Assembly (NCBI GenBank): GCA_902791985.1
Contig: CADAYD010000018.1
Span: forward strand, 1-34,481
Length of the DNA: 34,481 nucleotides
Reading direction: 5' to 3'
Source of the DNA: an uncultured bacterium
GTDB lineage: Bacteria; Cyanobacteriota; Vampirovibrionia; Gastranaerophilales; Gastranaerophilaceae
Shown here: positions 1-34,481 of the stretch, one piece after another
How positions within the stretch are numbered: the first letter of the stretch is position 1
Layout of the letters: each line of letters begins with the position of its first letter
Made by a program: the position numbers and the translations under genes
Notes under the pieces: model-generated
Seen by the model: the letters and a program-made list of their open reading frames with translations, nothing else
What the model was told of the DNA's origin: nothing
Database searches by the model: none

Positions 1-45
1 CGATGCCGTCAGGCATTGCAGTAATTTGCGTTTTTCTCTTTCTTG

Positions 46-90
46 GTTCGTTCTTTCTCTTTTACTCGCAATAAAAGAGAAAGAATGAAC
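46..90. repeat. Long perfect-stem hairpin
   Basis: The arm at 46-63 pairs with 73-90 over 18 base pairs, with one G-T wobble at 50/86, around a 9-nt loop (64-72). The stem is pyrimidine-rich on one side (TTCTTTCTCTTTT) and purine-rich on the other. It lies just after the stop of the minus-strand glycosyltransferase gene. No U-tract follows on either strand, so a simple intrinsic terminator is not clear. A partial extra copy of the pyrimidine arm (TTTTTCTCTTTCTTGG) lies just upstream at 31-46, which suggests a dispersed repeat. It could still act as a 3'-end stabiliser. Confidence 0.6.
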
Positions 91-127
91 AATATACTAA
101 TAATATTTTTTATGTAAATAATTGCTA

Positions 128-1825
128 CTAATTTTTTATCGATTTTATCTCTACAAGTTTATATTTTTTGCCCTCTTTGAGAATGTGAAAATCAAATTTT
201 TGTGACATATCATCAATGTCTTTATTTTTTATAATCGTTTTTATTTCAGGGTTTAAAAGTGATTTTTCATCATCTGAAATTGTTTTATTATCCGTATCAA
301 CAGTCACATAATCGACCTTATTCCCGTAATAGTAAAGCACTGAGTATTTGCGGCCACCGTTTATGACTGCCACCTTCGCTTTGTTGTCCTTACAGTATTT
401 TGCAAATTCCATCAAATCATTTTGTCCGAAAGAATAATCCATATTGTAAAATAACTTTGTGCCAAATGCAGATAAAATTACAATTAACAACGCATAAGAA
501 ATAAATACCCCTTTGAAATTTTCATTTTTGGCAAGTATTATACTTGAAACTCCGAACAAACCTGTTACCCCAACGCAGAACCACTGAATAGTTTTGACAT
601 CGGCGTAAATTTTTTCCGGCAAAAATAACCCCATAAAACATCCTGCGATAGCGGCAAGAATAAAAATTCCGCCCAGGATATAAACAGTAAAATGAATTTC
701 TTTTTTGTATTTACCGTTAAAAATGTAATCCTCCCAAATATAGGCGATAATAAACGATGTGAAGAAATATACAGGCAGAATGTATGTTATTAGTTTGGTA
801 CTTGATGACGAGAAAAATAACATTGTAAATGCAAAAGCTATAAAATTAAACCATAAAAATTTTTTTGCTACTTCATTGTTAGAATTTGCTTGCGATTTTG
901 TGGCAATCCATTCTTTTATTCTCTTAACACCTACTGCAAGCACAGAGAATACATAAGGGAACAATCCCCATAAGATTGTTGCAAAATAAAAATAAAATGG
1001 TTGCTTTCTGTGAATTTCGCTTGATGAGAAAAACCTGTTAACGTGATGCTTCATTATGTATTCGTTGAAGAAAAGCGGATCATGCATTTTGAACATAATA
1101 ATATGCCACGGCAAAATAATAAGCAAAAACAAAATTATTCCGACAATAAAATATTGCGGTTTGAAGATTTTTTTAAACGACTTATTAAAAACAGTGACAA
1201 AAAACATTGTTCCAAATGGCACAACAAAACCCGGAATTCCTTTTGCCATGACTGCAAATCCAGAAAAAATATAAAAAAGCCACCAAAAATATTTGACGTT
1301 TTTTTCTTGTGCAAACTGAGTCATAAATCCAAAAAGTACCGAAAATCCGATACAGGTTGTCACGACTATATCGAGAATTGCGAATTTTGCAAGCATAACA
1401 AATTCAATTGTTGTCGCAAGTATAATTGCGCTAATCAAGCCATACCTGCGAGATATGACTTTTTTACCAATAAAATACATCAAAAATGTGCACAAAGAGC
1501 CGTACAATGCAACCGGAAACCTTGCACTAAATTCGCTCACATGCCCGAAAATCGCAAATGACAAACATTCTCCCCAAAAATAAAGAGGAGGTTTTTCAAA
1601 GAAATATTCTCCGTTCAAATACAGAGTTAAAAAATTCTTTGTGTTAAACATATCTCTTGCCATTGAAACATAGCGGGTTTCGTCCACATCCATCAACGCA
1701 TAATTGCCTATATTAAAGAAAAACACAAAATAACAAAGTACCAATAATCCCAAAATTGTAAAAATCTCAGAGTGTTTTTTCACAAAATCCGACAAATTTT
1801 CTATATAATTCATAAAATGTTCCAT
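128..1825 (-). CDS. ArnT-like GT39/GT83 membrane glycosyltransferase
   Basis: A multi-pass membrane glycosyltransferase of the dolichyl-phosphate-mannose-protein mannosyltransferase / ArnT superfamily. These enzymes move a sugar from a polyprenyl phosphate onto lipid A, protein or glycan on the outer face of the inner membrane. After the first membrane segment comes the family's acidic loop motif DVDETRY (about residues 46-52 from this start), followed by FFEKPPLYFW. About ten further hydrophobic segments follow, then a soluble C-terminal tail. The reading frame stays open upstream to an ATG at 1894, which would overlap the preceding gene by 68 nt. I prefer the ATG at 1825, one base after that gene's TAG stop, because it leaves a normal short cytoplasmic N-terminus; 1813 is also possible. 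No strong Shine-Dalgarno marks 1825, while the 1894 ATG has a weak AGGCG. It is co-transcribed with the GT2 gene, its likely donor-lipid maker. The acceptor is unknown. Confidence 0.85.
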   Translation of the reverse strand: MEHFMNYIENLSDFVKKHSEIFTILGLLVLCYFVFFFNIGNYALMDVDETRYVSMARDMFNTKNFLTLYLNGEYFFEKPPLYFWGECLSFAIFGHVSEFSARFPVALYGSLCTFLMYFIGKKVISRRYGLISAIILATTIEFVMLAKFAILDIVVTTCIGFSVLFGFMTQFAQEKNVKYFWWLFYIFSGFAVMAKGIPGFVVPFGTMFFVTVFNKSFKKIFKPQYFIVGIILFLLIILPWHIIMFKMHDPLFFNEYIMKHHVNRFFSSSEIHRKQPFYFYFATILWGLFPYVFSVLAVGVKRIKEWIATKSQANSNNEVAKKFLWFNFIAFAFTMLFFSSSSTKLITYILPVYFFTSFIIAYIWEDYIFNGKYKKEIHFTVYILGGIFILAAIAGCFMGLFLPEKIYADVKTIQWFCVGVTGLFGVSSIILAKNENFKGVFISYALLIVILSAFGTKLFYNMDYSFGQNDLMEFAKYCKDNKAKVAVINGGRKYSVLYYYGNKVDYVTVDTDNKTISDDEKSLLNPEIKTIIKNKDIDDMSQKFDFHILKEGKKYKLVEIKSIKN

Positions 1826-1826
1826 T

Positions 1827-2780
1827 CTAAATAAGTTCAATATCTTTGATATAGCGCGGTCTTGATTTAACTTCTTTATAAAGCTGTCCGACATATTCGC
1901 CTATTATGCCAAGACAAAAGAGCTGAATTCCGCCAAAAACGCTTAATAACACAACAATTGTCGCCCAGCCGCTTGGTGAGTTGTGCCAGAAAATCTTTTC
2001 AAAAACTGTTTCTAAACCAACGCAAAATCCGATTAATGCCATGAAAAATCCCAAAACTGCTACCATACGCAATGGTACGATACTGTAGGATGTAATTCCG
2101 TTAAGGGCTAAAGCCATCAGTGAAGCATAGTTAAACTTTGATTCTCCTGCTGTGCGTGGCTTAACATCAAATTTAACCGAAGTCGATTTTAACCCGACTT
2201 CGTAGAAAAAACCTCGTAAAAACAGAAGCTTTTCGGGGTACATTTCAAGAATTTCAAGTGCGCGCTTGCTAATCAGTCTGTAATCCGAATGATTCATCGG
2301 AATGTGTGCGCCCAGTAAATTCATTGTTTTATAAAACGCAAGTGCCGTATATTTTTTTAGGAACGAATCTGTTTTACGATTATTTCTAATTCCTAAAACA
2401 ACGTCATAGCCATTTTTGTATTCATCAATAAATTTTTCTATCGCCCATTCATCTTGCTGCAAGTCGGCATCAATCGATACAACGCAATCACATCCGATGT
2501 TTTTGGCTCCTTCAAGTCCTGCAAGAATAGCTTTTTGGTTTCCGTAATTTCGCAAAAATTTCAAACCCTTAACGAGTTTATTTTCGTTATGAAGCTGCTC
2601 AATTATACTCCAAGTTGAATCTTTCGATCCGTCATCAATCAAATACAGATAACTGTCATCACGAATTTTGCCCTTTGATATCAAATCATTTATAACCAAA
2701 AATAATTTTTCAACAGTATTTTTTATACACAATTCTTCGTTGTAACACGGAATGATTATTGCTAACTGCGGTTTTTCCAT
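1827..2780 (-). CDS. Polyprenyl-phosphate glycosyltransferase, GT2 (DPM1/ArnC/GtrB-like)
   Basis: A GT2 enzyme expected to load a sugar from a nucleotide sugar onto undecaprenyl phosphate at the cytoplasmic face. The GT-A domain starts with IIIPCYNEE (residues 8-16), followed by the DDGS motif (49-52), the metal-binding DAD (104-106) and the PRTAGESKF segment (208-216) typical of the DPM1/GtrB/ArnC branch. Two C-terminal membrane helices lie at about 236-256 and 272-294, as in GtrB and ArnC. The length of 317 residues is normal. The start has GAGGGA eight bases upstream. The next gene is an ArnT-like transferase, which fits donor-lipid synthesis followed by transfer. The divergent neighbour is a YdjC-family deacetylase, so the sugar may be N-acetylated. 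Sugar identity cannot be read from sequence. Confidence 0.9.
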   Translation of the reverse strand: MEKPQLAIIIPCYNEELCIKNTVEKLFLVINDLISKGKIRDDSYLYLIDDGSKDSTWSIIEQLHNENKLVKGLKFLRNYGNQKAILAGLEGAKNIGCDCVVSIDADLQQDEWAIEKFIDEYKNGYDVVLGIRNNRKTDSFLKKYTALAFYKTMNLLGAHIPMNHSDYRLISKRALEILEMYPEKLLFLRGFFYEVGLKSTSVKFDVKPRTAGESKFNYASLMALALNGITSYSIVPLRMVAVLGFFMALIGFCVGLETVFEKIFWHNSPSGWATIVVLLSVFGGIQLFCLGIIGEYVGQLYKEVKSRPRYIKDIELI

Positions 2781-2819
2781 AATTCCCTCTTAAAAAAATA
2801 CCCGACTCATCATATTTAT

Positions 2820-2827
2820 ATTATAAT
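2820..2827. promoter_or_regulatory. Shared palindromic -10 of a divergent promoter
   Basis: ATTATAAT is its own reverse complement, so it gives TATAAT on the plus strand (2822-2827) and on the minus strand (2825-2820). Starts about 7 nt downstream would leave an 18-nt leader for the deacetylase (plus) and about 33 nt for the GT2 gene (minus). No good -35 is visible on either side. Symmetric -10 elements driving both directions are an established cause of divergent transcription in bacteria; its use here is inferred. Confidence 0.5.
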
Positions 2828-2851
2828 ACTAACAGGATAAAGGCAATAAAC

Positions 2852-3697
2852 ATGAGTAAAAAATTTATATTGAACGCAGATGATTTTGGGATGAGTCAGG
2901 CTTTTAACAGAGCGGTATTAAAGGGTTATCAAAAAGGAATTTTAACATCAGCAAGTATATGTGCAAATGGAGAAGCATTTGAAAATGCGGTAAGTGAAAT
3001 AATTCCGCAGTGCCCGAATTTATCTGTCGGTGTCCACTTAAATATCATTGAAGGAAAGTCACTTACTGATGTTGCGCTGCTTACTGATAATGACGGAAAT
3101 TTTAATAATGGATACCTTGCGCTTATTATGAAATCTTATAACAAAAAGTTTTTAGCCCAAGTTGAACAGGAATTCAGGGCGCAAATTGAAACGGTTATAT
3201 CAAAAACAAAAGTTGATCATATAGATTCACATGTTCACACTCATGCTATTCCAAATATTTTTAAAATCGTTGTAAAACTGGCAAAAGAATACAATATCCC
3301 GTATATTAGGACTCAATTCGAGCATCCATATATGATTCCGTCTATAAAAAAACATTTAAAACCGGCTTATTATGTCAATTTAATAAAAATTGCACTTTTG
3401 AATACATTTACAATTATAAATAAGCCTCTGGTCAAAGTAAATGATTTAAAAACTAATGATTATTTAATCGGCGTCGGATATACAGGCATGATGAGCGACA
3501 GGACTATTGCTTACGGATTGAGATCTTTGAAGAAAAAAGATTGTCTTGCAGAAGCGCTTATACATCCTTGCGATTATGATGACAGTAAGATTGACCATCA
3601 TACAATGGAATTTGAATTGACTCAGAACGAAGATTTAAGGGTGTTTATCGGCCAAATCGGATTTGAACTTTCAAATCATACGAATGCAATTTTGTAA
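2852..3697 (+). CDS. YdjC/ChbG/HpnK-family carbohydrate deacetylase
   Basis: A metal-dependent deacetylase of the YdjC superfamily (ChbG, HpnK, NaxD), which removes N-acetyl groups from sugars or sugar-lipids. The metal-site motifs are all present: NADDFG (8-13), GVHLN (60-64) and DSHVHTH (125-131). The length of 281 residues fits the family. There is no signal peptide, so a cytoplasmic or membrane-surface substrate is expected. A weak AAAGG precedes the ATG. It is divergent from, and shares a promoter region with, the GT2/GT39 pair. In Francisella the YdjC-family enzyme NaxD deacetylates undecaprenyl-phosphate-GalNAc made by a GT2 enzyme before an ArnT-like transferase adds galactosamine to lipid A. 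The same trio is here, so that role is my leading inference. Chitobiose or hopanoid roles are alternatives; no hopanoid genes are in view. Confidence 0.87.
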   Translation: MSKKFILNADDFGMSQAFNRAVLKGYQKGILTSASICANGEAFENAVSEIIPQCPNLSVGVHLNIIEGKSLTDVALLTDNDGNFNNGYLALIMKSYNKKFLAQVEQEFRAQIETVISKTKVDHIDSHVHTHAIPNIFKIVVKLAKEYNIPYIRTQFEHPYMIPSIKKHLKPAYYVNLIKIALLNTFTIINKPLVKVNDLKTNDYLIGVGYTGMMSDRTIAYGLRSLKKKDCLAEALIHPCDYDDSKIDHHTMEFELTQNEDLRVFIGQIGFELSNHTNAIL

Positions 3698-3699
3698 TC

Positions 3700-3728
3700 T
3701 TGTCTAAAGATGCGTTTTGCTATAAAAT
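3700..3728 (+). promoter_or_regulatory. Promoter for cca, likely leaderless
   Basis: TTGTCT (3700-3705) and TAAAAT (3723-3728) are separated by 17 nt. The predicted start falls on or beside the ATG at 3735, six bases after the -10. No Shine-Dalgarno lies in the gap, which reads ACCCCT. Confidence 0.6.
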
Positions 3729-3734
3729 ACCCCT

Positions 3735-4823
3735 ATGGAACTCAAAGATAAAAATCTTTATTATATAGGTGGAGTGGTGCGTGATGAAATTCTCGGGACT
3801 CCGAATTTTGATATTGACCTGACATACAATGGTAACGCTATTGAATTTGTCAACAATCTGCCTAATGCCGAAATTGTCCAAATTAATGAGTCGTTTGGTA
3901 CGGTAAGAATAAAACTTGATGGACAAGAAATTGATATTGCTTCAACACGAAGTGAAATTTATCCCCAAAAAGGACATTTGCCTGTGGTGGATAAAATCGG
4001 TTGTAGTCTGAAAGAGGACGTTATGCGCCGTGATTTTACAATCAATGCTATGGCAAAATCTACTCTAACAGGTGAAATTATTGATTACACCGGCGGACTT
4101 GAAGATATCAAAACCAAAACCTTGCGTGTTTTACATGACAACAGTTTCATTGATGATCCGACAAGAATATTGCGCATGCTCAAATTTGCAGTTCGTTTCG
4201 GGTTTGAGCCTGATGAAAATACAAAAAGACTTCAGGATGAATATCTCGCTAATATAAATTATGATATGAGTTATAAGCGCTTGAAAAAGGAACTCATAGA
4301 AACCTTTAATCTTAATAGGTATGAAGCATTTGAAAGGTTTGTTAATCAGGGGATATACAAACTTGTTGCTCCGCAGAATTTTGAATTGCCAAAGCATAAC
4401 TTTACAGAACTTATTGAGCAATTTAAACCTAATAATATTTGGCTCATTTATGTTGGACTTTTGCCGGATATTTCAAATTTACCGTTGACAAAAACTGAAA
4501 GGCAAATTGTTGATGAGTTTAATAAAATCAAAAATATTCAATTTGATAGTAATTTTATAACATATAAAACTTTCAAAAATATTCCGATTGAATCGGTCAT
4601 TATGTATTCAACAATTGATTATGAAATTGTTAAAAAATATTTGCTGGAAATAAAAGATATTGAAATTTTAATCGATGGAAACAATTTAAAATCGCTCGGA
4701 ATTAAACCTTCACCAAAATATCAGGAATGTTTTGATTTTGTTCTTGAGCAAAAATTTAAAAATCCAAATTTGACAAAAAATGATGAAATCAAATTGGCAG
4801 AAAAGTTTTTTACAATGTATTAA
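3735..4823 (+). CDS. cca: CCA tRNA nucleotidyltransferase / poly(A) polymerase family
   Basis: A class II nucleotidyltransferase that adds or repairs the 3' CCA end of tRNAs. The head domain has GGVVRD (12-17), the catalytic DxD at 26-28 (FDIDLTY) and the third acidic residue in EIDIAS (around 66-68). RRDF (98-101) is followed by TINAMA, then DPTRILRMLKFAVRFGF (141-157). The C-terminal half (to 362) is the divergent helical body. Some bacteria split CCA and A addition between two related enzymes, so the exact nucleotide specificity is not certain. The gene appears to be leaderless. Its 3' end overlaps the convergent upp gene by 14 nt, with no terminator between them. Confidence 0.9.
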   Translation: MELKDKNLYYIGGVVRDEILGTPNFDIDLTYNGNAIEFVNNLPNAEIVQINESFGTVRIKLDGQEIDIASTRSEIYPQKGHLPVVDKIGCSLKEDVMRRDFTINAMAKSTLTGEIIDYTGGLEDIKTKTLRVLHDNSFIDDPTRILRMLKFAVRFGFEPDENTKRLQDEYLANINYDMSYKRLKKELIETFNLNRYEAFERFVNQGIYKLVAPQNFELPKHNFTELIEQFKPNNIWLIYVGLLPDISNLPLTKTERQIVDEFNKIKNIQFDSNFITYKTFKNIPIESVIMYSTIDYEIVKKYLLEIKDIEILIDGNNLKSLGIKPSPKYQECFDFVLEQKFKNPNLTKNDEIKLAEKFFTMY

Positions 4824-5484
4824 AAATTCTATCTCCGGCATCGCCCATTCCAGGTACGATGTATCCTTTTTCGTTTAAGTGGTCATCGACAGCAGCCGTA
4901 ATAATTTCTATATCCGGATAGTGTTTTTGTATATTTTCTATTCCGATGGGAGCAGCTATTATACAAATACATTTGATATGGTCTATAGGAATACCTTTAT
5001 TCGCATATAAATCAATCGCACCCAGCAAAGAGTTTCCTGTAGCAAGCATCGGGTCAGTAATATAAACATAAAATTTTTCCGGATTTGGTGTTTCCATAGG
5101 AACTTTGTTGTAATACCAGATGGGTTTGAGTGTTTTTTCATCACGATACATCCCAAGATGTCTAATTGTTGCCTGAGGAAGAATATCTATTGCTTCATCG
5201 GTAAAAATCAATCCAGCCCGCAAAATTGGCGAAATAATAATTTCAATTTCAGGGTCAATTGTTTTGGTTGTAAAAGTTGTAAGTGGTGTTGTAATTTGTG
5301 TATTAACAAGCGGAAGATTTTTTGCAGCTTCATATAAAAGGCATCTTGTTATTTTTCTGGCAGCGATTCTCATACCTTGTGCATCAGTATTTTTGTCACG
5401 CATTGTGCATAAGTTTAATGATACGACCGGATTATTAATTATTTTCACTTTGTTTAAATTCATCATTTTGATTTCCGTTGTCAT
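4810..5484 (-). CDS. upp: Uracil phosphoribosyltransferase
   Basis: A pyrimidine salvage enzyme converting uracil and PRPP to UMP. The PRPP-binding loop reads DPMLATGNS (the usual form is DPMLATGGS). The N-terminal MRDKNTD, the SPILRAGL segment and the C-terminal GYIVPGMGDAGDRIF uracil-binding region are all typical. The length is 224 residues from the ATG at 5484, which has GGAAG seven bases upstream. That start overlaps the end of the upstream MCE gene by 50 nt. ATGs at 5466 and 5463 also have a GGAA upstream and would shorten the overlap. The product is cytoplasmic. It is likely co-transcribed with the MCE gene, with no obvious functional link. Confidence 0.94.
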   Translation of the reverse strand: MTTEIKMMNLNKVKIINNPVVSLNLCTMRDKNTDAQGMRIAARKITRCLLYEAAKNLPLVNTQITTPLTTFTTKTIDPEIEIIISPILRAGLIFTDEAIDILPQATIRHLGMYRDEKTLKPIWYYNKVPMETPNPEKFYVYITDPMLATGNSLLGAIDLYANKGIPIDHIKCICIIAAPIGIENIQKHYPDIEIITAAVDDHLNEKGYIVPGMGDAGDRIFNTL

Positions 5485-6139
5485 TTTTTACTTCCTTTTT
5501 TCGAAAATTTTCAATTTTTTTCTTAAATTTATTTTCTTCTTGAATCATTTTATCAAGTTGTTTATTCAAATTATTCATATCATCATTCATTGTTGCCGGT
5601 GTAACCTCATTGTGTCTTGGCGACTGAATAGTAGGAACATCAGAAAGTTCTTTACCGGCATGCCCAAGATTGGTAAATATTTCATCAATGTTTTTAAATA
5701 TTCCGTCAAAAAGGCTTATAATCCTATTTAGTCTTACAGAATCTTTAGAAACAATAATTTTATCATTAGTTTCTGTGTTAGGCGGATAAATTTCAAGTGC
5801 TTTGGAGCCTCCAAGACCGGAGCCTTCTACAGTTGCAATTGCACCTATAGGTAAAGTTAAGTCTTTTTCTGTAATAATAAATTTTATATAAATATCCGAA
5901 TAAACGTCTGATGAAACGAGTTGAATTTTCGTTACATGGCCTATTTGTGTTCCTAAAAATCTTACCGGAGAACCAACAATTAAACCATCTACATCGTTCA
6001 TAAATATCTGATAACTCTTATATTCTGATTGTGTCTTGTGATGATGATATCTTATACCAAAAACACATAGAGCAATAATAATAAGCCAAATAATAAACTC
6101 TATCCATGAATAAATTCTAAAATTGTCAGGTTTTTTCAT
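5435..6139 (-). CDS. MCE-domain (MlaD-like) lipid transport protein
   Basis: A periplasmic lipid-binding MCE protein anchored by one N-terminal membrane helix (about residues 12-30). The MCE domain (about 40-125) shows GSPVRFLGTQIG and VEGSGLGGSKALEI, both close to the family pattern. After it comes a charged, Asn/Lys/Glu-rich tail with coiled-coil character. In other bacteria such proteins are substrate-binding subunits of ABC phospholipid transporters (MlaFEDB; TGD2 in plants and cyanobacteria). No permease or ATPase partner is in this window. The frame extends to a TTG at 6157, but the ATG at 6139 is preferred because it sits seven bases after a TATAAT. The 3' end overlaps upp by 50 nt. 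Confidence 0.86.
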   Translation of the reverse strand: MKKPDNFRIYSWIEFIIWLIIIALCVFGIRYHHHKTQSEYKSYQIFMNDVDGLIVGSPVRFLGTQIGHVTKIQLVSSDVYSDIYIKFIITEKDLTLPIGAIATVEGSGLGGSKALEIYPPNTETNDKIIVSKDSVRLNRIISLFDGIFKNIDEIFTNLGHAGKELSDVPTIQSPRHNEVTPATMNDDMNNLNKQLDKMIQEENKFKKKIENFRKKEVKNDNGNQNDEFKQSENN

Positions 6140-6146
6140 ACTTAAT

Positions 6147-6152
6147 ATTATA
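6147..6152 (-). promoter_or_regulatory. -10 element for the MCE gene, likely leaderless
   Basis: TATAAT on the minus strand (6152-6147) is followed by seven bases (ATTAAGT) and then the ATG at 6139. No Shine-Dalgarno can fit. No convincing -35 was found. Confidence 0.5.
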
Positions 6153-6172
6153 CACAAAATAATTTTTTAGGT

Positions 6173-6178
6173 TATTAT
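6173..6178 (+). promoter_or_regulatory. -10 element for the CxxCxxCC protein gene
   Basis: TATTAT at 6173-6178 is followed by GTAAAA and then the ATG at 6185. The spacing (six bases) implies a leaderless mRNA. There is no clear -35 and no Shine-Dalgarno. Confidence 0.4.
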
Positions 6179-6184
6179 GTAAAA

Positions 6185-6574
6185 ATGTTTGACCTTATAA
6201 AATCAATATTTTATGAAATTGCATCATATTTTGTACCGGAAAAACAGAGATACGAGATTACCGGTGAATGTAAAAAATGCGGGAAATGCTGCAATTATAT
6301 GTATAGCGTAGATACATACACAGAAAAAGAATTTAAAATTATGCAATTGATTTTTCCAAAATACAAAAGGTTTTATATAAAAGGGAAAGATGAATTTGGC
6401 AACTTAATTTTTGCTTGTAAATTAGTTACAGCCGAAGGATTGTGTTCTGACTATAAACACCGCCTTAGAATGTGCAGAAACTATCCGGCAAAATTTATTG
6501 GCTACAGAGGGCAATTACACGAAGGGTGCGGATATAAGGTAAATTTTAAAGAGTTTAAAGACTATCTGGATTAA
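6185..6574 (+). CDS. YkgJ-family cysteine-cluster protein
   Basis: A small protein (129 residues) with the Cys cluster ECKKCGKCCNY near residues 29-39 and two later cysteines (in FACKLV and LRMCRNYP), the pattern of the YkgJ/UPF0153 putative zinc- or iron-chelating family. The N-terminal stretch (FDLIKSIFYEIASYF) is amphipathic or hydrophobic and may contact the membrane. The biochemical role of the family is unknown. The last 20 nt overlap the end of the convergent folC gene, with no terminator between them. Confidence 0.8.
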   Translation: MFDLIKSIFYEIASYFVPEKQRYEITGECKKCGKCCNYMYSVDTYTEKEFKIMQLIFPKYKRFYIKGKDEFGNLIFACKLVTAEGLCSDYKHRLRMCRNYPAKFIGYRGQLHEGCGYKVNFKEFKDYLD

Positions 6575-7808
6575 TGCCGAAAAGTTTAACAAGTTCTGAT
6601 ATCATATAAAATGAACCGCAAATGATATTGAGATGTCCGTCGTTAAAATCAATTTTTGTATCTTTTGTTAATTCTTTGCACGGCACGGGGCAGACCGCTT
6701 TTAATTCCTCAAAAGTCGCAGAATTTTGATGACTGAAATGGTAAAAATAGATTTCGGGCAGAACGTCCCTCGCCCCTTTGGAGATAGGGTAAGGGTGAGG
6801 GGCTATAATATTAACCATCTTTCCGTATTCTTTATTTCTCAGACACCCGAAAATAAATCTGCGTTTTGTGTTCGGATAGTACATATCAAGACTTTGCATA
6901 AGACCTTTTATTCCGTTCGGGTTATGCGCTCCGTCAATAATAAGGTTTTTGTCCTTAATATACTCAAATCTGCAAGGGTGCTTAACATTTTTTAGCCCTT
7001 TTTCAATAATATTCTGACTGATTTGCGGGAAACACTTTTCAATCGCCGTAAGAGCAAGTGCCAAATTCTCCTGTTGATAAATTCCTTTTAATGCCAAATT
7101 TTTTGGTGAAATCAAAGGATTAATTATTTCTAATTCGGCACAAACTTCCATCGCTTTATCATAAAACGCTTCTCTGCCCTCCAATACAATACATGGGCAA
7201 TTCGGTTTTATTATCCCCGCTTTTTCAAAAGCGATTTCGTCTAAAGTCTTGCCTAAACGCTCTGTGTGGTCATAATCAATGTGAGTTATAATCGAACACA
7301 AATTTTTTTTGATAATATTTGTAGCATCAAATCGTCCGCCCAAACCTGTTTCGAGAACAACTACATCTACTTCGTTATCTGCAAAATATTTAAACATTAC
7401 GGCAGTAAGTATTTCAAATTCCGTCAGGTCAATATTATTTTTATCTGCAAGTTCAGAGATTTCAAAAACATACTGCGCAAAAATGTCATCAGGAATGGGT
7501 AATAATTGCCCTTTCACTCCTACCCCTTCTCCCGAGGTGTTAGGGGAGTTTTTCTTTATCCTTTCCGTATATTTAAAAATATGCGGACTTGAATAAACTC
7601 CGACATTTATCCCTGCCTCATTTAGAATTGAACCAATAATAGCACAAACAGAGCCTTTGCCATTTGTTCCCGCAACATGGATACAGTTCAATTTATCCTG
7701 CGGGTTGCCTAAAATCTTCATGATTTCTTCCATCCGCTCCAATCCGAGTGAAATTCGGAATTTTCCCGAAGAAGTCAAAAGTTTTACAGCATCATTGTAT
7801 GTTTTCAT
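6555..7808 (-). CDS. folC: Folylpolyglutamate/dihydrofolate synthase with two repeat-encoded insertions
   Basis: A Mur-ligase-fold enzyme that adds glutamate to dihydropteroate and/or folates. The P-loop GTNGKGS is at 47-53, followed by SSPHIFKYTERI (73-84), ETGLGGRFDATN (153-164) and the C-terminal-domain motif DGAHNPNG (292-299). Two segments are foreign to the family. Residues about 85-101 (containing NSPNTSGEGVGVKG) follow the conserved YTERI. Residues about 334-349 (containing PHPYPISKGARD) interrupt the usual FGCLRNKEY...EIYF region. Both are encoded by GC-rich palindromic repeats (7508-7554 and 6761-6803), inserted in frame in what look like surface loops. The gene is otherwise intact at 417 residues. 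The start is preceded by TATAAT six bases upstream, with no ribosome site. Catalytic motifs are unbroken, so I expect it to be functional. Confidence 0.93.
   Translation of the reverse strand: MKTYNDAVKLLTSSGKFRISLGLERMEEIMKILGNPQDKLNCIHVAGTNGKGSVCAIIGSILNEAGINVGVYSSPHIFKYTERIKKNSPNTSGEGVGVKGQLLPIPDDIFAQYVFEISELADKNNIDLTEFEILTAVMFKYFADNEVDVVVLETGLGGRFDATNIIKKNLCSIITHIDYDHTERLGKTLDEIAFEKAGIIKPNCPCIVLEGREAFYDKAMEVCAELEIINPLISPKNLALKGIYQQENLALALTAIEKCFPQISQNIIEKGLKNVKHPCRFEYIKDKNLIIDGAHNPNGIKGLMQSLDMYYPNTKRRFIFGCLRNKEYGKMVNIIAPHPYPISKGARDVLPEIYFYHFSHQNSATFEELKAVCPVPCKELTKDTKIDFNDGHLNIICGSFYMISELVKLFGINPDSL
6761..6803. repeat. Palindromic repeat A inside folC
   Basis: A GC-rich imperfect palindrome in AT-rich surroundings. 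CCCTCGCCC (6767-6775) faces GGGTGAGGG (6793-6801), with one G-T pair. Read on the minus strand it aligns in the same block order as repeat B read on the plus strand (GCCC, TCAC, TACCC, TCTCC, AGGG), so A and B are copies in opposite orientation. Its folC translation contains PHPYPISKGARD, resembling PHPNPLP-type peptides that I recall such repeats encoding. Confidence 0.75.
7508..7554. repeat. Palindromic repeat B inside folC
   Basis: The second copy of the folC palindrome, inverted relative to copy A. It includes CTCCTACCCC near its left side and TTAGGGGAG near its right. It encodes about residues 85-101 of FolC (NSPNTSGEGVGVKG) between the conserved YTERI and the downstream FEISEL helix. 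The imperfect arms suggest an older or diverged copy. Confidence 0.72.
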
Positions 7809-7814
7809 AACAAA

Positions 7815-7820
7815 ATTATA
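7815..7820 (-). promoter_or_regulatory. -10 element for folC, likely leaderless
   Basis: TATAAT (7820-7815, minus strand) is followed by TTTGTT and then the ATG at 7808. A weak TTTATA lies 17 nt upstream. This promoter sits directly after the accC terminator. Confidence 0.6.
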
Positions 7821-7824
7821 GTAT

Positions 7825-7856
7825 TAAAAAAGCGGGATATAAACCCGCTTTTTTTA
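7825..7856 (-). terminator. Terminator after accC
   Basis: AAAAAGCGGG and CCCGCTTTTT flank a short AT-rich loop just past the accC stop. The A/T tracts on both sides make it symmetric, but only the minus strand has a gene ending here. It separates the nad/acc run from folC. Confidence 0.85.
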
Positions 7857-9203
7857 TAATCCTTTGCGTTTATAAAAATCTTCAATAAATCCTGTATTGA
7901 AGTTTCCGCTTATGAATACTTCATCTTCAATAATCGCCTGATGGAATGGAATTGTCGTTTCAACACCTGTTACAACATATTCTTTCAAAGCACGATACAT
8001 TCTTCTGCGGGCTTCGTTTCTGTTTTTACCCCAGCAGATTAATTTTCCTATCATTGAATCGTAGTAAGGCGGGATTGCATAATCCTGATAAACGTGAGAA
8101 TCCACTCTTATTCCGAAGCCTCCCGGTGCTAAATATCCTGAAATAACCCCCGGATTAGGCATAAAATCTTTTTTCGGGTCTTCTGCATTGATACGACATT
8201 CGATAGCATGACCTTTAAGTTGGATATCATTTTGACTGTATCTTAATTTTTCGCCTGATGCAACATAAATTTGCTCACGAACAATATCAACATTAGAAAT
8301 CATTTCCGTAACGCAATGTTCAACCTGAACACGGGTATTCATTTCCATAAAGTACCATTTGCCGTCATGGTCAAGTAAAAATTCACAAGTGCCAGCGCCC
8401 TCGTAGTTGATAGCCTTTGCCGCACGAACCGCAGCCGCACCCATTTGCGCTCTTGTTTCTTCGTCAATCGCAGGTGATGGGGCTTCTTCAAGCAATTTTT
8501 GATGACGTCTTTGAATAGAACAATCTCTTTCGCCCAAGTGAACAACGTTGCCGAAACTGTCCCCCAAAATCTGAACCTCAATATGTCTTGGGTTTTCAAG
8601 GTATTTTTCCGCATAAACATCAGGATTACCAAAGAAATTCTTTGCTTCAGACTGGCAAAGTTCCATATTGATTTCGACTTCCTCATCGCTTCTGCAAATT
8701 CTCATACCCTTACCGCCACCGCCTGCGGTTGCTTTAAGGATAATTGGATACCCAACACGATTTGCAAACTCCTGAACCTCTTTTGCGGTTTTGACAATAC
8801 CTGTCCCCGGAGTGACGGGAACATCATTGTCTATCATAGTCTGACGTGCAGTCGCTTTATCACCCATTTTACGCATCGCTTCAGAACTCGGCCCGATAAA
8901 TTTTATACCTTGTTTTTCGCAAATTTCAGCAAAATCGGCACGTTCTGACATAAACCCATATCCCGGGTGGATTGCATCCGCACCCGACACCATTGCTGCA
9001 GACATAATCGACGGAATATTTAAGTAGCTTTCAGAACTCTTTGCTGGTCCGATACAGTATGCCTCGGTTGCAAGACGTACATGCAGTGAATTTGCATCCG
9101 CTTGAGAATATATCGCAACCGTTGGAATACCGATTTCTCTGCATGCTCTAATTATTCTGACTGCTATTTCACCTCTGTTTGCTATTAAAACTTTTCTAAA
9201 CAT
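7854..9203 (-). CDS. accC: Acetyl-CoA carboxylase, biotin carboxylase subunit
   Basis: An ATP-grasp enzyme that carboxylates the biotin on AccB using bicarbonate and ATP, the first half-reaction of malonyl-CoA synthesis. The N-terminus KVLIANRGEIAVRIIRACRE is diagnostic, followed by the glycine-rich ATP loop KATAGGGGKGMR, the biotin-carboxylase signature YAEKYLENPRHIEVQ, EMNTRVQVEHCVTE and RINAEDP. The length of 449 residues is standard. GAAAGGGAT supplies the ribosome site. It follows accB, separated by a 70-nt repeat-containing spacer. The carboxyltransferase genes accA and accD are not in this window. Confidence 0.97.
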   Translation of the reverse strand: MFRKVLIANRGEIAVRIIRACREIGIPTVAIYSQADANSLHVRLATEAYCIGPAKSSESYLNIPSIMSAAMVSGADAIHPGYGFMSERADFAEICEKQGIKFIGPSSEAMRKMGDKATARQTMIDNDVPVTPGTGIVKTAKEVQEFANRVGYPIILKATAGGGGKGMRICRSDEEVEINMELCQSEAKNFFGNPDVYAEKYLENPRHIEVQILGDSFGNVVHLGERDCSIQRRHQKLLEEAPSPAIDEETRAQMGAAAVRAAKAINYEGAGTCEFLLDHDGKWYFMEMNTRVQVEHCVTEMISNVDIVREQIYVASGEKLRYSQNDIQLKGHAIECRINAEDPKKDFMPNPGVISGYLAPGGFGIRVDSHVYQDYAIPPYYDSMIGKLICWGKNRNEARRRMYRALKEYVVTGVETTIPFHQAIIEDEVFISGNFNTGFIEDFYKRKGL

Positions 9204-9219
9204 TTTATCCCTTTCAAAA

Positions 9220-9265
9220 GATACTAAGGCACTAAGAAGCCTTAATAACTTAGTATCTTAGTGCC
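9220..9265. repeat. Permuted inverted repeats in the accB-accC spacer
   Basis: Four 9-nt blocks fill most of the 70-nt spacer: GATACTAAG (9220-9228), GGCACTAAG (9228-9236), CTTAGTATC (9249-9257) and CTTAGTGCC (9257-9265). Blocks 1 and 3 are reverse complements, as are blocks 2 and 4, so alternative hairpins can form. It could be a small dispersed repeat or an mRNA structure that sets AccB/AccC ratios. Confidence 0.6.
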
Positions 9266-9273
9266 TTAATGTC

Positions 9274-9735
9274 TTATTCTACATACATCAAAACTTGACC
9301 AAATTCGACAGGCTGACCGTCTTCAACGCAGACTTCAACAACCTTTCCGGCTACTTCTGATTTAATTTCGTTCATCATTTTCATTGCTTCAATAATACAA
9401 ACAACATCGCCTGCTTTTACGCTGTCACCGATTGAAACAAAAGGTGCACTGTCAGGTGATGGAGCCATATAAAATGTTCCGACCATAGGTGATGTAATAG
9501 GAGTTCCTGATTTCTTTTCTTCTTTTGTTTGTGTTATTTCTTCAACAGGTTCGGATACCGGTGCACTCGCAGGTGCAATAGCAGGTGCGCTAACAACTGC
9601 TGCAGGTGCTGATGCTACTAAAACCTCTTTTCTTATGGTAATAGCCTGTTCACCATCTTCTAAAGAAATTTCAGATAATCCTTGATCTGTTATTATTTTA
9701 GCCAATTTTTCTATATATTCTGTTTCAAATTTCAT
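9274..9735 (-). CDS. accB: Biotin carboxyl carrier protein of acetyl-CoA carboxylase
   Basis: The swinging-arm subunit carrying biotin between AccC and the carboxyltransferase. An N-terminal helical region (to about 35) is followed by an Ala/Pro/Val-rich mobile linker (about 40-70), then the lipoyl/biotinyl domain starting near [19 protein letters not shown]. The biotinylation site is the Lys of EAMKMMNE. The length of 153 residues is typical. GAGGG lies upstream of the ATG. It sits between efp and accC; efp directly before accB is also the order in cyanobacteria such as Synechocystis, which supports a cyanobacterial relative. Confidence 0.97.
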
Positions 9736-9762
9736 TTTATATCCCTCTTTAATATTTATAAT

Positions 9763-9788
9763 GGCGGGGTAGGAACCCCGCCCTACAA
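9763..9788. repeat. Hairpin repeat in the efp-accB spacer
   Basis: GGCGGGGT (9763-9770) and ACCCCGCC (9775-9782) enclose AGGA, followed by CTACAA. There is no U-tract on the minus strand, so it is not a clear terminator. It matches the hairpin at 34224-34249 in loop, flank and core but differs by compensating stem changes. Confidence 0.7.
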
Positions 9789-9816
9789 TTCTGTCGTCCT
9801 GAATTCATTCCAAAAC

Positions 9817-10374
9817 TTATACTCTATCTAAATATTCGTTTGTTCTGGTATCAACTCTGATGATATCACCATTTGCAACGAAGAACGGAACGTTTACAAC
9901 AGCACCAGTTTCAAGTGTAGCCGGTTTTGTTCCGCCTTGAGAGGTGTTACCTTTTTCAGAAGGAGGAGTATCAACAACTTCAAGTTCAACGTGTGCAGGA
10001 ATATCTACTCCGATAACTTTACCTTCATGAAGTAAAATCATTACGTTCATGTTTTCTTTGAGATATTTTTTGCCGTCGCCGACTTGAACTTCTGATACGT
10101 GAAGCTGATCATAAGTTTCATTATCCATCATAACGTAATCAGCACCTTCTTTATATAAGTATTGCATTTCACGTCTGTCTAATGTTGCTTTTGCAACTTT
10201 TTCACCGGCTCTGAAAGTTTTTTCAACAACCTGACCGGTCATAACGTTTTTAAGTTTAGAACGTACAAATGCAGAACCTTTACCCGGCTTAACATGCAAA
10301 AATTCAACAACTGACCATAATCCGTTATCGAGTTCTATTGTCAAACCTGTTTTAAAATCGTTTACTGAAATCAT
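9817..10374 (-). CDS. efp: Translation elongation factor P
   Basis: EF-P binds stalled ribosomes near the E site and promotes peptide bonds at polyproline stretches. The KOW-like N-terminal domain contains the tip loop [10 protein letters not shown], whose Lys (about residue 34) is the site modified in many species. The C-terminal OB domains end with the signature [17 protein letters not shown]. The start is the ATG at 10374, with AGGGG about seven bases upstream and the standard length of 185 residues. The frame runs further upstream to 10446, but that extension lacks family similarity. It follows nadC by 89 nt and is likely in the same transcript as accB-accC. No epmA or other modifying gene is visible here. 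Confidence 0.97.
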
Positions 10375-10463
10375 ATTTTTCCCCTTTTTTAAAAGTAAAA
10401 TCCTTCTTTGTGAGTAAATATTATCATAAAGTGCAAATTTTTTCAAAAATTTGGAGAAAGTTG

Positions 10464-11294
10464 TTACATATCCAAACCTAAGTCAAGTGCCGGTGCTTTT
10501 GCAACAATTGCACTTGATGAAATTATATCAACTCCGCACTCTGCAATAGCACGAACAGTATTTAAATTTACATTACCGCTTGCTTCGACAATTGCTCTGT
10601 GGTCTATTAGTTTAACCGCTTCTTTCATCGTTTCTATACTCATGTTATCAAGCATAATAATATCAATGCCAAGCGGCAAGGCTTCTTTTATTTGTTCAAT
10701 GGTGTCACATTCAAGTTCAATTTTGTGTGCATGAGAAAGATTGGCTTTTACCATTTTTATTGCATTTGTGACACTACCTGCAACTTGAATATGGTTATCT
10801 TTTATCATTGCGCAGTCTGACAGATTAAATCTGTGCAACGCTCCGCCTCCGCATTTTACCGCATATTTTTCAAACGCTCTGAAATTTGGGGTAGTTTTTC
10901 TTGTGTCAACTATTTTGCAAGGCAGTTCTCCAATAGCATCTTGATATTTTCTTGTTTCTGTTGCAATTCCGCTCATCCGCTGAATATAATTCAGCGAAAC
11001 TCTTTCGCCAAGCAAAATATATTTACCGGCACCTTTTAATGTAGCAAGGACATCGCCTTTGTGAATTTTATCTCCGTCTTTAAACAGTAAATTTACTTCA
11101 ATTTTATCTGATAAAACTTTGAATACAGTCTTAAATACTTCAAGCCCGCAAACAACACCTTCAACTCGGGAAGTTAGTTTCGCTTCAAAAATTTTATCTT
11201 CTGCGACAATACTTTCTGTTGTGATATCGCCAAAACCGATATCCTCATGCAATGCGTGTTTAACGTGTTCTTCAACATAAAAGTTACTTAACAT
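10464..11294 (-). CDS. nadC: Nicotinate-nucleotide pyrophosphorylase (quinolinate phosphoribosyltransferase)
   Basis: Converts quinolinate and PRPP to nicotinate mononucleotide with loss of CO2, the third step of de novo NAD synthesis. Typical segments are [12 protein letters not shown] near the N-terminus, [11 protein letters not shown], the [20 protein letters not shown] active-site region, [12 protein letters not shown], and C-terminal [23 protein letters not shown]. The ATG at 11294 has AGGAAAA upstream and gives 276 residues; the ATG nine codons earlier (11321) lacks a ribosome site. nadB precedes it by 38 nt, so the two form a unit. Quinolinate synthase (nadA) is not in the window. Confidence 0.96.
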
Positions 11295-11332
11295 AATATT
11301 TTCCTTTATATTTTGATGCAAAAATTTGCACC

Positions 11333-12901
11333 CTACTTTTTAATTTCACTATGTTTTGCGGTCTTGTCGGTTTGCAAAAAGTCTGTTCTGTAATGTGCAC
11401 CTCTCGATTCTTTTCTTTGCAAAGCTGATTTAACTACAAGTTTTGAAGTTATGAGCATATTTCTTAACTCATATTCCTCAATATTAACACAATAATCGCC
11501 TTTATTAAACTCATTTTCAATTTGTTCAATATTACAAAGTGCTTGATTTAGAGAATTTTCATCTCTGAAAATTCCGACGTTCTGCCACATTGTTGTTTTG
11601 AGTCTGGATTTCAGATTTTGTATAATATCCTCATCCGTAATTTTAACTTTTGCATCTTGCTCAAGTTGAAATTCTACTCTCACCGAATGGTAGAGGGAAT
11701 TATTATTTCTTATATATTCAGCTGTTTTATAAGCGCATACTACACATTCTAACAAAGAATTACTTGCCAGACGGTTTGCACCATGCAGACCTGTTGAAGC
11801 GACTTCACCGATTGCAAAAAGGTTTTTAACAGAGGTTTCGCCATTTAGGTCAGTTTTCACCCCACCCATAAAGTAGTGCGCTGCAGGTGCGACCGGAATG
11901 AAATCTTTTTCGATATCAATTCCGTTTTGTGCGCATTTTTTATAAATTGTAGGAAATCTTTTTGACGGATTTTCAAGTTTTGTTGCATCCAAATAAACAA
12001 AATCAGAATTTGTCTTTCTCATTTGTATAAAATTTGCTCTTGCAACAATATCGCGAGGTGCAAGTTCTTCGCGCTTATCATAATCTTTCATATAGTAATA
12101 ACCGTTTTTATCACAAAGTTTTGCGCCTTCACCTCTTACTGCTTCGCTTATTAAAAATCTGTTATGATGTTCGCTATCGTCGATAGCCAGTGCTGTCGGA
12201 TGAAATTGAACAAACTCCATATCTCTTAAAACGGCTCCTGCTCTATATGCAAGTGCGAACCCGTCACCCGTTGCACCAAGCGGATTGGTTGTGCATTGAT
12301 AAATCTGTCCTAAACCGCCGGTTGCAAGAATTACAACATCGGAATTTATTTTTTCATAAATATTGTTATCAAAGGTTATTAATCCTTTACAAATATTATT
12401 TTCTAAAATTAAATCAACTACAGTTGTGTTTTCTCTAACTTCAATATTTTGGTTTTCTTTGATTGCTTTAACCAGCGCAATTTCTATTTCTCTGCCTGTT
12501 GCATCTCCTCCACAGTGCAAAATGCGATTGACACTATGTGCGGCTTCTTTTGTCAATTTAAAGCTTCCGGTTTCATCTCTGTCAAAATCCACCCCGAATT
12601 TCAATAGATCATTTATAACTTCATCTGAGTTTTCGCTGATAAATTTGACAGTATCCTCATTATTCAAGCCTGCGCCGGCTTTCAGGGTATCTTGTACATG
12701 TGAGCTGATAGAATCAGCCGTATTATCTTTTAATACTGCAACAATCCCGCCTTGAGCATAATAAGAATTGCTTTCTCCCAGAGTCGATTTTGTAACAAGT
12801 AAAATCCTTGCTTCCGAACAATTTTGTTCGAGTTTCAGTGCGGTATATAAACCTGAAATTCCGCTGCCTACTATAACTGCTGAGTATTTTGATTGTTCCA
12901 T
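11333..12901 (-). CDS. nadB: L-aspartate oxidase
   Basis: An FAD enzyme that oxidises L-aspartate to iminoaspartate for quinolinate formation. The N-terminal dinucleotide fold reads VIVGSGISGLYTALKLE (about 10-26). SNSYYAQGGI, the FHPTAL motif, the HGANRLASNSLLE flavin-binding signature and the C-terminal helical bundle (MWQNVGIFRDE, RESRGAHYRTDFL) are all as in NadB. The same architecture in succinate dehydrogenase lacks this C-terminus and pairing with nadC. The length of 522 residues is normal. CAGGAT precedes the ATG. It is the first gene of the nadB-nadC-efp-accB-accC run and is divergent from the response regulator. Confidence 0.96.
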   Translation of the reverse strand: MEQSKYSAVIVGSGISGLYTALKLEQNCSEARILLVTKSTLGESNSYYAQGGIVAVLKDNTADSISSHVQDTLKAGAGLNNEDTVKFISENSDEVINDLLKFGVDFDRDETGSFKLTKEAAHSVNRILHCGGDATGREIEIALVKAIKENQNIEVRENTTVVDLILENNICKGLITFDNNIYEKINSDVVILATGGLGQIYQCTTNPLGATGDGFALAYRAGAVLRDMEFVQFHPTALAIDDSEHHNRFLISEAVRGEGAKLCDKNGYYYMKDYDKREELAPRDIVARANFIQMRKTNSDFVYLDATKLENPSKRFPTIYKKCAQNGIDIEKDFIPVAPAAHYFMGGVKTDLNGETSVKNLFAIGEVASTGLHGANRLASNSLLECVVCAYKTAEYIRNNNSLYHSVRVEFQLEQDAKVKITDEDIIQNLKSRLKTTMWQNVGIFRDENSLNQALCNIEQIENEFNKGDYCVNIEEYELRNMLITSKLVVKSALQRKESRGAHYRTDFLQTDKTAKHSEIKK

Positions 12902-13198
12902 ATTTATCCTGTATTTTCATCCTGAATTTATTTTAGTGTCTATTTAATGATTAAATTGATAGATTTTGCTCGATAAGGTACTTTTTTCGCTAAATCAAAG
13001 TTTTTGGTAAAAACAGTCAAACAAGTTCAGAATGACATAATAGTTATATATTACTCCAAATACTTCATTTAATCCATTAAATTTTTATTAAAATAAAAAT
13101 CCAAAAAAAAAGCATTGCAATAATAGTTTAATCAATTGCCGAATGTAGGTTTGGATAAGATTTAAACCATTTTAATATTATTAAAAAAGGAGTAATTT
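12902..13198. other. Divergent intergenic region, nadB / response regulator
   Basis: 297 nt of AT-rich sequence without a credible gene. It must hold the promoters of both neighbours, but I could not assign a convincing -35/-10 pair. On the minus strand a TAAAAT lies about 40 nt before nadB. I see no large palindrome and no tRNA-like fold. Confidence 0.5.
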
Positions 13199-13867
13199 AT
13201 GATAAATACACCTATAAAACTGATGTTAGTTGAAGACCATAAACTTATGCGTGTGGGGTTAAAATCTTTATTTGAACCAAAAGATGGTATGGAAGTAACA
13301 TCAGAAGCTCAAAGCGGCAAAGATGCTATAGAAAAATTTCGTACTACTCATCCTGATGTAACTCTTATGGACATAGGTTTACCCGATATTGACGGTATAG
13401 AGGCAACAAAACAAATACTTGAACTAAACACTAATGCCAAAGTTATAATTTTAACTTCTCATTTAAGCGAAAAAGAAGTTATTGATGCTCTTGAATCGGG
13501 AGCATGTGCATATGTAATGAAAGATATTAATACCGATATTTTAAAAATGATTATAAAAACAATAAAGGATGGAGCAATGTGGATAGATCCGCTTGCGGTA
13601 CCGATATTAAGGGATAAAAATAGCGGGCTTGTTCCCCAAAGAAAAATGTCGCGTGCGATGTTTCGCAATCAGCACGCAGACCTTACCCAAAGAGAATATG
13701 AAGTTTTAAAATTAATTGTTGACGGTAAATCTAACAATGAAATTGCACAGACTTTGACAATATCATCTCATACTGCAAAAGCACACGTTTGCAATATTAT
13801 TCAAAAACTTCTTGTGGATGACAGGACTCAGGCGGCTGTCAAAGCGTTAAAAGAGGGGCTTGTGTAG
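13199..13867 (+). CDS. NarL/FixJ-family response regulator
   Basis: A two-component regulator with a receiver domain (about 6-122) and a LuxR-type DNA-binding domain (about 160-220). The phospho-acceptor is D58 (TLMDIGLPD), with acidic D13, T86 and K108 completing the site. The HTH region LTQREYEVLKLIVDGKSNNEIA is canonical. A strong AAGGAG precedes the ATG. No histidine kinase is adjacent, so it is an orphan here. The linker (about 135-160) is basic and longer than minimal. Its 3' end overlaps the convergent unknown gene by 29 nt. Targets cannot be inferred. Confidence 0.93.
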   Translation: MINTPIKLMLVEDHKLMRVGLKSLFEPKDGMEVTSEAQSGKDAIEKFRTTHPDVTLMDIGLPDIDGIEATKQILELNTNAKVIILTSHLSEKEVIDALESGACAYVMKDINTDILKMIIKTIKDGAMWIDPLAVPILRDKNSGLVPQRKMSRAMFRNQHADLTQREYEVLKLIVDGKSNNEIAQTLTISSHTAKAHVCNIIQKLLVDDRTQAAVKALKEGLV

Positions 13868-14168
13868 TTTTCTTTTGTTTCGTGATGTAGTTGTGAACAT
13901 TTCGGGCAACATAACCCTGAACTGTTCTGTCTGCATCTTTCAAACACTCAAATGCGTAAAATACAGTCTTGTTGTAGTCATACCATCTTTTCATTGAGTA
14001 TGATTTTAATTTATCGTCAAATTTGTGAGGATCAAATTTGTAGCCTGCTTTTTTTAATTCTAAAAGAATCTGCCCTGCATATTTGATTCTATCATTGCCC
14101 AATGCCAGTTCAATTTTGCCAATAAGTAAGCACACATCAGGCGACATTTCGTACCAGCGTTTGTCCAT
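13839..14168 (-). CDS. Hypothetical protein, 109 residues
   Basis: I do not recognise this family. The protein is soluble, basic, rich in Lys/Tyr and probably mostly helical. Segments such as MDKRWYEMSPDVCLLIGKIE and YNKTVFYAFECLKDADRTVQ look like packed helices. It has no signal peptide or membrane segment. A strong ribosome site (AAGGAG, seven bases before the ATG) supports translation. It lies alone between the nusA terminator and the response regulator. Its last 29 nt run antisense to the regulator's 3' end, so the two messages may interfere. Confidence 0.75.
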   Translation of the reverse strand: MDKRWYEMSPDVCLLIGKIELALGNDRIKYAGQILLELKKAGYKFDPHKFDDKLKSYSMKRWYDYNKTVFYAFECLKDADRTVQGYVARNVHNYITKQKKTTQAPLLTL

Positions 14169-14271
14169 ATTAACTCCTTTTTCCCTTGGGTAAATGTATA
14201 TCCTCTGTATATATTATTTGTCATGTTTTATAAAGTTTAAAGCGTAGCTAAAAAGAATTAATATAAAAGTT

Positions 14272-14312
14272 TACAATTAAAAAGTCCTCATTTTGAGGAC
14301 TTTTTAATTGTA
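14272..14312. terminator. Terminator after nusA
   Basis: A near-perfect palindrome: the CAATTAAAAAGTCCTC arm (14274-14289), an ATTTT loop, and the complementary GAGGACTTTTTAATTG arm (14295-14310), extending two further pairs. The stem plus T-run terminates the minus-strand rimP-nusA transcript. A similar GAGGAC/GTCCTC stem recurs at 20755-20771. Confidence 0.88.
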
Positions 14313-14333
14313 GCATTTTTAATAAAATTTTTA

Positions 14334-15593
14334 TTATTCTATTTCTTCTGCTCCTTCGCTTTCAGCAGGTTCTTCTGCAGCTTGGATATCTTCTTCATCA
14401 AGTGCTTGTTGATTCATTTCTTCTTCTATTTCTTGCTGAAGTTCATCAGAATTCATAATATTTTCAATTTCGGTTTCTTCTTCCTCATATTTAGGTTCTT
14501 CAGAATAATTTTGAGCATCTGATTCTGCCTTTTCCATTTGCGAAACGGATTTGATATCTATTTTCCAATTGGTTAATTTGTGTGCAAGTCTTACATTTTG
14601 ACCTTCACGGCCTATTGCGAGTGATAATTGGTCGTCAGGAACAACAACTAATGCTTCGTGTGCTTCTTCATCATCTGCCATAATGTCAACAGATACAACT
14701 CTTGCCGGTGATAAAGAGTTAACAATATATTCAACCGGATCAAGCGAATATCTTACGATATCGATTTTTTCATTTTTAAGTTCGCTTACAATAGTCTGAA
14801 TTCTTGCGCCTCTTGGTCCTATGCAAGCACCAACAGAATCAACTTCAGGATCATTTGACCATACAGCAATTTTTGTTCTATATCCTGCTTCACGAGAAAT
14901 TGATTTGATTTCAACAATACCGTCCTCAATTTCAGGAACTTCAAGTTCAAATAATTCTCTGACAATTTCAGGATGTGCGTGAGAAACGATTACTTGCGGT
15001 AATCTTGTTGTTTCTTTTACGTTAAGAACAAATACTCTGATTCTGTTACCGGGTTTATAAAATTCTCCGGGAATTTGTTCTTTTCTGGGCATAATTGCAT
15101 CGATTTTGCCGATATTTACAATAACATTTCTTCTTTCGTCAATTTTTTGAATAATACCTGTTATCAAAGTACCTTTTTTATCTAAAAATTCGTTCAAAAC
15201 GAGATTTCTTTCCGCTTCACGTATTCTTTGGGTAAGAACCTGATTTGCTGCTTGTGCTGCAATTCTGCCGAATTGTTCAGGAGTAACTTCAAGTTTAACT
15301 TCGTCGCCCAATTCAACGTCTTCATCGATTTCTTTAGCATCTTTTAATGAAATTTCATTTTCTTCATCTTCAACTTTTTTTACAACGGTTTTACCTTTAA
15401 ATATACCGATTTCGCCGCCCTGTTCATCAAGAATTGCTTCTACGTTTTCAATTTCTTTAACTCTCAAGTGTTTTTTGTATGCTGCAACCATAGCATCACA
15501 AAGTGAAGATATAATTACTTCTCTTGAGATTCCTTTTTCTCTTTCTAATTCTTCAAAAACTTCGTTTAAGTTTCCTGTCCCGATTTTAATCAT
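14334..15593 (-). CDS. nusA: Transcription termination/antitermination factor NusA
   Basis: Binds RNA polymerase and nascent RNA and modulates pausing, termination and antitermination. The N-terminal polymerase-binding domain comes first, then the S1 domain (KKGTLITGIIQKID, about 137-150), then KH domains with IGPRGARI and the final KH loop IGREGQNVRLA. The C-terminal ~60 residues are very acidic (runs of Glu) and replace the AR repeats found in E. coli, so the 419-residue length matches the short bacterial form. AAAGGAA precedes the ATG. It follows rimP by 20 nt. Unlike in most bacteria, the message ends here at a strong terminator rather than continuing into infB. Confidence 0.97.
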   Translation of the reverse strand: MIKIGTGNLNEVFEELEREKGISREVIISSLCDAMVAAYKKHLRVKEIENVEAILDEQGGEIGIFKGKTVVKKVEDEENEISLKDAKEIDEDVELGDEVKLEVTPEQFGRIAAQAANQVLTQRIREAERNLVLNEFLDKKGTLITGIIQKIDERRNVIVNIGKIDAIMPRKEQIPGEFYKPGNRIRVFVLNVKETTRLPQVIVSHAHPEIVRELFELEVPEIEDGIVEIKSISREAGYRTKIAVWSNDPEVDSVGACIGPRGARIQTIVSELKNEKIDIVRYSLDPVEYIVNSLSPARVVSVDIMADDEEAHEALVVVPDDQLSLAIGREGQNVRLAHKLTNWKIDIKSVSQMEKAESDAQNYSEEPKYEEEETEIENIMNSDELQQEIEEEMNQQALDEEDIQAAEEPAESEGAEEIE

Positions 15594-15613
15594 TTTTATT
15601 TCCTTTCGTTTTT

Positions 15614-16096
15614 TTAATCAATATATAACTTTGCAGATTGAATGTTATTTTTTGGAATTCTCAATTCTTGACCATCTTCAAAGCGGAAAAATGTCAGCCC
15701 TTCATTAACGTCATAATCAATAATTTCACCCTTAAAGATTTTCTCAGTTTCTCCTTCTAATGGCTCTTTGAGTTTAAGGCTGATTCTTTTGCCTTTAAAG
15801 ATTATGAATTCTTTTTCCGATTTGAATTTACGCTCTAACCCCGGAGATGAAACCTCTAAATAATATTTGACAGGGATAAGTTCATCAAGAAACCCCTCAA
15901 GACTTCTTGTTACGTTTTCGCAGTCATCAAGGCTAATGTCACGTTCTTTTGAGTATAAAAATATTCTCAAAAACCAGCGATGATTTTCTTTTGAGAAATC
16001 AATTTCTATTGGTATAAGATTGTAACGCATAGCAGTATTTTCAATTAGCGGAGTGATATTTGCTAATATTTCCAACCTGTTTACTTCCGTTCTCAT
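15614..16096 (-). CDS. rimP: Ribosome maturation factor RimP
   Basis: Needed for 30S subunit maturation. The 160-residue protein has the conserved VSSPGLERKFKSEKEF segment in the middle and an SH3-like C-terminal domain (KRISLKLKEP...FKGEIIDY...FRFEDGQELRIPKNNIQSAKL). It precedes nusA, the near-universal order. Only a weak AGG precedes the ATG. A terminator-like hairpin lies in the upstream leader at 16123-16152. Confidence 0.94.
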   Translation of the reverse strand: MRTEVNRLEILANITPLIENTAMRYNLIPIEIDFSKENHRWFLRIFLYSKERDISLDDCENVTRSLEGFLDELIPVKYYLEVSSPGLERKFKSEKEFIIFKGKRISLKLKEPLEGETEKIFKGEIIDYDVNEGLTFFRFEDGQELRIPKNNIQSAKLYID

Positions 16097-16122
16097 CTTT
16101 TACCGACCTTTCCTTATTAGTG

Positions 16123-16152
16123 AAAAAAAGAACGGGGACACCGTTCTTTTTT
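16123..16152 (-). terminator. Hairpin before rimP: trkH terminator or leader attenuator
   Basis: AAAAAAAGAACGG (16123-16135) pairs with CCGTTCTTTTTT (16141-16152) across GGACA. On the minus strand it is a stem with a U-run. It may simply end the trkH operon 165 nt after its stop. But a TATAAT (16192-16187, minus) lies between trkH and this hairpin, so it may be in the leader of rimP-nusA. Confidence 0.75.
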
Positions 16153-16186
16153 GTCTAAGCAATACTGCTTTCTATACTCAAATTCT

Positions 16187-16192
16187 ATTATA
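16187..16192 (-). promoter_or_regulatory. Candidate -10 for rimP-nusA
   Basis: TATAAT on the minus strand. A start near 16180 would place the hairpin 16152-16123 about 30 nt into the leader and give a total leader of about 84 nt. No good -35 is visible at 17-18 nt. Confidence 0.35.
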
Positions 16193-16316
16193 TTTACTCC
16201 AAATTGTAAAGTGGTTGTAAATAAATATAAAGTGAATAATTAATAGGGAAAAGTGAATATATCATTACAAAATTAATTATTATTAAATTGTGTGATAGTG
16301 CCAAAATATTCGACTT

Positions 16317-17780
16317 TTATTTAGCTTTCCAAGATTCTTTTCTAAAAAGAACTAAGAACGGGATAATTTCAAGACGACCTACAAGCATATTGAATATAAA
16401 TATAATCTTTGTCCAAAACGAGAGTGATGAATAATTTCCCATTGGCCCAATGACGTGTCCCAGCGCAGGTCCGACATCACCTAAGGATGCAATGGCAGAA
16501 GTAACACCGATTACAATATCTCCCTCAATACCAATTACTAAAAGTGCGCTGACTATGAAAATCAAGAAAAATCCGAGCATAAAGAAAATGGTTTGTTTGA
16601 TTACATTTGTCGGAACAACAACTTTATCAATTTTTATGCTCAAAACAGCATTAGGATGCAAAATTCTATAAACTTCATTTTTCATATATTTGCATATCAA
16701 TAACCAACGAGTCATTTTGACACCGCCTCCTGCGCTGCCCGAACATGAAGATAAAAACATTGAAATAAACAAAATAAGTTTGGCGTTTAAACTCCATAAC
16801 TGATAGTCCTCACTCGAACATCCGGTAGATGTCGCAAGCGAAAGTACTTGAAAGAATGATGCACCGAATGAATGTAATATTGAAAAATGATTTTCAAAAT
16901 ACAAAATTAATGCCAAAATGGTTGAAATAGTTATAATAATTTTTGTATAAAACCTAAATTCTTCGCTCCTCCAAAAAAGTCGCGGGTCCATTTTAGTTAA
17001 GACTTTAGATTGTACTACAAAACTTGCGCCCGCAATAAACATGAATAAAAATATTATACCTATAATCAAGTTTGAATGATATCCGCCGATACTTTGAGGG
17101 TTTGGTGAAAATCCCCCCGCAGACAATGTTGACATTGCGTTACAAATACAGTCGAACGGATTCATGCCTGCAAAATATAAACACAGCGCACAAAGTATCG
17201 TTAATGTTGAATAAACAATCCATAATGCTGAAGCAGTATTTTTTATTCTGGGTGTAAATTTTTCCTCTGTTGGTCCCGGTGCTTCTGCAAAGAACATCTG
17301 TCGGCCTGCAACCGCAAATTGTGGCATTATGGCTATAAACAGGACTATAATCCCCATACCGCCAAGCCACTGCAAGAATGAACGCCAAAAAAGCAACGAT
17401 TTCGGAATATCAAATGAAGTCAAAATGGTTGCGCCTGTTGTTGTTATACCTGATACTGATTCAAAAAATGAGTCTATAAAACTGAATCCGTTGAACAAAA
17501 ACGGGATACAAGCAATTAATCCAAATAACACCCATGCTAAAGATGCAACAACAAGTGCTTCTGTTCGTTTGATATCATTTAAGGCATCGTCTTGCTTGGA
17601 GCGTTTTTCTGCCTTGCGTAAAATTGCTCCGATAAAAAGAGATAAAATTGCTGCTGTAAAAAATGCCAACGCACATATGTTTTCTTTTAATATCAGTGCC
17701 ACAACAAGCGGAATTAATATCATAAATCCGATATCAAACAGTAGTAAACCTATTGCATTTGCTATATAATTAAATCTCAT
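16317..17780 (-). CDS. trkH: Trk/Ktr potassium uptake protein, membrane subunit
   Basis: The pore-forming subunit of a K+ uptake system. Its 487 residues contain four pore repeats, each with a filter-like loop: TTGATILTSFD, STLSAGGFSPNP, ATSTGCSSED and SLGDVGPAL. About ten hydrophobic helices surround them. The gene starts two bases after the trkA stop (TAA-AA-ATG) without its own ribosome site, so translation is probably coupled to TrkA and keeps the two subunits in proportion. It acts in the inner membrane. Confidence 0.94.
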   Translation of the reverse strand: MRFNYIANAIGLLLFDIGFMILIPLVVALILKENICALAFFTAAILSLFIGAILRKAEKRSKQDDALNDIKRTEALVVASLAWVLFGLIACIPFLFNGFSFIDSFFESVSGITTTGATILTSFDIPKSLLFWRSFLQWLGGMGIIVLFIAIMPQFAVAGRQMFFAEAPGPTEEKFTPRIKNTASALWIVYSTLTILCALCLYFAGMNPFDCICNAMSTLSAGGFSPNPQSIGGYHSNLIIGIIFLFMFIAGASFVVQSKVLTKMDPRLFWRSEEFRFYTKIIITISTILALILYFENHFSILHSFGASFFQVLSLATSTGCSSEDYQLWSLNAKLILFISMFLSSCSGSAGGGVKMTRWLLICKYMKNEVYRILHPNAVLSIKIDKVVVPTNVIKQTIFFMLGFFLIFIVSALLVIGIEGDIVIGVTSAIASLGDVGPALGHVIGPMGNYSSLSFWTKIIFIFNMLVGRLEIIPFLVLFRKESWKAK

Positions 17781-17782
17781 TT

Positions 17783-19123
17783 TTATACAACCTTAAAATG
17801 TTCCTTAATTGTCTGAGCATCTTGTGCTTTTGTAAATACAATTAAAATATCCCTCATTTTTATTTGAGTATCCCCCTTTGGGATAATAATGTGGCTGCGG
17901 CGTTGGATTACTCCGATAATTGCAGGAGCAGGGAATCTTATATCTTTAATTAACTGCCCGTCAAAATCTTTTTTAACCGGAATTTCCAATACTTCAGCCT
18001 CGCCCTGTTCAACTGTTGCAAGAATATCTACATCGGCTTCATCAAGGTCATTGCGAACTTCATTTATTGCGGATGTTTTTGATGATACGGCAATATCTAT
18101 CCCGACCTTTTCGAATAACGGAATATTAAGAACCTTAGAAACTCGCGCAATTACACGTTTTACACCAAGCTGCTTAACAAGAAGCGAACACAAAAGATTA
18201 CGTTCATCATTGTTTGTTACGGAAATTACAACGTCACAGCTTCCGATTTCTTCTTCGTCTAAGAGTTTTAAATCCGTTCCGTCACCATTTATTACGAGGG
18301 TCGAATTGAGTTCTTGAGATAGAAATTCGCAGCGTTCATAATTTTTTTCAATGATTTTTGATTTAATTTTCATTACTTCAAGGTTTTTTGCGAGCATAAA
18401 CCCGACGTTTCCACCCCCGATTATGGCTACGGATTTAACTCGTTCTTTTTCATGGAAAAATGTGCCGGCTAAGATATCTAATGACCTTGCGGTACCCATA
18501 AATATAAGTTTATCGTCGGAATTGATTTCTGTTAAGCCGTTTGGAATAAATAAAAGTTCATTCCTTTTAATGCCAACGATAATAGTATCTTTTGTAAACC
18601 CGCAATCTTTTACCATTTTGCCGACTATTTGTGATGTTGGTTTGACTTTGTATTCTAATAAGCGTGCTTTGCCGTCTGCAAAATTTTCTACATCAAGCGC
18701 ATGGGCTACGGTTACTATTCTGAAAAGTTCTTGAGTTAAAAGTTCTTCAGGCCAAATAATGTTATCTATGAAGAAATCACTCAAATATTCGTTTGATTTA
18801 TCTTGAGCCATTGCGTTTTGGTATTCTTTTTTTGATACAAAGCAAATAGTTTTTATTCCGCTGATTTTTTTTGCACTCAAGCAAGCAACAATGTTTGCCT
18901 CATCCAGTCCTGAGCAAGCTATAAAAACATCGGAATGGTTTATATCAGCTTGTTTAAGGACTTTTATATCTGTAGCGCTGCCTGATACAAAGCTTATATC
19001 AAGTTTATCAAATTCTTCCGAGCGGTTTTCTTCTTTGTCAATCAGAGTAATATCGTAATCTTCAAAAAATTCAGTAGCAAGTAAACATCCGATTTCAGTT
19101 GCGCCATATATTACTATTTTCAT
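17783..19123 (-). CDS. trkA: Trk system potassium uptake regulator, two RCK domains
   Basis: A cytoplasmic NAD(H)/nucleotide-binding regulator that gates TrkH. Two RCK units are visible. The first begins KIVIYGATEIGCLLATEFF, with GATEIG in place of the usual GAGQVG. The second begins VAIIGGGNVGFMLAKNLE (about residue 230). Each is followed by a TrkA-C region. The length of 446 residues fits the duplicated form. GGTGA is the ribosome site, seven nt after the yggT stop. The altered first glycine loop may weaken nucleotide binding in that half. Confidence 0.94.
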   Translation of the reverse strand: MKIVIYGATEIGCLLATEFFEDYDITLIDKEENRSEEFDKLDISFVSGSATDIKVLKQADINHSDVFIACSGLDEANIVACLSAKKISGIKTICFVSKKEYQNAMAQDKSNEYLSDFFIDNIIWPEELLTQELFRIVTVAHALDVENFADGKARLLEYKVKPTSQIVGKMVKDCGFTKDTIIVGIKRNELLFIPNGLTEINSDDKLIFMGTARSLDILAGTFFHEKERVKSVAIIGGGNVGFMLAKNLEVMKIKSKIIEKNYERCEFLSQELNSTLVINGDGTDLKLLDEEEIGSCDVVISVTNNDERNLLCSLLVKQLGVKRVIARVSKVLNIPLFEKVGIDIAVSSKTSAINEVRNDLDEADVDILATVEQGEAEVLEIPVKKDFDGQLIKDIRFPAPAIIGVIQRRSHIIIPKGDTQIKMRDILIVFTKAQDAQTIKEHFKVV

Positions 19124-19130
19124 AAATCAC

Positions 19131-19427
19131 CTATCCAAGTAAACCTAAACTAACAAATAAAAAACCGACTCCGTAGAGTACTATTCTCCAAATAAATATA
19201 AGTGCCAACATTGCTAATATCGGTGAAAAATCAAACGGACCGATAGGAGGAATAAATTTTCTAAACAGGTTTAGATACAAATCTACGGATGATTTTAAGC
19301 CGTTTAGAAAAGCGTTATTATTCCAATCTAAATTAGGCAGCCATGTTAATAAACATCTTACGCAAATCATAATCATGTATACTTGAAAACATATATCTAT
19401 TGCCCATAATATTTTTGCTGCTATCAT
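19131..19427 (-). CDS. YggT family membrane protein
   Basis: A 98-residue protein with two hydrophobic segments (about 4-28 and 68-95) around a short polar loop containing LLTWLPNLDWNN and FRKFIPPIGPFDFSPILAMLAL, the YggT/Ycf19 pattern. The family is widespread in bacteria and plastids and is linked to envelope or division functions, but its biochemistry is poorly defined. Its ATG overlaps the stop of the preceding gene in an ATGA, so translation is coupled. It sits in the mtnP-trkAH operon. Confidence 0.85.
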   Translation of the reverse strand: MIAAKILWAIDICFQVYMIMICVRCLLTWLPNLDWNNNAFLNGLKSSVDLYLNLFRKFIPPIGPFDFSPILAMLALIFIWRIVLYGVGFLFVSLGLLG

Positions 19428-19837
19428 TGTTCTTTATCCTCGTTTTTTTGATTTTCTTCTTCGCTTTTGTTTTCATTAAATTCTTCTTTGACTTCTGTTA
19501 CAATTTTATCTATGTAATTTTGTTCGTTTTTCTTTATTTGTTCTATAAATTGTTCCGGTGTCATAACGACAACTTTCGGATCCTTTGGTGCATAATATTT
19601 ATCATAAATTTTACCTAACCCCATCATTATAAGAGCTAAAACAATCATTACAAGCATTGGCGAAATAATGATTCCGAAAATTGGCGGAATTAAATAAAAT
19701 CCTGCTGCTTTAAATATACAGTTAAACAAAGGAAAATTAGGATTTATATTTGGTACGAGTGCTAAAAAACATGCCATCACTACAAAATATAAATAATAGT
19801 TTACTAATCTGTATAAAAATCGTATAAATTTAGCCAT
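19424..19837 (-). CDS. Hypothetical membrane protein with acidic/coiled tail
   Basis: No family recognised. Two to three hydrophobic segments lie in the first 75 residues, followed by a charged Lys/Glu/Asn-rich tail (about 85-137) that is probably helical or disordered. VVVMTPEQFIEQIKKNEQ opens the tail. The gene begins three bases after the mtnP stop without a clear ribosome site and overlaps yggT by four, so it is firmly in this operon. It could be an accessory to YggT or Trk, but that rests on position only. Confidence 0.7.
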   Translation of the reverse strand: MAKFIRFLYRLVNYYLYFVVMACFLALVPNINPNFPLFNCIFKAAGFYLIPPIFGIIISPMLVMIVLALIMMGLGKIYDKYYAPKDPKVVVMTPEQFIEQIKKNEQNYIDKIVTEVKEEFNENKSEEENQKNEDKEQ

Positions 19838-19840
19838 AAT

Positions 19841-20638
19841 TTAATCCAATTTTGTTGAATTTTTACATTCGCAATTATTCAATTCTGTCGGAATTTTTTC
19901 AATCATCTTAAATAACAAGGATTTAAGATTTTCAACATTATTATTGAATACTTCTAAAACCGCTTCATGAGATACCGGCGGAACATCTCCAACTAATCCA
20001 GCATCATAATCTGTTATCAATGAAATATTTAACGGACACATGTTTAATTCTTTAACAAGATATGCTTCAGGAAATGCCGTCATATTGATAACCTGCCAGC
20101 CTTGTCTTGTAAAAAATGCAGATTCTGCTTTTGTAGAAAATCTTGGGCCGTTTATAACAACTACAGTTCCGCTATCATGAACTTTTATTCCAAGTTCACG
20201 TGCTGTATCAATTGCAAGTTTTCTGAGCTCAGGGCAGTAAGTATCCGCAGGTGAAGGGTGTTGAACGATAGGACCTTCAAAAAAAGTTGATTTGCGCCCA
20301 TCTGTCCAATCAACAAACTGGTCACAAATAACAAAACTCCCCGGTTCAACTTCTTTTTGCAGGCTGCCTGCTGCACAAGGCGAAATAACTCGTTTACATC
20401 CCAAATGTTTCATTGCCCATACGTTTGCTCTAAAGTTAACCAAATGTGGAGGGATAGAGTGATTTCTTCCATGTCTGGGCATAAATGCGACTCTGTGTTG
20501 TCCAATTTTACCGATAAATACGCTGTCACTTGTCGGACCATATGGAGTGTCAATTTTTATTTCTTCAATGTCTTTTAAGAAACTGTAAAATCCTGAACCG
20601 CCAAATACACCAATATCTGCCTTGTTTAATATTTCCAT
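19841..20638 (-). CDS. mtnP: S-methyl-5'-thioadenosine phosphorylase
   Basis: Cleaves methylthioadenosine (a by-product of polyamine and SAM use) to adenine and methylthioribose-1-phosphate. The N-terminus IGVFGGSGFYSFL, the phosphate and substrate segment PRHGRNHSIPPHLVNFRAN, CAAGSLQ and the NMTAFPEAYLVKE segment match the MTAP group of purine nucleoside phosphorylases. The length of 265 residues is normal. AAGGAG gives a strong ribosome site. It is the first gene of the operon, behind a good promoter. The C-terminal tail is Cys-containing and not conserved in my memory of the family. Confidence 0.94.
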   Translation of the reverse strand: MEILNKADIGVFGGSGFYSFLKDIEEIKIDTPYGPTSDSVFIGKIGQHRVAFMPRHGRNHSIPPHLVNFRANVWAMKHLGCKRVISPCAAGSLQKEVEPGSFVICDQFVDWTDGRKSTFFEGPIVQHPSPADTYCPELRKLAIDTARELGIKVHDSGTVVVINGPRFSTKAESAFFTRQGWQVINMTAFPEAYLVKELNMCPLNISLITDYDAGLVGDVPPVSHEAVLEVFNNNVENLKSLLFKMIEKIPTELNNCECKNSTKLD

Positions 20639-20676
20639 GATTACTCCTTACATTAATATACTCTCCTAATGTGCAT

Positions 20677-20705
20677 ATTTTACAATATAAAAGAGGAATA
20701 TTCAA
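20677..20705 (-). promoter_or_regulatory. Promoter of the mtnP-trkH operon
   Basis: On the minus strand TTGAAT (20705-20700), a 17-nt spacer and TAAAAT (20682-20677). The predicted start near 20670 leaves a ~32-nt leader with a strong ribosome site, unlike the leaderless-type promoters elsewhere in the window. Confidence 0.7.
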
Positions 20706-20746
20706 ATTTGTTAACTATCGCTTACGTTCCTGCCTTTACTTGGGCT

Positions 20747-20771
20747 AAAAAAAAGAGGACGTAAAGTCCTC
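20747..20771 (-). terminator. Second terminator upstream of mtnP
   Basis: On the minus strand GAGGAC, loop TTTAC, GTCCTC, then eight T. It lies about 110 nt beyond another terminator, so it may end a separate short transcript or act as a backup. Confidence 0.8.
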
Positions 20772-20880
20772 ATTGGAATTAAGAATAGCTGGAAGTATGA
20801 AAAAGATTATTTACATTAAAAGGAAAATACACAAATATTAAAATTACCCTATTGACCAATTTTTTAGAATTATTAATCAA

Positions 20881-20912
20881 AAAATACCTTGTGATTTACA
20901 CAAGGTATTTCT
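20881..20912 (-). terminator. Terminator after the unknown membrane-protein pair
   Basis: AAATACCTTGTG and CACAAGGTATTT pair across ATTTA. On the minus strand the stem is followed by TTTTTT. It begins about 28 nt after the stop at 20940. Confidence 0.85.
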
Positions 20913-20939
20913 AATTAGTTATGTTATAGGTATTTATAA

Positions 20940-21677
20940 TTAGGTATGATTTCGTTTATATATATCTAAAAGGTTAGTTGTTTCATCTTCTTCAACATCA
21001 GGATTTGATGCAGGTTCTTCGATTTTTCCGCTTCCTTTCATTGAAGGATTTGAATTATCTTGAGTTTCAGTTTCTATTCCGTGTTTTTGGTTATATTTGT
21101 CCATCAATTTTTCAACTTTTCTGGCAAGAGGAGTAGCAATAAACGGAACAAGAATACGTTTAGCAACGATTGTTGCGGCTGCTAATTCAGTAAATGATTT
21201 GAATACTGAGAATGCAATTTCTTTCATTCCTAAGTGTTCATTGTGAATATCTGCATAAGTAGGAAGTTCTGATGCTGCCTGTCCTGCTTTTTTGCCGTTT
21301 ACACGAATTTGTTTACCAAATATTTTCCATGAACCGTTTTCAAATGATTTAAATATATGATTAAATAATTTAGTATTGATTTTTCTCATTGCAAAGAACA
21401 TTGCTATTTGAGAAGTAATCATTAAAATTCCGTTTGTAAGGTCAAGAGCGGAAACGAATTTTCTTCTCTTTTCAGGGATTTTTTCGTTATTTAAACTTTG
21501 ATAAACATACATTCCGCAACCTACGGCATCTTTTGCTGCAACGGATGCAATTGTTGTGTAAGCAATAATGTCATCAAAAGTCTTTCTGTTGATTTTTCCT
21601 TCCAAATTTCTATATGCTTTTAAATCGGCACCTTTACCTAAGGTATATGCAACAATTTTACTAATAGGGTTAGTCAT
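20940..21677 (-). CDS. Unknown membrane protein, partner of the F-T-G protein
   Basis: I do not recognise this 245-residue protein. It has hydrophobic, Ala-rich segments at about 35-59, 78-100 and 155-185, basic stretches between them, and a Pro/Glu/Asp-rich disordered C-terminus from about 200. The ATG shares one base with the upstream stop (TAATG) and has a very strong ribosome site (AGGAGGTGA) inside the preceding gene. This argues that it is made in a fixed relation to that protein and probably in larger amount. A terminator follows. It is likely a membrane-associated partner of the 524-residue protein. No enzymatic motif is seen. Confidence 0.8.
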   Translation of the reverse strand: MTNPISKIVAYTLGKGADLKAYRNLEGKINRKTFDDIIAYTTIASVAAKDAVGCGMYVYQSLNNEKIPEKRRKFVSALDLTNGILMITSQIAMFFAMRKINTKLFNHIFKSFENGSWKIFGKQIRVNGKKAGQAASELPTYADIHNEHLGMKEIAFSVFKSFTELAAATIVAKRILVPFIATPLARKVEKLMDKYNQKHGIETETQDNSNPSMKGSGKIEEPASNPDVEEDETTNLLDIYKRNHT

Positions 21678-23251
21678 TATTGCTCACCTCCTTCCGCTTG
21701 CTGCGGGGCATCTTTTTTGATACCTGCAAGTCCGGGGAAGAATATTTCCATAAATCTCGGATATACCCAGTTTAGAGCCGTACAAGTGATAGGTAATGTG
21801 ACAAGAACACCTACACCTACTTTGGTCAACTGTTTAAATAATCCGAATCGATGTCCTGCAAGTTCTTTGTAACAAGAAACCACATCGTTATAAATTTTTT
21901 CTGTTAATTTGTCGAAATTCGATAAAAATGCTCCGTTATCTTTAAAAATAAGTTTTAATTTTTCAAGTTCTTTTGGTTTGTCACTGTCTATGTAGCATAC
22001 ATCAATTAACTTGGTTATTGTCTCTTGAATATTTTTTGAATCAACTTTTGATAAGTCTTCAAATTTCAATGCTTCAAGTTTTTTAATGGTTTTTCTTAAA
22101 GTTTCATTTTTGTCGGTTAAATATTTATGATATTTATTCATATCAAATTTTTTATCAGGACCGCCCATTATATCGTGAATTTTATCGATACGATTCAATG
22201 TTTCAATGCAATTGCTTTCTCTAACCTGATCACATTGATTGATTATTTTGGTAAGAATGTTTTCTATTGCTTCATTAGGGGCATTTCTTTTACATTCTAT
22301 AAGGTAATCTTTTAATGCTTTAGGGTCTACATCCTTTGCACCGTCAGTAATTCTTGGTAATACATCAAGTTTATCTTTACCTAAGATTTCACGAAGTTCT
22401 TTTTCATTATCTATAAAATCTGCGGCATCGAAAACGTGTTCTTTTAATTTATCCTGAGGAATTTTTAAATCATTTGCTGCTCTGATGTAATCATCAATAT
22501 TGTTGTTAACAATCTGTGCTACATCGGCATCTTTTATGGTAAATTCACCCATTTTTATTGTACCGTCTTTTTTAAGACTTTCAATAATTGCTTCTTTTTG
22601 TTTTGTTATGATTCTTGTTTTTGCTTCTTCGACGGTTTCTTTTCTTACAGCTCCCGTTGGATTTCCTGCTTCATCTTTAACTTCAACATCTTCTAAAGGC
22701 AAATATCCTTTTTTCAACTGACGTTCAAGATATTTTTCATCATTTAATGATGTTTGGTTAAGTAATTTATTCCCGAAATATTTTGCTGTACCTTCTTCAT
22801 TTGTCAATTTCTGTAAGAATCTATCAATAGGCTCTTGTACACTCGCTTGAATTAAAATTGCAAGTGCTGCTGAAATAGGTTGTCTCCAAGCAGTATATTG
22901 TTTTGTTCTTCTGACTTCTGCTTTTTCTTCTTCTGTAGCATCAGGATCTGCTTTTACAAACGGATTAAATGCAATCGGTAGCGGAGCAACTAACCCTGTA
23001 CCTGCGGCTGTAATAACAATCCCGCCCATTTCACCTTTTGAAAAATCTTGAATCTTGTTCAAAATATTAAACCAACGCTGTTCACTTTTTGGCATTAATT
23101 TTAAAATCATATTTTGAATTTCGGACAATTTTGCACCGGTAAAGGAGGGTGTCGAACTCAAATAAGCACGACTTTGCGCTTGTTGACGTTTTATATTATT
23201 TTGCGCAGTAATGCCTCTTTGATAATTTTGATTAACAATATCTACTTTCAT
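21677..23251 (-). CDS. Unknown membrane protein with N-terminal P-S-F-T-G motif
   Basis: A 524-residue protein of unknown function. The first ~34 residues are Gln/Asn/Arg-rich and apparently disordered, ending in the motif TPSFTG (34-39). Hydrophobic segments follow at about 76-98 and 126-142, then a long charged helical middle (about 150-470) with several Asp/Lys-rich helices, and a final hydrophobic helix (478-498) leading to WVYPRFMEIFFPG. I recall the N-terminal 'x-F-T-G' motif as recurrent in many otherwise unrelated Gastranaerophilales proteins, where its role is unknown; a sorting or processing signal is a guess. It is coupled to the 245-residue gene. A palindrome of TTGTTAA/TTAACAA half-sites lies upstream. 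Confidence 0.8.
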   Translation of the reverse strand: MKVDIVNQNYQRGITAQNNIKRQQAQSRAYLSSTPSFTGAKLSEIQNMILKLMPKSEQRWFNILNKIQDFSKGEMGGIVITAAGTGLVAPLPIAFNPFVKADPDATEEEKAEVRRTKQYTAWRQPISAALAILIQASVQEPIDRFLQKLTNEEGTAKYFGNKLLNQTSLNDEKYLERQLKKGYLPLEDVEVKDEAGNPTGAVRKETVEEAKTRIITKQKEAIIESLKKDGTIKMGEFTIKDADVAQIVNNNIDDYIRAANDLKIPQDKLKEHVFDAADFIDNEKELREILGKDKLDVLPRITDGAKDVDPKALKDYLIECKRNAPNEAIENILTKIINQCDQVRESNCIETLNRIDKIHDIMGGPDKKFDMNKYHKYLTDKNETLRKTIKKLEALKFEDLSKVDSKNIQETITKLIDVCYIDSDKPKELEKLKLIFKDNGAFLSNFDKLTEKIYNDVVSCYKELAGHRFGLFKQLTKVGVGVLVTLPITCTALNWVYPRFMEIFFPGLAGIKKDAPQQAEGGEQ

Positions 23252-23309
23252 ACTACCTATAAACCTTCCATATATATAAAAACTAAAATAGAAAAAAATT
23301 GCTATTTAG

Positions 23310-23336
23310 TTGTTAATTGTTAACAAATATTAACAA
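23310..23336. promoter_or_regulatory. Candidate operator: three TTAACAA half-sites
   Basis: TTGTTAA-TTG-TTAACAA (23310-23326) is a perfect palindrome with a 3-nt centre. A third TTAACAA (23330-23336) lies exactly 10 bp from the second, one helical turn. It sits 59-85 nt upstream of the 524-residue gene. The AT-rich setting makes chance possible. Confidence 0.4.
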
Positions 23337-23462
23337 TATTTTCCCCTGTTCAATATATATAAATTTATTGAAACTACTTATTTAATTTGTATATCCCAGT
23401 CTGTAATAAGCAGAAACAAATTTTATTATACATCGAAAAAATAAAAAATAAAGGGGTAAAAT

Positions 23463-23494
23463 AAAGAAACCTTCCAATAGAGGAAGGTTTCTTT
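23463..23494 (-). terminator. Terminator after the thioredoxin gene
   Basis: AAAGAAACCTTCC (23463-23475) pairs with GGAAGGTTTCTTT (23482-23494). On the minus strand the stem is followed by ATTTTA. It lies 18 nt past the stop at 23512. Confidence 0.82.
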
Positions 23495-23511
23495 AAAAAT
23501 AATTTTAATTG

Positions 23512-24039
23512 TTATTTATTTTTTTTATGAAAATCATTCAATAATTCATCTAATTTATTCATATTACCAAAGTTTTCGTTCATAAGTTGTTCACGTTTAT
23601 CAGTCTTTGTATTTACCATGAATACTGTTGGAAATGCAGCAATTTCGTATTTTTTCACTGCATCTTCATATTTTTTATCCTCAACGTTAACTTTTACGAA
23701 GTTGAATTGATCTTTGTGATTTTTATAAAGTTCTTCGTAAATCGGCATAAACCTTACGCAAAAACCGCACCAATCAGCATAGAATAAGACTATCATCGGT
23801 TTTTTAGCTTTAACTGCCTTTTCATAAGGAATACCAAAATGATAATCAGATGGTTTTTTGGTCGGTTGGTTTGCTGCCGGTTCTTGTGCTGCAGGTGCTT
23901 CTGCTTTTGGAACAGCATTACCTGTTAATAAACCTTTTACTTGATAACTTGTAATTGCATTAAATGTGGTTGCTGCCGCAACTAAAGTCAATAATGATAT
24001 TTTAATTGCATATTTAGCATCAAAATTTTCTAAACCCAT
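23512..24039 (-). CDS. Membrane-anchored thioredoxin-like protein
   Basis: A thioredoxin-fold protein (about 75-175) held by an N-terminal hydrophobic helix (about 13-30), with an Ala/Pro-rich linker (about 40-60). The active site is FYADWCGFC, with two redox cysteines, and the cis-Pro loop is AAFPTVF. It should sit on the outer face of the membrane and reduce or oxidise envelope disulfides, possibly in cytochrome maturation. The arrangement (one anchor, then the YADWC motif) recalls cyanobacterial TxlA/HCF164, but the similarity may only be general. Strong GGAGG, about ten bases upstream. It is divergent from the sigma factor. Confidence 0.87.
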   Translation of the reverse strand: MGLENFDAKYAIKISLLTLVAAATTFNAITSYQVKGLLTGNAVPKAEAPAAQEPAANQPTKKPSDYHFGIPYEKAVKAKKPMIVLFYADWCGFCVRFMPIYEELYKNHKDQFNFVKVNVEDKKYEDAVKKYEIAAFPTVFMVNTKTDKREQLMNENFGNMNKLDELLNDFHKKNK

Positions 24040-24147
24040 TTTCTTAATACCTCCGTTTAAATACTTTCTAATATTATTACAAACAAGTATTTATGTGCAA
24101 CAAGAAATATTATTGTAAATTAATTTTAATATTTCTTAACACATGAC

Positions 24148-24176
24148 TTGAGAAAATATATATCGTAGTATATACT
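24148..24176 (+). promoter_or_regulatory. Sigma-70-type promoter of the sigma factor gene
   Basis: TTGAGA (24148-24153), an exact 17-nt spacer and TATACT (24171-24176). The predicted start near 24183 gives a leader of about 86 nt. In that leader, GCGGCAA and TTGCTGC (about 24216-24233) can form a small hairpin upstream of the ribosome site. Confidence 0.72.
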
Positions 24177-24268
24177 AAATATATACCCATTAGAATCTCG
24201 TGTTTACCCCAAGTAGCGGCAAAAATTGCTGCGGGATTTGTGCTGTGAAAAATAAGAGGAGTTTAATT

Positions 24269-25171
24269 ATGCAAAATGAGCAAAAGATTATCAGAATGAA
24301 GGCTTGTTATCAAGGTGTAGAAAGGAGAAGCGTACCAAGAGATGAAAATGATGAATTAAATACGTATTTACGTGAAATTTCTTCTTATCCTCAATTATCA
24401 ATGGAAGAAGAAAAAGAATTATGTAAAAGAATAGAAAATGGAGATTCAGGTGCAAAGCAAGAGCTTATAAGAGCAAATTTAAGACTTGTTGTTACAATTG
24501 CCAGAAAAGCTATTCACATGTCCGGATTACCTTTCGTTGATTTAATTCAGGAGGGTAATTTGGGATTAATGGTTGCAGTTGAAAAATTCAATTATAAACT
24601 TGGTTATAAATTTGCTACGTATGCAGGCTGGTGGATTAAACAGGCAATGTTTAAGGCAATTTCTGAGCAATCTCATTGCATGAAAATTCCTGTATATATT
24701 CAAGAAACTTTATCTAAATATTCAAAAATTAAGTATCAAATGGAACAATCAACAAATAATCAGGTAAAAGTTGAAGATGTTGCAAAAGAAATGAATGTTG
24801 CACCGGAAAAAATAGAAATGTTTTTATCAGCATATACAAAAACTGTTTCTATCGAAAACGGAATTGAAAAAAATGACGGAAAAGAGCTCAATATTGCAGA
24901 TATTTTGGCTGATGAAAAAGCACAAATAAGTGAAAATGTAGAGTATCAATCATTAAAAAATGATATTAACAACGTGATTTCAACTCTTAAAGAAAGAGAA
25001 AGAGATGTTGTCAGGATGCGTTTTGGGCTTGATGACTGTGAAAAATATACTCTTGAAGAAATTGGCAACTTGTATGGTGTAACCAAAGAATGTATTCGCC
25101 AGACAGAGCTTCGAGCACTTAAAAAACTCAAAGCTACAGGTTCAGAATTATTAGCATGTTATATGAATTAA
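24269..25171 (+). CDS. RpoD-family sigma factor (group 1/2 type)
   Basis: A sigma-70 factor of 300 residues. Region 1.2 is [16 protein letters not shown], region 2 is [12 protein letters not shown]...[13 protein letters not shown]...[13 protein letters not shown], region 3 follows, and region 4 ends with [29 protein letters not shown]. There is no region 1.1, and 4.2 departs from the usual V-T-R-E-R-I-R-Q-I-E, with K-E-C and Q-T-E. That suggests an alternative (group 2) factor like those of cyanobacteria rather than the housekeeping one, though the primary role cannot be excluded. The ATG at 24269 follows AGAGGAG; the GTG-initiated extension to 24200 is the transcript leader. It has its own promoter and terminator. 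Confidence 0.92.
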
Positions 25172-25205
25172 AAATTTCTCGTGTTTATTGTAATCCTTTC
25201 AAAAA

Positions 25206-25236
25206 GCCGCAAATCAAAAAGAATTGCGGCATTTTT
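25206..25236. terminator. Bidirectional terminator, sigma factor / lysS
   Basis: GCCGCAA (25206-25212) pairs with TTGCGGC (25224-25230). AAAAA precedes it and ATTTTT follows, so both convergent genes can end here. Confidence 0.85.
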
Positions 25237-25258
25237 ATTATTAAAAATTGATTAAATA

Positions 25259-26764
25259 TTAATCTTTCTTTTTCAAAGTTGGGAATGCAATGACATCACG
25301 AATTGAAGGAGAATCGGTTAAAAGCATAACCAAACGGTCAATACCCATACCTAATCCACCCATCGGAGGAACGCCATGTTCTAAAGCACAGATATAATCT
25401 TCATCAATTGGCATTGCTTCATCATCGCCTTGTGCTTTTGCCTGCATTTGGGCTTCAAATCTTGCTCTCTGATCTATCGGATCAGTAAGTTCAGAGAACG
25501 CATTGTCAATTTCCCAGCCGTTGATTCTTGTTTCAAATCTTTCGGTTAAGCGCGGATTATCTCTGTGAACCTTTGCAAGTGGAGATATATCGCGCGGATA
25601 ATCGTAAATATGTATTGGCTGGATCAAATTTGGTTCAACTTTTTCTTCAAACACTTTTTCGACAACTTGTCCCCAGTTATTACATTCTTCTGTGTCAATA
25701 TGAAGTGTCTGTGCTGTTTTAACAGCATCTTCAAAAGTTTCGATTTTGTTAAAATCTATCCCTGTTGCTTCTTCGACTGCACCGAGCATTGTTTTTCTGT
25801 CCCAAGGAGGAGTCAAATCGATTTCGTTTTCCCCATATTTGATTTTTGTTGTGCCAAGAACTTCTTGTGCTACATATGCAACAAGTTCTTCTATCAAATC
25901 CATCATATCATAGTAATCAACATAGGCTTGATAAAGTTCTATCATTGTAAATTCCGGATTATGACGGGTATCAATACCTTCATTTCTGAATGAACGGTTG
26001 ATTTCAAAGATTTTTTCACTTACTCCGCCTACCATAAGCCGTTTGAGGTAAAGTTCCGGTGCAATTCTCAAGTACATATCCATATCTAATGTATTGTGAT
26101 GTGTAATAAACGGTTTAGCATTAGCTCCTCCTGCTTGCGGGTGAAGCATAGGAGTTTCAACCTCCATGAATCCTTTTGAAATGAGAAATTCTCTTATTTT
26201 CTGGATAATTAAACTTCTTTTTTGGAAAGTTTTGCGTACATCTTCATTTGTAATCATATCAACGTAGCGCTGGCGATATTTAGTTTCAACGTCTGTCAAA
26301 CCATGGAATTTTTCCGGAAGTGGCAAAAGTGATTTTGATAAAATTTCTAATGCGGTTGATTTGATTGTGAGTTCACCTCTTGGGGTTCTTCGTACTGTAC
26401 CTTCAAAACCTACTATATCACCTATATCAACTGTTTTTAGCGTCTTTAAATTTTCTTCATCAAGGTTTTCTTTGTGTGAAAATACTTGGATTTTACCTGA
26501 TGCATCAACAAGGTCGATAAACATTCCGCTGTTACGGACAGCCATGACGCGGCCGGCTACTTTGTAGCTATCAGTTGTTTCTTCTCCGACCGGAAGATCT
26601 GCATATTTGGCTTGTAAATCCTGTGCCATTATAGTTTTTTCATATTTATAAGGATAGGGATTTAAGCCTCTTTCTCTTAAATTGTTTGCTTTTTCAACTC
26701 TGATTTGGCGGATTCTGTCTTGTGACGAACCTGCTTCTTTTGCTATTTCCTGTATTTCTGCCAT
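25259..26764 (-). CDS. lysS: Lysyl-tRNA synthetase, class II
   Basis: Charges tRNA-Lys. The N-terminal OB-fold anticodon domain (about 60-160) contains KVAGRVMAVRNSGMFIDL. The catalytic core has motif 2 FRNEGIDTRHNPEFTMIE and motif 3 PPMGGLGMGIDRLVMLLT. The length of 501 residues is standard. GAGGAAAT precedes the ATG. A perfect TTGACA on the minus strand (26840-26835) lies upstream, but the corresponding -10 is poor. It is separated from rsmG by 89 nt, so independent transcription is likely. Confidence 0.97.
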   Translation of the reverse strand: MAEIQEIAKEAGSSQDRIRQIRVEKANNLRERGLNPYPYKYEKTIMAQDLQAKYADLPVGEETTDSYKVAGRVMAVRNSGMFIDLVDASGKIQVFSHKENLDEENLKTLKTVDIGDIVGFEGTVRRTPRGELTIKSTALEILSKSLLPLPEKFHGLTDVETKYRQRYVDMITNEDVRKTFQKRSLIIQKIREFLISKGFMEVETPMLHPQAGGANAKPFITHHNTLDMDMYLRIAPELYLKRLMVGGVSEKIFEINRSFRNEGIDTRHNPEFTMIELYQAYVDYYDMMDLIEELVAYVAQEVLGTTKIKYGENEIDLTPPWDRKTMLGAVEEATGIDFNKIETFEDAVKTAQTLHIDTEECNNWGQVVEKVFEEKVEPNLIQPIHIYDYPRDISPLAKVHRDNPRLTERFETRINGWEIDNAFSELTDPIDQRARFEAQMQAKAQGDDEAMPIDEDYICALEHGVPPMGGLGMGIDRLVMLLTDSPSIRDVIAFPTLKKKD

Positions 26765-26853
26765 TTCAATTTCCTCTTTTTTACTATGTGATAAGCAAAA
26801 ATATCATAGCATAAACAAAATCTATTATAAAAATTGTCAAATTTGGATATGTT

Positions 26854-27441
26854 TTATTTTGTTATTACTATCAAATTTCTTGTCAGCTGTTCATCTGTCG
26901 GTAATACATATTCAATAATATCAATAATTTTCGCATTATATTTTTTTAAAATTTTTCGTGCCGAATTAATTTCTTCATTTGCCTTTTTCGCTTTGAAAGC
27001 TACAAAATATCCTCCTTTTTTTGTTTTTGGGAGTGCATAATCACAAATTTTATCTAAAGATGCAACGGCACGAGATGTTACAACATCAAATTCTTCATTA
27101 AGATTTTCAACTCTGTTGCAAATCGGATTAAGATTGGTTAAATTCAGATTTTGTTTTAGGTTTTGTACTGCATTAATTTTTTTTCTTATGCTGTCGATTG
27201 CTGTAATTTTAATTTGGGGGTATTTTATTGCAATAGGGACTGATGGAAATCCTCCGCCTGTACCGATATCAAGCATGGTTTGAGGAATACCGTACTTGTC
27301 AAAAAATTTACCCAGTGCAAGTGAATCGCATATATGCTTTTCCCACAAAAATTTCTCATCATTTTTTGATATAAGATTTACTTTGTGATTTTCTTCTGTA
27401 AAAAGTTGTGAATATTTTTCAAAAATTTGTTTATTTTCCAT
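26854..27441 (-). CDS. rsmG: 16S rRNA (guanine527-N7)-methyltransferase
   Basis: A SAM-dependent methyltransferase (GidB) acting on G527 of 16S rRNA. The SAM motif is DIGTGGGFPSVPIAI, and the downstream VTSRAVASL and KTKKGGYFVAFKAKK segments are typical. The ATG at 27441 has GGAAG upstream and gives 195 residues. The frame runs further to a GTG at 27471, which would overlap the preceding gene by 41 nt rather than 11. The 11-nt overlap with the ATPase/TPR gene suggests co-transcription, although no functional tie is known. Confidence 0.95.
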   Translation of the reverse strand: MENKQIFEKYSQLFTEENHKVNLISKNDEKFLWEKHICDSLALGKFFDKYGIPQTMLDIGTGGGFPSVPIAIKYPQIKITAIDSIRKKINAVQNLKQNLNLTNLNPICNRVENLNEEFDVVTSRAVASLDKICDYALPKTKKGGYFVAFKAKKANEEINSARKILKKYNAKIIDIIEYVLPTDEQLTRNLIVITK

Positions 27442-29815
27442 ATTTTTCTTCCAATTTTGAAAATTCCTCACTTGAGATGAATTTTTTCAGATATTCTATT
27501 TTAGAATCGAATTTATTTGTGTTTTCTTTTGTCATTGAGGTTTGGGCAATATTTTTTGATTGTATTAAATATTTGTAGGAATTTTCAAAATCTTTTCTGA
27601 GTAAATAATAGTTTGCAATTTCGGAAGATACATCAACTATATAAAAAGGTTCGTTTAATTCTTTTGCGTAATCATAGGCTTGAAGCAGATAATTTAATGA
27701 TTTAGCACTGTCTTTGGATGCATAAATCTCTGACAGGTGGCGTGTACTTGCATATAAACCGTTGTAATTTTTTATTTCTTTATCTAAAGTAATGCTTTTT
27801 TCATAAAATTTTATTGCATAATCAGAATTTCCGGCTTCATCATATAGTTCTGCAAGGTTAGCCATAGCTCTTGATAAATATTTATTGTCTTTTTTTATTT
27901 CTATGCACTTCATATAATACATTGCGGCTGTTTTAATATCATCCTTTTCATCGTATATTCCTGCGATATGATAATATAATTGTGCAATTAAAGATTTATC
28001 CGTATCAGAGTCTATTAATTTAATTGATTTTTGATAATATGAAAATTCTTCGTTCAAATTATTTGATATTTTGGCAAGAGATAAATAAACTTTTATTCTC
28101 AAATTATTTGGCAGATTTTCTTTTTTATTAAGTTCATTGAGAATGTATTTTGCGTTATCTTGTTTGTAGGTTGCAAAATATATATTTGCTATTTCAAGTT
28201 GTGTTTCCCAACATTTTTCTTCGTCAGAAATATTAAAATAATAATCTTGCAATTTTGTTAAATATTCTAATGCACTGTGCCAATCTGACAGATTTTTATA
28301 GGCAAATATGAGTCGTTTATATATTGTTGGTAAATATGTATCAAAATTTTCGTCATCAGTTTTGTTTAGTGCGCTTTGATAAAGTAATATGGCATGTTTG
28401 TAATTGTAATTATTTTCTTCATTTTTTGCGGAATTGAGAATATCAGTAAGTGTCATTTTGGAGCCGCTAATTACAACTTCTTTATTTTCAACGGTTTCTT
28501 GAATAAAATTATTAATAGAGTTTGCAATATTATTTAAAATAGATTCATCTTCAAAGATAAAATTAATTTTTTTAATTTTTTCTTCTTTGGTTTCTTCTTT
28601 CACGGGAGCCGGTTCCGGTGTTTCTTGAGATGTAATTTGTGCTGAATATTTGATAGGGATTGTTTGCTGATTATTTATTTGTGGTCTTTTGGGTATAAAC
28701 AGTGAATGATAATCAATTTCGTTTCTCATTGTCTGTCTTGATAATCTTAAATCTCGCTCCAGCGGTTTTAATGGTAATTGAGTTTCATATAAGTCAATGC
28801 ATGCTTTGTGGAGTTTTAACATAACATTCGGTTGAATTTGCTGTTCAATAATTTCTCTGTAATAATCTTTCAAGTATAAACTTTCGCTGTCAACTGACAG
28901 AAGATAATTTTGAACGAAAAAGTATATGCGTTCCTGATTAAAAAGATTTAATGATTTGATAAGGTTTACATGAATAGGTATTCGCATTAATGCCAAAAGT
29001 CTGAATAAATGTAAGCTGACAGGGTCAATTGAAAGAAGTGCTTCTTTGCGGATAAATTCGGAAAAAGACATTGCGCTTTTTGAATAGGCTTCGAGTAACT
29101 TAACCAAACTGTATTGTCGTAATTTCATTACACTTATTGACAGATTAATGTTGTTATAATAGCCTCGTGTTTGTTTATACAATTCGTTGGAAATTGGACC
29201 TATATTTTTTATGTCATTATCTTTAAGGTATTTTTCAAAATATTCTTTTGAAAATGCCAAAATGGAAGTGTTTGTATAATCTATATTCTTAAATTCTTCA
29301 TTATCAAAATTTCGCGATGATAAAATTATTTTTATATTTTCAAATCTTGATAAATGTTCAATAAAGCTCAAAATATCTTTTTTATTTTCTTTTAAAATTG
29401 TTTGATATGAATGAAGAACAATTAAAATAGGATTATTTACTGCTCTGAAATAAGAATTTATTTTTTGTGTAAAATTTTCGACATTACTTTTGGGGAGTTT
29501 TATAATTCCCTTTATTGCGTAATTTCTAAATGTCTCAAAAAATGATAAAAGCATATCATCAAGTATTGTTGTTTCAAGACACATGTATTTTATAAGAATA
29601 GTATTCGAATTAAGATGCGAATTAACATAATGCAGAATTTCACCTTTGCCCGAACCTGCAAATCCGTTGATGAGCATAAGTTTTTTATCACCAAGTAAAA
29701 AGTCGCAAATATCCTCTATTTGTCTTTCGTTATTGCCTATAAGATAAGGATTGTACGGTAGATCCGGTGTTAAGTCTTTTATATTAATTTTTTGGTTGAT
29801 ATAATTTGTGTTCAT
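27431..29815 (-). CDS. STAND-like ATPase with C-terminal TPR array
   Basis: A 794-residue signalling-type protein. The N-terminal NTPase module has NPYLIGNNERQIE (22-34), a clear Walker A GFAGSGKG (51-58, K57), a hydrophobic Walker B strand PILIVLHSY (129-137) that lacks the usual acidic pair, and a sensor-like ILSSRN (164-169). A winged-helix-like region follows (about 255-350), then a Pro/Glu/Lys linker (about 396-416). From about 460 to the end there are repeated TPR-like helices (e.g. AIKFYEKSITLDKE, ALEYLTKLQDYY). This is the STAND/AP-ATPase plan, sensing partners through TPRs. It lies 15 nt after the diguanylate cyclase and has no ribosome site, implying coupling. The degenerate Walker B may mean slow or no hydrolysis. 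The output is unknown. Confidence 0.82.
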   Translation of the reverse strand: MNTNYINQKINIKDLTPDLPYNPYLIGNNERQIEDICDFLLGDKKLMLINGFAGSGKGEILHYVNSHLNSNTILIKYMCLETTILDDMLLSFFETFRNYAIKGIIKLPKSNVENFTQKINSYFRAVNNPILIVLHSYQTILKENKKDILSFIEHLSRFENIKIILSSRNFDNEEFKNIDYTNTSILAFSKEYFEKYLKDNDIKNIGPISNELYKQTRGYYNNINLSISVMKLRQYSLVKLLEAYSKSAMSFSEFIRKEALLSIDPVSLHLFRLLALMRIPIHVNLIKSLNLFNQERIYFFVQNYLLSVDSESLYLKDYYREIIEQQIQPNVMLKLHKACIDLYETQLPLKPLERDLRLSRQTMRNEIDYHSLFIPKRPQINNQQTIPIKYSAQITSQETPEPAPVKEETKEEKIKKINFIFEDESILNNIANSINNFIQETVENKEVVISGSKMTLTDILNSAKNEENNYNYKHAILLYQSALNKTDDENFDTYLPTIYKRLIFAYKNLSDWHSALEYLTKLQDYYFNISDEEKCWETQLEIANIYFATYKQDNAKYILNELNKKENLPNNLRIKVYLSLAKISNNLNEEFSYYQKSIKLIDSDTDKSLIAQLYYHIAGIYDEKDDIKTAAMYYMKCIEIKKDNKYLSRAMANLAELYDEAGNSDYAIKFYEKSITLDKEIKNYNGLYASTRHLSEIYASKDSAKSLNYLLQAYDYAKELNEPFYIVDVSSEIANYYLLRKDFENSYKYLIQSKNIAQTSMTKENTNKFDSKIEYLKKFISSEEFSKLEEKYGK

Positions 29816-29830
29816 ATGAATTTTTATTTA

Positions 29831-31603
29831 TTAGTTGACCCTGTTTCTTCCGTTTCTTTTTGCATGATAAAGTCTTTTATCGGCAATTTCTATAATTTTC
29901 GAACTTTCTGTTCCGTCTTTTTTGCCGTATGTTGCGACTCCAAGACTTATAGTCAAATTGCTTTCTCTATTATTGCTCAATTTGAATGTGTGTTTTGATA
30001 TAATATTACATAATTTTTCTGCGATGTTTATAGCTTCATCGTTTGGAGTGTTCGGTAATATTATACTCATTTCTTCTCCCCCGTAACGGCATACTATGTC
30101 TGTTGCTCGTACGTTTTTCTTTATAATTGATGCAACTTGTCTTAAAACGGCGTCACCGGATTGGTGTCCAAAATTATCATTAAAATTCTTGAAAAAATCT
30201 ATATCCAAAATTATCAAAGAAAATACATTTTCATAACGTTTAGCATTTGCACAATACATTTGCATTTGTTCCTGAAAATATCTGTGATTGTATAAATCTG
30301 TCAGACCGTCTGTTGTTGCCAATTTGTATTGCTCATCAAAATCTCTTGATTTAATGAGGTACTTGACTATAACAGTTAATACAAATGCCGCAACCGTAAA
30401 AGTAATTGGTGCTACAATCTCTACCCATAAATTGTAATATATCATTAAGTAATAACTTAAAATTACGTGAATAAAATAAAGAGTGATTGTTGAACCGATA
30501 ATTACCGGCATGGAATCAATTGATAATACTATCCCGATTGTCAAAATTACCAAAATTAAAGTAATAAGTATATTAATGGATTTGTCAGTTTTCTTTATTA
30601 TGCTGTTGTCTAAAATGTTATTAACATATGTTGCTTGAACCTCAACACCGGGATAAACTTTATCGACAGGAACGGTTTTTATATCGGACAGGCTTGATAC
30701 AGTTGCACCGAAGTATACTATTTTGTCTTTGAAATCAAATTTATAATTTTTATCTCCTTCAATTGCTTTTAAAAGTTTATAAAGAGAAATGTGTTCATAA
30801 GTTCCGGTTTTACCGTACCAGTTTAAAATCACTGAGCCGTCATTGTTTACAGGAATTTTATAATCTCCTAAAATCAATTCCCCTTTTTTATTTATTTCAA
30901 AATCTTTTTTATCTTTCATTTCCAGAGAATTGAGGGCTACTTTTAACGCTAATTGCGGATAATATTTGCCATTATAGTTTAAAAATAGCGGCATTTGTCT
31001 TAAAACTCCGTCATCACCTCTCAGAACATTTATCATACCTATATTTGAGGTTGAATTTATAATCCCATCCAAAATATTTCTGCAATTGGTAAATTCATAA
31101 TATTTTGTATCAATTTTGTTTGATTTATTCTCGACATTTATTGATAATTTATCAGGCAAAATTGTTCCTTTGCGTAAATCTTGATCCTGATTATCCAAAT
31201 TCATTGCAGTGTATACATTATCATATTTTTTGAAAATATCAATCAGCGCTTCATCTGAATTCGAACTGCTCTTGATTGATTTTACAAACATTAAATCGAA
31301 AGCAATGCTTTTGGGAGATTGTGATTCAATATAATCTGTCAGTTTTGCATAAATACTCCTATCAAGCGGCCATTCTCCGTATTTTTCAAGTATATATTCG
31401 TAACTGGCATCATCGATTGCAATTATTATAATATTATTATTGTGTTTTCTTAATCCGGCAGATGAGATGTAATCTTGTCTTATATCAAAGCTTCGATTTT
31501 CCATGGAGGAAATAAATGTTTTATAATTGCCGTTTTTTAGTCCAAAAATAATTAAAAAACCTAAAATTAAAATCCATAGAGTATATAAAATTTTTTTTAA
31601 CAT
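29831..31603 (-). CDS. CHASE2 sensor diguanylate cyclase
   Basis: A membrane enzyme predicted to make cyclic di-GMP in response to an extracytoplasmic signal. TM1 (about 5-22) is followed by a CHASE2 domain (about 30-330), with AIDDASYEYILEKYGEWPLDR and a terminal YFGATVSSL...PGVEVQA pattern. Three helices (about 342-361, 366-388, 393-413) lead to a GGDEF domain (about 425-588). The active site reads GGEEM (508-512), with Met in place of the usual Phe. The inhibitory site RATD (499-502) lies five residues upstream, so product inhibition is likely. LDIDFFKNFND and LTISLGVA are typical. AGGAAA precedes the ATG. It is in an operon with a small ORF and the ATPase/TPR gene. No phosphodiesterase (EAL/HD-GYP) is nearby. 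Confidence 0.93.
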   Translation of the reverse strand: MLKKILYTLWILILGFLIIFGLKNGNYKTFISSMENRSFDIRQDYISSAGLRKHNNNIIIIAIDDASYEYILEKYGEWPLDRSIYAKLTDYIESQSPKSIAFDLMFVKSIKSSSNSDEALIDIFKKYDNVYTAMNLDNQDQDLRKGTILPDKLSINVENKSNKIDTKYYEFTNCRNILDGIINSTSNIGMINVLRGDDGVLRQMPLFLNYNGKYYPQLALKVALNSLEMKDKKDFEINKKGELILGDYKIPVNNDGSVILNWYGKTGTYEHISLYKLLKAIEGDKNYKFDFKDKIVYFGATVSSLSDIKTVPVDKVYPGVEVQATYVNNILDNSIIKKTDKSINILITLILVILTIGIVLSIDSMPVIIGSTITLYFIHVILSYYLMIYYNLWVEIVAPITFTVAAFVLTVIVKYLIKSRDFDEQYKLATTDGLTDLYNHRYFQEQMQMYCANAKRYENVFSLIILDIDFFKNFNDNFGHQSGDAVLRQVASIIKKNVRATDIVCRYGGEEMSIILPNTPNDEAINIAEKLCNIISKHTFKLSNNRESNLTISLGVATYGKKDGTESSKIIEIADKRLYHAKRNGRNRVN

Positions 31604-31629
31604 AAATTTTCCTGTTTTATAATGACAGT

Positions 31630-31797
31630 TTATTTTACCTGTTCAGTATAATTTATTGCAGGAAAATTGACAAGAATATTTTTAAATACAAATTTTTGTT
31701 CAAGAATTTTATTGTGAATTTTTAAAATTTCGGTATTATATGATAATTCATCGGGATTTTTTAAATATCCCAAAAGACATTCTTCGTTGATATTCAT
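31630..31797 (-). CDS. Small hypothetical protein before the diguanylate cyclase
   Basis: A 55-residue product beginning MNINEECLLGYLKNPDEL, with no known family, one central mixed-charge helix and a hydrophobic C-terminal stretch (FKNILVNFPAIN). AAGGAAA lies five bases before this ATG. The frame is also open from 31863 (77 residues), where only a TATATT and no ribosome site precede the ATG. It ends 26 nt before the diguanylate cyclase, so it is probably first in that operon. It may be a regulatory peptide or chance; base composition is like its neighbours. Confidence 0.5.
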   Translation of the reverse strand: MNINEECLLGYLKNPDELSYNTEILKIHNKILEQKFVFKNILVNFPAINYTEQVK

Positions 31798-31915
31798 ATC
31801 ATTTCCTTGCAAAATTTGTGATGACATTTTCATTATGTCAAATTTTTTAAGATAATAAATCAACTTTTTAATATAGTTTGAAAGTTTTTTTCTAATACGA
31901 TTGGAGGAAATTTAA

Positions 31916-32494
31916 TTAATACTCAATGCCTTTTCTTGCGTGAACTCCCTTATCCCAATAATGTTTAACAGGTTCAATTCTAGAAACAAGATGAGCTATT
32001 TCAACGATTTTTGGGTGTGCATTTCTGCCTGTTAAAACAATTTCCATTTCATCAGGTTTGCTTTCTAAAACTTTTACAACTTCATCAACATCTAAAATTC
32101 CCATATCTATTGCTATATTTGCTTCGTCCATGATAATGAGTTGATATTCGTTATTTTTTACTGCCTTTTTGACTAAATTCCAACCTTTTCTAATTTTTTT
32201 GTGGTCTTGTTCATTTTCATTTGATTTGTAAATTACTCTATCAAGCCCTGCTTGTACAATAGTCAAATTATCCGCAATTTTATCGGATAACTGACGAAAC
32301 GAATTGAGCTCTCCGTAATTATTCCCGCCTTTTGTAAACATCACAATCAGAACTTTCCAATCTCTGCCAAGAGCGCGCATAGCAAGCCCCAAAGATGCTG
32401 TAGTTTTACCTTTCCCATCGCCCGTATAAACCTGTATGTATCCGTGCTGATCCCAGTTTGGGTTTATTAATTTCATTTGTTTGTATTCTGTCAT
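31916..32494 (-). CDS. cobO: Cob(I)alamin adenosyltransferase (CobO/BtuR type)
   Basis: Transfers the adenosyl group of ATP to cob(I)alamin or cobinamide to make the coenzyme form of B12. The P-loop YTGDGKGKTTASLG (near residues 24-37) and MDEANIAIDMG are diagnostic of the CobA/CobO/BtuR family. The length of 192 residues is typical. The frame is open well upstream (to 32785), but that part is the antisense of the divergent folate gene. The ATG at 32494 sits ten bases after a TATAAT, giving a 3-4-nt leader at most. No other B12 synthesis gene is here, so salvage is as likely as synthesis. Confidence 0.94.
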   Translation of the reverse strand: MTEYKQMKLINPNWDQHGYIQVYTGDGKGKTTASLGLAMRALGRDWKVLIVMFTKGGNNYGELNSFRQLSDKIADNLTIVQAGLDRVIYKSNENEQDHKKIRKGWNLVKKAVKNNEYQLIIMDEANIAIDMGILDVDEVVKVLESKPDEMEIVLTGRNAHPKIVEIAHLVSRIEPVKHYWDKGVHARKGIEY

Positions 32495-32514
32495 GGCAAT
32501 TTTTATTATATAGT
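32481..32514. promoter_or_regulatory. Overlapping divergent promoters, cobO / folate cyclo-ligase
   Basis: On the plus strand TTGTAT (32481-32486), 17 nt, and TATTAT (32504-32509), with a second -10, TATAGT (32509-32514), six bases before the ATG at 32521. On the minus strand TATAAT (32510-32505) lies ten bases before the cobO ATG. The two start codons are only 26 nt apart, so both mRNAs must be nearly or fully leaderless. Confidence 0.6.
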
Positions 32515-32520
32515 AAAAAT

Positions 32521-33033
32521 ATGTTCGAAAAAAATAAACTACGCAATTGGGCAAAGAATATTCGCAAAAATCTTCAGATGAAAGAGATTTCTGCTCAATT
32601 GGTTGATTTAACAAGACAAAATGGAATTTATCAAAAGGCAGAAAATGTAATGCTTTTTTATCCGACGGAGTTTGAAGTTGATTTACGGGGGCTTTTTGAT
32701 GATGATAAGAATTTTTATTTGCCAAAGGTTGATGGTCAAAATCTTTTGGTTTGTCCTTATTGCAAAGAATTAAAAAAATCTGCATTTGGAATTTATGAAC
32801 CGTGTTCTAAACCTGTGAATCCTGAAATTTTGGATTTGGTTATTGTTCCCGCTCTTATGTGCGATAAAAACGGATATAGGCTAGGTTATGGCGGCGGGTT
32901 TTATGACAGATTTATCAAAAAATACGGCAATAATTTTAAAACAATTTGTCTAATACCTAAAGAACTACTCATAGAGAGCCTGCCTATTGATGACTTTGAT
33001 CAAAAAACGGATATTGTGATAGAAAGTCGATAA
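32521..33033 (+). CDS. 5-formyltetrahydrofolate cyclo-ligase
   Basis: Converts 5-formyl-THF (folinic acid) to 5,10-methenyl-THF using ATP, recycling a folate storage form. The signature GYRLGYGGGFYDRF (C-terminal half) and the preceding LDLVIVPALMCDKNG are typical. The N-terminus, with its Lys/Arg-rich helix (EKNKLRNWAKNIRKNLQ), also fits. From the ATG at 32521 the length is 170 residues; the frame extends upstream but through the cobO promoter. No Shine-Dalgarno is present, as expected of a leaderless message. It ends 19 nt from the convergent ABC ATPase gene. Confidence 0.93.
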   Translation: MFEKNKLRNWAKNIRKNLQMKEISAQLVDLTRQNGIYQKAENVMLFYPTEFEVDLRGLFDDDKNFYLPKVDGQNLLVCPYCKELKKSAFGIYEPCSKPVNPEILDLVIVPALMCDKNGYRLGYGGGFYDRFIKKYGNNFKTICLIPKELLIESLPIDDFDQKTDIVIESR

Positions 33034-33052
33034 GTTTTGATAAATGCCAAAC

Positions 33053-34009
33053 TTATTTATCATTCAGAAAACAAGCGCTGTAATGATTTAAAGCAATTTC
33101 TTTTAATTGCGGAACCTCAAACTCACATTTTTCTTTGCAAAAATCACAGCGGGGATGAAAATGACATCCGTCAATTTTCTGCTGTAGTGACGGCGGTTGA
33201 CCTTTTATGGTTTCAAGTGTAGTTTGTCTGTTGGATGGTATGGATTTTAATAATGCTCTTGAATACGGATGATTTGGATTTGTAAAAAATTCACCTGCCT
33301 GTGCATTCTCAACAATTCGCCCTGCGTACATTACTGCAATATTTTGGGCATTCTCACTTACGAGCGCTAAATCATGTGTAATTAATAAAATTGAAGTTTG
33401 GTTATTTTGTTTAATTTCGTTCAAAAGTTTCATAATTTGTGCTTGAATAGTGACATCAAGCGCAGTTGTCGGTTCATCTGCAATCAAAATTTCGGCGTTG
33501 GTTGCAAGTGCCATTGCTATAACGGCTCTTTGCTTCATTCCGCCCGAAAATTCGTGTGGGTAGCTATTTAATCTGTTTCTTGCATCAGGAATTTGTACCG
33601 CTTCAAATGCGTCTATCGCTTGTCTTTTGGCTTCTTGTCCGTACAATCCTTTATGAATTTTAATGACTTCTAAAAGCTGGTCGCCGACAGTGTATAACGG
33701 ATTGAGCGAAGTCATTGGGTCTTGCGGAATGAGTGCAATTTTTCCGCCTCGAATTTTACTCATTTCTTTTTGGGTTTTAGTGAGAAGATTTTCGTTGTTA
33801 TAAATAATTTCACCGCTTGTGATGCGGGCAGTTTTTGGCAGCAGGTTAAGAATACTCATTGCGCTCATTGTTTTTCCACAGCCTGATTCCCCGACAAGTG
33901 CAAGTGTTTGACCTTTTTCCAGCGAAAAATTCACGTCAAACAATGCCTGATAAAAATTATCTTCAACCCTAAATCCCAAATTTAAATTTTTTACTTCTAA
34001 AACAGACAT
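33053..34009 (-). CDS. Oligopeptide/dipeptide ABC transporter ATPase (OppD/DppD type)
   Basis: A nucleotide-binding subunit of a peptide or nickel-type importer. Walker A is GESGCGKT, the Q-loop is IPQDPMTSLNP, the ABC signature is FSGGMKQR, and Walker B is ILIADEPTTALD with the H-loop ITHD. The C-terminal oligo_HPY region has a Cys cluster (GCHFHPRCDFCKEKCEF), as in OppD/DppD. About 318 residues from the ATG at 34009, which is seven bases after a TATAAT. The earlier ATG at 34018 overlaps that -10 and is unlikely. No permease, binding protein or second ATPase is adjacent, so it is an orphan here. Partners are probably elsewhere. Confidence 0.93.
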   Translation of the reverse strand: MSVLEVKNLNLGFRVEDNFYQALFDVNFSLEKGQTLALVGESGCGKTMSAMSILNLLPKTARITSGEIIYNNENLLTKTQKEMSKIRGGKIALIPQDPMTSLNPLYTVGDQLLEVIKIHKGLYGQEAKRQAIDAFEAVQIPDARNRLNSYPHEFSGGMKQRAVIAMALATNAEILIADEPTTALDVTIQAQIMKLLNEIKQNNQTSILLITHDLALVSENAQNIAVMYAGRIVENAQAGEFFTNPNHPYSRALLKSIPSNRQTTLETIKGQPPSLQQKIDGCHFHPRCDFCKEKCEFEVPQLKEIALNHYSACFLNDK

Positions 34010-34016
34010 CAAAACC

Positions 34017-34045
34017 ATTATATTGTTTTTAAATGCTCAAGTAAA
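34017..34045 (-). promoter_or_regulatory. Promoter of the OppD-type gene, likely leaderless
   Basis: TTTACT (34045-34040), a 17-nt spacer and TATAAT (34022-34017) on the minus strand. The start falls one base before the ATG at 34009. Confidence 0.6.
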
Positions 34046-34189
34046 TAGTTTTTATGTCGGATATTTTAACAGTATTTATTACCTGATTAAAGTTTGTTAG
34101 TATTGCAGGTCGGATAATGCTTTTGAGTGAATGGTGAGTGGTGAATTGTGAATTGTGCATAGTCCTTTACGGATTTATGAGTAGTAACC
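34046..34189. other. Intergenic stretch with GTGAAT-like short repeats
   Basis: No gene seen. The part at about 34125-34160 is a run of related short units (GTGAATG, GTGAGTG, GTGAATT, GTGAATT, GTGCAT). It borders the hairpin repeat to the right. Only 144 nt, but unusual for its low complexity. Confidence 0.5.
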
Positions 34190-34249
34190 GGTAAGTTGGG
34201 CTTTCAGCCTAACATCCTTTATTGTTGGGGTAGAAACCCCAACTTACAA
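34190..34249. repeat. Compound inverted repeat with hairpin
   Basis: The outer arms GTAAGTTGGG (34190-34199) and CCCAACTTAC (34238-34247) are complementary. Inside the right part is the hairpin GTTGGGGT-AGAA-ACCCCAAC (34224-34243), matching the repeat at 9763-9788. A second small stem, TTGGGCTTTCAGCCTAA, occupies the left part. The stop codon of the HTH gene (34244-34246) lies inside the repeat. Confidence 0.72.
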
Positions 34250-34462
34250 ATTAAAATCTAATAACTCACAAACTCTCATTTCAAAAGCATTGGAAATTTG
34301 TAATAAGTTTGTATATTTAATATTTGTCTTACCATTTTCAATATTACTTATACCATGAGTTGAAATATTTGATAGTTCTGCCAATTGCTCTTGTGATAAG
34401 TTTCTTTTCTTTCTTTCAAAAGCAATTTTTTGACCGAGTTTTATTAATTCAATATTATTCAT
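34244..34462 (-). CDS. Small XRE-family HTH regulator
   Basis: A 72-residue DNA-binding protein consisting almost entirely of an HTH_3 domain: LGQKIAFERKKRNLSQEQLAELSNIS, then GISNIENGKTNIKYTNLLQISNAF. No sensor or toxin domain is attached and no toxin gene is visible beside it, though sequence beyond the window is unseen. TAAAAT (34474-34469, minus) lies six bases before the ATG, with no ribosome site. It may be chromosomal housekeeping or a remnant of a mobile module. Its 3' end reaches into a repeat. Confidence 0.85.
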   Translation of the reverse strand: MNNIELIKLGQKIAFERKKRNLSQEQLAELSNISTHGISNIENGKTNIKYTNLLQISNAFEMRVCELLDFNL

Positions 34463-34481
34463 AATGAAATTTTATCAATTT

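Follow-up and report, generated by a model that had tools for sequence, protein, structure and literature searches.

Chlamydial Inc proteins lack a classical signal peptide, begin with a disordered region ahead of a hydrophobic hairpin, and belong to lineage-restricted families. Encapsulation peptides and other cargo-loading tags are short sequences carried by unrelated proteins and joined through a disordered linker to a folded domain; encapsulation peptides are amphipathic helices. Fusion of two partners into one polypeptide is standard evidence for their physical association. We describe here a gene pair, called A and B, in a member of the Gastranaerophilales. These uncultured relatives of cyanobacteria are common in the gut, and a large part of their proteins have no known function. 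The stretch of DNA analysed (the window) is 34,481 nucleotides long, and the features of the pair are as follows.

21677 to 23251, minus strand: gene A, 524 aa, with a disordered tagged N-terminus, a hydrophobic hairpin, a long helical middle and a C-terminal hydrophobic helix
23222 to 23251, minus strand: conserved extreme N-terminus of A, MKVDIVNQNY (in the family M-K-[VI]-[ED]-x-[IV]-N-x-N-Y; columns 17-28 of alignment A1)
23135 to 23149, minus strand: PSFTG tag, A residues 35-39 (in the family P-x-F-[TK]-G; F in 42/42 aligned rows, codons varying freely)
22967 to 23035, minus strand: hydrophobic stretch 1 of A, residues 73-95
22829 to 22897, minus strand: hydrophobic stretch 2 of A, residues 119-141, with invariant Y119, A121, R123-Q-P and S127-A
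21752 to 21832, minus strand: C-terminal hydrophobic helix of A, residues 474-500, LPITCTALNWVYPRFM
21684 to 21693, minus strand: ribosome site of B, AAGGAGGTGA, within the last codons of A, where it encodes the C-terminal Gly-Gly of A
21675 to 21679, minus strand: TAATG stop/start overlap joining A to B
20940 to 21677, minus strand: gene B, 245 aa, with a hydrophobic hairpin and a C-terminal long helix ending KRxxxP..ATPLA
21498 to 21566, minus strand: hydrophobic stretch 1 of B, residues 38-60, with invariant K49-D50
21384 to 21458, minus strand: hydrophobic stretch 2 of B, residues 74-98, with invariant D79, N82 and Q90
21126 to 21206, minus strand: C-terminal helix of B, residues 158-184, with invariant K173-R174 and P178
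20874 to 20917, minus strand: intrinsic terminator hairpin 3' of B

A first-pass annotation had reported the two open reading frames of 524 and 245 aa, the TAATG overlap, a strong ribosome site and a terminator, all of which are borne out by the sequence (gene starts were set by a simple ribosome-site rule). One base is common to the TAA stop of A and the ATG of B, where the minus strand reads GGAAGGAGGTGAGCAATAATG. The transcript of the pair ends in a long hairpin with a U tail (-19.2 kcal/mol, z -7.2, equalled by none of 200 shuffles), which was absent from the output of a simple terminator scan.

The coupled genes A and B form a real and conserved unit that is specific to the order. Among 286 sampled genomes of the order, B was detected in 198 and A in 169. 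Wherever both genes were listed (139/139 genomes), B directly followed A on the same strand, which answers the question raised by the earlier reading of whether the two are conserved together in relatives. The overlap is exactly one base (TAATG) in 43 of 49 distinct pairs and a few bases in 5 more, compared to one-base overlaps in 36 of 608 same-strand neighbours in the sampled genomes. The Shine-Dalgarno sequence of B falls inside A in 44/49 distinct pairs, and it is because the ribosome site of B sits there that Gly-Gly occurs near the C-terminus of A in 38/49 pairs, against 2.4% of all proteins. This arrangement suggests that A and B are translationally coupled. The unit is kept while its flanking genes vary among genera, being either those for a thioredoxin and a sigma factor, or for a glycosyltransferase, or a YqfF-like gene (names that we assigned by eye from sequence), and the neighbourhood thus gave no functional clue. 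About 30% of genomes of the order are without a detectable B of the window type, and this branch is therefore not essential. We would like to note that the orthologue counts come from related genomes, which are not independent, and so exceed the number of independent events.

A and B belong to a larger superfamily specific to the order, of which they form one branch. Its members occur as split pairs or as single fused proteins, with a homologous B module immediately preceded by a homologous A module to which it is coupled or fused. A profile of the B half matched 131/131 genomes within the order and 0/161 other Cyanobacteriota in a sample of the phylum. Separate searches with B gave no clear relative outside the order, apart from one marginal match (E 0.008). 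The description of the pair as lineage-specific thus holds. Split forms include a small pair (about 175 and 185 aa), a pair of 401 and 218 aa, and pairs beside what we take by eye to be a nadC-like gene, the last of which overlap by one base in 27/29 cases and by a few bases more in 2/29. Fused forms are single proteins of 344-693 aa with an A-like half followed by a B-like half (L231-L233, L239, L238 and the window genome's own L032). Homology of the B halves is secure (hmmsearch; hhalign 97.8%, E 9e-13). By hmmsearch with the A profile we recovered the small A' proteins and L229 (E-values of 1e-22 to 1e-45), and hmmsearch also found A''. Homology to A is weaker for the A halves in fused and nadC-type proteins (hhalign 68%, E 5e-5), where it is backed by an identical order of elements. 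No homology between A and B themselves was detectable (hhalign 0.4%).

The window genome has three members of this superfamily: the A/B pair, a second TAATG-coupled pair of 331 and 324 aa (L268:1378-3347, on contig C10 of about 43 kb) with the tags VSFGS and PSFKS, and a 344-aa A-like/B-like fusion (L032:971-2005, on contig C1) with YPAFTG at its junction. An apparent open frame of 24,078 aa on contig C3 of genome G006 (L235) was discarded, as it arises from masked N, which make up 12,001 of 20,000 bases there. Because fused homologues exist, it is very likely, on comparative sequence grounds, that A and B form one complex.

We then considered whether this complex is a membrane complex, as first proposed. 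AlphaFold models from family alignments (pLDDT 83.5 for A and 80.2 for B) are of good quality and all-helical, with short strands in A as the only exception. Residues 1-42 of A are disordered, with pLDDT below 50, in agreement with the earlier description of a polar, disordered N-terminus closing in TPSFTG. There are three hydrophobic stretches in A, as first noted, and three weaker ones in B, with family-median apparent dG values of 1.6 to 4.8 on a Hessa-type scale, where TrkH and YggT as membrane controls gave -3.0 to +0.6 and soluble controls in the window gave more than +6. Insertion is thus marginally predicted, and A and B are likely, by this sequence-based measure, to be membrane proteins; of the proposed membrane complex, the complex is strongly suggested by the fused homologues, while the membrane part is marginal. 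A possible though less favoured alternative is that the pair forms a soluble or peripheral helical assembly in which the hydrophobic stretches are core and not part of an integral membrane complex. The intermediate apparent dG, the conserved charges within the stretches of B (K49-D50, D79, K173-R174) and the long three-helix models of both proteins would all fit such an assembly, but the hydrophobicity of A and B clearly exceeds that of the soluble controls, and a hairpin of hydrophobic stretch, polar loop and hydrophobic stretch is kept throughout the superfamily.

Searches for known relatives gave little. Neither protein had a match above the curated score in Pfam-A or NCBIfam, and no Pfam family matched more than 5 members among 45 and 51 orthologues (curated cut-offs being shown for the first member only). 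A PDB sequence search of A and B gave nothing convincing, Foldseek with both models found no match in the PDB at E 0.001, and no paper on either family was found in titles and abstracts.

The linker in which the PSFTG tag of A lies scarcely aligns among 45 orthologues, yet F is present in 42/42 aligned rows, G in 37, and the preceding P in 29/41. The motif occurs in 41/45 orthologues, compared to 6.1 expected when each N-terminus is shuffled; the N-terminal segment used was overlong for L092 and L099, which raises the expected value and not the result. The tag is missing from some deep orthologues (L094, L097, L099). All synonymous codons are used for it, and the constraint therefore acts on the protein. 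In the AlphaFold model the region has pLDDT below 50, with no helix over residues 17-39.

The tag is also found outside the superfamily. In an unrelated family of 299-aa orphan proteins (L105:918-1817 and relatives L304-L333), which begin MQ[IV]xx[IV] and continue to F-x-[GS]-[RK]-R-D, it is kept in 23/30 relatives compared to 6.1 expected, in forms including MQISAVTPNFQG and MQISSISPNFTG. For a tagged alpha/beta hydrolase, 8/8 of the closest relatives match the tag and most of the more distant relatives are without it; all 27 relatives together give 11 matches against 8.4 expected, which is not above chance. The tag additionally precedes amylase-like and aldose-epimerase domains and many orphan proteins. 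The amylase-like protein (L047:10221-11933) and the aldose epimerase (L104:4878-6089) have N-terminal extensions of about 75-80 residues with F-x-G. An orphan family of 555-586 aa (AWGANAVD...PRT; L050:1064-2761, L109:17397-19064, L261:10826-14275) has the same N-terminal tag, with two tagged members in tandem in genome G001. A protein of 1998 aa in the window genome (L048:11976-17972, contig C3), with no Pfam match at E 0.01, starts MRIYRVNSCTNFNG.

Enrichment across proteomes was assessed in about 1.2 Mb from three genomes (the window genome, G018 and G001), counting residues 5-52 of 750 proteins with non-hydrophobic N-termini and excluding the superfamily. A mixed sample (L081-L100), which had been taken around the A/B pair, was for that reason left out of the pooled tests. 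N-terminal FTG, the motif named in the first-pass annotation, was found in 16 proteins compared to 4.8 in shuffles (0/1000 reached this count), in line with the statement there that it recurs at the N-termini of many Gastranaerophilales proteins. The extended form [VPTNSI][STKAN]F[TKSNRQ]G, picked after hits had been seen in two of the three genomes, gave 18 compared to 3.7 (0/1000). In G001 alone, a genome sampled after the first tests, FTG was enriched 4.5-fold (p 0.0013). The proposed comparison with other positions was also run, and no excess was seen in internal windows, for reversed motifs or in an out-of-order control, a non-Gastranaerophilales genome of the class with a GC content of 0.51 against 0.31-0.34. 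The clear enrichment is limited to FTG and the extended motif in the pooled genomes. The loose class F[TKSNRQ]G was only 1.6-fold enriched, and many single F-x-G occurrences are therefore due to chance; a first test of this class in the window genome only had given a ratio of 1.05, or no enrichment, and F-x-G was not top-ranked in hypothesis-free k-mer scans. Proteins with the N-terminal motif more often have an M-x-[IV] start (odds ratio 3.4, p 0.0003, compared to 0.8 for the reversed motif), an association that was not significant within G001 alone.

Further copies of the tag lie internally, where the two halves of fused A/B proteins meet (NVNFNG, SINFTG, YPAFTG and others). Tandem repeats of it occur in L282 (genome G052) and L283 (genome G101), where three copies of PTFPN precede PTFEG. 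The N-terminal linkers of these two proteins contain near-perfect QQIPTFPN... repeats and end in PTFEGG.

From these patterns in sequence, the F-T-G motif looks like an undescribed address or docking tag. The earlier suggestion of a targeting or processing signal may hold in its first half; the junctional and repeated copies speak against cleaved processing, and for this reason we favour a putative docking or sorting motif in disordered linkers over a cleaved leader. Another reading, which we consider unlikely, is that the tag is an export signal for a secretion apparatus such as the flagellar type III route, and that the site of action of A and B is extracellular or a host membrane, as for chlamydial Inc proteins. 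Its N-terminal position in a polar disordered leader with no classical signal peptide visible, the hydrophobic hairpins, the tag-bearing enzymes and the flagellar-type proteins that we recognised by eye among the sampled open reading frames of the window genome would suit export, but the same internal and repeated copies would not, the tagged aldose epimerase and amylase-like protein, lacking a signal peptide, would be expected to be cytoplasmic, and no secretion apparatus was tied to the tag. Proteolysis at the tag, freeing the N-terminal linker or parting the halves of fused proteins, would account for its place at the boundary between disordered linker and folded module in A and between modules in fusions. 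We regard this as quite improbable, however, as it is not obvious why a cleavage site should be repeated in the form PTFPN...PTFEG, a separately conserved M-K-[IV] start is unexpected in a discarded leader, and no protease candidate was found. That the motif has no function and arises from amino-acid composition or from a DNA word, as might be argued from its being a single short motif with weakly enriched loose forms, is very hard to credit when shuffles that preserve composition never attain its count, the reversed motif shows no excess, every synonymous codon occurs, F is invariant in an unconserved linker and the motif recurs in an unrelated family.

We return to the docking reading and propose that A and B would be the subunits of a single helical complex that is probably associated with the membrane. 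Translational coupling would keep their stoichiometry fixed, as the ribosome site and start of B lie within and across the end of A. The pair is one branch of a Gastranaerophilales superfamily whose halves are made either as coupled pairs or as one protein. P-x-F-[TK]-G, at the end of the disordered N-terminal linker, would be a short linear motif with many copies in the proteome, and may dock A and other tagged proteins to a common putative receptor or cell site. We give this proposal as a whole, that is, a coupled helical complex of an order-specific superfamily with a putative docking motif, a probability of about 50%. A bolder version, which we hold to be doubtful, is that the Gastranaerophilales have a dedicated intracellular sorting or scaffolding system which recognises N-terminal and junctional P-x-F-x-G on a few percent of their proteins, and that the scaffold includes the coupled A/B pairs, which every member of the order would have and no other lineage. 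A motif common to unrelated proteins would offer a handle on many Gastranaerophilales proteins of unknown function together, as it predicts a common receptor or location, and the coupled or fused superfamily marks the order and is a clear target for structure determination.

Among known systems, BAR-type three-helix bundles resemble A and B in a superficial layout of long helices (best BAR Z 7.7 for A and 8.4 for B); such Z values are commonplace for helical bundles, the rmsd is 8-10 Å with no significant Foldseek match, and BAR domains and receptors scored in VIA-align as any long helices would be expected to. Chlamydial Inc proteins resemble the pair in the disordered N-terminus, with a hydrophobic hairpin after it, and in lineage restriction. 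As to the bilobed hydrophobic hairpin of Inc proteins, hairpins are present in A and B, with insertion marginally predicted by apparent dG. In contrast to Inc proteins, with which no sequence relation was found in the libraries searched, the A/B motif is also internal and repeated, and no secretion apparatus was linked to it. Like encapsulation and cargo-loading tags, the F-x-G tag is short, occurs on unrelated proteins and is joined by a disordered linker to a folded domain, but it is a Phe-x-Gly in predicted disorder rather than an amphipathic helix, and no shell protein was linked to it. NPF motifs and FG repeats are, like the tag of A, centred on Phe, placed in disorder and sometimes repeated, whereas the tag described here is bacterial and usually present as a single N-terminal copy.
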